In this document: in pieces, positions 1 through 64,000 of the stretch
How the letters are laid out: each line of letters opens with the position of its first letter
Numbering within the stretch: position 1 is the first letter of the stretch
Assembly: GCF_005771565.1 (NCBI RefSeq)
Contig: NZ_VAWA01000004.1
Coordinates: 62,001 to 126,000, forward strand
Direction: 5' to 3'
DNA: 64,000 nt
Source of the DNA: Nesterenkonia sphaerica
GTDB taxonomy: Bacteria > Actinomycetota > Actinomycetes > Actinomycetales > Micrococcaceae
Program-made: the position numbers and the translations under genes
Notes under the pieces: generated by a model
Database searches by the model: none
What the model saw: only the letters and a program-made list of their open reading frames with translations
Told to the model about the DNA's origin: nothing

Positions 1-1
1 G

Positions 2-583
2 CCCAAGGGCGACCCCGATGTCACCGCGTATCCGGAATACGCACTGGGAACCAGGCCGGCGCAGGAGCGCGCGGCGGAGGAGCCCGCCCCCTCCGCGGCA
101 GGACCGGCCGCAGAAGCCGCCGGTGTGCTCGCGATGGCTCAGAAGCTGCACGATCAGTACGTGGCCGAAGGTGAGCAGAGCCGAGCTGCGTCAATCGCTG
201 AGGGCAAGTCCAAGCGCGCCGAACTCATCCGCGAGGGTGAGACCACCCGGGAGGAACTGATCAATGAGGGCACCACTAAGCGTGCGGAACTGATCAAGGA
301 AGGTGAGCAGACCCGGGCGGAGTACATTGCCGAGGGCGAGGCCAAACGGACCGAGCTGATCACCGATGCGGAGACCCGCGCTGAATCCATGATCGAGGAA
401 GCTGAGCTGACCTCCACCAGGACCCTGAACGCCCTGGAGCGGAAGAAGGGCGATTTGGAGGCCCGCGTCAGCGAACTGACCGGCTTCGAACGTGACTACC
501 GGGCACGGCTGAAGGACTATATCGAGAAGCAGCTCGCGGAGCTGAACACCCAGGGCACCATCGAAAAAGAGACCACCGGGTAG
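2..583 (+). CDS. divIVA: DivIVA/Wag31-family polar growth protein, C-terminal part (5' end outside window)
   Basis: The frame is open from the left edge, so only the C-terminal 193 residues are seen. DivIVA proteins form coiled coils that mark curved membrane and cell poles and organise tip growth in Actinobacteria. An Ala/Pro/Glu-rich linker is followed by the segment beginning LAMAQKLHDQYV, typical of actinobacterial DivIVA. Next comes a run of 11-residue units of the form I-x-E-G-x-x-x-R-x-E-L, then a C-terminal helix with FERDYRARLKDYIEKQL, a recognisable family signature. The next genes are lspA and rluD, the usual actinobacterial order. The expanded repeat run is unusual. The N-terminal lipid-binding domain cannot be checked. 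A strong hairpin follows the stop codon. Confidence 0.9.
   Translation, partial: PKGDPDVTAYPEYALGTRPAQERAAEEPAPSAAGPAAEAAGVLAMAQKLHDQYVAEGEQSRAASIAEGKSKRAELIREGETTREELINEGTTKRAELIKEGEQTRAEYIAEGEAKRTELITDAETRAESMIEEAELTSTRTLNALERKKGDLEARVSELTGFERDYRARLKDYIEKQLAELNTQGTIEKETTG
161..424 (+). repeat. Eight 33-nt (11-residue) in-frame repeats in divIVA
   Basis: Units begin at 161, 194, 227, 260, 293, 326, 359 and 392. Units 2 to 6 are close copies of I-x-E-G-x-x-x-R-x-E-L; the first and the last two are diverged. The 11-residue (hendecad) period suits a long, slightly right-handed coiled coil. There are no spacers, so this is not a CRISPR array. Confidence 0.9.
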
Positions 584-600
584 GCTGCTCGCTCACCTCT

Positions 601-638
601 GCAGAAGGGATCCCACCGCGTGGTGGGATCCCTTCTGC
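601..638 (+). terminator. Intrinsic terminator after divIVA
   Basis: A perfect 17-bp inverted repeat (601-617 with 622-638) around a GCGT loop starts 18 nt after the divIVA stop codon. It is followed by a short T-rich stretch (GTTTGCTG). It probably separates divIVA from lspA. Confidence 0.8.
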
Positions 639-676
639 GTTTGCTGCACCTGCTCCGGGCGTTTGAGCGGGACTAG

Positions 677-682
677 TAGACT
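677..682 (+). promoter_or_regulatory. Candidate -10 box of a leaderless lspA promoter
   Basis: TAGACT fits TAnnnT and ends 6 nt before the GTG start of lspA. Transcription would therefore begin at or next to the start codon. No Shine-Dalgarno sequence is visible, and there is no good -35 box. Confidence 0.45.
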
Positions 683-688
683 CTTCGG

Positions 689-1309
689 GTGCCCGATACT
701 CCTTCACCGCCGGACCACCCGTCCGCCTCCGCAGCTGAAGCCCCACCCCGGCGACCCCGGCGGCGCGTCGCGGTCACCGTGGCGTGTTTGCTCGCCCTGA
801 GCGCGTGGATGCTGGATCAAGCCACCAAGCTGTGGGTGGAGCGCAGTATGGAGCTTGGCCAACAGATTGATGCGCTGCCACCGGTGCTCTATTGGCGGTA
901 CCACCTGAATCCGGGCGCGGCGTTCTCCATGGGAACTGACCACACCTGGATCTTCACCATCATTCAGACGGTGGTGCTCTGCGTCGGCCTGTTCTACCTG
1001 ACTCGGCTGGGCGGCTCATGGCTGTGGACGCTGGGCGTGGGCGGCCTCATCGGCGGGGTGGCGGGCAACCTGACTGATCGGCTCTTCCGCCCACCGTCGC
1101 TGGTCGACGGTCGCTTCCACCAGTTCGGTCAAGGCCATGTGGTGGATATGATCGCGGTGCCGCACTTCGCGGTGTTCAACGTTGCCGACAGCTTCATTGT
1201 GTGCTCCATCATCGGCCTCTGCGCCATGATGCTCTTCGGCCTGAACATGGACGGCACCAGGGACAGCAAGGCGAAGCCGGACTCCGACGAAGCAGAGGCG
1301 CCCCGATGA
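689..1309 (+). CDS. lspA: Lipoprotein signal peptidase (signal peptidase II)
   Basis: 206 residues. LspA is a membrane aspartyl peptidase that removes the signal peptide of prolipoproteins after Lgt has attached diacylglycerol; lgt is at 23.3 kb in this window. A cytosolic N-terminal extension rich in Pro and Arg precedes four hydrophobic segments. Family blocks visible in order are LDQATK, NPGAAFS, GGVAGNLTDRLF, GHVVDM and FNVADS. The Asp residues of the last two blocks match the catalytic pair. The GTG start has no Shine-Dalgarno and lies 6 nt after a TAGACT box, so it is probably leaderless. The stop codon overlaps the next ATG (ATGA), so the two genes are translationally coupled. Confidence 0.95.
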   Translation: MPDTPSPPDHPSASAAEAPPRRPRRRVAVTVACLLALSAWMLDQATKLWVERSMELGQQIDALPPVLYWRYHLNPGAAFSMGTDHTWIFTIIQTVVLCVGLFYLTRLGGSWLWTLGVGGLIGGVAGNLTDRLFRPPSLVDGRFHQFGQGHVVDMIAVPHFAVFNVADSFIVCSIIGLCAMMLFGLNMDGTRDSKAKPDSDEAEAPR

Positions 1310-2247
1310 CCGAACACACCGTTCCCGCGGAGCTGGCAGGAAAACGAGCCGACGCCGTCGTCGCCGGAATCAGCGGCATTTCCCGGTCCGAAGCCGCCGG
1401 TTGGCTCAGTGAGGGGCGCGTCACCTGGGCCCAATACCGCACTCAGGGCCGGGAGGCCGGTGCCCCAGTGAAGAAGTCAGAGCGGCTTCCCGAAGGCGCT
1501 CAGATCGCCATCGATGAACCCGATCCCGTTGACCTGAGCCATATTGAGGTGGAACCAGTGCAGGACTTGACGCTGCTGTACGAGGACGCGGACCTCGTGG
1601 CTGTGCACAAACCAGTCGGTGTCGCGGCGCATCCCTCGCCGGGGTGGCGCGGCTCCACCGTCATCGGCGGACTGCTGGCCCAGGGTGTCCAGATCACCAC
1701 CTCAGGGGCCCAAGAACGCCGCGGCATCGTACACCGCCTGGACGTCGGCACCTCAGGGGTCATGGTTGTGGCGAAGACCGAGCGCGCCTACAGCGTGCTG
1801 AAGGAGGCCTTCCGGAACAGAACACCCACCAAGATCTACCATGCGCTGGTTCAGGGATTGCCCGACCCGCACGAGGGGACCATCGACGCGCCTATCGGCC
1901 GGCACCCGGGACATGACTGGCGCTTCGCCGTCATGGACGGCGGACGCGAGGCCCGGACGCACTACCGGCTCATTGAGGCCTATGTCAGGGTCAGCCTCAT
2001 GGACATCCGGCTGGAGACCGGGCGCACCCATCAGATTCGTGTGCACTTCGCTGCGCTGGGACACCCCTGCGCAGGTGACCTCACCTATGGGGCGGACCCC
2101 CACCTGGCGGCGGAACTTGGGCTGACCAGACAGTGGCTGCACGCCGTGGAGCTGGGCATCGATCACCCGGTGAGCGGAGAGCGGCTCACCATCCGCAGTG
2201 AATATCCGCAGGATCTTGCGCAGTCGCTGCGCCTGCTGGAGGAGTAG
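1306..2247 (+). CDS. rluD: RluD-family 23S rRNA pseudouridine synthase
   Basis: 313 residues. The family isomerises uridine to pseudouridine in large-subunit rRNA. An N-terminal S4-like RNA-binding segment (about residues 10-75, LAGKRADAV...SEAAGWLSEG) is followed by the catalytic domain. That domain carries HRLDVGTSG with its catalytic Asp, and later GRTHQIRVH, a hallmark of the RluA/RluC/RluD group. The ATG overlaps the lspA stop by 4 bp, which fixes the start; an open frame extends further upstream inside lspA but is a shadow. lspA-rluD is a common actinobacterial pair. Whether the target is the RluD site of helix 69 or another uridine is not decided by sequence alone. Confidence 0.93.
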   Translation: MTEHTVPAELAGKRADAVVAGISGISRSEAAGWLSEGRVTWAQYRTQGREAGAPVKKSERLPEGAQIAIDEPDPVDLSHIEVEPVQDLTLLYEDADLVAVHKPVGVAAHPSPGWRGSTVIGGLLAQGVQITTSGAQERRGIVHRLDVGTSGVMVVAKTERAYSVLKEAFRNRTPTKIYHALVQGLPDPHEGTIDAPIGRHPGHDWRFAVMDGGREARTHYRLIEAYVRVSLMDIRLETGRTHQIRVHFAALGHPCAGDLTYGADPHLAAELGLTRQWLHAVELGIDHPVSGERLTIRSEYPQDLAQSLRLLEE

Positions 2248-2255
2248 GAGCCGCT

Positions 2256-5200
2256 ATGGCTGAGAATTTCGTGCACCTGCACAACCACACCGAATATTCC
2301 ATGCTCGACGGCGCGGCAAAGATCGATGATCTCTTCGCGCGTACGGAAGAGTTGGGTATGCCGGCAGTGGCGATGACAGACCACGGATTCCTCTTCGGGG
2401 CCTACGAGTTTTGGAAGACGGCACAGAACTATGACGTCAAACCCATCATTGGGCTCGAAGCGTACCTGACCCCCGGGACGCACCGCTCCGAGCGGCGCCG
2501 CGTTCGCTGGGGGGAGGGGTCGGTCGGAGAGAAGGATGTCTCCGGCGGCGGCGCCTACACCCATATGACCATGTGGGCCCGCAACACCGACGGGATGCAC
2601 AACCTGTTCCGACTCGGCTCCCGGGCCTCCATGGAAGGCACCTTCTACAAACCCCGCGCGGACCGGGAGCTGCTGGCCGACTACGGCACAGGCCTGATCG
2701 CCACCACCGGCTGTCCCTCCGGTGAGATTCAGACGCGGCTCCACCTCGGGCAGTACGAGGAGGCCAAGCGCGCCGCCGGAGAGTTCGAGGAGATTTTCGG
2801 CAAGGGCAATTTCTACTGCGAACTGATGGATCACGGTCTGCCTATCGAGCGCCGGGTGCGCCAGGACCTGCTCCGGCTGTCGAAAGACCTGCAGCTGCCG
2901 CTGGTGGCCACCAATGACCTGCACTACACCCACCAGCACGACCACAAGGCTCATGGTGCGCTGCTGTGCCTGCAGACCGGGGCGACCCTCGATGACCCCA
3001 ACAGGTTCAAGTTTGACGCCGAGGAGTTCTACCTGAAGTCCCCGGCGGAGATGCGGCACCTCTTCCGGGAGGTTCCCGAGGCCTGCGACAACACCCTCGA
3101 AATCGCCGAACGGTGCGAAGTCACCTTTGACGAAAATGCCTCCTACATGCCGCGCTTCCCCGTCCCGGACGGTGAGACCGAAGAGTCCTGGTTCATCAAG
3201 GAGGTCGAGAAGGGGCTGCACTACCGGTTCCCCGACGGGATCCCCGACGCCGCCCACGAGCAGGCCCGCTACGAAATTGGCGTGATCACCCAGATGGGGT
3301 TTCCCGGGTACTTCCTGGTGGTGGCTGACTTCATCAACTGGGCCAAGGAGAACGGCATCCGGGTCGGACCGGGACGCGGCTCCGGAGCGGGGTCCATGGT
3401 GGCCTTCGCCATGCGCATCACCGACCTCGATCCGCTCCAGCACGGACTCATCTTCGAGCGGTTCCTCAACCCCGACCGCGTCTCCATGCCCGACTTCGAT
3501 GTGGACTTCGACGACCGGCGCCGCGGCGAGGTCATCGACTACGTGGTGCGGAAATACGGCGACGAACGCGTCGCAATGATCGTCACCTACGGCTCCATCA
3601 AATCGAAACAGGCCCTGAAGGACGCCGCCCGGGTGATGGGGGAGCCTTTCCAGACCGGGGAGACCCTGACCAAGGCCATGCCCCCCGATCAGCAGGGAAA
3701 GCCTCTGCCGCTGGCCGATATCCACGACAAGGACTCCAAGCGCTACGCCGAGGCCGGCGAATTCCGCGAGATGATCGAGGCGGACCCGCGGCTGAAGGAG
3801 ATCTTCGAGGTCGCGACCGGACTGGAGGGGCTGAAGCGTCAGCCCGGCGTCCACGCCGCTGGGGTCATCATGTCCTCTGACCCCCTGATCGACATCATCC
3901 CGCTGATGCGCCGGGAGCAGGACGGGGCGATCATCACCCAGTTCGACTACCCGATCTGTGAATCGCTGGGCCTGATCAAGATGGATTTCCTGGGGCTGCG
4001 GAACCTGACGATCATCTCCGACGCCTTGGAGAACATCCATCTCAACAAGGGAGTCGAGATTGATCTGGAGAACCTGGACCTCAATGATCGGCCCTCCTAC
4101 CAGCTGCTGGCCCGCGGAGACACCCTCGGTGTGTTTCAGCTCGACGGCTCCGGTCTGCGCTCGCTGCTGCGCCAGATGCGCCCGGACAACTTCGAGGACA
4201 TCTCCGCTACCATCGCGCTTTACCGGCCGGGGCCCATGGGCGCGAACTCGCACACCAACTACGCCCTGCGGAAGAACGGGCAGCAGAAGGTCACCCCGAT
4301 CCACGCCGAACTGGAAGAGCCCCTTGCTGAGATCCTGGGCACTACCTACGGGCTGATCATCTACCAGGAGCAGGTGATGGCCATCGCCCAGAAGGTGGCC
4401 GGCTACAGCCTCGGCCAGGCCGATATCCTGCGCCGGGCCATGGGGAAGAAGAAGAAGTCGGAGCTGGACAAGCAGAAGGTCGGCTTCTTCGAAGGGATGG
4501 CCTCCAACGGATACTCCGAGGAGGCGGCCCAGACACTGTGGGACATTCTGCTGCCGTTCTCCGACTATGCGTTCAATAAGGCGCATTCGGCAGCCTACGG
4601 GCTCATCGCCTACTGGACCGCCTACCTGAAGGCCAACTACCCGGCGGAGTATATGGCTGCGCTGCTGACCAGCGTGGGGGAGAACCGAGACAAGCTCGCC
4701 ATCTACCTCTCCGAATGCCGGCATATGGGCATCACCGTGACCGCCCCGAGCATCAATGAGTCCGCCCTCACCTTCACCCCCGTGGGTGACGACACGATTC
4801 GGTTCGGCATGGGCGCGGTGCGCAACGTCGGGGCGAATGTGGTCAGCGGTATCGTCGACGCACGTCAGGAGAAGGGCCGGTACACCTCGTTTGTGGACTT
4901 CTTCTCCAAGGTCCCGGCGCAGGTGTGCAATAAGCGAACCATCGATTCGCTGATCAAAGCTGGCGGCTTTGATGAGCTGGGACACACCCGCCGGTCCCTG
5001 GTCACCGTCCACGAGCTGGCAGTGGACCAGGCGATCCGGCAGAAGAAGGATTCTGAGCAGTACGAAACTGACATTTTCGGCGCATTCGCAGACGAGGAGA
5101 GTGACACCAGCGGCGGGTTTGAGGCGCTCAGCGTGCCGCAGCTGCCGGAGTATGAGAAGAAGGACAAGCTCAATTTTGAGCGAGAGATGCTCGGCCTCTA

Positions 5201-5804
5201 CGTCTCCGACCACCCGCTCTCCGGTATGGAACGCACGCTGGCGGCGCACGCGGACCGCTCGGTGCCCAGCGTGGTCAGTGAGGACGGACCGCCCGACGGC
5301 GCCACCGTCACCGTTTGCGGCATGATCACCACGCTGGCGCGCAAGGTGGCCAAATCCGGCAACCCCTACGCACGGGCGGAGATTGAGGATCTGACCGGCT
5401 CGGTGGAGGTCATGTTCTTCGGCAAGACCTATCAGGCGGTCTCCATGGTTCTGGCTGAGGACCTCATCGTCGCGGTGAAAGGCCAGGTCGACCGCCGTGA
5501 GGACGGCGCTGTGGTGCTGAAGGCCATGGATGTCACCGTTCCAGAGATCACCGAGGACGGCGGATCCGGACCCGTGGTGCTCTCCATGCCCGTGCAGAAG
5601 GCCACTGAGCGGGTCATCACAGAACTCGGATCGACCCTACAGGCGCATCGCGGAACCTCCGATGTGCACATCCGACTGCTGAAAGGTGACCGGGTGGAGC
5701 TGATCAAGCTGGGAGTGGCTTATCAGGTCTCGCCCTCGCCCTCACTGTACGGCGACCTCAAAGTCCTGCTCGGCCCCTCCTGCCTCGAAGCCTCATCCCC
5801 CTAG
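2256..5804 (+). CDS. dnaE: DNA polymerase III alpha subunit (replicative polymerase)
   Basis: 1182 residues, the normal length for DnaE1. An N-terminal PHP domain (HLHNHTEYSMLDGA) is followed by the C-family polymerase core. The core has GPGRGSGAGS and the catalytic-Asp block PDFDVDFDD near residue 412. Later come fingers and tandem helix-hairpin-helix elements, then an OB-fold near residues 1018-1070 (VCGMITTLARKVAKSGNPYA). It extends the leading and lagging strands in the replisome. The ATG follows GGAGGAGTAGGAG, a strong ribosome site, 8 bp after the rluD-like gene, so it is probably co-transcribed with lspA. A 1028-codon open frame on the other strand is an antisense artefact of high GC at third positions. 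Confidence 0.98.
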   Translation: MAENFVHLHNHTEYSMLDGAAKIDDLFARTEELGMPAVAMTDHGFLFGAYEFWKTAQNYDVKPIIGLEAYLTPGTHRSERRRVRWGEGSVGEKDVSGGGAYTHMTMWARNTDGMHNLFRLGSRASMEGTFYKPRADRELLADYGTGLIATTGCPSGEIQTRLHLGQYEEAKRAAGEFEEIFGKGNFYCELMDHGLPIERRVRQDLLRLSKDLQLPLVATNDLHYTHQHDHKAHGALLCLQTGATLDDPNRFKFDAEEFYLKSPAEMRHLFREVPEACDNTLEIAERCEVTFDENASYMPRFPVPDGETEESWFIKEVEKGLHYRFPDGIPDAAHEQARYEIGVITQMGFPGYFLVVADFINWAKENGIRVGPGRGSGAGSMVAFAMRITDLDPLQHGLIFERFLNPDRVSMPDFDVDFDDRRRGEVIDYVVRKYGDERVAMIVTYGSIKSKQALKDAARVMGEPFQTGETLTKAMPPDQQGKPLPLADIHDKDSKRYAEAGEFREMIEADPRLKEIFEVATGLEGLKRQPGVHAAGVIMSSDPLIDIIPLMRREQDGAIITQFDYPICESLGLIKMDFLGLRNLTIISDALENIHLNKGVEIDLENLDLNDRPSYQLLARGDTLGVFQLDGSGLRSLLRQMRPDNFEDISATIALYRPGPMGANSHTNYALRKNGQQKVTPIHAELEEPLAEILGTTYGLIIYQEQVMAIAQKVAGYSLGQADILRRAMGKKKKSELDKQKVGFFEGMASNGYSEEAAQTLWDILLPFSDYAFNKAHSAAYGLIAYWTAYLKANYPAEYMAALLTSVGENRDKLAIYLSECRHMGITVTAPSINESALTFTPVGDDTIRFGMGAVRNVGANVVSGIVDARQEKGRYTSFVDFFSKVPAQVCNKRTIDSLIKAGGFDELGHTRRSLVTVHELAVDQAIRQKKDSEQYETDIFGAFADEESDTSGGFEALSVPQLPEYEKKDKLNFEREMLGLYVSDHPLSGMERTLAAHADRSVPSVVSEDGPPDGATVTVCGMITTLARKVAKSGNPYARAEIEDLTGSVEVMFFGKTYQAVSMVLAEDLIVAVKGQVDRREDGAVVLKAMDVTVPEITEDGGSGPVVLSMPVQKATERVITELGSTLQAHRGTSDVHIRLLKGDRVELIKLGVAYQVSPSPSLYGDLKVLLGPSCLEASSP

Positions 5805-5811
5805 GCCTGCG

Positions 5812-5858
5812 GCACTAGATGTTGGTGTGACGAGGTTGTTCGACACAATATGTAGTAG
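5812..5858 (+). promoter_or_regulatory. Two NrdR-box-like sites upstream of nrdR
   Basis: Box 2 (5843-5858, ACACAATATGTAGTAG) matches the NrdR consensus acaCwAtATaTwGtgt at about 13 of 16 positions. A weaker match (5812-5827, about 10 of 16) starts exactly 31 bp earlier, leaving a 15-bp linker. Paired NrdR boxes in known regulons keep this three-helical-turn spacing. Box 2 lies between the candidate -35 and -10. The pair suggests that nrdR represses itself. Confidence 0.65.
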
Positions 5859-5865
5859 TTAGACT
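5836..5865 (+). promoter_or_regulatory. Candidate nrdR promoter
   Basis: TTGTTC (5836-5841), an 18-bp spacer and TAGACT (5860-5865) resemble a vegetative -35/-10 pair. The start codon is 22 nt downstream, behind a GGGAGAGGAGG ribosome site. The strong NrdR-like box fills the spacer. Confidence 0.55.
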
Positions 5866-5887
5866 GGGTATTGGGAGAGGAGGCCAC

Positions 5888-6388
5888 ATGTTCTGCCCGT
5901 ACTGCCGCCACGACTCATCGCGCGTGGTGGACTCACGGACGCTGGAGGACGGATCCGGGATTCGCCGGCGCCGGCAGTGCCCCCAGTGCTCCAAACGCTT
6001 CACCACCGTGGAGACCACCAGCCTCAGCGTCATCAAACGTTCCGGGGCGGCGGAGCCCTTCGACAGGTCGAAAGTCATCAACGGAGTGCGCAAAGCCTGC
6101 CAGGGTAGACCAGTGACTGCCGACGACCTCGCCGTACTCGCCCAGGAAGTCGAAGAGACGGTCCGCGCCTCCGGCAATGCCGAGATAGACGCCAACGACG
6201 TCGGCTTGGCTATCCTCGGTCCGCTGAAGCGCCTGGACGTGGTGGCCTATATGCGGTTCGCCTCGGTCTACCGCGGGTTTGAGAACCTGGATGACTTCGA
6301 AGCCGCGGTGCAGGAGCTCCGACGCGAAGAACTGGAACCGCAGACCGCAGCGGCAAAGGTGGTGCAGCCGCGATTCGGATTCAGGTAG
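5888..6388 (+). CDS. nrdR: Transcriptional repressor NrdR
   Basis: 166 residues. NrdR senses ATP/dATP through an ATP-cone and represses ribonucleotide reductase genes. The N-terminal zinc ribbon is complete (Cys3, Cys6, Cys31, Cys34). It is followed by RFTTVE and an ATP-cone starting near [20 protein letters not shown]. The C-terminal tail is some 10-15 residues longer than in most homologues. The ATG follows an excellent ribosome site. It sits alone between dnaE and a terminator shared with the convergent rpe, and has its own promoter with NrdR-like boxes. No nrd structural genes are in the window, so other targets must lie elsewhere. Confidence 0.96.
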
Positions 6389-6400
6389 ACTCTCTGACAT

Positions 6401-6447
6401 ACCGGTGGTGGACTCTTCAGGGGAAGGTTGAGACCACCACCGGTTTT
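6401..6447. terminator. Bidirectional terminator between nrdR and rpe
   Basis: ACCGGTGGTGG (6401-6411) pairs perfectly with 6434-6444, an 11-bp stem with a 22-nt loop. A TTTT run follows on the + strand. It lies between the convergent stop codons of nrdR and rpe. Confidence 0.75.
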
Positions 6448-6460
6448 CCATTGCTGATGG

Positions 6461-7108
6461 TCACTCCAAGAGCTGGCGCAGACCGCTGATGGCAGCATCA
6501 GGATCCGCCGCGGAGTAGACGGCAGAACCGGCGACAAACGTATCGGCCCCGGCCTCCGCAGCCCGCAGAATCGTCTCCCGGTTGATCCCTCCGTCGACTT
6601 GGACAGCCACCCTTCCTCCGAGATCGTCCGACGCCCGCCTGGCGGCTGCGACCTTGGCCAGCATCTCGTCCATGAACGACTGCCCGCCGAATCCGGGCTC
6701 CACCGTCATGATCAGCAGCATGTCCAGTTCGCTGATCAGCTCCAGATGAGGTTCCAGCGGTGTATTCGGCTTCACCGCCATAGCGGCCCGGGCGCCGTGG
6801 GAACGCAGCTGACGAGCAATCCGCCCCGGGTGCGCGGCAGCCTCAACGTGAAATGTCACTGACTCCGCGCCCAGCTCCGCGTAGGCGGGCGCCCACCGGT
6901 CAGCGTCGTCAATCATCAGGTGCACATCCAGCGGCAGGCTCGTCGCTGCACGGATCGCCTCCACCACCGGCAGGCCCAGAGTGAGATTGGGCACAAAGTG
7001 GTTGTCCATGACGTCGACGTGCACGGCGTCCGCGGAGGGGATGCGCGCCAATTCTGCGGCCAGGTTGGCGAAGTCAGCGCTGAGAATGCTGGGGTGGATC
7101 GCGATCAT
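6461..7108 (-). CDS. rpe: Ribulose-phosphate 3-epimerase
   Basis: 215 residues. It interconverts ribulose 5-phosphate and xylulose 5-phosphate in the pentose phosphate pathway. TIM-barrel signatures are present in order: [26 protein letters not shown] (metal His and catalytic Asp), [17 protein letters not shown] and VDGGIN. The chosen ATG overlaps the rsmB stop by 4 bp and begins the conserved N-terminus; the open frame upstream is a shadow of rsmB. It is the last gene of a co-directional def-fmt-rsmB-rpe set, a typical actinobacterial arrangement. Confidence 0.97.
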
Positions 7109-8613
7109 CGAGCCTCTTTCCTGAACAGTGCCAAAAACATGGCATCGGTGCCGTGGGCGTGCGGCCACAGCTGCACGCAGCCGGCTGCGGTGGCACTGAG
7201 GGCCGCTGGAGCGGCAGCAAGCAACTGACGCCCGGCCGGCAGGGCCAGGTCCTCCATCAACGGCTGCGCCTCCAGCAGCGTCAGCTCCGGGTGCCGGCTG
7301 AGAGTGTCCTCCACCTGGACCAGGGTCTCTGCCGGATGCGGCGAACACGTCACATAGGCCAACAGGCCCCCGGAAGCCAGCACCCCCACTGCGGCCTCGA
7401 GCAGCTCCTGCTGCAGGTGGGTCAGCTGCGGCAGGTCACTGGGCTGCCGGCGCCACCGAGCCTCCGGGCGACGCCGCAGCGCCCCCAGCCCGGTGCACGG
7501 AGCGTCCACGATGATCCTGTCGTAGACCTGGCCGGTGTCACTGATGCTGCGGCCGTCGCCGGTGCGCACGCTCCAGGCCTGCGGACTGATCGGGGCCAGG
7601 GCCTTGCGCACCAGCTCAGCACGGTGCGGGGCGGGCTCGTTCGCGGTCAGATGCGCTCCCGCCTCAGCGGCCAGACTGGCCAGCAGCGCAGCCTTCCCCC
7701 CGGGGCCGGCACACAGGTCCAGCCACCGCTCTCCAGGTGCGATGGCCGGTCCAGCAAGTGCTCTGGCGACCCACTGGGAGCCGATGTCTTGAACCCGCAG
7801 GATGCCTTCCCGGACCCCGTCCAGCCGGCTGATGTCGCCGCCGCGGAAGACCGCAGCGGCCTCGATCACCTCTGAGCGCACGGCCCCGGCAGCGACCGCC
7901 GCCTCGATCGCGTCTCCGGGCTGCTGCCCACCGGCGTGCAGCCCCACCAGGTGAACCTCGGGCGCTGCGTTATCAGCCTCCAGCAGCGGCACCAACTGCT
8001 CAGCACGTCCGTGAAGCTTCAGCGACTGCCGCATCGCGCGCACGATCCACGGCGGGTGAGCGTGACGCAGAGCCAACGATTGCACCTCGTCCAGCTCTGC
8101 AGTCAGCTCCTGGAACCACTCCTGCAGTGTCCGCACGCCCACTTTGCGCAGCACCGCATTGACGAGCCCAGAAGCACCTGCGCCGACCTGGTCCCGGACC
8201 AGGGCCACGGTCTCGTTCACTGCTGCGTGGTCATCGACCCGCATTGCCAGCAGCTGGTGGGTACCCAGCCGCAGCGCATTGAGCACCGGCGGGTCCAGCT
8301 GCTCCAGCGGGCGGTCCACCGCCTGGGCGAGGATGGTGTCATAGGTGCCTTGGGCGCGGAGGGTGCCATAAGTCAGCTCAGTGGCGAAGGCGGCGTCGCG
8401 CTTGTTCAGCCGCGCGCGCCGAATCTCCGCCGGGAGCACGAGATTGGCGTAAGCATCGTCCAGCGCCACCGCACGGAGCACACGGAAGGCGGTCAGCCGG
8501 GCCGGATCAGCTCGTCGGCTGCGCTGTGCAGGAGCGGACTGGCTGAACTTGCGCGGTCCGCCCCGATGGCGCTGACGGCCCTTGGCGTTGCGGCGCTGCG
8601 GCTCCTGGCTCAC
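7105..8613 (-). CDS. rsmB: 16S rRNA (cytosine-967-C5) methyltransferase family protein
   Basis: 502 residues. RsmB methylates C967 of 16S rRNA using S-adenosylmethionine. A basic, low-complexity N-terminus (about 40 residues) precedes a NusB-like RNA-binding domain ([22 protein letters not shown]). The catalytic Rossmann domain has the SAM loop [16 protein letters not shown], then [16 protein letters not shown] and [11 protein letters not shown], which carries the catalytic Cys. The start is GTG and overlaps the fmt stop by 4 bp; the end overlaps rpe. It therefore sits in one tightly coupled unit with def and fmt. Confidence 0.95.
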
Positions 8614-9560
8614 GGGGTGCCGCCCAGGCGCACATCACCGGGCTGGCCGCGCAGCCAGTCGGCAGCGGGCATCATCTGTTTGCCCGCCGGCTGCACGGTG
8701 GTCAGCACGACGCCGCCACCACCCCCGGTGGTCATCACCACCACGCGCTCTGCCTTGTGCCGGTCCGAGTCCTGCAGCGAGACATCACCCGGGGTGCCGC
8801 CCGGCGTGCCGTGGAAGATGCGCGCGACCCCCAGTTTCAGCCGCGAGCCGTCGCAGAGCGTCCACGCTCCGGGCTCCGGGATCGTGGCGTTAATCCGGTC
8901 AGCGACCTTGCGCGCCGGTGCGCTGGGATCGATGAAGGCATCATCTCGGGTGAGCTTCGGCGCCATAGAGGGTTTACCGGTCTGCGGAACGGGCTGTGCG
9001 GTGCCGCTGAGCAGACTCGGCAGCAGGTCCATCAGCATGCGGTTGCCCAGGCTGGTGAGGTCCTCCAGCACCCGACCCGCGGAGGTCATCTCTGGTATCT
9101 CATAGGTCCTGGTGGCGTGAATCGGACCGGAATCCATACCCTTCTCCAGCTGGAAGATCGTCGCCGCAGTGGTGCGTTCCCCGTTGAGGATGGCGTGCTG
9201 GACCGGGGCGGCCCCGCGGTACTTGGGCAGTTCCGAGTAGTGCAGGTTCACCCATCCGTGGGTGGGAACCGTCAGTGCAGGCTCAGGCAGCAGCGCACCA
9301 TAGGCGACGATCACTCCCAGTTGCGGCTGCAGACGGCTCAAGGCGGCAGTGGTCGCTTCATCGACCTTCGACGTCTTCAGCACCGGCAGCCCAGCATCCT
9401 GAGCCACTGCGGCTACGGGGGAGGGCGTCAGCACACGGCGTCGGCCCACCGCTGCGTCGGGTCTGGTGAGCACCCCGGCGACCGGAAAGTCGGAGGTGAT
9501 CAACCCCAGGAGCACATCGGCGGCAATCTTCGGAGTGCCCGCAAAAACAATGCCGCTCAT
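8610..9560 (-). CDS. fmt: Methionyl-tRNA formyltransferase
   Basis: 316 residues, the normal length. It transfers a formyl group from 10-formyltetrahydrofolate to initiator Met-tRNA. The N-terminal formyltransferase fold starts IVFAGTPKIAADVL. The active-site block WVNLHYSELPKYRGAAP holds the catalytic Asn and His, and the Asp is in KGMDSGPI. The C-terminal domain (from about residue 205) has the family form. The ATG overlaps the def stop (ATGA), and the stop overlaps rsmB. def supplies the partner activity that removes the formyl group from nascent proteins. Confidence 0.97.
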   Translation of the reverse strand: MSGIVFAGTPKIAADVLLGLITSDFPVAGVLTRPDAAVGRRRVLTPSPVAAVAQDAGLPVLKTSKVDEATTAALSRLQPQLGVIVAYGALLPEPALTVPTHGWVNLHYSELPKYRGAAPVQHAILNGERTTAATIFQLEKGMDSGPIHATRTYEIPEMTSAGRVLEDLTSLGNRMLMDLLPSLLSGTAQPVPQTGKPSMAPKLTRDDAFIDPSAPARKVADRINATIPEPGAWTLCDGSRLKLGVARIFHGTPGGTPGDVSLQDSDRHKAERVVVMTTGGGGGVVLTTVQPAGKQMMPAADWLRGQPGDVRLGGTP

Positions 9561-10096
9561 GCCATGACCGCCTTCCGCAGTGCTCGGTAGGCCTGCTTCT
9601 TGTGCTCACCGGTGAGACGGTCCAAGAAAAGTGCGCCGTCCAAATGGTCGAGCTCGTGCTGGAAACATGCCGCCAGCAGGCCGGTAGCTTCTACCACCAC
9701 CGGTTTCCCCGCGGCGTCGATGCCCGAGAGTGTGGCCTCAGGGAAGCGCTGCACCGGGGCGTAGATCCCCCCGGCGATGGACAGGCAGCCCTCACGCACC
9801 ACCGGATCCTGGGCCTGGTCATCTTCCCGGGCGACGAAGCCCGGGGTGCCGGAGAGCTCGAGTTCCGGGTTGATGACCGCCCCGCGGCTCTGTCCCACGT
9901 GCCAGGTGAAGATCCGCAGACTGACTCCGACCTGAGGGGCTGCCAGGCCGATCCCGCCGACCTGCTCCATCGTCTGGTCCATCTCGGTGACCAGGCGGCA
10001 TATACGCGAATCAGGTGCGCCATTGCGGAGCGGAACCGGTGACGAGGGGCTGCGCAGGACCGGATCACCGATCTGCCGAATGGAAAGGACAGACAT
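9557..10096 (-). CDS. def: Peptide deformylase
   Basis: 179 residues. It removes the N-formyl group from nascent proteins. All three motifs are present: GIGLAAPQVG, EGCLS with the metal-binding Cys, and QHELDH with two metal His and the catalytic Glu. I prefer the ATG at 10096 (MSVLSIRQIGDPVL), which aligns with the family N-terminus, over the GTG six bases upstream (10102). The stop overlaps fmt. The 50 bp upstream (10097-10146) hold no gene and no recognisable hairpin. Confidence 0.95.
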   Translation of the reverse strand: MSVLSIRQIGDPVLRSPSSPVPLRNGAPDSRICRLVTEMDQTMEQVGGIGLAAPQVGVSLRIFTWHVGQSRGAVINPELELSGTPGFVAREDDQAQDPVVREGCLSIAGGIYAPVQRFPEATLSGIDAAGKPVVVEATGLLAACFQHELDHLDGALFLDRLTGEHKKQAYRALRKAVMA

Positions 10097-10146
10097 ATGC
10101 ACTATTGTCGCATCACCTCACGCCCACACGCGGCAGCACGAGCGGC

Positions 10147-11025
10147 TCAGGCAACCTCGGCTGCCGCAGCCGGCGGCGGCCCGAGGGTGCGCAGAGCGTG
10201 CCCCTGTTCAGTCACTTCCCGGGAATGCTCCCAGACCTGACGCAATGCCCAGAACTTGCGCCAGTGTGCGCGCAGCCCCGCAGCCTGGGCCTGGACGGGA
10301 ACCACTTCGGTCTCCGAGACCGCCACTGCCAACAGCAGCGGCATCTCACCGGAATCACCCCGGTACGGCCAAGGCTCCCACGTGCCCGAGACGGGGTCGA
10401 CCAGGACCTCCTCGGCGCGCATTCCGGCCACGAGCTGCATCACCACGGAGTCGCGGACCGGCTTGGCCCGGCCGTCGCGGCCCACACCTTTGGTCTTGAA
10501 ATCCAGGATGCACGTCCGGCCGCCGATCTCGGCGACCAGATCCAAGGTGCCGGCGTAGCCGACTGTGTGATTCCACACGGTGACTTCTGCGGCGATGGGC
10601 TTGACCCCGTAGAGCTGCCACCACTGATCGAAACGGTCTGCGAACCGCGTCTCTCCGTGTTGTGCCAGCACAGCTCGGGCCGCGTCCGGGTCAGCACTGT
10701 GGCCCAGCACGCTCCGTGCCACCTGCTCGGCGTAGTGGTGGACACGGTCACCCCGGGCAGCCGCGGCGTCGCGAAACCGCTCAGCAGCGGCTGCGGCGTG
10801 GCGCGCCAGGCTCCGCAGCTCCCCGGGCGACCCCAGGGCGCCGGAGAGCCGAGTGTCTCTGATGAGTTCAGTGGCCGCCATATGCCCGGACCACCCCGTC
10901 ATGTCCTGGGCCTCCTGGGCGATCACGGTGGTGATCGACGGGACCTCAGGGGGCTGCGACAGCGAACGAGAGTACATTCTGCCGAATTCGGTAGCGTGGG
11001 CCAGCCGCGGATCAGTCATGGTCAT
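10147..11025 (-). CDS. PD-(D/E)XK nuclease superfamily protein, function unknown
   Basis: 292 residues. The core GTLDLVAEIGGRTCILDFKTK (about residues 163-183) has the Asp, the Asp and the Lys of a PD-(D/E)XK nuclease site, arranged as in Cas4/RecB/AddB-like and phage exonuclease-like domains. Upstream helices contain HHYAEQVARSVLG and an Arg/Ala-rich segment. A QLVAGM helix lies downstream of the core. Two ATG codons (MTMTDP) are possible starts. It lies 50 bp upstream of def, so it may head that transcript. There is no helicase domain and no CRISPR array nearby, so a repair or cleanup nuclease is more likely than Cas4. The biological substrate cannot be told from sequence. Confidence 0.7.
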   Translation of the reverse strand: MTMTDPRLAHATEFGRMYSRSLSQPPEVPSITTVIAQEAQDMTGWSGHMAATELIRDTRLSGALGSPGELRSLARHAAAAAERFRDAAAARGDRVHHYAEQVARSVLGHSADPDAARAVLAQHGETRFADRFDQWWQLYGVKPIAAEVTVWNHTVGYAGTLDLVAEIGGRTCILDFKTKGVGRDGRAKPVRDSVVMQLVAGMRAEEVLVDPVSGTWEPWPYRGDSGEMPLLLAVAVSETEVVPVQAQAAGLRAHWRKFWALRQVWEHSREVTEQGHALRTLGPPPAAAAEVA

Positions 11026-11066
11026 TCAGTCTGCCACGACCCCCGGAGACCCCCGCGGTCGCACGA

Positions 11067-11097
11067 TTGGACGGTCCGCGCCGTGGTGGGTTAGAGT
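11067..11097 (+). promoter_or_regulatory. Candidate promoter of the tRNA cluster
   Basis: TTGGAC (11067-11072) and TAGAGT (11092-11097) with a 19-bp spacer lie 38 nt before the first tRNA. A perfect 16-bp palindrome (11112-11127) lies between this promoter and the tRNA and may be part of the 5' leader. TTGACC at 11107 is another possible -35, but it lacks a good -10. Confidence 0.45.
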
Positions 11098-11135
11098 TTC
11101 ATGTCGTTGACCTGCCGGATCCGGCAGCAAGACAC

Positions 11136-11209
11136 GCGGATGTAGCTCAGCTGGCTAGAGCATCACCTTGCCATGGTGAGGGTCGCGAGTTCGAATCTCG
11201 TCATCCGCT
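11136..11209 (+). tRNA. tRNA-Gly (anticodon GCC), copy 1
   Basis: 74 nt. Acceptor arms GCGGATG and CATCCGC pair, with discriminator U. The anticodon loop is TTGCCAT, giving GCC. The T-arm GTTCGAATC is canonical. CCA is not encoded. An identical copy lies at 11432-11505. Confidence 0.97.
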
Positions 11210-11239
11210 CGCGAGGGGCATATGGACCCGAGCGACCCC

Positions 11240-11310
11240 GGTGGGGTGGCCGAGTGGTGAGGCAGCGGCCTGCAAAGCCGTTAACGCGGGTTCGATTCCC
11301 GTCCCCACCT
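11240..11310 (+). tRNA. tRNA-Cys (anticodon GCA)
   Basis: 71 nt. Acceptor GGTGGGG pairs with CCCCACC, discriminator U as expected for tRNA-Cys. The anticodon loop is CTGCAAA. CCA is not encoded. Confidence 0.97.
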
Positions 11311-11338
11311 CGCAACGGTCACCACGGCCGGGCAGCAG

Positions 11339-11410
11339 GCGTGATTGGCGCAGCGGTAGCGCGCTTCCCTGACACGGAAGAGGTCACTGGTTCGATCCCA
11401 GTATCACGCA
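11339..11410 (+). tRNA. tRNA-Val (anticodon GAC)
   Basis: 72 nt. Acceptor GCGTGAT pairs with ATCACGC, discriminator A. The anticodon loop contains GAC. CCA is not encoded. A small hairpin (GCTGAC/GTCAGC, 11413-11428) separates it from the next tRNA and may aid processing. Confidence 0.97.
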
Positions 11411-11431
11411 CAGCTGACTACGGTCAGCAAC

Positions 11432-11505
11432 GCGGATGTAGCTCAGCTGGCTAGAGCATCACCTTGCCATGGTGAGGGTCGCGAGTTCGAATCTCGTCAT
11501 CCGCT
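11432..11505 (+). tRNA. tRNA-Gly (anticodon GCC), copy 2
   Basis: 74 nt, identical to the copy at 11136-11209. It is the last tRNA before the cluster terminator. CCA is not encoded. Confidence 0.97.
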
Positions 11506-11519
11506 CGCAACGGACACCT

Positions 11520-11559
11520 ATGACGCTCGGTCTCTTCGGATACCGAGCGTCATTTTTTT
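11520..11559 (+). terminator. Intrinsic terminator of the tRNA cluster
   Basis: A 12-bp perfect stem (11520-11531 with 11542-11553) with a 10-nt loop is followed by an uninterrupted T run to 11559. It is the most canonical intrinsic terminator in the window. It separates the tRNA genes from the riboflavin leader. Confidence 0.95.
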
Positions 11560-11578
11560 GTGGCACGATAGAGGCCAC

Positions 11579-11699
11579 GTGCTTACGGGATCGGTGCAAG
11601 TCCGAACCGGCGGTCAGAGTCCGCGACCCGGTGCCCACTGCGCCGGTTGAATCGGTGAAATTCCGGTACCGACAGTCACAGTCTGGATGGGAGTAGCAC
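11579..11699 (+). promoter_or_regulatory. FMN riboswitch (RFN element)
   Basis: The P1 stem GTGCT/AGCAC (11579-11583 with 11695-11699) closes a structure with the conserved RFN blocks: ACCGGCGGT near 11606, GTCCGCGACC, CGCCGGTTGAATCGGTGAAATTCCGG, ACCGACAGT and TCTGGATGGGAG. FMN binding normally shuts off riboflavin genes. The element ends 16 nt before the ribD start, and the ribosome site GAAGGAG (11701-11707) follows P1 directly, so control at translation is more likely than a separate terminator. No T-run terminator is seen between the aptamer and ribD. Confidence 0.95.
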
Positions 11700-11715
11700 A
11701 GAAGGAGACTGTCCA

Positions 11716-12795
11716 TTGGGCACTGCCCACCCGCCCCGCAGCGGCGAGCTCATGAACGCCGCGCTCAGCGCCGCCACACTCGGACCGCGGGGAGCGAACC
11801 CGCTGGTCGGCTCCGTACTGGTCGATGAGCACGGCCATATCCTCGCCACCGGCCACCACCGGGGAGCAGGCACCCACCATGCCGAACGGGACTGCCTCAT
11901 CGCCGCGCGAAAAGCCGGCATCACCGACTTCTCCTCCACCACGCTCTACACCACCCTGGAGCCCTGCACCCACTACGGACGCCAGCCGGCGTGCACCGAC
12001 CTCATTCGCGAGGCCGGGGTCCGCACAGTGGTGACCGGTGCCCGCGACCCATCCCCCCACGGCGGCGGAGTCGAGGTGCTGCGCAGCAGCAGCATCGATG
12101 TGGTGGAGGGCGTGGGGAGCCAGCAGTGCGAGCAGCTCAACCACCGGTGGAATGCCGCAGCGCGGCAGAAGCGGATCTTCGTCACCGTGCACCTGGCCCA
12201 GAGCATCGATGCCCGGATCGCCGCCGCTGACGGCACCAGCCAATGGATCACCTCTGCGACCTCCCGGGAGCACACTCACCGGATCCGGCAGCGGGTCGAC
12301 GCCATCCTGGTGGGCACCAACACCGTCGCCACCGACGATCCCCGGCTGACCGCGAGGGATGCCCAAGGGGACCTCACGGCTGACCAGCCGCTGCGGGCAG
12401 TGATGGGACTGCGCGACGTTCCTGAGGCCGCCCGGCTGCGCCAGCACCGCCCAGAGGGGCAAGGGTGGCTGCATCTTCGCACCCGTGACCCGCTCACCGC
12501 GCTGCAGCGCCTTGCCGAGACTCAGCACCGCGGACACCCGGTCAAGCACGTCCTGGTCGAAGGCGGCCAATCCGTGCTCTCAGCGTTCTTCGCCGCTGAC
12601 CTGGTCGACGAAATCTTCCTCTACACCGCACCCCTGATCCTGGGCAGCGGACGGACCAGCCTGGGCGAGATAGGTGTGCGCACCCTGTCCGAGGCCCGGC
12701 GCTATGCACTCGACGCCGCCGACGGCGGCCCCATCACCGTGATGGACAACGACGTCTGCATCCATCTGCAGCCGGAGCCGAAAGGAGCCCACTGA
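11716..12795 (+). CDS. ribD: Bifunctional riboflavin deaminase/reductase
   Basis: 359 residues. RibD deaminates and then reduces the pyrimidine made by GTP cyclohydrolase II. The N-terminal deaminase domain has the zinc motifs THHAERD and LEPCTHYGRQPAC. The reductase domain (from about residue 150) starts FVTVHLAQSIDARIAA and contains LVEGG. The TTG start is chosen because GAAGGAG (11701-11707) lies 8 nt upstream; ATG at 11752 is internal to the conserved domain edge and less likely. It is directly under the FMN riboswitch and adjoins the fused ribE-ribBA gene with no gap (stop 12795, next ATG 12796). Confidence 0.95.
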   Translation: MGTAHPPRSGELMNAALSAATLGPRGANPLVGSVLVDEHGHILATGHHRGAGTHHAERDCLIAARKAGITDFSSTTLYTTLEPCTHYGRQPACTDLIREAGVRTVVTGARDPSPHGGGVEVLRSSSIDVVEGVGSQQCEQLNHRWNAAARQKRIFVTVHLAQSIDARIAAADGTSQWITSATSREHTHRIRQRVDAILVGTNTVATDDPRLTARDAQGDLTADQPLRAVMGLRDVPEAARLRQHRPEGQGWLHLRTRDPLTALQRLAETQHRGHPVKHVLVEGGQSVLSAFFAADLVDEIFLYTAPLILGSGRTSLGEIGVRTLSEARRYALDAADGGPITVMDNDVCIHLQPEPKGAH

Positions 12796-14808
12796 ATGTT
12801 CACCGGCATCATCACCGGCATCGGCCGCGTCATCGACCGGATTCCTGACCCAGCCAAAGGGGTGGAACGGCTGATCTTCTCCGCGCCAGGCCATGTGGAG
12901 GGCCTGACCCTCGGCGGCTCCATCGCCGTCAACGGGGTGTGCGTCTCCGCAGTGGAAATCACCGGCGAGACGCTCACCGCTGAGCTGATCCCCGAGACCC
13001 TGCAGCGCACCACCTTCGGCGATCTCCACACCGGTGACCAGGTGAACCTGGAGCGCTGCCTGCCCTCAGGCGCCCGGTTGGACGGCCACGTGGTCCAAGG
13101 CCACGTCGACGGCATCGGCGTCCTGGTCCAACGGGACCCCAGCGACGGCCGCCACCGCTTCACGCTGCCGCCGGCGTTGGCGGAGTTCGTCGCGGAGAAG
13201 GGATCGATCGCGATCGACGGAGTCTCCCTGACTGTCACGTCCGCCAGCACCGCTGGCCCCCACCCGGGGCAGGACCCCGAAGGGCAGGCACCGTGGTTCG
13301 AGGTCGGGCTGATCCCCGCCACCCTGAAGGAGACCACCCTCGGGGCCAAAGAAGTGGGCAGCCGCGTCAATCTGGAGGTGGACGTGCTGGCCAAATACGT
13401 CCGCCGGATGCTCACCTTCACCGGTCACTCAGCGAGTCAGGCCCACGCACCGGCCGGTGCGCCGGCGCTGCCCACGGTGCCCCAGCCCGCCACCCCCGCG
13501 CCGCTGCTGGACCCCATCGAGGTCGCCCTGAACCACCTCGCCGCCGGACGGCCGGTGGTCGTGGTCGACGACGCCGACCGGGAGAACGAGGGGGACATCA
13601 TCTTCCCCGCAGCCGCCGCGACAGCTGAGCTGATGGGCTTCACGATCCGACACAGTTCAGGTGTCATCTGCGTGCCGATGACCGCCGAGCGCGCACGGCA
13701 CCTTGACCTGCCGCCGATGGTCAGCTCCAACGAGGACCCCAAGGGGACCGCCTACACCGTCAGCTGCGATGCCAAAGCAGCCGAGTCCACCGGCATCAGC
13801 GCTCACGACCGCGCCGCGACCGCCACCGTGCTGGCCAGTGCGGAGACCGGCCCGGAGGACCTCACCCGCCCGGGGCATATGTTCCCGCTCATCGCAGACC
13901 CACGGGGGGTCCTCGGCCGCGACGGACACACCGAGGCCGCCGTGGACCTCTGCCGTCTCGCCGGACAGTCAGAAGTGGCAGTCATCGCTGAACTGGTCCA
14001 CGACGACGGTTCCATGATGCGCCTGCCAGCCCTGCGGGAGTTCTCCGACGCCCACGAACTAGCCCTGATCAGCATTGCTGACCTCATCGAATACCGGGGC
14101 GGCACCCCGCGGCCCGATGCGGTGCGCGAGGCCTACCTCACCTCCTGGGAAGCGCCCAAGGAGGAGGCCTCCCGCCTGGTCAGCGGTGGGCCAGTGGTGA
14201 CTCTGCCCACCGATTTCGGCGTCTTCAACGCACAGGTCTGGACCGAACACGCCACCGGTCACGAGCATCTGCTGCTGGCGGCCCAGGACCCGGACCCGGA
14301 GCAGCCCCTGGTGCGCCTGCACTCCGAATGTGTCACCGGGGATGTCATCCACTCCCACCGCTGCGACTGCGGCACCCAGCTGGCCTCCGCGCTGGACACC
14401 GTCCACGAACTCGGCGGATACCTGCTCTATCTGCGCGGGCACGAGGGCCGGGGAATCGGTCTGGCCAACAAGCTGCGGGCCTATCAGCTGCAGGAACAGG
14501 GCGCGGACACCGTGGAAGCCAATGAGATGCTCGGCCTGGCCGCGGAGCTGCGCGACTTCACCGGCGCCGCAGCCATCCTCCACGCCGCCGGGGTGAGCAG
14601 CCTGCGGCTGCTGACCAATAACCCAGCAAAGGTGCAGGCGCTGGCCGCCACCGGTCTGCATGTCACCCAAGTGCCCAGCAACGGGGTCGTCCGGCCGGAC
14701 AATGAACGGTACCTGCGCACCAAACGCGACAAGATGGCACATATGCTCGACCACCTGGCGTTGAATGAGCAGAACGAGAGCACCCAGCAGACAGAGGAGA
14801 CCCCATGA
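12796..14808 (+). CDS. ribE-ribBA: Trifunctional fusion: riboflavin synthase, DHBP synthase and GTP cyclohydrolase II
   Basis: 670 residues in one uninterrupted frame. Residues 1 to about 213 are riboflavin synthase alpha, with its two lumazine-binding repeats (MFTGIITGIG; LDGHVVQGHVDGIG; IAIDGVSLTV). An Ala/Pro linker follows (about 214-236). Residues 237-445 are 3,4-dihydroxy-2-butanone-4-phosphate synthase (DADRENEGDII, later GHTEA). Residues 458-655 are GTP cyclohydrolase II, with zinc ligands Cys512, Cys523 and Cys525 and RGHEGRGIGL. In most bacteria RibE is a separate protein and RibBA a two-domain one. All the key residues I looked for are present, so all three activities are expected. 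The stop overlaps ribH by 4 bp. Confidence 0.95.
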   Translation: MFTGIITGIGRVIDRIPDPAKGVERLIFSAPGHVEGLTLGGSIAVNGVCVSAVEITGETLTAELIPETLQRTTFGDLHTGDQVNLERCLPSGARLDGHVVQGHVDGIGVLVQRDPSDGRHRFTLPPALAEFVAEKGSIAIDGVSLTVTSASTAGPHPGQDPEGQAPWFEVGLIPATLKETTLGAKEVGSRVNLEVDVLAKYVRRMLTFTGHSASQAHAPAGAPALPTVPQPATPAPLLDPIEVALNHLAAGRPVVVVDDADRENEGDIIFPAAAATAELMGFTIRHSSGVICVPMTAERARHLDLPPMVSSNEDPKGTAYTVSCDAKAAESTGISAHDRAATATVLASAETGPEDLTRPGHMFPLIADPRGVLGRDGHTEAAVDLCRLAGQSEVAVIAELVHDDGSMMRLPALREFSDAHELALISIADLIEYRGGTPRPDAVREAYLTSWEAPKEEASRLVSGGPVVTLPTDFGVFNAQVWTEHATGHEHLLLAAQDPDPEQPLVRLHSECVTGDVIHSHRCDCGTQLASALDTVHELGGYLLYLRGHEGRGIGLANKLRAYQLQEQGADTVEANEMLGLAAELRDFTGAAAILHAAGVSSLRLLTNNPAKVQALAATGLHVTQVPSNGVVRPDNERYLRTKRDKMAHMLDHLALNEQNESTQQTEETP

Positions 14809-15302
14809 GCGGAGCCGGAGCCCTGAGTATCGACCCCGAGGAGCTGGCCACCCTGCGTCAGACGGCCCCGGAGCTGCGTGTGGCCGTGGTGGCGTCCCGC
14901 TGGCACAGCCGCATTATGGGTGGGCTGACAGGAGGGGCTGAGAGGTTCTTCGACGACGTCGGGATCAACGCTGCCCGGGTCACCCGGCTGGCTGCCCCGG
15001 GCAGCTTCGAACTGCCGGTGCTCGCCGCCGGGGCCGCACATCACCACGATGCCGTCGTGGCACTAGGGGTGGTGATACGCGGCGGCACCCCCCATTTCGA
15101 CTACGTCTGCTCTGCGGCCACCGACGGGTTGGTCAAAGTCACCGTCGAGACCCGGACCCCAGTCGGCTTCGGCCTGCTGACCTGCGATGATGAGCAGCAG
15201 GCGATCGACCGGGCCGGTCTGGAAGGCTCCCGCGAGGACAAAGGGTATGAGGCAGCTCACGCCGCAGTGGCCGCCGCCGTCCAGCTGCGCACTCTCGGCT
15301 GA
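14805..15302 (+). CDS. ribH: 6,7-dimethyl-8-ribityllumazine synthase
   Basis: 165 residues. RibH condenses the RibD product with the DHBP made by the RibB domain of the upstream fusion, giving the substrate of riboflavin synthase. It forms icosahedral or pentameric shells. Motifs include [38 protein letters not shown] and [11 protein letters not shown]. The usual polar motif T(P/N)FDYV is complete. The ATG overlaps the fusion gene stop by 4 bp, so rib expression is probably stoichiometrically coupled. The C-terminal tail is normal, and a gap of 23 bp follows before hisE. Confidence 0.96.
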
Positions 15303-15312
15303 ACGCTCAGAG

Positions 15313-15318
15313 TAAGCT
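15313..15318 (+). promoter_or_regulatory. Candidate -10 box of a leaderless hisE promoter
   Basis: TAAGCT fits TAnnnT and ends 7 nt before the hisE ATG. The GGGAG further on is only 2 nt from the ATG, too close to act as a ribosome site, which favours a leaderless start. No clear -35 was found. Confidence 0.4.
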
Positions 15319-15325
15319 GGGAGCA

Positions 15326-15589
15326 ATGAAAACCTTTGACGAGCTCTTCACCGAACTGTCCCGCAAGGCCCAGGAACGCCCGGAGGGCTCCGGCACCGTT
15401 GCCGCGCTGGATGCGGGAGTCCACCAGATTGGGAAGAAGATCGTGGAGGAGGCCGCCGAAGTGTGGATGGCCGCGGAGTACGAATCGGTGGATGCCGCCT
15501 CCGAGGAGATCTCCCAGCTGCTCTACCATCTGCAGGTGATGATGCTCGCCAAGGGAATCAGCCCCCAAGACGTCTACCGCTACCTGTGA
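15326..15589 (+). CDS. hisE: Phosphoribosyl-ATP diphosphatase
   Basis: 87 residues, the standard length. It hydrolyses phosphoribosyl-ATP to phosphoribosyl-AMP, step 2 of histidine synthesis. The all-alpha MazG-like fold shows [34 protein letters not shown] and a later [14 protein letters not shown], with the acidic metal-binding residues in place. It precedes hisG by 11 bp, as usual in Actinobacteria, where hisE and hisI remain separate genes. The ATG is preceded by a TAAGCT box and is probably leaderless. Confidence 0.95.
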
Positions 15590-15600
15590 AAGAGGCCCCC

Positions 15601-16527
15601 ATGTCTGAGCTCCCCGCTGCGCCCACCACCGGACCGGGGCCGCAGGAGGGACACAAGCTGCGTGTCGCAGTGCCCAATAAGGGCGCACTGTCAGAGGCAG
15701 CGATGGCCATGCTCACCGAGGCCGGATACCTGCAGCGCCGCGACCGCAAAGAGCTGGTCATGGTGGATGAGGAAAACGGCATCGAGTTCTTCTACCTGCG
15801 TCCCCGCGACGTCGCAGTCTATGTGGGTTCCGGGATCCTGCACGTGGGCATCACCGGCCGGGACCTGTTCCAGGACGCCCGGGTGGAGACCGGTGCCCAA
15901 GAGATCATGGGCCTGGGCTTCGGCCGGTCCACGTTCCGGCTGGCCGGGCCGCAGGGGCAGTTCAGCCAGGCTGCGGACCTTGCCGGCAAACGGGTGGCGA
16001 CCTCCTACGATGCGCTGCTCAGCCACTGGTTCACCACCGAACAGATCCCGGGTGTTGAAGTGGTCCACCTCGACGGCGCGGTGGAATCCGCGGTCCGTCT
16101 CGGTGTGGCAGACGCCATCGCTGACGTGGTCGAGACCGGCAACACGCTCAAAGCCGCTGGCATGGAGACGTTCGGTGACCCGGTGATGGTCTCCGAGGCG
16201 ATCCTGATCTCCGGCAGGGGTGCAGAACAGGACGACGACACCGCCATCCAGCGCGACACCGATCGACTGATCCGGCGTCTGCAGGGCGTGCTGGTGGCCC
16301 GCCAGTACGTGATGATGGACTACGACATCCGCAGAGCGGACCTCGAGGCCGCGACCGCCATCACCCCTGGACTGGAGTCACCCACCATCTCCCCGCTGGC
16401 TGACCCGGATTGGGTCGCAGTGCGGTCCATGGTCCCGGCCAAGCGCACCAATCAGCTGATGGACCGGCTCTACGAACTGGGCGCCCGGGCTATCCTGGTC
16501 ACCACAATTCACGCCTGTCGCGTCTGA
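15601..16527 (+). CDS. hisG: ATP phosphoribosyltransferase, long form
   Basis: 308 residues. HisG joins ATP to PRPP in the first, feedback-controlled step of histidine synthesis. The length and the C-terminal ACT-like regulatory domain (from about residue 230, [11 protein letters not shown]...) mark the long form that is inhibited by histidine directly and needs no HisZ. Catalytic blocks include [22 protein letters not shown] and [16 protein letters not shown]. The ATG follows AAAGAGG. A frame open upstream of it is a shadow of hisE. An N-terminal extension of about 18 residues (Pro/Gly-rich) is longer than in most homologues. Confidence 0.96.
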
Positions 16528-16571
16528 CGGCACGGCGGCACGGCACCAGAGGTGAAGGAAGGAACAGCGCC

Positions 16572-17336
16572 ATGTCTTTGGCTGTACGGGTGATCCCCTG
16601 CCTGGACGTCGACGCCGGGCGGGTGGTCAAGGGCGTTAACTTTGAACAGCTCCGCGATGCCGGCGATCCGGTGGAGCTGGCCCACCGGTACAACCTGGCA
16701 GGGTGTGACGAGCTGACCTTCTTGGACGTCACCGCCTCCTCCGCAGCCCGGGAGACCACCTACGACGTCGTCACTCACACCGCCGAGGAAGTGTTCATCC
16801 CGCTGACCGTCGGAGGTGGGGTGCGCAGTGTCGAGGATGTGGACCGGCTGCTGAAATCCGGGGCCGACAAGGTCTCGATCAATACCGCCGCGGTGGCGCG
16901 GCCGGCCGTGATCAACGAAATCGTGGCCCAGTTCGGAAGCCAGGTGCTGGTGCTCTCGGCCGATGTCCGCCGCAGTCTGGCCACCGAGTCGGGATTCGAA
17001 GTCACCACCCACGGCGGCCGCCAGGGCACCGGCCTCGACGCCCTGGAGTGGATCGCCGAAGCCTCCGAACGCGGCGTCGGCGAGATCCTGCTCAACAGCA
17101 TTGACGCCGATGGCACTCAGGAAGGATTCGACTTAGAGATGATCGCCGCCGCGCGGGCGGTGACATGGGTGCCGCTGATCGCCTCTGGGGGTGCAGGGAA
17201 GCCCGAGCACTTCCCCGCCGCGATCGACGCCGGGGCTGACGCGGTGCTGGCGGCCAGCATGTTCCACTTCGGCCCGGTGGACATGATCGCCCGGGTGAAG
17301 GAGACGCTGCGCCAGGCCGGTCACAGCGTCCGATGA
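16572..17336 (+). CDS. hisF: Imidazole glycerol phosphate synthase, cyclase subunit
   Basis: 254 residues, normal length. HisF closes the imidazole ring using ammonia channelled from HisH. The TIM barrel shows [14 protein letters not shown], with the catalytic Asp, and [13 protein letters not shown]. The second catalytic Asp lies in VLSADVRRS, where many homologues have IDAR. Phosphate-binding loops GGGV and SGGAG are intact. The ATG follows GAAGGAAGGAAC. hisH, hisA, hisB, hisC and hisD are not in this window. Confidence 0.95.
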
Positions 17337-17349
17337 AGGAGACACTGCG

Positions 17350-17673
17350 ATGACAACGCTGCAGGACGTGAACTACAACGCCGACGGACTGGTCCCCGCC
17401 ATCGCCCAGGACGCCCAGACCGGCTCGGTGCTCATGCTGGCGTGGATGAACGCCGAGGCACTTGAAGCCACCCTGCGGACCCGGCGAGGGACCTATTGGT
17501 CACGGTCGCGGCAGCAGCTGTGGACGAAGGGGGAGACCTCCGGCAATGTCCAGCACGTGGCCTCGGTCTCCCTGGACTGCGACGGCGACACTGTGCTGCT
17601 GGCGGTCGCCCAGACCGGCCCGGCCTGCCACACCGGCACCGCCACCTGCTTCACCGGAAGAGAGATCGGCTAA
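17350..17673 (+). CDS. hisI: Phosphoribosyl-AMP cyclohydrolase
   Basis: 107 residues. HisI opens the purine ring of phosphoribosyl-AMP in histidine synthesis, directly downstream of the HisE reaction. Conserved blocks [39 protein letters not shown] and [12 protein letters not shown] are all present, including the metal and zinc ligands. The ATG follows a ribosome site (GAAGGAG). The stop codon overlaps the trpE ATG by one base (TAATG), linking the his and trp blocks in one transcript. Confidence 0.97.
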
Positions 17674-19316
17674 TGCACGCACTCGGTGCCGTGGCCCCGG
17701 CCAAGGACAAATTCCTCGCACTCGCCGAGGGACATCGGGTGGTTCCGGTGACCATGAAGCTGCTCGCTGACGCGCACACCCCGCTGAGCATCTATCGTGC
17801 ACTGGCCGCTGATGCCCACGGCGCCGGACAGCCCGGGACCTTCCTCATGGAGTCAGCCGCCCCCGGGGCCGCCTGGTCGCGATACAGCTTCATCGGGGTG
17901 CGCTCGCTGGCGACCCTGACGGAGGTCGACGGCGAAGCCCACTGGTTGGGCACACCGCCTGCGGGGGCCCCGGCACACGGCAATGCCGCTGAGGTGCTGC
18001 GGGACACGCTGGACTTTCTGGGCAGCCGGGCCTTCGCGGAGGAGCTGCCGCATCTGAGCAGCGGCCTGGTCGGGTATGTCGGGTGGGACGTGGTCCGGCA
18101 CTGGGAGCGCCTCCCGCACCCGCCTGGTGGGGGGCTGGGACTGCCGGATATGGCCATGAATCTGGTCTCCGACCTGGCTGTGCACGACAACCGTGACGGC
18201 ACCATCACCCTGATCGCCAATGCCATCAACACTGACGGCCGGGCCTCCGGAGCCGACCGGGCCTACGACGACGCCGTCGCACGGTTGGCAGCGATGAGAG
18301 AACGGCTGGCCCAGCCTGTGGAACCTGGTCTGGCGGCCGCTGAGCCGGACTGGGCCCAGGCGGTGGAGGCCGACCTGGAGCACCGGGTGGAGCACAGCTG
18401 GGATCAGGACGAATACCTGGCCACCCTGGGCAAGGCCAAGCAGGCCATCATCGACGGTGAAGTCTTCCAGATCGTGGTCTCCCGCCGGTTCGAGGTGGCC
18501 ACCGATGTTGATGCGCTGGCGGTCTACCGGATGCTCCGGCTGCTCAACCCCAGCCCCTACATGTACCTGATGCACTTCAGCACCCCAGAGGGTGAGCCGT
18601 ATCAAGTGGTCGGCGCCTCCCCGGAGGCGCTGGTCACCGTCGACGCCCAGCGCAACGTGGTCTCCCACCCCATTGCCGGCACCCGACCCCGTGGCCACAC
18701 CCCTGCGGAGGACAAGGCCCTGGCCACAGACCTGCTCGCGGACCAGAAGGAGCGCGCCGAGCACATCATGCTGGTCGACCTTGCGCGCAATGACCTCGCC
18801 AAAGTCTGTGTGCCCGGTTCGGTGGACGTGACAAAGTTCATGGCGGTGGAGCACTTCAGCCACGTGATGCACCTGACCTCGCACGTCCAAGGGAAGGTCG
18901 CGGCGTCGTTCTCCCCGTATGATGTGCTGGCCGCCACTTTTCCCGCAGGTACCCTCTCCGGCGCGCCCAAACCCCGGGCGCTGCAGCTTCTGGATGCCTG
19001 GGAGCCGACCCGCAGAGGCGTCTACGGGGGAGTGGTGGGATATTTTGACCTCTCCGGTCGGATGGACGCAGCCATCGCCATCCGCACCGCAGTGCTGACC
19101 GGAGGGCGAGCCTACGTGCAGTCCGGCGGTGGGATCGTGGCGGATTCCGATGACGAGGCCGAGCGGCTGGAGACTGTGAGCAAGGCCGCCGCCCCGCTGC
19201 GGGCGGTGCTTGCCGCCGGGCGCCTTGTGCCCGTCGGCGGCACCGCAGAAGCCGCTGACATCACGTCCTCCGGCGCAGCGGGAGACAACCGACTGCCAAG
19301 AACCCCGACTGAATAG
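17673..19316 (+). CDS. trpE: Anthranilate synthase component I
   Basis: 547 residues. TrpE makes anthranilate from chorismate with ammonia supplied by TrpG. The N-terminal FLMESAAPGAAWSRYSFIG carries the ES pair and the motif linked to Trp feedback inhibition. The C-terminal chorismate-binding domain has IAGTRPRG, LVDLARNDLAKV, GTLSGAPKPRA and YGGVVGYFD. The ATG overlaps the hisI stop (TAATG). An open frame upstream is a hisI shadow. trpG and trpD are not in the window and must lie elsewhere. A C-terminal Gly/Thr-rich tail follows the domain. Confidence 0.96.
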   Translation: MHALGAVAPAKDKFLALAEGHRVVPVTMKLLADAHTPLSIYRALAADAHGAGQPGTFLMESAAPGAAWSRYSFIGVRSLATLTEVDGEAHWLGTPPAGAPAHGNAAEVLRDTLDFLGSRAFAEELPHLSSGLVGYVGWDVVRHWERLPHPPGGGLGLPDMAMNLVSDLAVHDNRDGTITLIANAINTDGRASGADRAYDDAVARLAAMRERLAQPVEPGLAAAEPDWAQAVEADLEHRVEHSWDQDEYLATLGKAKQAIIDGEVFQIVVSRRFEVATDVDALAVYRMLRLLNPSPYMYLMHFSTPEGEPYQVVGASPEALVTVDAQRNVVSHPIAGTRPRGHTPAEDKALATDLLADQKERAEHIMLVDLARNDLAKVCVPGSVDVTKFMAVEHFSHVMHLTSHVQGKVAASFSPYDVLAATFPAGTLSGAPKPRALQLLDAWEPTRRGVYGGVVGYFDLSGRMDAAIAIRTAVLTGGRAYVQSGGGIVADSDDEAERLETVSKAAAPLRAVLAAGRLVPVGGTAEAADITSSGAAGDNRLPRTPTE

Positions 19317-19328
19317 GTGACACCACTG

Positions 19329-19913
19329 ATGGGCCATCTCGCCTACATCTTCCAACGGCGCAACACCATCCTCATCATCCAAGTGGGATCGGTGCTGCTG
19401 CTGATCTCCACTGCCCTGACCTGGGTGACCGCCACCGGGCTGCCCGAGACTGCCGCCGCTGACGAACTCGGACTCCTGGGCGGAGAGATGTCTCCCACGG
19501 TGCGGGCGATGGGCTTGGTAGGTGTGGCCGGGGGAGTGGCAGCAACTATCGCGCGCAAATGGGTCCGCGGTCTGATCGGCGCAGTGCTGCTGGGTGCTGC
19601 CGTCATCTCGCTGATCGGAGCGGGACTGACCCTGCTTGAGCCGGCCGCCACTGCAGCCCCGGCGCTGGCGGAGTACACCGGCACCACCGACCCCGCCGCG
19701 GCCTACACCCCGGGCTTCGCCGTATGGCTGGCCATTCTCGGTGCCATCATGCTGCTGGTCAGCTCTCTGGCGCTGCTGCTGTTCTCGCCGGGCTGGAGCG
19801 ACGAAAGAACCGCCAAGAAGTACTCACGCGGCCGCGCCGGTGCAGAGAACCCCGACGAGATTGACCTCTGGGACGACCTCTCCGACGGTGATGACCCCAC
19901 TGCGCGCCGCTGA
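19329..19913 (+). CDS. Trp biosynthesis-associated membrane protein (TIGR02234-like)
   Basis: 194 residues from the ATG at 19329; a GTG at 19317 would add four residues, but AGGTG at 19315-19319 fits as the ribosome site for the ATG. Four hydrophobic segments are predicted by eye: near LIIQVGSVLLLISTALTWV, AMGLVGVAGGVAATIA, LIGAVLLGAAVISLIGAGLTL and FAVWLAILGAIMLLVSSLALLL. A charged cytosolic tail ends in DEIDLWDDLSDGDDP. Small actinobacterial proteins of this design sit between trpE and trpC, and the context and ITALTWV-like motif fit that family. The biochemical role is unknown; an accessory role in Trp synthesis or membrane attachment is only inferred. Confidence 0.8.
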   Translation: MGHLAYIFQRRNTILIIQVGSVLLLISTALTWVTATGLPETAAADELGLLGGEMSPTVRAMGLVGVAGGVAATIARKWVRGLIGAVLLGAAVISLIGAGLTLLEPAATAAPALAEYTGTTDPAAAYTPGFAVWLAILGAIMLLVSSLALLLFSPGWSDERTAKKYSRGRAGAENPDEIDLWDDLSDGDDPTARR

Positions 19914-19995
19914 GCCCAACCAGGACGAGAACGACCTCGGCTGATCTGGCAGAATGGGTGAGAAGGTTTTCGACATCGTGTAGAGGAGCAGGTCA

Positions 19996-20406
19996 ATGGC
20001 TGTCAGCCAGGTGAGCGTACAGGAAAAGACGCCGGTCCGGGACGTGGAGCAGGAACCCACCGCGGCCGACGAGTTCATCCACCACGACCACATCGGCCAC
20101 GGGTCCACCCCTGCCGCATGGGCACTGTCCGGCACAGTGGTGCTGGCCAGCGTCATCGCCGGTGTGGGGTTCATCGGACTGGCCTGGTCGGATGCCTGGT
20201 GGATCGCCATCGCCATCGGCGCTGCGCTGATTCCGGTCGCGCTGATCCTGGGCCTGGTGCTGAAGAAGGCCGGCTACGGGGTGGAGATGGACTCGGCAGC
20301 GGTGCTGCGCCAGGGACGCGACCCCCGCGAGCACGCAGGTCCCGCCGTGCCGGACAACACCCAAGGCGGGGCGGCCAAACGCCAGCCCGACGCCAGCACC
20401 AGCTGA
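19996..20406 (+). CDS. HGxxPAAW-family small membrane protein
   Basis: 136 residues. The signature HGSTPAAW precedes two transmembrane segments ([20 protein letters not shown] and [22 protein letters not shown]). A soluble tail rich in Pro, Gly and Gln follows. This is an uncharacterised actinobacterial family named after its motif and commonly found in trp operons between trpE and trpC, exactly as here. The ATG follows AGAGGAGCAGG. The 82-bp gap before it has a CAGAAT box (19950-19955) that could be a weak promoter. Function is unknown. Confidence 0.85.
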
Positions 20407-20417
20407 AGCCGCACTGC

Positions 20418-21229
20418 ATGACCACAGTGCTCGACTCCATCATCGACGGGGTCCGTGAAGATCTTGCCGCGCGCCAGGAGCAGGTCCCGCTGGCCACCAT
20501 CCGGCAGCAGGCCGCCACCCAGCCCCCGGCGCTCGATGCCCTCCAGGCGCTGCAGACTGGCCGCACCGACACAGCCGGAGTGCGGATCATCGCGGAGGTC
20601 AAGCGCTCCTCCCCGTCCAAAGGTGCGCTTGCCCAGATCGCCGACCCGGGGGCACTGGCTGCCGCCTACCAGGCTGGAGGGGCAAGTGTCATCTCGGTGC
20701 TCACCGAGCCCCGCCGGTTCGGCGGCTCCCTGGACGACTTGGCCGCCGTCCGCGCGGCCGTGGACATCCCCGTGCTGCGCAAAGACTTCATGGTGGAGGA
20801 GTACCAGTTTCACGAGGCACGTGCCTACGGTGCCGACCTGGTGCTGCTGATCGTGGCCGCACTGGATGACGCTCAGCTGCGTGACTTCCTCGCCCTGACC
20901 CACGACCTGGGGATGAACGCGCTGGTGGAGGCCCACACCGAAGAGGAGATCGAACGTGCCGTGGCGGTGGGTGCCCGGATCGTCGGGGTCAACGTGCGCA
21001 ACCTGAAGACATTGGACGTCGACGTCAATCACTACTCAGCAATGGCCCGCCACCTGCCGCCGGAACTTGTACAGGTGGCCGAATCCGGGGTGACTGGACC
21101 GGACCAGGTGTTGGACTACGCTCGCCAAGGCGCCGATGCGGTGCTGGTGGGCGAGGCGCTGGTCAAGCACGGCAACCCCACAGAAGCCGTCCGGAGCTTC
21201 CGGGCGGCCAGCCTGGCCAAGGAGGCACA

Positions 21230-21233
<4 letters not shown>
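20418..21233 (+). CDS. trpC: Indole-3-glycerol phosphate synthase
   Basis: 271 residues. TrpC decarboxylates and closes the indole ring. Conserved blocks are [13 protein letters not shown] (catalytic Lys), [20 protein letters not shown] as [31 protein letters not shown] and AESGVTG. The ATG lies 11 bp after the preceding stop. The next start overlaps the stop (GTGA). The open frame upstream is a shadow. It is a stand-alone TrpC, not fused to TrpF. Confidence 0.97.
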
Positions 21234-22494
<1,261 letters not shown>

Positions 22495-22498
<4 letters not shown>

Positions 22499-23286
22499 CA
22501 GCCCCCACCCAGTCCAAGAGCGCGGCGGCCATCGACGCCGCGGCCGCAACAGGACGCGCCGCGTTCATTGGGTACCTGCCCGCGGGCTACCCGGACAAAG
22601 AGACGTGCATCCAGGCAGCCATCGCGCTCATCGAAGGCGGTGCCGACATTCTCGAAGTCGGCATCCCCTACTCGGATCCGGTGATGGACGGCCCCGTCAT
22701 CCAGCAGGCCACCACAGAGGTCCTCGCCCGCGGATTCCGCATCAGCGAGGTCTTCGACATCGTCCGGGCCGTGACAGAGGCCACCGGTGCCGCAGTGCTG
22801 GTGATGACGTACTACAACATCATTGACCGCATGGGCGCCGAAGAGTTCGCCCGCCGGCTCGCCGAGGCAGGCGGAGCTGGGGCCATCACCCCGGACCTGA
22901 TCCCCGACGAGGCAGCCGACTGGATCGCCGCGACAGATAAGTACGGGCTGGACCGGGTCTTCCTCTCCGCGCCGACCTCCTCACCGGAACGCGCAGAGCT
23001 GGTGGCGCGGTCCTCCCGAGGCTTCGTCTACGGTGTGTCCATTATGGGCGTCACCGGTGCGCGCGAATCAGTCTCCGCAGTCGCCGAAGAGGTGGTGGCC
23101 GCCTCCAAGTCTGCCGGGGCACCACGGGTCTGCGTCGGCCTCGGGGTCTCCTCGCGCTCCCATGTGGAAGAGATCGGCAGCTACGCAGACGGCGTGATCG
23201 TCGGCACCGCACTGGTGGCGGCGCTGCGCGACGGCGGAGCAGAGGCTGTCGGGCAGCTGGCTCGCGAGCTCTCGGGCAACTCCTGA
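22495..23286 (+). CDS. trpA: Tryptophan synthase alpha chain
   Basis: 263 residues. TrpA releases indole from indole-3-glycerol phosphate and passes it to TrpB through a tunnel. Landmarks are [28 protein letters not shown] with the catalytic Glu/Asp, MTYYN and [10 protein letters not shown]. Loop 6 is present ([14 protein letters not shown]). The start is the ATG overlapping the trpB stop; an upstream open frame lies in trpB. The next gene, lgt, starts 13 bp after the stop. Confidence 0.97.
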
Positions 23287-23292
23287 TACGGT
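23287..23292 (+). promoter_or_regulatory. Candidate -10 box of a leaderless lgt promoter
   Basis: TACGGT fits TAnnnT and ends 7 nt before the ATG at 23300. No Shine-Dalgarno sequence precedes the ATG. The box lies directly behind the trpA stop, so it could make lgt partly independent of the trp genes. Confidence 0.35.
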
Positions 23293-23299
23293 GCCACCT

Positions 23300-24355
23300 A
23301 TGCTGCTGAACGCCCTGCCTCCTGCTGCCCAGACCCTCGCCGGGTTCCCCCCACCGCCGCTGCGCGGCATTGACCTGCCCGGACCGTTCTTCGTGGCCTT
23401 CTACACCCTGGCCATCATGACCGGCATTGTCCTGGCTGTAGTGGTGGCCACCCGCCTGTGGAAGTCCCGCGGGGGCCACAGCGACGACATCTTCTCCGCG
23501 ATGCTCTGGGCGGTGTTGATCGGCATCCTGGGCGCCCGCCTGTATCACGTGGTCAGCTCACCGGATGCCTACTTCGGGCCCGACGGCGACCTCACCAGGA
23601 TCCCGCAGCTGTGGCAGGGCGGACTGTCCATCATCGGAGCGGTGATGGCCGGCGCGCTGGCGGTGTGGATCTTCTGCCGCCGCAACGGAATCAAGTTCGG
23701 CGCCTTCGCCGACGCGATCGTGCCCGGAGTCATTCTGGCCCAGGCCATCGGTCGCTGGGGCAACTGGTTCAACCAGGAGCTCTTCGGCCGCGCCACCGAC
23801 CTCCCCTGGGGTCTGCGCATTGACACCGACCAGCAGCACCAGGGACTCACCGGCAGCCTCCCCGCCTACGCCGCCGAGGGGGGACTGTTCCACCCCACCT
23901 TCCTGTACGAATCCCTGTGGAATCTGCTGGGCTTCGTCGCGCTGGTCTTCCTGTTCAAACGCTTCCAGTTCCGCCAGGGCCTGATCGCCTGGACCTATGT
24001 GGCCTACTACGCACTGGGCCGGTTCTGGATCGAATCGATGCGCATCGACGAGGTGAACAAGTCCACCCAGTACCCGCTGCGCGATGTCATCGGGTTGGAC
24101 TGGAGACTGAACCAGATCATCGCGTTCGTGATCTTCGTGGCCGCCGCCGCCATTCTGGTGCGGCTGTTCCTCACCCGCCCACGGACGCTGGCCGAGCAGG
24201 CTGAGCACGCCGAGATCTACACCCCGGACTCCACGCAGCGCAGCGGCGAGCCCGCCCTGGAGCCGGCGGGCGCCGATCCGGAGGCTGCCGGAACTGAAGC
24301 CGAACCGCCCGCGGAGCAGCGGCCGCCCGGCACCGGTCCACGGAGTGAACATTGA
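23300..24355 (+). CDS. lgt: Prolipoprotein diacylglyceryl transferase
   Basis: 351 residues. Lgt transfers diacylglycerol from phosphatidylglycerol to the lipobox Cys of lipoproteins, before LspA acts. Seven or so membrane segments are seen. Landmarks are FYTLAIMTGI, GARLYHVV, the signature IGRWGNWFNQELFG and RFWIESMRID. The ATG at 23300 is preferred over a GTG nine bases earlier because the GTG would sit in the -10 box. The soluble tail of about 50 residues is rich in Pro, Glu and Ala, as in other Actinobacteria. Its place between trpA and gltB is conserved in related genera, as far as I know. Confidence 0.95.
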   Translation: MLLNALPPAAQTLAGFPPPPLRGIDLPGPFFVAFYTLAIMTGIVLAVVVATRLWKSRGGHSDDIFSAMLWAVLIGILGARLYHVVSSPDAYFGPDGDLTRIPQLWQGGLSIIGAVMAGALAVWIFCRRNGIKFGAFADAIVPGVILAQAIGRWGNWFNQELFGRATDLPWGLRIDTDQQHQGLTGSLPAYAAEGGLFHPTFLYESLWNLLGFVALVFLFKRFQFRQGLIAWTYVAYYALGRFWIESMRIDEVNKSTQYPLRDVIGLDWRLNQIIAFVIFVAAAAILVRLFLTRPRTLAEQAEHAEIYTPDSTQRSGEPALEPAGADPEAAGTEAEPPAEQRPPGTGPRSEH

Positions 24356-24364
24356 GCTGGCAGA

Positions 24365-24463
24365 CTTGCGCCGGCTTCACCGCAGGCGCAAGATAGAACA
24401 CCGGCACTCGAACGCCGAGTGCGCGCGAGCACCTGCAGTGATGACCCCCCACGTGATGCAGGT
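24365..24463 (+). promoter_or_regulatory. Three consecutive stem-loops in the gltB upstream region
   Basis: Perfect hairpins lie at 24365-24392 (8 bp, 12-nt loop), 24404-24422 (7 bp, 5-nt loop) and 24427-24463 (9 bp, 19-nt loop). They are all in the 219-bp gap between lgt and gltB. GGCACT (24403-24408) can also pair with AGTGCC (24470-24475), which would replace hairpin 2. The first may simply end lgt transcription, since terminators without T tails are common in this phylum. Known riboswitch consensus blocks were not recognised. Confidence 0.5.
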
Positions 24464-24574
24464 GCCCCCGCAGTGCCCACCCACGGCGCTGAATCAGGCC
24501 TGACGACGCTGTCACGCACCCGAAGCGAAACGCCCCCTGAAGCCGCCGCTCCCTTGAGGAAGGAATACACGCCT

Positions 24575-27500
24575 GTGAGCCCGAACAAGGTGATCTCCCC
24601 TTACGAGCGCTACGCCGCCTTCCCCGCAAAGGCTGGGCTCTACGATCCCGCCAAAGAGCACGAGAACTGCGGTATGGCCGCTATCGCCACCCTGCGGGGT
24701 GAGCCCGGCCACGACATTGTCGACTACGCGCTCCACGCGCTGCGCTGCGTCGAACACCGCGGCGCCACCGGCGGAGACGTCGGCACCGGGGACGGTGCAG
24801 GCATCATCACGCAGATCCCGGACGAATTCTTCCGCGCCGTGGTGGACATTGAGCTGCCCGCCGCAGGCGAATACGCCGCCGGCACCGCGTTCCTGCCGCA
24901 GGATGAGGCCGAGCGTGAAGACATCATCGCCAGCTTCGAGGAGATGGCCGAAGTCCAGGGACTCACCGTCTTGGGCTGGCGCGACGTGCCGGTCGACGAC
25001 TCCATGATCGGCAGCCTCTCCCGGGACGCCATGCCCTTCTTCAAGCAGGCCTTCCTCACCATGGCCGATGAGGACTCCCTGGAGTATCAGGAATCCGCCC
25101 CAGGCACCCTGGACCAGCGGGCTTGGCGGCTGCGGAAGCGGGCTCAGGTCCGGCTGGGCGTGTACTTCGCCTCCCTGTCCTCCCGCACCATCACCTATAA
25201 GGGCATGCTGACCACCGCCCAGCTGGAGCCCTTCTATCCCGATCTCTCCGATGAGCGCTATAAGTCCACACTGGGCATTGTGCACTCCCGGTTCTCCACC
25301 AACACCTTCCCCTCCTGGCCCCTGGCGCAGCCGCTGCGATACCTGGCGCACAACGGCGAGATCAACACTGTCGAGGGCAACCGCAACTGGATGCGCGCCC
25401 GGCAGGCCACCATGTTCGGGCCCGTGTTGGGCGATGACCCCGAGTACCTCTTCCCCATCTGCACCCCCGGGGCGTCCGACTCCACCAGCTTCGACGAGGC
25501 AGCGGAGCTGCTCATGCTCTCGGGGCGCCCGCTGTCGATGGCGATGCGCATGATGATCCCCGAGGCGTGGGAGAACCACGAGTCGATGGACCCGGACCTG
25601 CGGGCCTTCTACGAGTATCACTCCACGCTCATGGAGCCGTGGGACGGCCCCGCCGCCATTGCCTTCACCGATGGCGACCAGCTGGGTGCGGTGCTGGACC
25701 GCAACGGGCTCCGGCCGGCCCGCTGGTGGGTGACCGAGGAAGGACTGGTGGTGCTCTCCTCGGAGGTGGGTGTGGCACAGCTGGAACCCTCCACTGTGGT
25801 GCGCAAAGGCCGCGTCGCCCCAGGGATGATGTTCCTCGCCGACACCAAAGCCGGACGCATCATCGAGGATGAGGAGATCAAAGCAGACTTCGCCTCCAAG
25901 CAGCCCTGGCGCGAATGGGTCGAGGACAACCGCGTCACCCTCGAGGACCTGCCGGAGCGGCTGCACGTGAAGCACCCGGCCGGTTCAGTCCGCCTGCGTC
26001 AGCAGACCTTCGGCTACACCCACGAAGAGCTGCGAATTCTCATCGGCCCCATGGCCGCCACGGGCGCTGAGCCGCTGGGCGCAATGGGAACCGACACACC
26101 CATCGCGGTGCTGGCTGAACGGCAGCGGCTGCTGTTCGACTACTTCGTCCAGACCTTCGCCCAGGTCACCAACCCGCCGCTGGACGCGATCCGGGAAGAG
26201 CTGGTCACGTCACTGTCCCGCCACGTCGGAGCCGAAGGCAATCTCCTGGACACCGGCCAGGTGAAGTCCAAACAGATCAAGCTGGACTTCCCGGTGCTGA
26301 CCAACGATCAGCTGGCGCGCATCGCCAACCACCGCAAGGCCGATGGCAGCAAAGCGGCGCTGCGCATCCGGGGGCTCTTCCGCGTAGGGTCCACCGAGGA
26401 GGAGTTCCGCCAGCGGATCCGAACCCTGTGCGAGCAGGTTTCGGCCGCCGTCAACCGCGGGGTCAGCTACATTGTGATCTCCGACCGGGACTCCAATGCG
26501 CAGTGGGCACCGATCCCCTCCCTGCTGCTGGTCTCCGCCATCCACCACCACCTGCTGAAATCGGCCAACCGCACCAAAGCCTCACTGTTGGTCGAGGCCG
26601 GGGATGTGCGCGAAGTCCACCACGTAGCCTGCCTGATCGGCTATGGAGCCTCAGCAGTCAACCCATACCTGGCCATCGAGACCGCCGAGGACATGGTCCG
26701 CCGCGGTGACATCTCCACAGTCACCGAGGACCAAGCGGTGAGCAACCTCATCAAGGCTCTGGGCAAAGGTCTGCTGAAGATCATGTCCAAGATGGGCATC
26801 TCCACGGTGAGCTCCTACTGCGGCGCCCAGACTTTCGAAGCCGTGGGGCTGGCCCAGAATGTGGTGGACCAGTTCTTCTCCGGCACTGACTCGCTGATGG
26901 GCGGCGTCGGACTGGATGTGCTGGCACGGGAAGCTATGGAGCGCCACGCCAAGGCCTACCCGCCCTCCGGGAACGGGCTCGGCCGGGGCGAGGAGCTGGA
27001 GGTCGGCGGAGAATACCAGTGGCGGCGTGAGGGCCCGCCGCACCTGTTCAACCCGGAGACGGTGTTCAAGCTCCAGCACGCCTCCCGGACCCGCCGCTAT
27101 GACATCTTCAAGCAGTACACCAAAGCGATCGATGACCAGTCCAAGGCGCTGATGACCCTGCGCGGTCTCTTCACGTTCGAAAGCCGCCGGCCCTCGGTGC
27201 CGATCAGCGAGGTCGAACCGGTCTCAGAGATCGTCAAACGGTTCCAAACCGGTGCGATGAGCTACGGGTCGATCTCACAGGAGGCCCACGAGACTCTCGC
27301 GATTGCCATGAACCGTATCGGAGGCCGCTCCAACACCGGCGAGGGCGGCGAGCACCCGCAGCGGCTGATCGACCCCGAACGGCGCAGCGCCATCAAACAG
27401 ATCGCCTCCGGCCGCTTCGGCGTGACCAGTCAGTACCTCACCCATGCCGACGATCTGCAGATCAAGATGGCACAGGGAGCCAAGCCCGGTGAGGGCGGCC

Positions 27501-29176
27501 AGCTCATGGGCAAGAAGGTCTATCCCTGGGTGGCCGAGACACGGCACTCGACCCCGGGAGTGTCGCTGGTCTCCCCGCCGCCGCATCACGACATCTACTC
27601 CATCGAAGACCTCAAGCAACTCATCTACGATCTCAAGCGCGCCAACACCGGAGCCCGGGTGCACGTGAAGCTGGTCTCCCTGCACGGGGTGGGCACTGTG
27701 GCGGCCGGAGTGGCCAAGGCCTCAGCCGACGTCGTGCTCATCTCCGGACACGACGGCGGCACCGGTGCCTCACCGTTGAATTCCCTGAAGCACGCCGGGA
27801 CCCCCTGGGAGCTGGGACTGGCTGAGGCGCAGCAGACGCTGATGCTCAACGGGCTGCGCGAACGCATCACCGTCCAGGTCGACGGTCAGCTCAAGACCGG
27901 ACGCGACGTGGTCATCGCTGCCCTGCTCGGGGCCGAGGAATACGGGTTCGCCACCAGCGCGCTGGTCGTCTCCGGCTGCATTCTGATGCGCGTCTGCCAC
28001 CTGGACACCTGCCCGGTGGGTGTGGCCACCCAAAACCCCACGCTGCGCGAACGCTACACCGGCAAAGCGGACCACGTGGTCAACTTCTTCGAGTTCGTTG
28101 CCCAAGAAGTCCGCGAATACCTCGCCGAGCTCGGCTTCCGCAGTCTGGATGAGGCGATCGGACACGTTGACTCGCTGAACATCGAGGACGCCAAGCGCCA
28201 CTGGAAGACCGACGGCCTTGACCTGGGCCGGGTGCTCACCGGCTGGGATCCGGAGGACCCCCAGGTGGCCAGTCAGCTGCGCCGGACCACCACCCAGATC
28301 CACGAACTGGAGAAGCACTTCGACGTGGACCTCATTGAACAGGCCCAGCCCGCCATCCACCACGGCGAACCGGTGCAGATCCAGCGCAGTGTGGTCAACA
28401 CAGACCGCGCAGTGGGCACCATGCTCGGCCACGAGGTCACCAAGGCGCGCGGACTCTCCACCATGGAGAACAACACCATCGACATCACCCTCACCGGGCA
28501 GGCCGGACAGTCCCTCGGGGCGTTCCTGCCCCACGGAATCACCATCCGGCTCTCCGGGGACGCGAACGACTACGTCGGCAAGGGCCTCTCCGGGGGTCGC
28601 GTGATCGTCGCCCCGGAGCCGGAGGCTCCCTTCGAAGCGTCCGAAAACGTCATCGCCGGCAATGTGATTGGTTACGGCGCCACTGCCGGAGAGCTCTTCC
28701 TCTGCGGTCAGGTGGGCGAGCGGTTCCTGGTGCGCAACTCCGGCGCCACCGCCGTGGCCGAGGGCGTGGGCGACCACGGGTGTGAGTACATGACCGGCGG
28801 TCAGGCCCTCATCTTGGGCTCGGTGGGCCGCAACTTCGGTGCCGGCATGTCCGGCGGCACCGCGTTCGTGCTGGACTTCGATCAGACCCAGCTGAACACC
28901 CAGGCGGCCACCAATGGCGAACTGCTGCTGCTGAGCCCCGACGAGGAGGACCGGCAGATTATTCTGGACCTGCTGCGCCGTCACTTCGAGGAGACCGGCT
29001 CAGCTCTGGCCGAGCGGCTGCTGGAAGACCCCCACGCGGTCCTGGAGCGCATCACCAAGATCCTTCCGCGTGACTTTGACCGGGTGCTCACCGCGCGCAG
29101 CGCAGCCCTCGACGAGGGACTGGACCCCGACGGCGACGCCGCATGGCAGAAAATCTTGGAGGTGACCAATGGCTGA
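24575..29176 (+). CDS. gltB: Glutamate synthase (NADPH) large subunit
   Basis: 1533 residues. GltB converts glutamine plus 2-oxoglutarate to two glutamates. The N-terminal glutaminase nucleophile is Cys32 (HENCGMA), exposed after removal of a 31-residue propeptide. Further on are the class II amidotransferase domain, the central domain, the FMN-binding synthase domain ([23 protein letters not shown]) and the 3Fe-4S block CxxxxxCxxxxC in [16 protein letters not shown]-terminal GXGXG beta-helix ends the protein. The GTG start is chosen for AGGAAGGA 10 nt upstream; an open frame of about 50 residues further upstream shows no conservation and covers the hairpin region. The end overlaps gltD by 8 bp. 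Confidence 0.97.
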
Positions 29177-30635
29177 TCCGCGTGGGTTTCTGAAGCACCG
29201 CGAACGCCAAGACAGACCATCCCGCCCGGTCCCGGTGCGCATCATGGACTTCAAAGAGGTCAAGGAGCGGCAGGACCGCGGGGTCACACAGACCCAGGCG
29301 GGACGATGCATGGACTGCGGCATCCCGTTCTGCCACACCGGGTGCCCGCTGGGGAACCTCATTCCCGAGTGGAACGACCTGGTCTGGCGGGACCAGTGGG
29401 ACGAGGCGTACAACCGGCTCCATATGACCAACAACTTCCCGGAGTTCACCGGGCGGATCTGCCCGGCGCCCTGTGAGACCTCCTGCGTGCTGGGCATCAA
29501 CCAACCGGCAGTGACCATCAAGCAGTCTGAAGTGGAGATCGCCGACGAGGCCTTGGAGCGGGGCTACGTGGAGCCGGTGCCGCCGAACCGGCTGACCGGC
29601 AAGACCGTGGCCGTGGTCGGCTCCGGCCCGGCCGGACTGGCCGCAGCCCAGCAGCTGACCCGCGCCGGGCACACCGTGGCAGTCTATGAGCGCGACGACC
29701 GGCTCGGCGGTCTGCTGCGCTACGGCATCCCGGACTTCAAAATGGAAAAGCACCTGGTGGACTTCCGCATTACGCAGATGGAGGCGGAAGGCACTCGCTT
29801 TTACCCCTCCACGGAGATCGGCTCGGACATCACCTGGGACAGCCTGCGCAACTCCTACGACGCCGTCATCGTCGGCACCGGAGCCATGGTCCCCCGGGAC
29901 CTGCGGATCCCGGGCCGGGGACTGAGCGGCATTCACTTCGCCATGGACTACCTCGTGCAGTCCAACCGTGCGGTGGCCGGAGATGACGTGCCGGATCAGA
30001 TCCACGCCAAGGACAAACATGTGGTGATCCTCGGCGGTGGGGACACCGGCGCCGACTGCATCGGTACCGCCCACAGGCATCAGGCGAAGTCTGTGACCAC
30101 ACTGGCCATCGGCAAGGAGCTGCCCCGGCAGCGGCCCGAGCATGAGCCGTGGCCCATGGACCCCCGGGTCTTCGAGGTCTCCAGCGCCCATGAGGAGGGC
30201 GGTGAGGTCAAGTGGCTGGCCTCCACCGTGGAGTTCCTAGGTGACGAGCACGGCAATGTCCGCGCCCTGCGCGGGGCCGAGACCCAGTACAACAGCGACG
30301 GCACCCGCACCCCCAAACCTGGCACCGAGTGGGAGATACCCGCAGACCTGGTGCTGTTGGCGCTGGGATTCACCGGCGCGGAACCGGAGACACTCACCGA
30401 CCAGTTGGGGATGGAGTTCGCACCCAGCGGGACGGTGCAGCGGGCCGAGGATTACCAGACCAATGTCGAGGGCATCTACACCGTCGGCGACGCTGGCCGG
30501 GGTGCGTCCCTGGTGGTCTGGGCCATTGCCGAGGGCCGAGCCGCCGCCGCGAAGGTCGACGAATACCTCGAGGGCACCACCCGGCTGCCGGCACCAGTGT
30601 CCCCGAGCGACCGAGCCATCACGCTGGCGCCCTGA
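29169..30635 (+). CDS. gltD: Glutamate synthase small subunit
   Basis: 488 residues. GltD takes electrons from NADPH through FAD and two 4Fe-4S clusters and delivers them to GltB. Cluster ligands are in [17 protein letters not shown] and [15 protein letters not shown] binding is [17 protein letters not shown], and NADPH binding is [15 protein letters not shown]. The C-terminal [10 protein letters not shown]-like block is [15 protein letters not shown]. The ATG lies inside the end of gltB (8-bp overlap), so translation is coupled. A GC-rich imperfect hairpin follows the stop. Confidence 0.98.
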
Positions 30636-30638
30636 CAC

Positions 30639-30660
30639 GCCGCCTGGCCCGCCCGGCGGC
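30639..30660 (+). terminator. Candidate terminator after gltD
   Basis: GCCGCC(T)GG pairs with CC(C)GGCGGC around a tight loop, eight pairs with one mismatch, 4 nt after the gltD stop. There is no long T tail. A TAGGCT box (30671-30676) right after it could start pyk transcription. Confidence 0.45.
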
Positions 30661-30735
30661 CATTCTGCGATAGGCTCACAGTCACATCCGGCCCAATGTC
30701 GTGCCATTTTCCGTACCGACCACCAGAGGTGAGGC

Positions 30736-32268
30736 ATGAGACACGCGAAGATTGTTGCCACATTCGGCCCAGCCACCGCCGGCTATGAGAGGACGCGAGA
30801 GCTGATTGAGGCCGGCGTGGACGTGGTGAGAGTCAATATGAGCCACGGCGAGTACGCCGTCCACGAAGAGACCTACCACACTGTCCGCGAAGTGGCCCAG
30901 GATCTCCGCCAGGCGGTGGCCATCTTCGCCGATCTGCAGGGGCCGAAGATTCGGCTCGGCCGCTTCGCCGCCGGACCGCACCAGCTGGAGGCCGGACAGC
31001 GCTTCACCATCACCACCCGCCAGGTCGAGGGCACCGCCGAGCTGTGCTCGACCACGCTGGAGACTCTTCCGCAGGACGTCAGCGTCGGGGACACCCTGCT
31101 GATCGACGACGGCAAGATCAGCCTGCGCGCCGTCGAAGTCGGCGAAACCGACGTCGTCACCGAAGTGGTGGTCCCCGGACAGGTCTCCAACAACAAAGGC
31201 ATCAACCTGCCCGGAGTCGCTGTCTCAGTGCCGGCCCTGAGCCAGAAGGATGAGGACGATCTGCGCTGGGCGCTGCGCACCGGCTTCGACATGATCGCGC
31301 TGTCCTTCGTCCGTGACGCCGCAGACATCGAAGCGGTGCACCGGATCATGGATGAGGAGGGACGGCGGGTCCCGATCATCGCCAAGATCGAGAAGCCCCA
31401 AGCAGTGGCGGCCCTGCAGGACGTCATCGACGCCTTCGACGCCGTCATGGTCGCCCGCGGCGACCTCGGCGTAGAGCTTCCCCTGGAGGAGGTGCCGCTG
31501 GTGCAGAAGCGCGCCGTGGAGCTCGCCCGGCGCTGGGCCAAACCGGTGATTGTGGCCACCCAGGTGCTGGAGTCGATGATCGACAACCCCCGGCCCACCC
31601 GGGCGGAGGCCTCCGACTGCGCCAACGCGGTGCTCGACGGCGCTGATGCGGTGATGCTCTCCGGGGAGACGTCGGTGGGCAAGTACCCGGTCCAGACGGT
31701 GAAGACCATGGCCTCCATCATTCAGGCCACGGAGGTCAAGGGACTGGAGCGGATCCCCCAGCTGGGCACGAAGCCGCGCACCCGCGGCGGTGCCATCACC
31801 CGCGCGGCCAATGAGATCGCCGAACAGCTGGAGGTGCCGTACCTGGCGACCTTCACCCGTTCCGGCGACTCCGCACGCCGGCTCTCACGGCTGCGTCCGA
31901 AGCAGCCGATCTTCGCCTTCACCCATGTGGAGCACACCCACAACACCATGTGCCTGTCCTGGGGCGTCCAGCCCCGGTGGGTGGAATTCGCCTCCCATAC
32001 GGACAGGATGACCGGCCAGGTGGAGAAGCTCCTGCTGGAGGAGGGGGTGGCCGTCCCGGGCGATCTGGTGGTGATTGCTGCCGGCTCACCTCCCGGACAG
32101 GCCGGCACCACCAATATGGTCAAAGTCCACCGCATCGGCGATCTGCCCGATGGTGGGCTCAGCGTGGAGGCACTGCGGCGCGGCGAGGTTCCGGCCACAA
32201 GGGAGCCGATCCGCCCATGGCCTTCGGCCAGCGCCTCCAGCGCCGCCTCGGCACACAGCGCTATCTGA
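30736..32268 (+). CDS. pyk: Pyruvate kinase
   Basis: 510 residues. It makes pyruvate and ATP from phosphoenolpyruvate and ADP in glycolysis. The N-terminus KIVATFGPAT is typical. Landmarks are RVNMSHG, ADLQGPKIRLGRF, IAKIEKPQA, MVARGDLGVE, the substrate block ATQVLESMI and GADAVMLSGETSVGKYP. The C-terminal allosteric domain is complete. A Ser/Ala-rich tail (about 25 residues after RGEVPATREP) exceeds the usual length. The ATG follows AGAGGTGAGG. It lies 468 bp upstream of the helicase... with tRNA-Leu between them (start 32369). Confidence 0.97.
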   Translation: MRHAKIVATFGPATAGYERTRELIEAGVDVVRVNMSHGEYAVHEETYHTVREVAQDLRQAVAIFADLQGPKIRLGRFAAGPHQLEAGQRFTITTRQVEGTAELCSTTLETLPQDVSVGDTLLIDDGKISLRAVEVGETDVVTEVVVPGQVSNNKGINLPGVAVSVPALSQKDEDDLRWALRTGFDMIALSFVRDAADIEAVHRIMDEEGRRVPIIAKIEKPQAVAALQDVIDAFDAVMVARGDLGVELPLEEVPLVQKRAVELARRWAKPVIVATQVLESMIDNPRPTRAEASDCANAVLDGADAVMLSGETSVGKYPVQTVKTMASIIQATEVKGLERIPQLGTKPRTRGGAITRAANEIAEQLEVPYLATFTRSGDSARRLSRLRPKQPIFAFTHVEHTHNTMCLSWGVQPRWVEFASHTDRMTGQVEKLLLEEGVAVPGDLVVIAAGSPPGQAGTTNMVKVHRIGDLPDGGLSVEALRRGEVPATREPIRPWPSASASSAASAHSAI

Positions 32269-32368
32269 GCACTGCCGGTGCGCGTGGCGCCGAGCATCGG
32301 TGCTGCGCGTTCCCGGATGCGGGGGCAAATTCTCTTCAGGCCCTCCGGCAGGTATTGTTAACGGGCTT

Positions 32369-32451
32369 GCCCGCGTGGCGGAATGGTAGACGCACCGCAC
32401 TCAAAATGCGGCGATCGAAAGATCGTGTGAGTTCGAGTCTCACCGCGGGCA
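32369..32451 (+). tRNA. tRNA-Leu (anticodon CAA)
   Basis: 83 nt with a long variable arm (GATCGAAAGATC), the class II form. Acceptor GCCCGCG pairs with CGCGGGC, discriminator A. The anticodon loop CTCAAAA gives CAA. CCA is not encoded. TATTGT (32353-32358) is a possible -10, with a weak TTCTCT 17 bp upstream. No integrase or direct repeat is visible nearby, so it is not an occupied attachment site. Confidence 0.97.
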
Positions 32452-32480
32452 CTGACACCACCCTGTAGCAACCGACCACC

Positions 32481-34550
32481 GTGCGGGGGACCATGAGCTC
32501 GGCAGCAGCCGAACTTGCTGATGACGCCTTCATCATCAGCCGCGAACAGCACCAAGAGACCCTGCGCATCGAAGCTGTCGTCGCCGCCGCTGCGGCCGGG
32601 AAGTGGTACGAACGGGTCATCCTCGAACGGCACCACCACACCGTGCGAGCCAGCTGCACCTGCGATGAGCCCCACACTGCAGACGGCGCTGAATGCGTGC
32701 ACGCGCAGGCCGCGCTGATCGCCTCCGGACTGGTACTTCCCCCACTGGGGCCCGGCCACCGGCGGGCCACCGCCCCGCCACAGGTACAGATCGGCACCTC
32801 CACCACCAGCGGCGACTGGTTCGACCTGCACATCACCGTCACCATCGAAGATGAAGAGGTCGACTTCGAAGCCCTGTTCGCCGCGCTGGTGCGCCAGGAC
32901 CCCATGTTCGTGCTGCCCTCCGGGACCTGGTTCCCCCTGGATTCTCCTGAGCTGGACCAGCTGCGCAGCATCATCGACGAAGCGCGCAGCCTCAACGATC
33001 CGCGCGCGCCGCTGCGGGTCCACCGATACCAGATCGACCTCTGGGAGGAACTGGGCCAGGTGGGGCTGGTCTCCGCCCAGCAGCACCGCTGGTGGGAAGC
33101 CCTCCGGAAGCTCACCCAGGAGGACCGGATCGACCCGCTGCCGGCCCCGGCGGGGCTGCGTGCGCAGATGCGGCCCTATCAGCACGCGGGCTACAGCTGG
33201 CTGAGTTTCCTCCATGACCATGGGCTCGGCGGCATCCTCGCCGATGACATGGGCCTGGGCAAGACGCTGCAGACCCTGGCCATGATTCAGAGAGTTCACG
33301 AATGCAATCCCGCAGCAGCACCATTTCTGATCGTCGCTCCCACTTCGGTGATGAACAACTGGGCAAGGGAGGCCGCAGAGTTCACCCCGGATCTGCAGGT
33401 CTGCGTGGTCAGCGCCACCGAGCAGCGCCGCGGACACAGCCTCGCTGAGGTGAGCGCCGGGGCTGACCTGGTGGTGGTCTCCTACGCACTGTTCCGGCTC
33501 GAATTCGATTCCTATGACACCCTCCAGTGGTCCGGGCTGGTGCTCGACGAGGCTCAAATGATCAAGAATCACACCTCTCGCGGGTACCGGGCCGCCCGTG
33601 ATCTGCGCACCCCTTTCAAACTCGTGGTGACCGGCACCCCGATGGAGAACAACCTCCACGAGCTGTGGGCCCTGACGTCGATCGCCTGCCCAGGTCTGCT
33701 GGGCGGCCGCAGGGAGTTCGGCCGCACCTTCCGTGATCCCATCGAGAAGAATCACGACACCGCCCGACTGGCCCGGCTGCGCAATCGGCTGCGGCCGTTC
33801 CTGCTGCGCCGCAGAAAAGAGCGTGTCGCGGCAGAGCTCCCCGCCAAGCAGGAGCAGGTCCTTGAGCTTGAGCTCGACAGCGAACATCGCCGGCTCTACG
33901 ACCGCAGGCTCCAGCGGGAACGGCAGAAGGTCCTGGGGCTGGTGGAGAACTTCACCGTCAACAGGTTCGAGATCTTCCGGTCCTTGACGCTGCTGCGCCA
34001 GCTGGCCCTGGACCCGGAGCTGGTGGGGGAGGGGACGGCACCCTCGGCCAAACTCGACACGCTGGCTGCCCTGCTGCGCGAAGCCGTGACTGACGGCCAC
34101 CAGGTGCTGGTGATCAGCCAGTTCACCCGCTTCCTGGGCAAAGCACAGAAGGCGGCGGCGTCGTCGGGGATCCCCACCGCGTATCTGGACGGTTCCACCA
34201 CCGACCGTGCCGCGGCGGTCGAGCAGTTCCGGTCCGGTGCGGCGCCGGTGTTCTTCGTCTCCATGAAGGCCGGAGGGTTCGGCCTGAACCTGGTGGAGGC
34301 GGACTACGTGATCCTCCTGGACCCCTGGTGGAACCCTGCGGCGGAGGAGCAGGCCATCGACCGGGCACACCGCATTGGGCGGACGCGGACCGTGCTTGTC
34401 TACCGCCTGGTCTCTCAGGACACCATCGAGGCCAAGGTGATGGCACTGAAGGCATCCAAGGCTGAGCTCTTCACCCGGGTCCTCGACGACGCCGGCGCAG
34501 CAGACCCCGGGGCAGTGACTGCCGAGGACATCCGTGCGCTGATCAGCTAG
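32481..34550 (+). CDS. SNF2-family helicase with N-terminal SWIM zinc finger, short form
   Basis: 689 residues from the GTG, or 685 from the ATG at 32493; neither has a good ribosome site. An N-terminal SWIM zinc finger has Cys59, Cys61, Cys72 and His74. A linker of about 150 residues leads to the ATPase: motif I DDMGLGKT (near 255), DEAQ box (LDEAQMIKN, near 355), TGTPMENN, then FTRF, LDGSTTDR and GGFGLNLVEAD...DPWWNPAAE and DRAHRIGR. The protein should remodel or translocate on DNA. Full-length actinobacterial SWIM/SNF2 proteins are usually about 1000 residues; this one lacks much of the middle region. Role unknown; DNA repair or transcription recycling is possible. Confidence 0.88.
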   Translation: MRGTMSSAAAELADDAFIISREQHQETLRIEAVVAAAAAGKWYERVILERHHHTVRASCTCDEPHTADGAECVHAQAALIASGLVLPPLGPGHRRATAPPQVQIGTSTTSGDWFDLHITVTIEDEEVDFEALFAALVRQDPMFVLPSGTWFPLDSPELDQLRSIIDEARSLNDPRAPLRVHRYQIDLWEELGQVGLVSAQQHRWWEALRKLTQEDRIDPLPAPAGLRAQMRPYQHAGYSWLSFLHDHGLGGILADDMGLGKTLQTLAMIQRVHECNPAAAPFLIVAPTSVMNNWAREAAEFTPDLQVCVVSATEQRRGHSLAEVSAGADLVVVSYALFRLEFDSYDTLQWSGLVLDEAQMIKNHTSRGYRAARDLRTPFKLVVTGTPMENNLHELWALTSIACPGLLGGRREFGRTFRDPIEKNHDTARLARLRNRLRPFLLRRRKERVAAELPAKQEQVLELELDSEHRRLYDRRLQRERQKVLGLVENFTVNRFEIFRSLTLLRQLALDPELVGEGTAPSAKLDTLAALLREAVTDGHQVLVISQFTRFLGKAQKAAASSGIPTAYLDGSTTDRAAAVEQFRSGAAPVFFVSMKAGGFGLNLVEADYVILLDPWWNPAAEEQAIDRAHRIGRTRTVLVYRLVSQDTIEAKVMALKASKAELFTRVLDDAGAADPGAVTAEDIRALIS

Positions 34551-34677
34551 GCCTCTGATGAGCAGTCTCCGATGAGCTAGGTGCGCGGCGAGGAGGGCGG
34601 TAGGATCGGGTCGAATACCATCATCACGCAGGGCTCAGCGGGGCCGCTGCAACTCGCGACGAAGATCGAGGAGATCT

Positions 34678-35292
34678 GTGACTGAGCAGGAGGAAGCCTC
34701 AACCCAGGAGGCGGCAGCGGAGGGCAAGCGCCGGGTCTTGGTCGCTGAAGACGAGACGCTGATCCGGTTAGACATCGTCGAAATCCTCACTGGCGCCGGC
34801 TACCACGTGGTGGGAGAAGCCGAGAACGGCGAAAAGGCGGTGGACCTGGCGCGCGAGCACACCCCGGACCTGGTGGTCATGGATGTGAAGATGCCGGTCA
34901 TGGACGGGCTCACCGCAGCGAAAATCATCGCCGAGGAGAAAATTGCCCCAGTGGTGATGCTCACCGCCTTCTCGCAGCGTGACCTGGTCGAATCCGCCCG
35001 GGAGGCCGGGGCCATGGCCTATGTGGTGAAGCCCTTCAGTGAGAGCGACCTCATTCCGGCCATCGAGGTGGCCGCTGCGCGGTTTGATGAGCTGCGCGCC
35101 CTGGAGAGCGAGGTTTCCTCCCTGGCGGAGAAGTTTGAGACTCGCAAACTGGTGGACCGGGCCAAGTCGCTGCTGATTTCGAAGATGTCACTGAGCGAGG
35201 CCGATGCCTTCCGGTGGATCCAGAAGACTTCCATGGACCGGCGCCTCACCATGCGTGAAGTGGCGGAAACCGTGGTTGACCAGATGGGCTGA
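34678..35292 (+). CDS. pdtaR: Response regulator with ANTAR RNA-binding domain (PdtaR-like)
   Basis: 204 residues. The receiver domain has acidic pocket Glu24-Asp25, phospho-acceptor Asp69 (VVMDVKMPVMDG) and the switch Thr/Lys region MLTAFSQRD and VVKPF. A helix links to an ANTAR domain (about 140-195: LVDRAKSLLISKMSLSEADAFRWIQ...MDRRLTMREVAETVV). ANTAR domains bind paired hexaloop RNA hairpins and block terminators. The order near pyk resembles the mycobacterial pdtaR locus. The partner histidine kinase is not in the window. GTG start with GAGGAG 5 nt upstream; TAGGAT (34601-34606) is a possible -10 with a 65-nt 5' leader. Confidence 0.92.
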   Translation: MTEQEEASTQEAAAEGKRRVLVAEDETLIRLDIVEILTGAGYHVVGEAENGEKAVDLAREHTPDLVVMDVKMPVMDGLTAAKIIAEEKIAPVVMLTAFSQRDLVESAREAGAMAYVVKPFSESDLIPAIEVAAARFDELRALESEVSSLAEKFETRKLVDRAKSLLISKMSLSEADAFRWIQKTSMDRRLTMREVAETVVDQMG

Positions 35293-35304
35293 CGCCTCTC
35301 CACG

Positions 35305-36204
35305 ATGCCCCTCCGCCATGTGTGCCTGGCGCTGATTGTGATTCTGCTCTGGGGTGCAAACTTCATCGCGATCCACTTTTCGCTCCAGCAGTTTCCGCCG
35401 TTATTCCTCGTCGCGCTGCGCTTTCTGCTGCTGGCGGTGCCGGTGCTCCTGTTCGTCCCGCGACCTCAGGTGAAGTGGCGCTGGCTGCTGGGCTATGGCC
35501 TCGGATTCGGCACCTTGCAGTTCTTCGGCCTGTACCTAGGCATGGCCGCCGGTTTCCCTGCTGGGCTGGCCTCATTGGTGCTGCAGTCCTCCGCGCCGTT
35601 CACCGTGCTGCTGGGGGCGCTGCTGCTGGGCGAACGCCTGGGCAGTCGCCGCGCCGTAGGTGTGGGCACCGCCGTACTGGGTCTGGCCGTGGTGGGGCTT
35701 GCCCGGGGCGGGGCCGACGGGTGGCTTCCGTTCCTGCTGGTGGTCCTGGGTGGGTTCGGCTGGGCGCTGGGAAATCTCGCCTCTCGGCAGGCCCAGGCTG
35801 CCCAACCGCTGCGCCTGGTGCTGTGGATGTCGGTCATCCCGCCACTTCCGATGCTGGCACTGTCCATGCTGGTGGAAGGACCGGAGAGGGTGGGCACCGC
35901 CGTGGCCACCTCCTTCACCGCTGCGGCCGCACCCGCCTGGTGGGGCCTGGGCTTCACCATTGTGGGAGGCACCATCATCGGGTCCGGAATCTGGGTGTGG
36001 CTGATGGGGCGGCACCCGGCCGGAACAGTGGCGCCGTTCTCCATGCTGGTGCCGGTGGTCGGTATTCTCCTGGCCTGGTGGGTCTTGGGCCAGACTCCTG
36101 CGCTGGGGGAGATCCTCGGCGGGGTGCTGGTCCTCGCCGGAGTGCTGTGGGCCAACGGACGGCCGCTGCGGCTGCCTCCGCCGCGTCCGACGCCCCGGGC
36201 CTGA
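35305..36204 (+). CDS. eamA: EamA/DMT-family exporter, EamA (YdeD)-like
   Basis: 299 residues in ten hydrophobic segments, the two-repeat fold of the drug/metabolite transporter superfamily. The N-terminus [14 protein letters not shown] and the block [29 protein letters not shown] align closely in my memory with Escherichia coli EamA, an exporter of O-acetylserine and cysteine. [13 protein letters not shown] is in repeat 2. ATG at 35305 lies 12 bp after the pdtaR-like stop, so they may be co-transcribed, but no strong ribosome site is seen. The real substrate is not decided by sequence; other amino acids or metabolites are possible. Confidence 0.75.
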
Positions 36205-36273
36205 GCCTGGCTTGCGGGGTTCCCACGTTGTGAGACGTGCCACCGCAGCTGTGAGCAGGGCGAGAGGTCCGCG

Positions 36274-36279
36274 TAATAT
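36274..36279 (+). promoter_or_regulatory. Candidate -10 box of a leaderless ilvD promoter
   Basis: TAATAT fits the consensus TAnnnT and ends 7 nt before the ATG at 36287. It would put an upstream in-frame ATG (36278) inside the promoter. GAGAGG at 36262-36267 could instead serve as a ribosome site for 36278, so the two readings compete. Confidence 0.45.
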
Positions 36280-36286
36280 GGCACAC

Positions 36287-38053
36287 ATGTCCGCACCCAC
36301 AGAGCACAACGGCGCCGAAGCCCCCGCCACTGTCCCTCCCACACCGGTCACCGGTCCCAGCATCCCGGAGAAACCGCGGTCCTGGCAGGTCACCGACGGC
36401 TACACCCGCGCACCCGCCCGAGGTATGCTCCGCGCGGTCGGCATGGGCGACGACGATTTCAAGAAGGCTCAGATCGGAATCGCCAGCTCGTGGAACGAGA
36501 TCACCCCGTGCAACCTGTCCCTGGACCGCCTGGCCAAGGCGTCCAAAGAGGGCGTCCACGCAGGCGGCGGCTACCCTATGGAGTTCGGCACCATCAGCGT
36601 CTCAGACGGCATTTCCATGGGGCATGAGGGGATGCACTATTCGCTGGTCTCCCGTGAGGTGATCGCTGACTCAGTGGAGACGGTCATGCAGGCCGAACGC
36701 CTCGACGGGTCGGTGCTGCTGGCAGGCTGCGATAAGTCACTGCCGGGGATGCTCATGGCTGCTGCCCGGCTGGACCTCTCCAGCGTCTTCCTCTACGCCG
36801 GCTCCATCATGCCCGGGGTGGCCCGGTTCAAAGACGGCACGGAGCGCGAGGTCACGCTGATCGACGCCTTTGAGGGGGTCGGCGCCTGCGCACGGGGGAC
36901 CATCACCGAAGATGACCTCGATGTGATTGAGCGGGCGATCTGCCCCGGCGAAGGTGCCTGCGGCGGCATGTACACGGCCAACACCATGGCCTGCATCGGC
37001 GAGGCGCTGGGCCTGTCCCTGCCCGGATCGGCGGCACCGCCGAGCGCGGACCGCCGCCGCGACTACTACGCGCACAAGTCCGGAGAAGCAGTCGTGGAGA
37101 TGCTGCGCCAAGGGATCACCACCCGCGACATCCTCAGCCGGGAGGCATTCGAGAATGCCATTGCGGTCACCATGGCCTTCGGCGGCTCCACCAACGCGGT
37201 GCTTCACCTGCTGGCCATTGCGCGCGAAGCTGGTGTGGACCTGCAGCTGGAAGACTTCAACCGGATCGGTGACAAAGTCCCGCATCTGGGGGACCTCAAG
37301 CCGTTCGGACAGCACGTCATGGTGGACGTGGACCGGGTTGGCGGCGTGCCGGTGGTGATGCGCGCGCTGTTGGATGCCGGACTGCTGCACGGGGACTGCC
37401 TCACTGTGACCGGAAAGACTGTGGCGGAGAACCTCGCCGAGATCAATCCGCCGGATGTGGACGGCAAGATCATCCGCTCCCTGGACAACCCCATCCACCA
37501 CAACGGTGGTATCGCGGTGCTGCGCGGCAGCCTTGCCCCAGAAGGCGCAGTGGTGAAATCTGCCGGCTTCGACGCGGAAGTCTTCGAAGGCTCAGCCCGG
37601 GTCTTCGAGCGGGAACAGGAGGCACTCAAAGCGCTGGAGGAGGGCAAGATCCAGGCCGGCGACGTCGTCGTCATCCGGTATGAGGGTCCCAAGGGTGGGC
37701 CCGGAATGCGGGAGATGCTGGCGATCACCGGTGCCATCAAGGGTGCGGGCCTGGGCAAGGACGTGCTGCTGATCACTGACGGACGGTTCTCCGGAGGCAC
37801 CACGGGGCTGTGCATCGGCCACATTGCTCCGGAAGCCGTCGACGGCGGGCCGATCGCCTACATCGCCGACGGCGACTCCATCCGGGTGGACATCCCTGGA
37901 CGCACTATCGATCTGAAGGTCGATGAGCAGGAGCTGCAGCGCCGACGCTCCAGCCCGGACTGGCAGCCGCTGCCTCCCTATGTCACTACCGGGGTGCTGG
38001 GCAAGTACGCGAAATTGGTGCACTCCGCTGCTGAAGGCGCCTTCTGCGGCTAA
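36287..38053 (+). CDS. ilvD: Dihydroxy-acid dehydratase
   Basis: 588 residues from the ATG at 36287 (591 from 36278). It dehydrates the diols made by IlvC, giving the keto acids for valine and isoleucine. Iron-sulfur ligands are in [21 protein letters not shown] and [12 protein letters not shown]. Substrate block [10 protein letters not shown] and the C-terminal [17 protein letters not shown] are intact. It lies apart from the ilvBNC operon, with its own TAATAT promoter-like box. A FadR-type regulator gene converges on it 24 bp beyond the stop, and no hairpin is seen between the two. The N-terminus has about 40 residues of variable, Pro-rich sequence. Confidence 0.97.
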
Positions 38054-38077
38054 GTACCGGGCACGTCGGCGGGGGAG

Positions 38078-38863
38078 TCAGCCGACCAGCGGGGAGAGCG
38101 CCTTCAGCTCGAGGTCGCTGAGCCGGTCCTTGTAGAACCTGTAGATGTTCTCCGTAGCGGTCCGCCGTGCCCCGCCGGTGTCCCCGTCCCGGATGCGCTG
38201 GGTCAGTATGGCGGCATCCTCTGCGGAGCGCCGAAGCCGGGCCCGCAGGGCGGGAACATCCTCCTCCTCGCCCAATCGCTGACGTGCCACGGTGGTCAGC
38301 GCCTCATCGACCGCCTGACCGGTGACCTGAAGCAGCTGGTTGCCGGAGGCGGCGCGGATGGAGGAATGGAACCCCGAGAGGAGCTCGCCGAACTCTGTGG
38401 CCAGATCGGTGGCGGCCCCCGCCCCGGCTGCGCCGGCCCGGTGGGCCAGATCGTCCAGCGCGGCCGCGCAGGCAGAGATCCGCTGCTTCGCCTCCCCGGG
38501 ATCCGCGGCTGCGGCAAGCAGCGAGGCTTGTCCCTCCAGCAGCAGCCGGAACTGGAGAAGTTCTGCCCGGGTGGTGCCATGCTGGTGAGTCATGCGCGCC
38601 AATGGCCGTTCCAGCGCCTGCGGGGTGAAGGGTAGGATTTCGGCACCGCGGGGGTCCCCGGCGCGGCTGCTGACCACACCGGTGGCGTGGAGCACTCGCA
38701 TTGCCTCCCGCACCGTGGGCCGGGAGACGGAGAAGGTCTCCATCAGCTTCCGCTCCCCGGGCAGACGGTCACCGGGATGGAGCCGGCCCTCCCGGATGCC
38801 CTCCTCAATCTGGTCCACGATGATCTCGTAGGAGTTGACCTTCTTGACAGGTTCGAATCTCAT
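38078..38863 (-). CDS. FadR-subfamily (GntR) transcriptional regulator
   Basis: 261 residues. The N-terminal winged helix-turn-helix (about 10-75) has the family signature LHPGDRLPGERKLMETFSVSR followed by PTVREAMRVL. The C-terminal FCD all-alpha effector domain follows, with TEFGELLSGFHSSI among its blocks. These regulators bind TGGTnnnACCA-type sites and release DNA when they bind acids or sugars. It is the last gene of the eight-gene - strand set: its ATG follows the ATPase stop with no gap (38863/38864). A perfect FadR-type palindrome lies in the divergent promoter region at 47801-47813 and is the obvious target. The ligand is unknown. Confidence 0.9.
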   Translation of the reverse strand: MRFEPVKKVNSYEIIVDQIEEGIREGRLHPGDRLPGERKLMETFSVSRPTVREAMRVLHATGVVSSRAGDPRGAEILPFTPQALERPLARMTHQHGTTRAELLQFRLLLEGQASLLAAAADPGEAKQRISACAAALDDLAHRAGAAGAGAATDLATEFGELLSGFHSSIRAASGNQLLQVTGQAVDEALTTVARQRLGEEEDVPALRARLRRSAEDAAILTQRIRDGDTGGARRTATENIYRFYKDRLSDLELKALSPLVG

Positions 38864-40648
38864 TCAGCGGGCTCCTTCCCGGACGCGGGGGATCGCAGCG
38901 ACCAGCTCAGCGGTATAGGGATGCCGAGGTGACTCCATCACCTGGTCAGCGGGTCCACACTCGACTATGCGGCCTGCGTTCATTACAGCGACCACATCGC
39001 AGCTGTGCCGCACGACGTTGAGGTCGTGGGAGACGAAGACCAGCGTCAGCTGGTACTCCTCGACGAGGTCATCAAGGAGGTTCAGCACCTGGGCCCGCAC
39101 TGAGACATCCAGTGCGGAGACGGCCTCGTCCGCAATCAGAACCTCGGGCTTGGTGGCCAGCGCCCGGGCGATGGCGATCCGCTGGCGCTGACCGCCGGAG
39201 AACTCATGGGGGTACTTCCCAGCGGCGCTGCGCGGCAGCCCCACCTGCTCCAGCAGCTGTTGCACCCGCCCCTGGCGCTCTTGGCGACTGGCACGGTGTA
39301 TGGGCTCAGCGATGATGTCGGTCACACTCATCCTCGGATCCAGTGATCCCATCGGGTCCTGGAACACCAGCTGCACGGTCTCGCGCAGCCACCGCAGCTT
39401 CCGCTCCGGACGCCCCACCACCGATGCACCTGTCACCTCAATCTCCCCGGAGGTGGGTTGGTCAAGGGCAGCGAGCAGACGCAGCAGCGTCGACTTCCCG
39501 CACCCGGACTCACCGACGATTCCAAACCGTTGACCGCGTGCGACATCGAAGGAGACCCCCCGCAGGGCGGTGACAGTGCGGCCGGCACCGAAAAGCCGTT
39601 GCTTTCCGTACCTGCGGGTCAGGTCACGGACCCGGATGGCAGGCTCACTGACCCTGTTGAACACGGTGCCTGACTCGTCAGCAGAAAGTGTGAGGTGTTC
39701 CGCCTGCGGCGGTTCCGCGGCGGGGCTGCGGGCGCCTGTCGGATGAGCTCCCGCAGCCTGGGGTCTGGTCTGCACTGCCTCAGGAGCGGACTCCAGGGTC
39801 AGCAGCCGGCCAGTGTGGGGGTGAGTCTCCAAGCCGGAGGCGGCGATCAGCGCCCGCGTGTAGGGGTCCTCTGGGTCGGTGAAGACACGGTCGATGGAAC
39901 CACTCTCCACAATCCGGCCGTGACGCATGATGATGACCCGGTCGCACACCTCGGAGACGACGCCGAGATCGTGGGTGACGAACAGCAATGATGAACCAGC
40001 GTTGTTGACCTGCTGGCTCATCAGCTCCAGCACCCGCTTCTGCACGGTGACATCGAGTGCGGTGGTGGGCTCATCGGCCAGCAGCAGCTCCGGTCCGTTC
40101 GCCATGGCCATCGCCAGCATCACTCGCTGCCGCTGCCCGCCGGAGAGCTGGTGGGGGTAGACCCGGGAGGTGGGACCCGGTTCAGGGATCTGTACCGAGG
40201 TCAGCAGCTGGATCACCTCGGCCCGCAGATCCGACGCCTGGGGCCGATGGATTCGGATGACCTCCGCGAGCTGATCGCCGACTTTCATCAGTGGGTTCAG
40301 CGCCGTCATCGGCTCTTGGAAGACCATGGACAGGCGGTTGCCACGGATTCCCGAGAGCTCGTTCTCGTTGGCGGTCAGCAGGTCCAGGGCCTGCGGTTCG
40401 CCGTCCAGGGGAGCCTGGGCCGGCGCAGCGCCGGCAAGCCTGATGCGGCCTTCGGCGCTGAGGCCACCGCCGAGCAGACCGATGATCGACAGGCAGGTCA
40501 GCGACTTGCCGGAGCCGGATTCGCCGATCAGTCCCACGCGCTCGCCGCGCCGAATGTCAAAGCTGATGCCGTGAACCAGTTCTTCACTGCCGGCGCTGAC
40601 ATTGAGATTTTCCACGCTGAGCAGGGTCTGGGAGGACTCGGGTCTCAC
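38864..40648 (-). CDS. Double-ATPase ABC component, dipeptide/oligopeptide family
   Basis: 594 residues, two complete ATPases in one chain. The first has Walker A GESGSGKS, signature LSGGQRQRV and Walker [10 protein letters not shown]. The second has [18 protein letters not shown] and VLIADEAVS. Each half matches the DppD/OppD and DppF/OppF type respectively, and a Pro/Ala/Glu linker joins them (about residues 305-350). GTG at 40648 is chosen because it overlaps the permease stop by 4 bp. It energises the two permeases and the binding protein encoded upstream. Fused D-F ATPases are known in Actinobacteria. Confidence 0.92.
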
Positions 40649-41532
40649 CGGGTGACCTCCATTCGGGGGTCGAACCGATCCCGGAGCCCATCGCCGAGCA
40701 GGTTGAAGCCCAGGACCGCCACTGCCACCGCAGCCCCGGGCCACAGGACAGTCAGCGGGGCGATCTGCAGCACAGACTGGCCGTCCTGCAGCATCCGGCC
40801 CCAGGAGGCTGTCGGTGGAGGAGTGCCCAAGCCCAGGAAGCTCAGCGCCGCCTCGGCGAGGATGGCGATGGCGAACCCCACACTGGCTTGCACGATCAGG
40901 ATTCCGCGAATGTTCGGCAGCACATGACGCACCGCCAGGTAGACGGGCCCGCGTCCGGCAGCGCGCGCGGCCAGGGAGTACTCCCGGCTGAGCACCTGCA
41001 ACGTCCCGGACCGCACGACTCGCGCGACTCCGGGGGCCAGTCCCAACCCCAGGGCGATGACGGCGGTCAGCGTGCTGGGTCCGAAGACGGCAGCCAATAC
41101 AATGGCCAGCAGCAGTGCCGGGAAAGCCTGCAGAATGTCATTGCCGCGCATCAGCCACATCCCGGCTCCGCGGTCAGTCATGGCTGCGACAATTCCGATC
41201 GGCAATCCGATGGTGAATCCCACCGCGACAGTTCCCAGCCCCACCAGCAGTGGCACGCGTGAACCGGCAAGAACCATGGAGGCGATATCGCGCCCCAAGC
41301 CGTCTGTGCCCAGCCAGTGCTGGGCACTGGGGGCCGCCAGCCGGTTGACCGCGTCCGTTGCGGTGGGATCCTGCGGGGTCCACACCAGGGACACCAGGGC
41401 CATCAGCACCACCCCCGCCACCAGGGTGCCCCCGGCGACCACCAGCGGCGTACCGCCGCGCCGACGAGGAGGGCGCCGGACGGAACCCGGTGCGCCTGAG
41501 GTGAGGGGAAGACGTGGTGGAAGGGTCGTCAT
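40645..41532 (-). CDS. ABC transporter permease, DppC type
   Basis: 295 residues. Six membrane segments, starting after a basic N-terminus (RRPPRRRGG). The N-terminal periplasmic segment contains APSAQHWLGTDGLGRDI, typical of DppC-like subunits. The cytoplasmic EAA-type loop is REYSLAARAAGRGPVYLAVRHVLPN. It ends in the family-type GDGLRDRFDPR. Its ATG overlaps the DppB-type stop by 4 bp, and its stop overlaps the ATPase start. It forms the channel with the partner permease. Confidence 0.92.
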   Translation of the reverse strand: MTTLPPRLPLTSGAPGSVRRPPRRRGGTPLVVAGGTLVAGVVLMALVSLVWTPQDPTATDAVNRLAAPSAQHWLGTDGLGRDIASMVLAGSRVPLLVGLGTVAVGFTIGLPIGIVAAMTDRGAGMWLMRGNDILQAFPALLLAIVLAAVFGPSTLTAVIALGLGLAPGVARVVRSGTLQVLSREYSLAARAAGRGPVYLAVRHVLPNIRGILIVQASVGFAIAILAEAALSFLGLGTPPPTASWGRMLQDGQSVLQIAPLTVLWPGAAVAVAVLGFNLLGDGLRDRFDPRMEVTR

Positions 41533-42473
41533 GAGGGCATCCTGAGTCGGGGGTCAATCACCGGGCGCAGTAGGTCGACCAGCAGGTTCACCAGCAGGAC
41601 CAGCACCACCACGCACATCACGATGGACTGAATCATGATCAGGTCCCGGTTGGCCACGGCGCGAATCAGGGTCGAACCCAGTCCAGGCACCACGAAGACG
41701 GTCTCGATGACGACCGCGCCGATGATGAGGTTGGCGAACTCGATGCTGGTCACTGTCAGCACCGGCACCAGCGCATTTCGCAAGCCGTGTCGGACCAGCG
41801 CCGAGGCGGGCTTCAGCCCCTTGGCTCGGGCGGTGCGCATAAAGTCCTCACGCATGACCTCGAGCACGGCAGCGCGGGTGTAGCGAGCCAGGATGGCTCC
41901 GTTGACGAGCCCAAGCGCCAGGGCGGGCAGAGCGATGTGGCGGAGGAAGTCCACCCCGGCGATCGGAGGCTGCCACCCCCCAGAGGGCAGCCACCCCAGC
42001 GCGACTGAGAAGATCGCGATTAGCAGCAGTCCGGCAAGGAAATTCGGTATCGAAATGCCGAGCTGGCTCAGCCCGGAGAAGATGGTGCCGTCGGGGCGTT
42101 GGTGCCGCACCGCGGCCAGGATCCCCAGCGGCAGAGCGATGAGAATGGCCACACCGATGCCGCCGAGCACCAGCAGCAGTGTCACTTGGAGAGCGTCGAG
42201 AACCTGAGGTGCCACCGGGGACCTGGTGGCGTAGGAAACTCCCATGTCCCCGGTGAAGAACCCCATGATCCACTCCAGGTACCTCACCGGAAGTGGACGG
42301 TCCACGCCGAGCTGCTCGCGCAGAGCCTGCACCTGCTCTTCACTCGCCTGGAGTCCCAGCTGAGCCCGTGCCGGGTCGCCCGGCAGGACTCCGAGCAGGA
42401 AGAAGACCACCAATGAGGCCACGAAGACCGTCACGGCGAAGACGCCCACCCGGCGCAGCACGTTCAGCAGCAC
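41529..42473 (-). CDS. ABC transporter permease, DppB type
   Basis: 314 residues. Six membrane segments. The N-terminus VLRRVGVFAVTVFVASLVVF and the block LPGDPARAQLG are typical of DppB. Also seen are LGVDRPLPVRYLEW, GDMGVSYATRSPV, the EAA loop MREDFMRTARAKGL and the C-terminal VDLLRPVIDPRLR. It lies 22 bp downstream of the binding-protein stop. The permease pair plus the double ATPase and the binding protein make a complete importer. Confidence 0.93.
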   Translation of the reverse strand: MLLNVLRRVGVFAVTVFVASLVVFFLLGVLPGDPARAQLGLQASEEQVQALREQLGVDRPLPVRYLEWIMGFFTGDMGVSYATRSPVAPQVLDALQVTLLLVLGGIGVAILIALPLGILAAVRHQRPDGTIFSGLSQLGISIPNFLAGLLLIAIFSVALGWLPSGGWQPPIAGVDFLRHIALPALALGLVNGAILARYTRAAVLEVMREDFMRTARAKGLKPASALVRHGLRNALVPVLTVTSIEFANLIIGAVVIETVFVVPGLGSTLIRAVANRDLIMIQSIVMCVVVLVLLVNLLVDLLRPVIDPRLRMPS

Positions 42474-42495
42474 GATTCTCCCCAGCGCAGCAGAA

Positions 42496-44040
42496 TTATT
42501 CGGAAACGGTCACATTGGACAGGTCAATACCCACCCCAAGGTCGTTCAGCGGCAGGCCGGAGACGCCCTCCGTGGCCAGCCCGACGTTCGGCGGGTTATA
42601 CAGCCATACGCCGGGAGTGTCTTCCACGATCAGCTCAGTGAGCTCCTGCATCCTGGAGGCATATTCTTCGTCGTCGGTGGCTGCGGCAGCCTCGTCGAAC
42701 AGTTCCCGGGCCGCGTCCGAATCGTAGCCCCAGTAGTAGTCGGGGAAGGCGTAATTATTCATATTGCGGGGTTCGACGTGGTTGATGATCGTCAGGTCGA
42801 AGTCCTGATTGACCATGTTCTCCTCCACCCAGACGGCTGGAAACTCTTGAGTCTCCAGGGTCACGTCGATGCCGACTTCTCTGAGGTTGTCCTGGATGAC
42901 CTGAGCGGAGGCTTCGGCGTATGCTCGGTTGGGCACATTGAACGTCAGCGCCTCGACCTCTGCTTCCTCGAGTAGCTCCTGCGCAGTCTCTGGATCGTAG
43001 GCGTATGTGCCGGTGAAATCCGAGTAATACGGGTCGGTGGGGACGCTGGGTCCGCCCAGGATCTCGCCGTAGCCGGCGGTTGCGGCTGCGAGGACAGCTT
43101 CCTTGTCGATCGCGTGGTGGATAGCTTCGCGCACCTCATCCTGGGCAAGCGCCTCATGATCGGGGTTCATGGACATCACCACCACCCCCTGGCTGGTGCC
43201 GACGCGCACCTCAATATCCTCATCGGCCTCGAAGCTTTCGAACTGATCGAAGGCCTCAGAGCGCAGGACGGCGTCGACGCCGCCGGTGCGGATCGCGTTG
43301 GCCGCAGCTGATGCGTCCTCATAGTAGACAAGCTCGACGCCGGCTACTCCCGCCGGTTCAGCCCAATAGTCCTCATTGCGGGCAAACTCCATCCGTACCG
43401 CATTTTCATAGCTGACAAATTCGAAGGGCCCGGTGCCATTGGCCTCGGTGGCCAAGTCCTCCACACTGTCGGGGGAGAACATGGCCCCCAGCGGCCCCGC
43501 CAGCCAGAAGAGCGCGTTATAGTCCGGCTCGGACAGTGCGACGGTGACCTCGTAGTCATCCACCACCTCCACCGACTCGATGGCGTCCAGGGCTTCCGGG
43601 GTGTTCGCCGACCACTGGTCAAGCCGTTCGAGTGAAAACTTGACGATCTCGGCGTCGAAAGCGGTGCCATCGTGGAAGGTGACACCCTCCTGAAGATGAA
43701 AGGTGTATTCCTGACCGTCGTCGCTGATGTCCCAGGATTCAGCCAATAGCGGCTGAATTTCGCCATCCTCATCGAGCCGGACCAAACCTTCGTAGACGTT
43801 GTACAGCAGAGCCTCGAAGACGGCTGCACCACCGGTGGTCGTAAAGTCCAGGTTGGCGGGGACGGCGAACATTCCGATGCTGACGTTGGCGTCCGGGGCC
43901 TCACCGGTGCCGGTGGCCTCGGTCCCGTCTTGGTCCGTGGTGCCGGCGTCGTCCCCGCCTGCCCCACAGGCGCTCAACGTCAGGGCGCCGACGGCCAGCA
44001 CGGCCGTCAGCGGTGTTCCTGCTCGGATCAGTCTCTGCAT
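42496..44040 (-). CDS. ABC transporter substrate-binding lipoprotein (SBP family 5, peptide/nickel type)
   Basis: 514 residues. A lipoprotein signal with lipobox LSAC (Cys25) anchors it to the outer membrane face. The mature N-terminus is a Gly/Asp/Thr-rich linker. The family 5 domain shows LYNVYEGLVRLDEDGEI, LAESWDISDDGQEYTFHLQ, GVTFHDGTAFDA and a later REAIHHAIDKEAVL. The sequence is strikingly rich in Asp and Glu. The ligand is not predictable; family 5 members bind peptides but also sugars, opines, amides and others. The gene is 13 bp upstream... of the amidase on the same strand, so transport and amide cleavage are probably linked. Confidence 0.92.
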   Translation of the reverse strand: MQRLIRAGTPLTAVLAVGALTLSACGAGGDDAGTTDQDGTEATGTGEAPDANVSIGMFAVPANLDFTTTGGAAVFEALLYNVYEGLVRLDEDGEIQPLLAESWDISDDGQEYTFHLQEGVTFHDGTAFDAEIVKFSLERLDQWSANTPEALDAIESVEVVDDYEVTVALSEPDYNALFWLAGPLGAMFSPDSVEDLATEANGTGPFEFVSYENAVRMEFARNEDYWAEPAGVAGVELVYYEDASAAANAIRTGGVDAVLRSEAFDQFESFEADEDIEVRVGTSQGVVVMSMNPDHEALAQDEVREAIHHAIDKEAVLAAATAGYGEILGGPSVPTDPYYSDFTGTYAYDPETAQELLEEAEVEALTFNVPNRAYAEASAQVIQDNLREVGIDVTLETQEFPAVWVEENMVNQDFDLTIINHVEPRNMNNYAFPDYYWGYDSDAARELFDEAAAATDDEEYASRMQELTELIVEDTPGVWLYNPPNVGLATEGVSGLPLNDLGVGIDLSNVTVSE

Positions 44041-44053
44041 GGTGGTGTCCTCC

Positions 44054-45490
44054 TCATAGTGCGGTTGGGCGGTGATCTGCCATGGTCAGGCGCGGCCAGG
44101 GCCGGAACGCCTCGGGCGAGCGTGCGGATTCGAAGAAAGCGGCTGCGGCGAGGGCCGTGCGGTCAGCGTGCCGGTGAGCGGCGATCTGCACGCCCACCGG
44201 GCTCCCCGCGCTGGTGAAGCCTGCGTTGACGCTGACGGCGGGCATCCCGGAGAAGTTGTACCCGACACAGAATTGGATGTGCGACATCGCAGACTCCACA
44301 TCATTGGAGGGCATCGGCCATTCGGCCGGGAACGCGGGCCCGGGAGCGGCGGGGGAGAGCACAAGATCGAAGGGCTCGGCAGCATGGAGCACTCTGCGTC
44401 CGAGGTCGATCTGAGCATCGTGGGCGGCAAGGGCCTCTTCGGCAGTGATGTCCGCTGCCCCGCGGCACCACTGCGCGATGAAAGGCAGCACGCGGCTCTG
44501 CTGCTCCGGGCTCATCTGACGGAACTTCCTCCAGTGGCTGGCCCGCCAGAATCGGTCGATCAGCTGCACTGTGCCGGGGGCCAGATACGGGGGCAGCTCG
44601 GTGACGGTGGCACCGGCAGCGGCGAAGACCTCCGTGGCCTGGCGAATCACCGCGGCGACCTCTGGGTGAACGGGGGCGCCGTCACCGACGTCGAGGACCA
44701 CGCCGATGCGCAGGTCCGAGGGGTCCAACTGCAGATCCAGCCAATCGGTTCCGTCGGTAGGCAGCGACCACGGGTCGGCAGGGTCCGGCCCAGTCAGCAC
44801 GCTCATCGCTCGCGCGAGGTCGATGACGCTGCGTCCCATGGGGCCGATGGTGCGCCCCGGATAGGGCGGATCCACACTGATCCTGCCGTAGGTGGGTTTG
44901 AACCCCGCCACTGCGCACCACGAGGCGGGCAGGCGGATGGAACCGCCAATGTCGGAGCCGAGGTTCAGCGGGGCGTAACCGGCGGCAGAGGCCGCGCCCG
45001 CCCCGCCGGAGGAGCCCCCGGGACTCCACTGCAGATTCCACGGGTTCCGGGTGATGGGGTGCGCCGAGGCGATGCCGGAGGAGAGCATCCCCAACTCCGA
45101 CATGGTCGTGCGTCCGAGCAAGCAGCCGCCTGCTTGAAGTGCGCGCTGAGTCACCGGGGCGTTCTTTTCAGCGGCGACGCGTTCGGACGCGGCTGAGCCG
45201 AGGATCGTCGGCTCCCCGGCCACCTGCTGATTCTCCTTCAGGGTGAAGGGCACCCCGTCCAGAATGCTCAGCGGCCGGCCCCGTTCCCAGCGGCGACGGG
45301 AGGCCTCGGCGGCGGCCAGCGCGTGGTCGTCGAAACGCTCCGACATCGCGCGCAGCGCCGGTTCATACTCATCGATCCTGTGCAAGCACGCAGTGACGAC
45401 TTCGACCGGGTCCACCTCACCTGAGGCGTAGCCTGCGCGCAGTTGCGCGGTGTCCAGATCGGCCAGCGAGGGTGCGGATGCAGAATCCAT
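44054..45490 (-). CDS. Amidase-signature family hydrolase
   Basis: 478 residues. The Ser-cisSer-Lys triad is present: Lys85 (TLKENQ), Ser160 (SPGGSSGG) and Ser184 (GSDIGGSIRLP), spaced 24 residues as in malonamidase E2. The C-terminal part has the usual QFCVGYNFSGMPAVSV and VGVQIAA. It hydrolyses an amide, ester or carbamoyl bond; similar enzymes include GatA, AtzF and aryl-amidases. The GatA pairing is excluded by the absence of gatB and gatC next to it. It immediately follows the SDR gene (45490/45491). The importer presumably supplies its substrate. Confidence 0.9.
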   Translation of the reverse strand: MDSASAPSLADLDTAQLRAGYASGEVDPVEVVTACLHRIDEYEPALRAMSERFDDHALAAAEASRRRWERGRPLSILDGVPFTLKENQQVAGEPTILGSAASERVAAEKNAPVTQRALQAGGCLLGRTTMSELGMLSSGIASAHPITRNPWNLQWSPGGSSGGAGAASAAGYAPLNLGSDIGGSIRLPASWCAVAGFKPTYGRISVDPPYPGRTIGPMGRSVIDLARAMSVLTGPDPADPWSLPTDGTDWLDLQLDPSDLRIGVVLDVGDGAPVHPEVAAVIRQATEVFAAAGATVTELPPYLAPGTVQLIDRFWRASHWRKFRQMSPEQQSRVLPFIAQWCRGAADITAEEALAAHDAQIDLGRRVLHAAEPFDLVLSPAAPGPAFPAEWPMPSNDVESAMSHIQFCVGYNFSGMPAVSVNAGFTSAGSPVGVQIAAHRHADRTALAAAAFFESARSPEAFRPWPRLTMADHRPTAL

Positions 45491-46300
45491 CTATCCCCCC
45501 TGTGAGCTGGACGTCGGAGGAGTGAACCGGCCGTCCACCGAGGTCCAGCCGCCGTCCACCCGCAGGGTGGTACCGGTGATGTAACTGGCGGCGTCCGAGG
45601 CCAGATAAACCACCGCTCCGGCCAACTCAGCCGGGACCGACCACCGCCCCAGCGCGTTCTTCGTGGCATATGCCTGGTACCACTCCGGCTGGGACTTGAT
45701 CTGCTCGGTCAGGGCAGTCTCGACAATGCCGGGGGAGATGGCGTTGACTCTGACTCCGCTCTCCCCGAACTCGGCAGCGGCAGTCTTGACCAGCTGCACG
45801 GCACCGGCTTTGGTCGCTGCGTACACCGACTGTCCCGGCTCCACCACCTGGTCCCGGATGGAAGAGAAGATGATCAGGCTGCCGGTGCCGCGGCGGACCA
45901 TCGTCTCCCCGAAGAACTTGATCACCGAGAACGTCCCTTTCAGGTTGAGGTTGACCACGCGATCGAAGTCCTCTGGCAGGTATTCGAGAATGCGTTTGCG
46001 GACATTGGTCGCGGCGGTGAGCACCACGATGTCCATCTCGGGCATCCGCTCGGCAGCGGTGCGGACGGCTTCGGCGTCGGTGATGTTCAACATCACGGCA
46101 CTCCCGTGCACTGCTGCGGCAGTCTCTTCGGCCGCCGCGAGGTCCCAGTCCGCGCAGGTGACGTCCGCGCCGTGAGCGGCCAGCGCCCGGGCAGCAGCGC
46201 TGCCGATCCCGCCTGCTCCAATGACCAGCGCCCGTCGGCCCTCGAGCCGGAAGAGGTCTTGGTAAGTGGTCTGATCGTCCATGTGCTGTCCCAATCTCAT
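45491..46300 (-). CDS. Short-chain dehydrogenase/reductase (SDR)
   Basis: 269 residues from the ATG that overlaps the ALDH stop; an alternative ATG at 46282 would give 263 residues. Cofactor loop GAGGIGSAAA, then TAATNV, the catalytic SS and Y-A-A-T-K, NAISPGIVETAL and a C-terminal TLRVDGGWTSVDGRF. The acidic residue after beta-2 (CADWD) suggests NAD rather than NADP. The C-terminal type recalls gluconate 5-dehydrogenase-like SDRs. Its alcohol or keto substrate is unknown. It sits between ALDH and amidase, so it probably oxidises an alcohol in the same pathway. Confidence 0.88.
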   Translation of the reverse strand: MRLGQHMDDQTTYQDLFRLEGRRALVIGAGGIGSAAARALAAHGADVTCADWDLAAAEETAAAVHGSAVMLNITDAEAVRTAAERMPEMDIVVLTAATNVRKRILEYLPEDFDRVVNLNLKGTFSVIKFFGETMVRRGTGSLIIFSSIRDQVVEPGQSVYAATKAGAVQLVKTAAAEFGESGVRVNAISPGIVETALTEQIKSQPEWYQAYATKNALGRWSVPAELAGAVVYLASDAASYITGTTLRVDGGWTSVDGRFTPPTSSSQGG

Positions 46301-47760
46301 TCCGGCCGGATGATGGCCATGCGGGTCACGGTGAGTTCTTCGATGGCGAACCGGGGGCCCTCGCGCCCCAGGCCGGAGTCCTTCACGCCGCCATAGGGCA
46401 TGATGTCGGAGCGGAAGCCCGGCACCTCATTGACCACGACGCCGCCGACCTCCAGTTCCTCAATGGCCCGGAAAGCTGTGGCCAGAGTGCGGGTGAAGAT
46501 GCTTGCGTGCAGCCCGTAGCGCGAGCGGTTCGCTGTCTCCAGTGCGGTGTGCACATCGGGTACCGAGCGCACAGCGATCACCGGCGCGAAGATCTCTTCG
46601 CACCACGCCTGTGCTTCCTCCGGCACGTCGAGCAGCACTGCGGGCGTCACGCTGCGGTCCTGCACGGTGCCTCCGTAAACCAGCTCCGCGCCGGCTTGCT
46701 GGGCTTGTTCGATCCAGTCCAGCACCCGGGCTGTGGCTGCTTCGTTGATCAGCGGCGCCACCTGGGTCTCGGCATCGCGGGGGTCGCCAGTGCGCAGTGC
46801 CCTCACACGCGGCAGCAGCTCACTGAGAAACTCCTCGCGCACCGCCTGACAGACAATCACCCGTTGCACTGCGATGCACGCCTGGCCGTTGAAGTAGAAC
46901 CCGCCACGCACCACGGCCTCAGCTGCCTTGGGCAGGTCAGCCTCGGTGTCGACGATCAGCGCCGCATTGGAACCCAGCTCAAGCAGGGTCTTACGCGGCG
47001 CGGCGTCACGGGCGATCTGGTGCCCCACGGCATCCGAGCCGGTGAAGGACACCGCAGCGGTGCGGGCGTCGGTGACCAGCACACGGCCCACCTCAGCGTC
47101 GCCGGTCACCACCTGGATCATCTGTTCCGGTGCGTGGTGAGCAGCCGCCGCTTCGCGGACCAGGGCGGCCAACCAGAGTGTGGTCAGCGGGGTTGCTGGA
47201 GCGGGCTTACAGATCACCGGGCAGCCGGCGGCAATTGCCGGAGCAATCTTGTGACTGGCCAGCAGCAGCGGCGCGTTGTACCCAGCGATCCCGACCACGA
47301 GCCCGACCGGCTTCCGCGTCCAGAAGCCCAGCATCCCGGCGCCGGCCTCCTGCATATCCAGCGGAACCGTTTCCCCGTGGATGTGCCCCACCTCCTCAGC
47401 TGCGGCCGACCAGGTGAAGAGGGTGCGAGCCACCTCCAGCGCACAGTCAGCGCGCACTTTCCCGGTCTCCGCGATCAGCAGTTCAGTGAATTCGTCGGTG
47501 CGTTCGCGCAGTGCCGCATGCACCTGCAACAGGATCGCTCGGCGCGTCCCCGAGCTCAGCCGCCCCACAGCTGGCACCACCGCTGCACCGGCAGCCAGGG
47601 CGGTGCGCGCATCCTCGGGCCGGCCGACCGGGGCGTGACCAATCGGTGACCCGTCAAAGGGGAAGGTCACCGGTGCGGCAGCCAGCCCAGAAAGCCATCC
47701 GCCGCCGATCGGAAGCCCGTCGGGGATAGGCGGCATGCTGAATTCTGCGTGGGTGCTCAT
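46297..47760 (-). CDS. NAD(P)-dependent aldehyde dehydrogenase
   Basis: 487 residues. It oxidises an aldehyde to an acid with a covalent thiohemiacetal at Cys295 (NGQACIAVQ). Other blocks are GIAGYNAPLLLASHKIAPA, ICKPAPATP, FTGSDAVG, LLELGSNAALIV (general-base Glu; the usual LGGN reads LGSN), EEIFAPVI and the C-terminal PYGGVKDSGLGREG. First gene of the eight-gene leftward set, behind the FadR-type operator. The ATG follows AAGGAGCCG. LGSN in place of LGGN is found in part of the family only and may help a subfamily assignment. Confidence 0.9.
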   Translation of the reverse strand: MSTHAEFSMPPIPDGLPIGGGWLSGLAAAPVTFPFDGSPIGHAPVGRPEDARTALAAGAAVVPAVGRLSSGTRRAILLQVHAALRERTDEFTELLIAETGKVRADCALEVARTLFTWSAAAEEVGHIHGETVPLDMQEAGAGMLGFWTRKPVGLVVGIAGYNAPLLLASHKIAPAIAAGCPVICKPAPATPLTTLWLAALVREAAAAHHAPEQMIQVVTGDAEVGRVLVTDARTAAVSFTGSDAVGHQIARDAAPRKTLLELGSNAALIVDTEADLPKAAEAVVRGGFYFNGQACIAVQRVIVCQAVREEFLSELLPRVRALRTGDPRDAETQVAPLINEAATARVLDWIEQAQQAGAELVYGGTVQDRSVTPAVLLDVPEEAQAWCEEIFAPVIAVRSVPDVHTALETANRSRYGLHASIFTRTLATAFRAIEELEVGGVVVNEVPGFRSDIMPYGGVKDSGLGREGPRFAIEELTVTRMAIIRPE

Positions 47761-47800
47761 GCGCTGCGGCTCCTTATCGCGGAATGACGGGCCTCGTCAG

Positions 47801-47863
47801 CTGGTCAGACCAGTACAGGGACAGCTACAGTGTGATGCAGATCTCATAAATTGGTCAAGTCCT
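47801..47863. promoter_or_regulatory. FadR-type operator(s) in the divergent promoter region
   Basis: CTGGTCAGACCAG (47801-47813) is a perfect 6-1-6 palindrome that matches the FadR-type core TGGTnnnACCA. A second, imperfect copy, TTGGTCAAGTCCT, lies at 47851-47863, overlapping the predicted + strand start point. TAAATT (47847-47852) may be the -10 of the LeuB-like gene. On the - strand a TGTACT box abuts the palindrome. Both promoters could be blocked by the regulator encoded at 38078-38863. Confidence 0.7.
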
Positions 47864-47904
47864 ATTTCGGGCCGGACCAGCGACATTGTGGAGGGCCGCA
47901 GCAG

Positions 47905-49050
47905 ATGAACACATACTCCTTGGCTGTCATCGGTGGTGATGGCATCGGACCCGACGTGACTCAGGCTGCTCTGGCGGGGGTCCAGGCCGCGGCAGAGCGC
48001 TATGGCTTCACGGTCCGCACCACGAGCTTCGACCTCGGCGCTGAACACTACCTGCGCACCGGCGAGGTGATGGACCGCCCCACCACGGTCGCGCTTGAGA
48101 AGCACGATGCCGTCCTGCTGGGGGCGGTCGGGGACCCCCGGGTGGCCCCGGGAATTCTCGAACGAGGGCTCGTGGTCGCCCTGCGGACAGCATTCAACCA
48201 GTCGGTCAACATCCGTCCGGTGCGCCTCTATCCCGGTGTCGAGAGCCCGGTGCGCGGCGTGACCTCTCAGAACTGCGATCTGGTGGTGGTCCGGGAGAAC
48301 ACCGAAGGGCTGTATACCGGAGGAGGGTCCCTCTCCCATGCCGGGTCAGACCGTGCGGTGGCTGTGCAGAACTCCATCACCACCGCTGGGGCCACCGCCG
48401 AGGCGGTGGAGTTCGCATTTCAGCTCGCCCAGCAACGACGCCGCCGGGTGACCCTGTGTCACAAGACCAACATTCTTGTCCATGCCGGACAGCTGTGGCA
48501 GCAGACCGTCAACCGGATCGCTGAGAGCTACCCGGAGGTGGAGCATGATTATGTCCACGCCGATGCCATGTGCCAGCACTTGCCCCTGGATCCTGGGCGA
48601 TTCGACGTCATCGTCACTGACAACCTCTTTGGCGACATCATCAGCGACCTGGGTGCTACCGTGCAGGGCGGACTGGGACTGGCCGCCAGTGCTAACTTCA
48701 ACCCCCGCGGCACGGCCCCCAGCATGTACGAACCGGTCCACGGTTCCGCGCCTGACATTGCTGGCAAAGGATGGGCCAATCCGGCCGCCGCGGCGCTCTC
48801 GGCGGCCCTGTGCCTGGCGGGACTCGGACAGCGGGAGGCCGCGTTGAGTCTCGAGGCGGCCGTGGCATCAGTGGTCGCAGAGTTGCCTGCGCTGGCCGGT
48901 CCGGAGATGGGCGCCGACACTGCTGCCTTGGGGCACCGGATTGCCCAACGCGTCGCCGAGGGCGAGCCGGTCCGGGACGGGACCGGTGAGCAGTCCCTGA
49001 TGAGCGCACTGGGCCGGCTCGCTCAGCGCGCCCACCCCATGTCCGTATAA
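47905..49050 (+). CDS. Isocitrate/isopropylmalate/tartrate dehydrogenase-family protein (LeuB paralogue)
   Basis: 381 residues. Beta-decarboxylating dehydrogenase fold: [18 protein letters not shown], then LRTAFNQSVNIRPVRLYPGV, VVVRENTEGLY, HKTNILVHAG with catalytic Lys, DNLFGDIISDLGA metal Asp residues and [18 protein letters not shown] with GGAGGG 9 nt upstream. It is divergent from the catabolic set and probably co-regulated. The substrate-specificity stretch (LVVALRTAFNQSVNIRP) differs from the [17 protein letters not shown] of the leuB in this window, so it is unlikely to be the leucine enzyme. Tartrate, malate or a 3-alkylmalate are candidates. Confidence 0.85.
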   Translation: MNTYSLAVIGGDGIGPDVTQAALAGVQAAAERYGFTVRTTSFDLGAEHYLRTGEVMDRPTTVALEKHDAVLLGAVGDPRVAPGILERGLVVALRTAFNQSVNIRPVRLYPGVESPVRGVTSQNCDLVVVRENTEGLYTGGGSLSHAGSDRAVAVQNSITTAGATAEAVEFAFQLAQQRRRRVTLCHKTNILVHAGQLWQQTVNRIAESYPEVEHDYVHADAMCQHLPLDPGRFDVIVTDNLFGDIISDLGATVQGGLGLAASANFNPRGTAPSMYEPVHGSAPDIAGKGWANPAAAALSAALCLAGLGQREAALSLEAAVASVVAELPALAGPEMGADTAALGHRIAQRVAEGEPVRDGTGEQSLMSALGRLAQRAHPMSV

Positions 49051-49070
49051 TGAGACGGGCACAGAGGGTA

Positions 49071-49102
49071 TTGACGCAGCTCACGCTGGACGAAAGTATA
49101 GG
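49071..49102 (+). promoter_or_regulatory. Candidate ilvBNC promoter
   Basis: TTGACG (49071-49076) and TATAGG (49097-49102) lie upstream of the leader peptide, with a 20-bp spacer that is long. If correct, transcription starts near 49106-49110, at the leader ATG or just before the second ATG, so the leader would be leaderless. An attenuated ilvBNC with a leader peptide lacking a ribosome site is known in Corynebacterium glutamicum. Confidence 0.5.
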
Positions 49103-49105
49103 ACC

Positions 49106-49162
49106 ATGCGCCAGATGCTAGAACTAGTAGTAGTACCCGTCATTGCCCCCGCCGGGGCATGA
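49106..49162 (+). CDS. ilvL: ilvBNC leader peptide (18 aa), too short for most gene finders
   Basis: An ORF of 18 codons, MRQMLELVVVPVIAPAGA. Leu, Glu, Leu, Val, Val, Val, Pro, Val, Ile are in a row, and the Leu and three Val codons are CTA and GTA, rare in a high-GC genome. This matches the control-codon run of a branched-chain attenuator. Translation may start at 49106 or at the second ATG (49115, 15 codons, MLELVVV...). There is no ribosome site with proper spacing. The peptide ends 39 nt before the terminator stem. It serves as a sensor for charged Leu-, Val- and Ile-tRNA, not as a functional product. Confidence 0.85.
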   Translation: MRQMLELVVVPVIAPAGA

Positions 49163-49248
49163 ACGGTCTGCTGACTCAGCACTGACGCGAACCGATCGAT
49201 CACCCCGGCACGAGGGCCCCGCACAGGGACTCCGCATCGCCGGGGTTT
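49144..49248 (+). promoter_or_regulatory. ilvBNC transcription attenuator
   Basis: Three exclusive pairings: 1:2, TGCCCC (49144-49149) with 49154-49159; 2:3, GCCGGGG (49151-49157) with 49203-49209; 3:4, ACCCCGGC (49202-49209) with 49239-49246, followed by TTTCG. The 2:3 pairing is the antiterminator, 3:4 the terminator. A ribosome stalled on the Leu/Val/Ile codons would cover segment 1 and favour 2:3 and read-through; one that reaches the stop codon covers segment 2 and favours 3:4. Confidence 0.8.
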
Positions 49249-49279
49249 CGTCTGTGTCGGGGCAGATAGGGATTGGACA

Positions 49280-51109
49280 GTGACCATGTTGACAACCACA
49301 ACAGCCGACCACCGGCTCTACGGGCCCGGAGGCAGCGCCGCGCCTGAGCAGGTGACCGGAAGCCAAGCGATCATCCGCAGCCTCGAAGAGCTCGGGGTCA
49401 CAGACGTCTTCGGCATCCCCGGCGGGGCCATCCTGCCCACCTACGACCCGCTGATGGATTCCGAGAAGCTCAACCACATCCTGGTCCGGCATGAACAGGG
49501 CGCCGGCCATGCGGCCCAGGGTTACGCCATGGCGACCGGAGAAGTCGGCGTCTGCTTCGCCACCTCCGGGCCTGGCGCCACGAACTTGGTCACCCCACTG
49601 GCAGACGCCCACATGGACTCCGTGCCTATGGTCGCCATCACCGGGCAGGTCAACGCCTCAGTCATCGGCACTGACGCGTTCCAGGAAGCGGACATCGTCG
49701 GCATCGCCACCCCCATCACCAAGCACACCTACCTGGTCACCGACGCCGATGAGATCCCCCGGGTGATGGCCGAGGCCTTCCACATTGCGTCCTCCGGCCG
49801 CCCTGGGCCGGTTCTGGTGGACATCACCAAGTCAGCGCAGACCGCCCAGACCACCTTCGCGTGGCCGCCCAAGCTCGGACTCACCGGGTACAAGCCGGTC
49901 ACCCGCGGGCATGCCCGGCAGGTGCGGGAGGCCGCCAAACTCATCGCCGCCAGCCAGCGGCCCGTCTTCTACCTCGGCGGCGGGGTCATCAAGGCAGACG
50001 CCTGCACCGAATTCGCCGCCCTCGCCGAAACCGTCGGCGCACCAGTGGTCACCACGCTCATGGCGCGCGGGGCATTCCCGGACAGCCACCCCCAGAACGT
50101 CGGGATGCCCGGTATGCACGGGAAAGTCTCCGCGGTGGCTGCGCTGCAGCAGTCCGACCTGCTCATCACCCTCGGAGCCCGCTTCGACGACCGGGTCACC
50201 GGCCAGCTGGACACCTTTGCCCCCGAGGCCAAAGTCATCCACGCGGACATCGACCCCGCAGAGATCTCCAAGAACCGGCATGCGGATGTGCCGATTGTCG
50301 GCTCCCTGAAGGAGATCATTCCTGAGCTGAACAACGCGGTGGCAGAAACCTTCGCCAAACACCAGCGGCCGGACCTCGAGCCCTGGTGGCAGCGGCTGAA
50401 CCGCCTGGTGGAGACCTACCCGTTGGGCTGGACCACCCCCGAGGACGGGGCGATCGCCCCCCAGCAGGTCATCCAGCAGCTGAGCAAAGCATCCGGTCCG
50501 GAAGCGGTCTACGTCGCTGGCGTCGGGCAGCACCAGATGTGGGCCGCACAGTTTGTCGGCTACGAACGTCCCCGGCAGTGGCTGAACTCCGGCGGGCTGG
50601 GCACCATGGGTTACTCGGTGCCGGCGGCGATGGGCGCACAGGTCGGCAACCCGGATCGGACCGTCTGGGCCATCGATGGCGACGGCTGCTTCCAGATGAC
50701 CAATCAGGAGCTGGCCACCTGCGCCATCAATAACATCCCCATCAAGGTCGCCGTCATCAACAATTCCTCGCTGGGCATGGTGCGGCAGTGGCAGACCCTG
50801 TTCTACGAGTCCCGCTATTCGAACACGGACCTCAACACTGCGCTGAACCCCTCCGGCGAGGAGGTCGTGCGTATCCCCGACTTCGTGAAGCTCGCCGAAG
50901 CCTACGGCTGCGTGGGGCTGCGCTGCGAGCGTGAGGAGGACATCGACTCTGTGATCGCCCAGGCCTTGGAGATCAACGACCGCCCAGTGGTCATCGACTT
51001 CGTGGTCTCGCGTGATTCCATGGTGTGGCCCATGGTCCCGGCCGGGGTCTCCAACAGCGATATCCAAGTGGCGCGCAATATGACCCCCGAGTGGGACGAA
51101 GAGGAGTAA
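49280..51109 (+). CDS. ilvB: Acetolactate synthase, large subunit
   Basis: 609 residues. It condenses pyruvate with pyruvate or 2-oxobutyrate using thiamine diphosphate, the first step for Val, Leu and Ile. Landmarks are [12 protein letters not shown], the catalytic Glu in [23 protein letters not shown], the FAD region and the ThDP/Mg motif [18 protein letters not shown]...NNS. The GTG start is chosen since AGGGA (49268-49272) is 7 nt upstream; the ATG at 49286 would be 13 nt away. It is preceded by the attenuator and followed by ilvN after 3 bp. Confidence 0.97.
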
Positions 51110-51112
51110 GCC

Positions 51113-52719
<1,607 letters not shown>

Positions 52720-52751
52720 GAGCCTCCGCAGTCCAGACAGTACTAGAGTGA

Positions 52752-52784
52752 GTGGGGGCCGATGGCGGCAACGTCGGCCCCCAC
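52752..52784 (+). terminator. Intrinsic terminator after ilvC
   Basis: A perfect 11-bp stem (52752-52762 with 52774-52784) and an 11-nt loop are followed by TTGTC. It lies 32 bp after the ilvC stop and 37 bp before serA, so serA probably has its own promoter or depends on read-through. Confidence 0.8.
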
Positions 52785-52820
52785 TTGTCATGCACCAGTG
52801 ATTCGAACAAGAAGGAACCC

Positions 52821-54416
52821 GTGAGCACTCGTCCCGTCGTAGTCCTAGCCGAAGAGCTTTCGCCGGCCACCGTTGAGGCCCTCGGCCCCGACTTCGAGAT
52901 CCTGCAGTCTGACGGTACGGACAGGCCGCGCCTGTTCACCGACATCGCGACCGCCGACGCCCTCATGGTGCGTTCTGCTACCAAAGTCGATGCTGAGCTG
53001 CTCAGCCACGCTCGGCAGCTGAAGGTCGTGGCCCGGGCCGGCGTCGGGCTGGACAACGTGGACATCGCCGCCGCGACTGCCGCGGGAGTGATGGTCGTCA
53101 ACGCCCCCACCTCCAACATTCTTTCGGCGGCGGAGCTGACCTGCGCGCACATTTTGGGACTGGCCAGAAATGTGTCCCCGGCCCACCAGGCGCTGAAGGC
53201 CGGGGAGTGGAAGCGCTCCAAGTACACCGGTGTGGAGCTCTCGGAGAAGACCCTCGGCGTTATCGGCCTCGGCCGAATCGGCGGTCTGGTCGCCGAACGC
53301 ATGGCCGCCTTTGGCATGGACATCGTCGCCTACGACCCCTACGTCACCTCAGCCAGGGCCCACCAGCTCGGCGCCAAACTGGTCTCCCTGGACGAGCTCT
53401 ACGCCCGGGCCGATGTGGTCACCATCCACATGCCGAAGACCCCGGAGACCATCGGCATGCTCAACGCCGAGGCCTTCGCGAAGATGAAGGACTCGGTCTT
53501 CATCGTCAATGTCGCCCGCGGGGGACTTATCAACGAAGCCCACCTTGAAGACGCCCTGTCAGCGGGCACCATCGGCGGCGCCGCAGTGGACGTCTTCGCG
53601 TCAGAACCCGCCACTGATCTGCCCTTCTTCGCCCACGAGAACGTGGTGGTCACCCCGCATCTGGGTGCCTCGACACATGAGGCACAGGAGAAGGCCGGGG
53701 TCTCGGTGGCGCGGTCGGTCCGGCTCGCCCTGGACGGGGAACTGGTCCCCGACGCCGTCAACGTCGCCGGCGGGGCGATCGACGAACTGGTCCGTCCCGG
53801 TATTCCGCTGATGGAACGGCTCGGTCGGGTGCTGACCGCACTGTCCTCTGAGGCGCTGACCGACATCGAGACCGAAGCTGCCGGCGAGATCGCCGAGCTT
53901 AACGTCTCTGCTCTGCAACTGGCCGCGCTGAAGGGCATCTTCACCGATGTGGTCAATGACCCCGTCAGCTACGTCAACGCCCCAGTCCTGGCTGAGCAGC
54001 GGGGCATTTCCACCCGGCTGAGCACCACCACTGAGGTGGAGGACTACCGCAATGCACTGACCATCCGGGCCGCGACCTCTTCCGGGCAGCACCTCTCTGT
54101 CCGCGGGACGCTCACCGGCCCGAAGCAGATTCAAAAGATCGTAGGCATCAATGGCTACGACCTGGAGATCACCCTGACCGACCACCTGGTCGTCTTCGAA
54201 TACGGGGACCGGCCCGGCGTGGTGGGGACCCTGGGCCGGATCCTGGGCGAGCACCAGGTCAACATCGCTGGTATGCAGGTCAGCCAGAACACCAAGGAAG
54301 GCCGCGCCCTGGCTGTGCTGGCAGTCGATGTGGCGCTGCCGTCCGGAGTGCTGCAAGCCATCGCCAGCGAGGTCGATGCCGCACTGGCCGCTGAAGTCGA
54401 CCTGGAAGAGAGCTAG
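52821..54416 (+). CDS. serA: D-3-phosphoglycerate dehydrogenase
   Basis: 531 residues, the long type with an intervening domain and a C-terminal ACT domain. It oxidises 3-phosphoglycerate in the first step of serine synthesis. NAD-binding GLGRIGGLVAERMAAFGMD, then NVARGGLINE, the catalytic His in HLGASTHEAQ. The ACT domain (from about residue 458, DHLVVFEYGDRPGVVG) binds serine. The GTG start has GAAGGA 4 nt upstream. An open frame starting at 52752 runs through the terminator and is not part of the protein. Confidence 0.97.
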   Translation: MSTRPVVVLAEELSPATVEALGPDFEILQSDGTDRPRLFTDIATADALMVRSATKVDAELLSHARQLKVVARAGVGLDNVDIAAATAAGVMVVNAPTSNILSAAELTCAHILGLARNVSPAHQALKAGEWKRSKYTGVELSEKTLGVIGLGRIGGLVAERMAAFGMDIVAYDPYVTSARAHQLGAKLVSLDELYARADVVTIHMPKTPETIGMLNAEAFAKMKDSVFIVNVARGGLINEAHLEDALSAGTIGGAAVDVFASEPATDLPFFAHENVVVTPHLGASTHEAQEKAGVSVARSVRLALDGELVPDAVNVAGGAIDELVRPGIPLMERLGRVLTALSSEALTDIETEAAGEIAELNVSALQLAALKGIFTDVVNDPVSYVNAPVLAEQRGISTRLSTTTEVEDYRNALTIRAATSSGQHLSVRGTLTGPKQIQKIVGINGYDLEITLTDHLVVFEYGDRPGVVGTLGRILGEHQVNIAGMQVSQNTKEGRALAVLAVDVALPSGVLQAIASEVDAALAAEVDLEES

Positions 54417-54425
54417 CGAGCACCC

Positions 54426-56039
54426 ATGGCCCTCCGCCCGTCCTACTATCTGACCACCGCAATTACCTACCCCAACGGGGAACCGCACATCGGCCACGCC
54501 TATGAGTACATCTCGGCGGATGTGATGGCCCGTTTCAAACGCCTTGACGGATTCGACGTCCGGTTCCTCACCGGCACCGACGAGCACGGCCAGAAGGTGC
54601 AGCAGACTGCGCAGCGGGAGGGGCTGACCCCCTACGAACTGGCCACCCGCAACGCCTTGGCCATCAAGCGGGTCGATGATGAGGTGCTCGGCGTCTCCTA
54701 CGACAGGTTCATCCGTACCACCGACCCGGACCATTACCTCGCCTCACAGGCCATCTGGCGCCGCATGGTGGAGGCCGGCGACATCTACCTGGACAAGTAC
54801 GCCGGATGGTACTCGGTGCGCGATGAGCGGTTCTTCGCCGATGATGAGACCGAGGTCCGCGAGGACGGGCAGCGCTACGCAGCGGAAACCGGCACCCCGG
54901 TGACCTGGACGGAGGAAGAGAGCTACTTCTTCCGGCTCTCCGCCTACCAGCAGAAGCTGCTCGACCTCTACAGCAGTCACCCCGAATTCGCCGCACCGGC
55001 CAGCCGGTTCAACGAGGTCATCCGATTCGTCGAAAGCGGACTGGAGGACCTGTCCATTTCCCGCACCACGTTCGACTGGGGTGTCCCGGTGCCCAAAGAG
55101 CTCACCTCCGGTGAGACCGACCTCGACCACGTGATGTATGTCTGGGTGGACGCACTGACCAACTACCTCACAGGCGTGGGCTTCCCAGACACCGACTCCG
55201 AGGAGTTTCAGCGGCGGTGGCCGGCGGACCTGCACATCATCGGCAAGGACATCTCCCGCTTCCACTGCATCTTCTGGCCCGCCTTCCTGATGAGCGCCGG
55301 TCTGGAGCTTCCACGCCGAGTGATGATCCATGGGTTCCTGCACAACGCCGGGGAGAAGATGTCGAAGTCCGTGGGCAACGTGGTGGCCCCGGCCGCCTGG
55401 ACCCAGACCTACGGGCTCGACGCGGTTCGCTTCTTCCTGCTGCGCGAATTCCCCTATGGACAGGACGGCTCCTACACCCATGACGCGGTAGTCGGCCGGA
55501 AGAACTCGGATCTGGCCAACAATCTGGGGAATCTGGCCCAGCGGTCACTGAGCATGATCGCGAAGAACTGTGCTGGAGCCATCCCGGAGCCGGGGGAGCT
55601 GCGGCAGGCTGATACGGAGATCCTTCAGCAGGCAGACTCCCTCTTGGAGGTCTCCCGTGAGGCCTACCAGGGCCAGCAGTTCCATCGGGCGTTGGAGCGC
55701 ACCTGGTTCGCACTGGGTGAAGCCAACGCCTATTTCGCCGACCAGGCGCCCTGGCAGCTGAAGAAGACCGATGAAGCCCGAATGCGCACCGTGCTCTACG
55801 TCACCGCTGAGGTCCTGCGTCGGGTGGCGCTGCTGATCCAACCGGTGATGCCCGGCTCGGCCACACAGCTTCTCGACGCCCTAGGGGTCGCCCCCGGCGG
55901 TGACGCCGGAGCCACCAACGCCTCCAACACCGGCCCGCGTGCCTTCGCCGCCTTTGCGCAGAAGCTGGCCCCGGGCACGCCCATCAGCAAGCCCCAGCCC
56001 ATCTTCCCCCGTCACGAAGATCCCCAGGAGACCACATGA
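54426..56039 (+). CDS. metG: Methionyl-tRNA synthetase
   Basis: 537 residues, the short form without the C-terminal tRNA-binding (EMAP-like) domain. Class I signatures are PHIGHAYEY (HIGH) and KMSKSVG (KMSKS). The connective peptide lacks a four-Cys zinc knuckle, and the anticodon-binding helical bundle has a WQLKKTD block. It starts 9 bp after serA, and its stop overlaps the leuB ATG (ATGA). A tRNA synthetase between amino-acid pathway genes is unexpected but the coupling argues that it is a real operon member. GAGCACCC before the ATG is a weak ribosome site. Confidence 0.96.
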
Positions 56040-57109
56040 GCCAGACATTCAGCATTGCCGTCATCGGCGGCGACGGGATCGGCCCTGAAGTGATCGCCGA
56101 GGCGCGCCGGGCGCTCAACGCCGCGTTGGCGCACGAGGACACCACGCTGCAGTACACCGACTACGAACTGGGCACCAGTCACTGGCTGAAGACAGGGGAG
56201 ACCCTGCATGAGGAGACCCTGGAGAGCCTCCGCGCACACGACGCCATCCTCTTCGGCGCCGTCGGGGCTGATCCCCAGGACAAGCGGATTCCCTCCGGAG
56301 TGATTGAGCGCGATCTGCTGCTGAAGCTGCGCTTTGAGCTCGACCACTACATCAATCTGCGCCCGACCCGCACATATCCGGGAGTCCCCACACCCTTGGC
56401 GGCAGCTGAGGATTTCGACTTCGTGGTGGTGCGCGAAGGCACCGAAGGGCCCTATGTCGGCAACGGCGGAACTCTGCGCCGCGGCTCGGAGCACGAGATC
56501 GCCACCGAGGTCTCGGTCAACACCGCTCATGGTGTGCGGCGTGTGGTTGCCGACGCCTTCCGGCGCGCCGCCTCCCGCCGAGGCCGCCTGACGCTGGTGC
56601 ACAAACACAACGTCCTCACCCACGCCGGAAACCTCTGGCGGCGGGCCGTCGAAGAGCATGCTGCGCAGTACCCGCAGGTCAGCTGGGACTACATGCACGT
56701 CGACGCCGCTACCATCCACATGGTGGCCGACCCGCAGCGCTTTGACGTCATCGTCACCGACAACCTCTTCGGCGACATTCTCACCGACCTGGCCGGGGCC
56801 GTCTCCGGTGGCATCGGCCAGGCTCCCTCGGCCTCCATCAATGGTGAAGGCACCGCACCGTCGATGTTCGAGCCTGTCCACGGCTCCGCCCCCGATATTG
56901 CCGGGCAAGGGATCGCCGATCCCACCGCTGCGGTGCTGTGCGCCGGACTGATGCTGGACCACCTGGGACTGGATCAAGCTGCGGCGCGCATCGAGCGGGC
57001 CGTGCACACCCAGCTCAGCCAATGGGCCGAACAGGACACGGGACAGGGCCTGAGCACCACCGAGCGCGGAGAGGCATACGTCAGTAGAATCAAGGCACTG
57101 ACGGACTAG
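56036..57109 (+). CDS. leuB: 3-isopropylmalate dehydrogenase
   Basis: 357 residues. It oxidises and decarboxylates 3-isopropylmalate in leucine synthesis. [11 protein letters not shown], the LeuB-type [63 protein letters not shown] and [17 protein letters not shown] are present. The ATG overlaps the metG stop. leuA, leuC and leuD are not in the window. It is clearly distinct from the paralogue at 47905, which differs at the substrate-binding helix. Confidence 0.95.
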
Positions 57110-57121
57110 AAAGGGCCCCAC

Positions 57122-58195
57122 ATGCAGTTCGAGATCGTCGACCACCCCGCTCCACGTTCAGCTGAACAGATCAAGAGCATCTTGGCCGACCCAGGCTTCG
57201 GCACCAACTTCTCCGACCACACCGCAGTGATCGACTGGACCGAACAGCGCGGGTGGCACCACGCGCGGGTAGAGCCGTACGGTCCTATTGCTCTGGACCC
57301 GGCGGCCTCGGTACTGCACTATTCGCAGGAAGTCTTTGAGGGCATGAAGGCCTACCTGCACAGCGACGGCAGCATCTACACCTTCCGCCCCGAGGCCAAC
57401 GCCGCGCGGTTGAACAAGTCAGCTCGCCGCATGGCGCTGCCCGAGCTCGATGAGCAGCTCTTCATCGCCTCACTGGAGCAGCTGGTGCGCGCAGACAAGG
57501 CATGGGTACCCGGCGGGGAAGGTGAGGCGCTGTACTTGCGTCCCTTCATGTTCGCCACCGAGGCGTTCCTCGGTGTCCGCGCGGCCAAAGAGGTCACCTA
57601 CCGAGTCATCGCCTCACCTGCGGGCAATTATTTCGGCGGCGAGTTGAAACCGGTGCGCATCTGGGTCTCCCGGGACTATGTCCGCGCTGCCCCCGGTGGC
57701 ACCGGCGAAGCAAAGACCGGCGGCAATTACGCCGGGTCACTCATCGCTCAGCAGCAGGCGGCAGAGCACGGCTGCCAGCAGGTGCTGTTCCTGGACCCGC
57801 TCCACGAGAACGCAGTCGAAGAACTGGGTGGAATGAACGTCTTCCTGGTCACCAACGACGGCCGACTGCTCACGCCTGAGCTGACCGGCACCATCCTCGA
57901 AGGCATCACCCGATCATCAGTGATCCAGCTGGCCAAGGATCGAGGGCTCACGGTGGAGGAACGGCGGATCACGCTGGACGAGTGGGACCGCGGTGTGCGC
58001 AGCGGGGAGATCACCGAGGCCTTCGCCTGTGGCACCGCCGCCGTCATCACACCGATCGGTGAACTGGTCGACGGCGACCACCGCATCGCCTCCACCGGCA
58101 CCGGCGAGGTGACCCAGTCCCTGCGCGATGAACTGCTGGGCATCCAGACCGGTACCGTCGAGGACCGCCACGGCTGGCTCCACCGGTTGGCCTGA
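57122..58195 (+). CDS. ilvE: Branched-chain-amino-acid aminotransferase
   Basis: 357 residues. Class IV PLP aminotransferase that makes Val, Leu and Ile from the keto acids, the last step of the pathway. Landmarks are LHYSQEVFEGMKAYL, RPFMFATEAFLGV, the PLP-lysine near residue 199 (AKTGGNYAGS), EELGGMNVF, and FACGTAAVITPIGEL. The ATG is 12 bp after leuB and follows AAAGGGCC. It belongs with leuB and metG in the same transcript. The fold and substrate residues fit the long bacterial/eukaryotic BCAT type. Confidence 0.97.
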   Translation: MQFEIVDHPAPRSAEQIKSILADPGFGTNFSDHTAVIDWTEQRGWHHARVEPYGPIALDPAASVLHYSQEVFEGMKAYLHSDGSIYTFRPEANAARLNKSARRMALPELDEQLFIASLEQLVRADKAWVPGGEGEALYLRPFMFATEAFLGVRAAKEVTYRVIASPAGNYFGGELKPVRIWVSRDYVRAAPGGTGEAKTGGNYAGSLIAQQQAAEHGCQQVLFLDPLHENAVEELGGMNVFLVTNDGRLLTPELTGTILEGITRSSVIQLAKDRGLTVEERRITLDEWDRGVRSGEITEAFACGTAAVITPIGELVDGDHRIASTGTGEVTQSLRDELLGIQTGTVEDRHGWLHRLA

Positions 58196-58213
58196 GGCGC
58201 AGCGCCCGACCGA

Positions 58214-58219
58214 TAGAGT
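58214..58219 (+). promoter_or_regulatory. Candidate -10 box of a leaderless FAH-family gene promoter
   Basis: TAGAGT fits TAnnnT and ends 6 nt before the ATG at 58226. There is no ribosome site. The box lies 18 bp after the ilvE stop and could start an independent leaderless transcript. TTGGCC (58187-58192) is too far for a good -35. Confidence 0.45.
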
Positions 58220-58225
58220 GTCTGC

Positions 58226-58999
58226 ATGCGCATTGCACGATTTGTCACCGATTCTGACCCCGCCTACGGCCTCGTCACCGGAGAACCCGGCGAGGAGAAG
58301 ATCATCCAGCTGGCTGGTGATCCCTTCTATCAGGGCATCCAGGAGACCGGCCAGACCCACCAGCTCGACGACGTTCGCCTCGTCGCGCCGATCATCCCGC
58401 GGTCAAAGATCATCGGCGTGGGCAAGAACTACGCTGATCACGCCGCCGAGATGGGCGGTGAGCTGCCGGCCAGCCCTCTGCTGTTCCTGATCCCCAACAC
58501 TGCGGTCGTGGGACCCAATGAACCGGTGAAGCTGCCCAGCTTCTCCGACGAGGTCAGCTATGAGGCCGAGCTGGCCGTCGTCATCGGGCGGATCTGCAAG
58601 GACGTGCCCCTGGACCGCGTCCCGGAAGTGGTCTTCGGCTACACCGTGGCCAATGACGTCACCGCCCGGGACGCCCAGCGCACCGACAAACAGTGGGCCC
58701 GCGCCAAAGGCTTCGACGGCTCCGCCCCACTGGGCCCGTGGATCGAAACCGAACTGGACCCGGAGAACCTGCGGATCACCGGCACACACAACGGCAAGAC
58801 CGTCCAGGACGGCAACACCTCACAAATGGTCTTCGGGGTCCCTGAGCTGGTCTCCTACATCTCGGAGGCGATGACCCTGCTGCCCGGAGACGTGATTCTC
58901 ACCGGCACCCCCGCGGGTGTGGGACTGCTGGCCGACGGAGACAGCTTCGAGGCAGCGGTCGAGGGCATCGGCATCCTGCGAAACACCTTCCGGTCCTAG
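58226..58999 (+). CDS. Fumarylacetoacetate hydrolase (FAH)-family protein
   Basis: 257 residues. The FAH fold covers hydrolases and decarboxylases such as acylpyruvases and oxaloacetate decarboxylases. The metal site is in [14 protein letters not shown] (E-x-E). Landmarks are [53 protein letters not shown] and LTGTPAGVG. It is the conserved neighbour of ilvE/leuB and gltX in many Actinobacteria. The role here is probably housekeeping (acylpyruvate or oxaloacetate removal), not tyrosine catabolism, since no hmg or hpd gene is near. Substrate not predictable. Confidence 0.9.
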
Positions 59000-59009
59000 T
59001 TCGCGCCCC

Positions 59010-59037
59010 GACCGCAGCACCCCAGAGGTCTGCGGTC
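59010..59037 (+). terminator. Candidate terminator after the FAH-family gene
   Basis: GACCGCAG (59010-59017) pairs with CTGCGGTC (59030-59037), an 8-bp stem with a 12-nt loop. There is no long T tail. A CATAAT box (59041-59046) just after it could start a gltX transcript. Confidence 0.55.
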
Positions 59038-59067
59038 CGACATAATTCTCAAGGAGAGCACCACGAC

Positions 59068-60606
59068 GTGATGAGCACACCTGCCGCCGGACCCTCAGAG
59101 ATCCCCACCGTGGACCCCAGCACACAGGTGCGGGTGAGGTTCTGCCCTTCGCCGACCGGCACCCCCCATGTAGGGCTGATCCGCACTGCCCTGTTCAATT
59201 GGGCATATGCTCGGCACACGGGAGGCAAGCTTGTCTTCCGCATCGAGGACACCGACGCGCAGCGCGACTCTGAACAGTCCTACCAGCAGCTGCTGGAGGC
59301 GCTGCAATGGCTCGGAATCGACTGGGACGAGGGTGTGGAGACTGGCGGTCCGCACCAGCCGTACCGCCAGTCCCAGCGCATGGACATCTACCGCGATGTG
59401 CTCGATAAGCTCCGGGACGGTGGGTACGTCTATGAGTCATACTCCACCCCCGAAGAGGTGGAGCAGCGCCACCGCGCGGCCGGCCGGGATCCCAAACTGG
59501 GGTATGACAACTATGACCGGGACCTGACCGCGCAGCAGGTGGAGACCTTCCGGGCCGAGGGCCGCCAACCTGTGCTGCGTCTGCGAATGCCTGACGAGGA
59601 CATCACCTTCACCGACCTCGTCCGCGGCGACATCACCTTCAAGGCCGGCTCTGCTCCGGACTTCGTGGTGGCGCGGGCCAACGGTCAGCCGCTCTACACC
59701 TTGGTCAACCCGGTCGATGACGCGCTGATGGACATCACCCATGTGCTGCGCGGTGAAGACCTGTTGTCGTCCACACCGCGCCAGATCGCTCTCTACCGTG
59801 CGCTGTACGCCGTAGGCGTGGCCCAGCGGATGCCCGCCTTCGGTCATCTGCCCTATGTGATGGGGGAGGGCAATAAGAAACTCTCCAAACGTGACCCCGA
59901 ATCGAACCTCTTCCACCACCGCGAGCGTGGCTTCGTCCGCGAAGGACTGCTGAACTACCTGGCGCTGCTGGGCTGGTCACTGTCGGCAGATGAAGACATC
60001 TTCACCGTCGAGGAGCTTATTGAGAACTTCGACATCACTGACGTCCTCGGCAATCCGGCGAGGTTTGATGTCAAGAAGGCTGAGGCCATCAACGGAACTC
60101 ACATCCGTATGCTCGCGCCCGAGGTGTTCCGCGATCGACTGGTGCCCTATCTGCAGGCCCTGAACCTGGTGGGGCAGGAGCTGAGCACACGGGAGCAGCA
60201 ACTGCTGCACGGAGCCGCCCCCTTGGTACAGGAGCGTATTGCTCTGTTGGCTGAAGGCGCGGACATGATGGGCTTTCTCTTCGTCGCTGATGAGGAGCTC
60301 ACAGTGGAGGACAAAGCCTTCAGCGGACTGGGAGACCAGGTCCTGGAAACCCTCGACGCCGCCACCGCAGCCTTGGAGACCATCGACGAGGCCTCCTGGA
60401 GCACCGAGCAGATCGAAGCCGCTCTGCGCCAGGCGCTCATTGAGGATATGGGGCTCAAACCGCGCAAGGCATTCGGAGCCGTCCGGTCGGCGATATCAGG
60501 TCGCAAGATCTCACCGCCCCTGTTCGAATCCATGGAGCTGTTGGGGAGAGAATCCTCACTGAAGCGGATGAGACGATTCCGCGCCATGGTGCTGGCCCAA
60601 AGCTGA
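59068..60606 (+). CDS. gltX: Glutamyl-tRNA synthetase
   Basis: 512 residues. Class I synthetase; in most Gram-positive bacteria it charges both tRNA-Glu and tRNA-Gln, the latter corrected by GatCAB. The HIGH equivalent is [10 protein letters not shown] and the KMSKS equivalent is KKLSKRDP. The anticodon-binding helical domain ends in [25 protein letters not shown] is 11 nt before the GTG, which is preferred over the ATG right after it. tRNA-Gln and tRNA-Glu follow within 330 bp, so enzyme and both likely substrates are clustered. A non-discriminating activity is inferred, not shown. Confidence 0.97.
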
Positions 60607-60607
60607 G

Positions 60608-60637
60608 TTGTCGCTCCGGCTGGCTGTACTGTAATAT
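60608..60637 (+). promoter_or_regulatory. Candidate promoter of tRNA-Gln
   Basis: TTGTCG (60608-60613), an 18-bp spacer and TAATAT (60632-60637) form a good vegetative promoter 34 nt before the tRNA. It begins right after the gltX stop codon. Confidence 0.65.
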
Positions 60638-60671
60638 TGAGTGCTGTTGCTCCGGCTAGGCCGGTAAGCAT

Positions 60672-60743
60672 TGGGCTATGGTGTAATTGGCAACACGTCG
60701 GTTTCTGGTACCGTTATTCTAGGTTCGAGTCCTAGTAGCCCAG
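60672..60743 (+). tRNA. tRNA-Gln (anticodon CTG)
   Basis: 72 nt. Acceptor TGGGCTA pairs with TAGCCCA, discriminator G. Loop TTCTGGT gives anticodon CTG. T-arm GGTTCGAGTCC. CCA is not encoded. Confidence 0.96.
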
Positions 60744-60861
60744 CGGTCTGATTTGAGGATCAGGCAAGCATCCTGCTAGGATGTAGTCGCCCTCGGCAAC
60801 GAGGGCATTGTTGTGAGACGGGCAGTTCAGTCTCGCAGCTCAGCTCGACACAACTGCATAG

Positions 60862-60937
60862 GGCCCCATCGTATAGCGGCCTAGTACGCCGCCCTCTCAC
60901 GGCGGTAACGCGGGTTCGAATCCCGCTGGGGTCACCA
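60862..60937 (+). tRNA. tRNA-Glu (anticodon CTC)
   Basis: 76 nt including an encoded CCA. Acceptor GGCCCCA pairs with TGGGGTC (one G-U), discriminator A. Loop CTCTCAC gives anticodon CTC. It is the only tRNA gene in the window with an encoded 3' CCA. The 118 bp before it (60744-60861) hold no gene that I can see. Confidence 0.96.
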
Positions 60938-60950
60938 GGTGAAAAGCGGA

Positions 60951-60986
60951 GAAACCCCTTGTCAGATTGCTCTGACAAGGGGTTTC
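60951..60986. terminator. Bidirectional terminator between tRNA-Glu and fruA
   Basis: A perfect 16-bp stem (60951-60966 with 60971-60986) and a TTGC loop. AAA/TTT runs flank both arms, so it should work for the tRNA on the + strand and for fruA on the - strand, whose stop is at 61004. Confidence 0.88.
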
Positions 60987-61003
60987 TTGCGTTCCTGGGG
61001 AAC

Positions 61004-63046
61004 TCAGACCGTCGCCGGAACTGCCGGTGCGGCAGCGGCGTCGGCCGGCTGCTTCCGGACCCAGCGCTTCAGAGCGATTACCGTGACGGCGGTCACTGCC
61101 GCCCCGATCACCACCGCCAGCAGGAACAGGGGGAACCCGCCGATGGCGAACGGCACGAAGACCCCACCGTGCGGGGCGATGGAGGTCACTCCGAAGCTCA
61201 TGGTCAGCGCACCGGTCACGGCGCCACCAGCCATGGACGCGGGCAGCACGCGCAGCGGGTCAGCTGCGGCGAATGGAATGGCGCCTTCAGAGATGAACGC
61301 AGCACCCAGCAGGACCGCAGTCTTGCCGTTCTCGCGTTCCACCACCGTGAAGAGCTTCCGGTCGAGGAACGTTGCCAGTGCCATGCCCAGGGGCGGGACC
61401 ATGCCGGCGGCCATGACCGTGGCCATAATCATCAGCGGTGCTTCGCTCTCCGCGCCCACACCGGCAGAAATACCAGCCACGGCGAAGGAGTAGGCCACCT
61501 TGTTCACCGGGCCGCCGAGGTCGAAGCACATCATCAGGCCGAGGATCAGCCCCAGGAAGACCGCAGCGGTGCCAGTCATCGACTGCAGCCAGTTCTCCAA
61601 ACCGGCCGTGAGCCCTGCGATGGGACCGCCCAGGAACACCACCATGATGCCGCCTGCAATCAGACTGGCGATCAGCGGGATGATGACCACCGGCATCAGC
61701 CCCGCCAGCCACCGCGGCACGTCCAGTTGACGGATCCAATACGCCACTGCACCGGCGAGGACACCACCGACGATGCCTCCGATGAAGCCGGCATCCATGG
61801 CCAGCGCGACCGCACCGGCAGTGAAACCGGGCGCAATCCCGGGCCTGTCCGCCATGCCGAAGGCGATGTACCCGGCAAGGGCGGGCACGAGGAAACTCAT
61901 CGCTGTGGCGCCGACAACGAAGAAGACCGCACCCAGATATGCCCCGAGCATTCCGAAGCCGCGGAAGTCCTCTGGGAGGTCCGCCTCCGTGGGGAGGTTC
62001 CACAGTGCGCTGTTGAAGGCGATGTCATCGGCGACCTCGGTGATGCTGTAACCGCCGAAGAGGAACCCCAGCGCAATGAGCAGACCACCTGCGGCCACGA
62101 ACGGAATCATGTAGCTCACACCGGTCATGAGCACTCGCTGGACTTTTCTGCCGAAGCTCTCCGCCTCCTGGTCAGCCTCCGGGAACGATGCGGTCTCGAC
62201 GGAGACTGTCTGCGCAGTCGGGTCGTCGGCTGCCCGGAGAGCCTCCTCGATCATGCCTGCGGGGCCATTGATGGCGCGCTTGACGCGGGAGGCGACCACG
62301 GGTTTTCCGGCAAAACGGTGCTTTTCCCTGACGTCGACATCCGCGGCGAAGATCACCGCAGACGCAGCGCGGATCACGGCACTGGGCAGAGCGTCGGAAC
62401 CGGTGGCGCCCTGTGTCTCGACGTGGATGGTGACGCCGCGCGCCTGGGCTGCCTGCTTCAGCGCATCAGCTGCCATGTAGGTATGGGCTATGCCGGTGGG
62501 GCAGGAGGTCACCGCCACCAAGGAGACGGTTTCTGCGGACTCCCGGGGCGCCGGCTCTGCGCTGGCGCTGACCGGAGCGTCAGCCACGGCCTGCTCGTCC
62601 GGAGCGACCGCCTCTTGGATCAGGCTCACTACCTGCTGGGCTGAGGCTGCCGCGCGCAAGGACTGCACAAACTCCTCACGCATCAGGTACGTCGCCAGGG
62701 CGGAGAGGATCTTGAGGTGATCCTGATTCGCCCCCGCAGGTGCGGCGATGAAGAACACCAGGTCTGCGGGCCCGTCGCTGGAGCCGAAATCCACCGGCGC
62801 AGCAAGGCGGGCGAACGCCAGTGTAGGGGTGTTGACCGCGGATGTGCGGCAGTGCGGAATCGCAAAGCCTCCCGGCATGCCGGTTGCCGACTCCTGTTCG
62901 CGATTCCACGCGTCTGTGAACAGTGCCCGCGGATCGTCCGCTCGGTCGGTGGTGGCGATGTGCTCGGCGAGAGCCTGGATCACCTCACGCGGTGTGGTGG
63001 CGCGAATCTGATCCAGACTGACAAGCTCGCTGGTGATGATACTCAT
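61004..63046 (-). CDS. fruA: PTS fructose transporter, fused EIIABC
   Basis: 680 residues in one chain. IIA: His65 (GFAIPHCRT) takes phosphate from HPr. IIB: the catalytic Cys lies in AVTSCPTGIAHTYMAA, near residue 180. IIC: about nine membrane segments from residue 310, with ISEGAIPFAAADP. It imports fructose as fructose 1-phosphate. The ATG overlaps the fruK stop by 4 bp. Order fruK-fruA, with fruR and ptsH presumably upstream outside the window. The terminator beyond its stop is shared with tRNA-Glu. No hexose sensor is seen inside the window. Confidence 0.96.
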   Translation of the reverse strand: MSIITSELVSLDQIRATTPREVIQALAEHIATTDRADDPRALFTDAWNREQESATGMPGGFAIPHCRTSAVNTPTLAFARLAAPVDFGSSDGPADLVFFIAAPAGANQDHLKILSALATYLMREEFVQSLRAAASAQQVVSLIQEAVAPDEQAVADAPVSASAEPAPRESAETVSLVAVTSCPTGIAHTYMAADALKQAAQARGVTIHVETQGATGSDALPSAVIRAASAVIFAADVDVREKHRFAGKPVVASRVKRAINGPAGMIEEALRAADDPTAQTVSVETASFPEADQEAESFGRKVQRVLMTGVSYMIPFVAAGGLLIALGFLFGGYSITEVADDIAFNSALWNLPTEADLPEDFRGFGMLGAYLGAVFFVVGATAMSFLVPALAGYIAFGMADRPGIAPGFTAGAVALAMDAGFIGGIVGGVLAGAVAYWIRQLDVPRWLAGLMPVVIIPLIASLIAGGIMVVFLGGPIAGLTAGLENWLQSMTGTAAVFLGLILGLMMCFDLGGPVNKVAYSFAVAGISAGVGAESEAPLMIMATVMAAGMVPPLGMALATFLDRKLFTVVERENGKTAVLLGAAFISEGAIPFAAADPLRVLPASMAGGAVTGALTMSFGVTSIAPHGGVFVPFAIGGFPLFLLAVVIGAAVTAVTVIALKRWVRKQPADAAAAPAVPATV

Positions 63047-64000
63047 GAGGCGTTGCCCTTCATAGTTGTGTGGAGCTCCTCGACGACCACGTCGGCGAGA
63101 GAGAGGTCGGCGGGGCCCGGCATGGCGGACCCCGGTAAGTAGGCAGCCGCTCGCCCTTGGGCGGTGGCTTGTCTGAGGCAGTCAGCAGGGGACTGTCCCC
63201 GCTGGTGGGCGATGAGGAAGCCGGCCAGGGCGGCGTCGCCGGCACCGACGGTGCTGCGCGCTGCCACAGGTGGTCCGTAAGCGAAGAGCAGCGGCTGCTC
63301 GGCGTCAGCGTCATCAGGGACGAACAGCGCCCCGCGAGCTCCGAGAGTCACCAGTGCCGCCCTGAGACCGAGGTGCTGCATCGAGCGCACCAGCTCGGCC
63401 GCCAGCTGATGGTCATTCTCGAGAGCTGCCCCCGATAATCCTGCGGTAGCGGCGGGACCGCAGTGGTGTCGGTGGAGCTCGATGAGTTCTTCTGCATTGG
63501 GCTTGATGAGGTCGGGCTCAGCAGCGATAGCGTGGGCGAGCGCCGCACCAGAGGCGTCCACAGCGATGCGTGCGCCCTGGCTGGAGTGACGTTGGCGAAG
63601 CTCACGGATCAGGGTGGCATAGAAGTCAGCCGGTGCGCCGGGGGGAAGTGACCCAGCAAGCGCCACCCATGAGGATGTGGGGCTGCAGGCGAGCACCAGG
63701 GAGGCCAGCGCTGTGGTGGTGGCGTCTGTGAACACGGGGCCCGGCTCGTTGATCTTGGTCGTGGTACCGGCAGGATCGGTAATCGTAATGTTGGTCCGCA
63801 GCGGAGCTCCCACTGGCACCGTGCGGTGCTGAAGCCCTTGGGCACTCAGTGCAGCCAGCAGCGCCTCGTTGGGGTCCCCGGGCAGTAGCGCAAGTGTCTG
63901 CTCCCCAGCCGCTGCCAAGGCTCGGGAGATGTTGACACCCTTTCCTCCGGGGTCGCTGAAGCTGCGGACGGCGCGGTGGACCTCCCCGGGGGTTAGTGGT
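63043..64000 (-). CDS. fruK: 1-phosphofructokinase, C-terminal part (5' end outside window)
   Basis: About 319 residues are seen and the frame runs off the right edge. PfkB-family kinase that phosphorylates fructose 1-phosphate. Landmarks are DPGGKGVNISRAL near the window edge, then LIKPNAEELIEL and the catalytic Asp block STVGAGDAALAGFL. The N-terminal few residues are missing; a TTG-start reading at 63918 is an artefact of the edge, as the conserved GGKGVN lies upstream of it. The stop overlaps fruA. Confidence 0.93.
   Translation of the reverse strand, partial: PLTPGEVHRAVRSFSDPGGKGVNISRALAAAGEQTLALLPGDPNEALLAALSAQGLQHRTVPVGAPLRTNITITDPAGTTTKINEPGPVFTDATTTALASLVLACSPTSSWVALAGSLPPGAPADFYATLIRELRQRHSSQGARIAVDASGAALAHAIAAEPDLIKPNAEELIELHRHHCGPAATAGLSGAALENDHQLAAELVRSMQHLGLRAALVTLGARGALFVPDDADAEQPLLFAYGPPVAARSTVGAGDAALAGFLIAHQRGQSPADCLRQATAQGRAAAYLPGSAMPGPADLSLADVVVEELHTTMKGNAS

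Follow-up and report, generated by a model that had tools for sequence, protein, structure and literature searches.

Comparative analysis of a predicted ribosome-mediated attenuator before ilvBNC in Nesterenkonia and other Micrococcaceae

Introduction

Transcription attenuation of the ilvBNC operon has been demonstrated by experiment, including mutation, in Corynebacterium glutamicum, where the transcript is described as starting one nucleotide from the leader start codon (PMC11857589), and the Corynebacterium ilvB-II motif has been tested by reporter in Bacillus subtilis (PMC10272879). The arrangement given in these reports is a branched-chain amino acid (BCAA) leader peptide lacking a ribosome site, with CUU and GUA named as control codons, followed by an anti-antiterminator, an antiterminator and a terminator in front of ilvBNC (PMC11857589; PMC10272879). 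Attenuation of ilvB1NC in Mycobacterium tuberculosis is supported by a 2026 report (PMC13236596), and ilvB leaders with terminators were predicted in 2005 in Corynebacterium, Mycobacterium and Streptomyces (PMC1262725). The Streptomyces lividans leader peptide ilvL, MRTRILVLGKRVG up to its stop, is reported to be leaderless (PMC8079986).

Among the literature matches listed for the Micrococcaceae, including Arthrobacter and Nesterenkonia, we found no report of ilvB attenuation. Here we analyse the region before ilvBNC in a 64-kb stretch of the Nesterenkonia sphaerica genome (the window, to which all positions refer) and compare it with its counterparts across the genus and the family. The locus had been picked out in a preliminary description as an attenuator with a leader peptide, a set of mutually exclusive pairings and a terminator.

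Results

The ilvBNC locus

The element lies between a leuB-like gene, which ends at 49050, and the genes ilvB, ilvN, ilvC and serA, in that order, in a genome of 2.79 Mb and 86 contigs; its features are listed in Table 1. The best named match of IlvB is from Candidatus Nesterenkonia stercoripullorum (85% identity), with named Arthrobacter and Paenarthrobacter records next, and across the 29 other genus genomes the main ilvB matches lie at 80–95%. The leader of the stercoripullorum record is identical to that of one genus genome (G028), and the leader peptide of one Arthrobacter or Paenarthrobacter record is that of family genome G090. Rfam release 15 gave no match at gathering score at the element, with one sub-threshold match upstream of it on the opposite strand. 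Elsewhere in the window there is an FMN riboswitch at 11577–11701 (88.1 bits against a gathering score of 66.2).

Table 1. Predicted features of the ilvBNC leader region and the genes that follow, in window coordinates.
Feature	Coordinates	Strand	Basis
-35 box TTGACG	49071..49076	+	TTGAC at conserved spacing in genus and family
-10 box AAGTAT, 17-bp spacer, -12 to -7 from leader ATG	49094..49099	+	pattern conservation
Leader peptide ORF MRQMLELVVVPVIAPAGA and stop, 18 codons	49106..49162	+	start predicted to coincide with the transcript 5' end to within about one base
Control codons CTA (49118), CTA (49124), GTA GTA GTA (49127-49135)	49118..49135	+	rare-codon counts and occlusion fold
Anti-antiterminator hairpin across the stop codon	49137..49166 (49137-49149 with 49154-49166)	+	covariation in about half of the genus
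Segment B, GCCGGGG, antiterminator 5' strand, letters identical to segment D	49151..49157	+	GCCGGG in 30/30 genus genomes
Segment C, ACCCCGGC, partner of B (antiterminator) or D (terminator)	49202..49209	+	conservation, specificity
Terminator hairpin, outer stem 49202-49209 with 49239-49246	49202..49246	+	8-pair stem on 30 genus rows; own fold
Weak T-rich tail TTCGTCTG after the terminator stem	49247..49254	+	sequence
ilvB, acetolactate synthase large subunit	49280..51109 (start GTG 49280 or ATG 49286)	+	NCBIfam NF005860, 1100 bits against a cut-off of 881
ilvN, acetolactate synthase small subunit	51113..51658	+	
ilvC, ketol-acid reductoisomerase	51694..52719	+	

The leader ORF and its promoter

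Base-by-base reading confirms the BCAA leader ORF that had been claimed: 49106–49162 reads MRQMLELVVVPVIAPAGA and a stop, and the codons from 49118 are CTA GAA CTA GTA GTA GTA CCC GTC ATT. The rarity ascribed to its control codons holds as well, with CTA used for 2 of 292 leucines and GTA for 5 of 313 valines in eight genes of the window. A run of at least four CTA or GTA in six codons is found at this place only among the six frames of the 64-kb window (as eight overlapping frames, of which four are its complement read on the other strand), and at least seven Ile, Leu or Val in nine residues are encoded by 3 of the 472 ATG mini-ORFs of 8–30 amino acids.

A BCAA leader ORF precedes ilvB in all 30 Nesterenkonia genomes, a sample in which one genome (G015) is only 62% complete and ilvB matches come in pieces in two (G001 and G015). 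A DNA search recovered 15 of the 30 and the ilvB protein route recovered all of them. The automatic leader caller succeeded in 127 of 144 genomes overall and 28 of 30 in the genus, the remaining two (G008 and G022) being recognised by a motif rule; in other genera of the family a leader was called in 99 of 114 genomes.

Leader start codons were chosen without use of the promoter, and the sequence TTGAC stands 36 nt before the ATG in 21 genus genomes, 35 nt in eight and 37 nt in one. It is found 34–38 nt before the ATG in 85 of the 99 other family leaders, some of these calls being doubtful (14 have no TTGAC at that distance). Of 28 genus leaders, 26 have the -10 pattern.A...T at -12 or -13; of the 99 others, 75 have it at -12 and 22 at -13. 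A generic scan of 49000–49300 returned neither promoters nor terminators. From the spacing between TTGAC and ATG, leader translation probably begins at the transcript 5' end, the A of the leader ATG probably being the first or nearly the first transcribed base.

Rare control codons

The leaders strongly prefer rare valine and leucine codons (GTA, CTA and CTT). With related genomes counted as separate here and in all codon counts below, CTA makes up 43 of 54 leucine and GTA 76 of 118 valine codons in the genus leaders; in the ilvB genes of 28 genus genomes these two codons account for 4 of 1052 and 26 of 1599. The 99 other family leaders contain CTA and CTT in 50 and 58 of 157 leucine codons and GTA in 76 of 353 valine codons, where 24 ilvB genes from outside the genus have 4 and 19 of 939 and 35 of 1419, respectively. 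A further sample consists of 60 of 80 named records, at identities of at least 60%, in which a strict rule that misses some true leaders (e.g. L016) returned 35 leaders, 24 of them with TTGAC at 35–38 nt; GTA accounts for 36 of 96 valine and CTT for 25 of 86 leucine codons in these, compared with 31 of 1872 and 41 of 1471 in ilvB, and CTA for 2 of 86. Three valine tRNA genes (UAC, CAC and GAC) and five leucine tRNA genes (UAG, CAG, GAG, CAA and UAA) are present in the genome, each as a single copy.

It could be that CTA and GTA are not sensors, and that their AT-rich letters instead keep a leaderless start open or serve RNA pairing. A leaderless RNA is expected to lack structure around its start, and the codon run can pair with the spacer in several other genera. 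Against this, the other codons of the genus leaders have G or C as third base in 217 of 290 cases, A being preferred at leucine and valine codons and not overall, and CTA and GTA are both present in 30 of 30 genus leaders even though codon number and the place of the run vary. We consider it unlikely that these codons have no sensing role.

Pairings and terminator

The three pairings proposed earlier are all found at their coordinates: 49144–49149 (TGCCCC) with 49154–49159 (GGGGCA), 49151–49157 (GCCGGGG) with 49203–49209 (CCCCGGC), and 49202–49209 (ACCCCGGC) with 49239–49246 (GCCGGGGT). The first was drawn too short, the hairpin really reaching from 49137–49149 to 49154–49166 across the stop codon; the terminator stem stands, and the T run claimed to follow it is weak, consisting only of TTCGTCTG. 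A 7-mer with perfect complements both upstream and downstream before a T-rich tail arose in 0 of 2000 dinucleotide shuffles of 49106–49260, and such a double-complement arrangement occurs once in the window (155-base frames in steps of 50, both strands). The arrangement of leader and pairings exceeds chance.

All 30 genus genomes carry segment B (GCCGGG, mostly GCCGGGG) within the last 12–21 bases of the ORF. Segment C is CCCCGGC or CCCCGGT and segment D is GCCGGGG or GTCGGGG; B is complementary to C in 30 of 30 genomes, and the complementarity of the C arm to both B and D is likewise kept in 30 of 30. The 8-pair outer stem of the terminator is predicted on all 30 rows, with a weak T tail. Because C must fit both partners, the letters of B:C and C:D barely vary and there are no two-sided changes to count within the genus. 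Since covariation is uninformative here, support for B:C comes instead from pairing specificity, a genome's own helix averaging -18.8 kcal/mol compared with -12.1 kcal/mol when C regions of other genera are substituted (29 genomes). In the genus, the ORF end pairs no better with the spacer lacking the terminator arm than with shuffles (-18.4 versus -19.7).

About half of the genus genomes have the anti-antiterminator hairpin (15 of 30, that of the window among them). Over 12 distinct rows, 85.4% of its cells are paired and three pairs have changed on both sides, giving a covariation score of 0.128 against 0.080 for shuffled rows, reached by 3 of 500 shuffles; covariation, which the preliminary description had named as a check on all three pairings, is thus seen in this one and not in the near-invariant B:C and C:D. 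The other half of the genus has a spacer about 40 nt longer.

Two further structures were noted in the genus. In about half of the genomes the first hairpin is absent and a small one spanning the stop codon of the leader (GTGAA..TTCAC, GTGGA..TCCAC) takes its place, as in G004, G009, G028 and others (L119, L114, L115). The first 33 bases of the leader (49106–49138) can also pair with the spacer at 49163–49201, in relatives as well as in the window, and in some genomes this pairing takes in the start codon; own spacers give -22.9 kcal/mol in the genus compared with -15.3 for spacers of other genera, and elsewhere -15.2 compared with -13.5.

A translated BCAA leader might also be real and yet exert no control over termination, with regulation lying in the promoter or another element. 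Changed ilvB leader codons in Streptomyces coelicolor are reported to have had no effect (PMC1262725), and the T tail here is poor; the complementarity of C to both B and D throughout the genus, together with the absence of the triple arrangement from all shuffles, argues the other way, and we regard this explanation as improbable.

Folding with a ribosome on the leader

Ribosome occlusion was modelled by equilibrium folding of the transcript as far as the edge of D, the ribosome being taken to cover 14 bases on the 5' side of its A-site codon and 12 on the 3' side. For the window, the B:C probability is 0.02 with no ribosome, 0.98–1.0 for stalls at codons 1–11, which include all CTA and GTA codons, 0.55 at GTC12, and 0 at ATT13 and every later codon, the stop included. 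With footprints of 9–15 nt downstream, stalls at CTA and GTA remain at or above 0.91 and the stop codon at 0, only the values at GTC12 and ATT13 changing. The fold does not discriminate BCAA codons as such, as stalls at codons 1–4 also give 0.98–0.99.

Across the genus, all 30 genomes have at least one BCAA codon at which a stall gives more than 0.5, and in 28 of them the stop codon gives less than 0.05 (the exceptions being G029 with 0.25 and G019 with 0.07). The value with no ribosome is below 0.5 in only 12 of 30, the other 18, which do not include the window's genome, being predicted to be antiterminated; default termination is therefore predicted for the window's genome and not for the genus. 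Sequence, comparison and folding together establish the parts, their conservation and their mutual exclusivity.

We also considered whether rare codons are confined to places where a stall antiterminates. They make up 99 of 116 effective and 20 of 56 ineffective leucine and valine codons, but 8 of 17 and 6 of 14 once the same codon at the same place is counted once, so the idea is unsupported independently of relatedness and was dropped.

A model for the switch

We infer the transcript start, translation, termination and the amino-acid signal as follows. Judging by promoter geometry, transcription would start at or next to A49106, and a ribosome would start at the 5' end with no Shine-Dalgarno site. 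When Val-tRNA(UAC) and Leu-tRNA(UAG) are charged, the ribosome would reach the stop codon at 49160 and cover B (49151–49157), so that C (49202–49209) pairs with D (49239–49246) and transcription terminates behind the hairpin. Falling charging levels would instead stall the ribosome at the CTA and GTA codons (codons 5–10), leaving B free to capture C before D is made, and with B:C formed RNA polymerase would continue into ilvBNC. With no translation, the hairpin 49137–49166 would hide B and termination would follow, making it the predicted default in the window's genome.

It is very likely that the element is a ribosome-mediated transcription attenuator of ilvBNC as in Corynebacterium. This was the reading of the preliminary description, and the leader, promoter geometry, terminator and B:C pairing in 30 of 30 genus genomes bear it out, as does the occlusion fold, which gives the expected switch. 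That the leader is instead a metabolite- or protein-binding RNA, riboswitch-like or ppGpp-sensing, is very improbable: it is structured and unannotated, and ilvB is under ppGpp riboswitches in Firmicutes (PMC10272879), but Rfam gave no match, the ORF shows coding conservation with variable codons between, its BCAA codons match the operon, and the Corynebacterium leader is reported as unresponsive to ppGpp by in-line probing (PMC10272879).

Other genera of the Micrococcaceae

The 15 family genomes with no called leader yielded none that was convincing with other start codons; in three genera (g11, 4 of 4 genomes; g12, 4 of 4; g14, 5 of 5) none of the start codons tried gave a convincing BCAA leader ahead of ilvB. 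Under the strict rule no leader was found in 13 named records (L031, L032, L045, L046, L052, L058–L061, L063, L064, L075 and L080), which we take to be Microbacteriaceae. In some of those that lack a leader ORF, the frame before ilvB resembles the end of a longer gene, perhaps ilvD.

A permissive terminator finder, run with no shuffle control, reports a hairpin for 128 of 129 leaders. Four of these hairpins (G095, G103, G124 and G133) lie at least 120 nt from the leader, are probably not attenuator terminators, and were excluded from the helix comparisons. In the other genera, the C arm matches the ORF end no better than swapped partners do. Instead, arms containing GCGC are found at the leader end and in the spacer in 80 of 99 leaders (24 of 28 genera), forming a helix, GCGCGTGGC:GTCACGCGC, that usually ends 1–3 bases before the terminator stem and does not overlap it; examples are L136 (G047), L149 (G036) and L199 (G032). 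Since GCGC was required in the search, the helix can be tested at positions 5–9 only; 331 of the 400 cells at these positions are paired, compared with a mean of 300 and a maximum of 314 over 1000 shuffles. When each genus is represented by a single genome, 100 of 120 are paired compared with 89, and none of 2000 shuffles reached 100. Pairs change together, as in GCGCATGGC:GCCATGCGC and GCGCCTGGC:GCCAGGCGC. In some genera with an earlier-ending peptide the GCGC arm lies behind the stop codon, which speaks for a role of the RNA and not of the peptide.

In none of the 30 Nesterenkonia genomes does GCGC appear in the ORF's final 24 nt plus 6. The best helix overlaps a terminator arm by at least five bases in 29 of 29 Nesterenkonia genomes, compared with 14 of 94 others; four of these 14, all from g6, are clear cases, and several result from hairpins called too long. 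The antiterminator pairing seems to have been rebuilt in Nesterenkonia. Tentatively, the ilvB attenuator of the family may have two wirings, the Nesterenkonia leader end having been rewritten to copy the terminator 3' arm (GCCGGGG), so that one switch element would have been exchanged while the attenuator kept working, the RNA leading and the peptide changing with it; the helix of the other genera, if it is an antiterminator, would then act by crowding the terminator base and not by capturing its letters. We consider this reading quite possible without leaning towards it.

Discussion

The mechanism itself is not new; the results that stand out are the apparent rewiring of the antiterminator and how strongly the leaders prefer rare codons. 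Compared with C. glutamicum, the likeness runs through the whole order of leader and hairpins, and the earlier suggestion that the same logic operates here holds in outline. It does not extend to the antiterminator, which in C. glutamicum is described as overlapping the terminator only at a boundary GCC trinucleotide (PMC11857589), whereas in Nesterenkonia B copies the terminator 3' arm and takes the 5' arm over seven bases; the peptide also ends differently, in PAGA in the window and in RRLP in C. glutamicum. With M. tuberculosis ilvB1NC the element shares a BCAA uORF, GUA as regulatory codon, an antiterminator opposed to a Rho-independent terminator, and the operon, but the peptide is another one and the likeness is in these features, not in matched pairings (PMC13236596). 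As in S. lividans, where ilvL lies before ilvBHC with terminator-like hairpins, the BCAA leader is predicted to be leaderless; the C-terminal KRVG of ilvL (PMC8079986) resembles the KRVA found in most Micrococcaceae leaders, and the window peptide ends in PAGA. The other Micrococcaceae genera share promoter spacing, leader position, BCAA codons and terminator with Nesterenkonia and differ in that GCGCGTGGC:GTCACGCGC stands beside the terminator, whereas the Nesterenkonia antiterminator lies inside it.

The trp and leu attenuators of enteric bacteria have the same exclusion logic, with full exclusion between the 2:3 and 3:4 pairings; their leaders have a ribosome site, whereas translation in Nesterenkonia is predicted to be leaderless. 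Rare control codons are a further likeness to the enteric leu leader, in which CUA raises sensitivity; theory holds that tRNA supply relative to use is what counts, and that plain rarity is an oversimplification (PMC1183508).

These results would extend leaderless ilvB attenuation from Corynebacterium, Mycobacterium and Streptomyces to the Micrococcaceae, and they provide 129 leaders for comparison. The preference for rare codons yields a prediction, open to testing, as to the tRNAs through which high-GC bacteria perceive starvation. If the two wirings are real, the promoter, leaderless start, terminator position and rare valine and leucine control codons stayed the same, and the other genera pose the question of how a non-overlapping helix beside the terminator could prevent termination; Nesterenkonia would then exemplify a new antiterminator pairing fitted into an otherwise unaltered switch.
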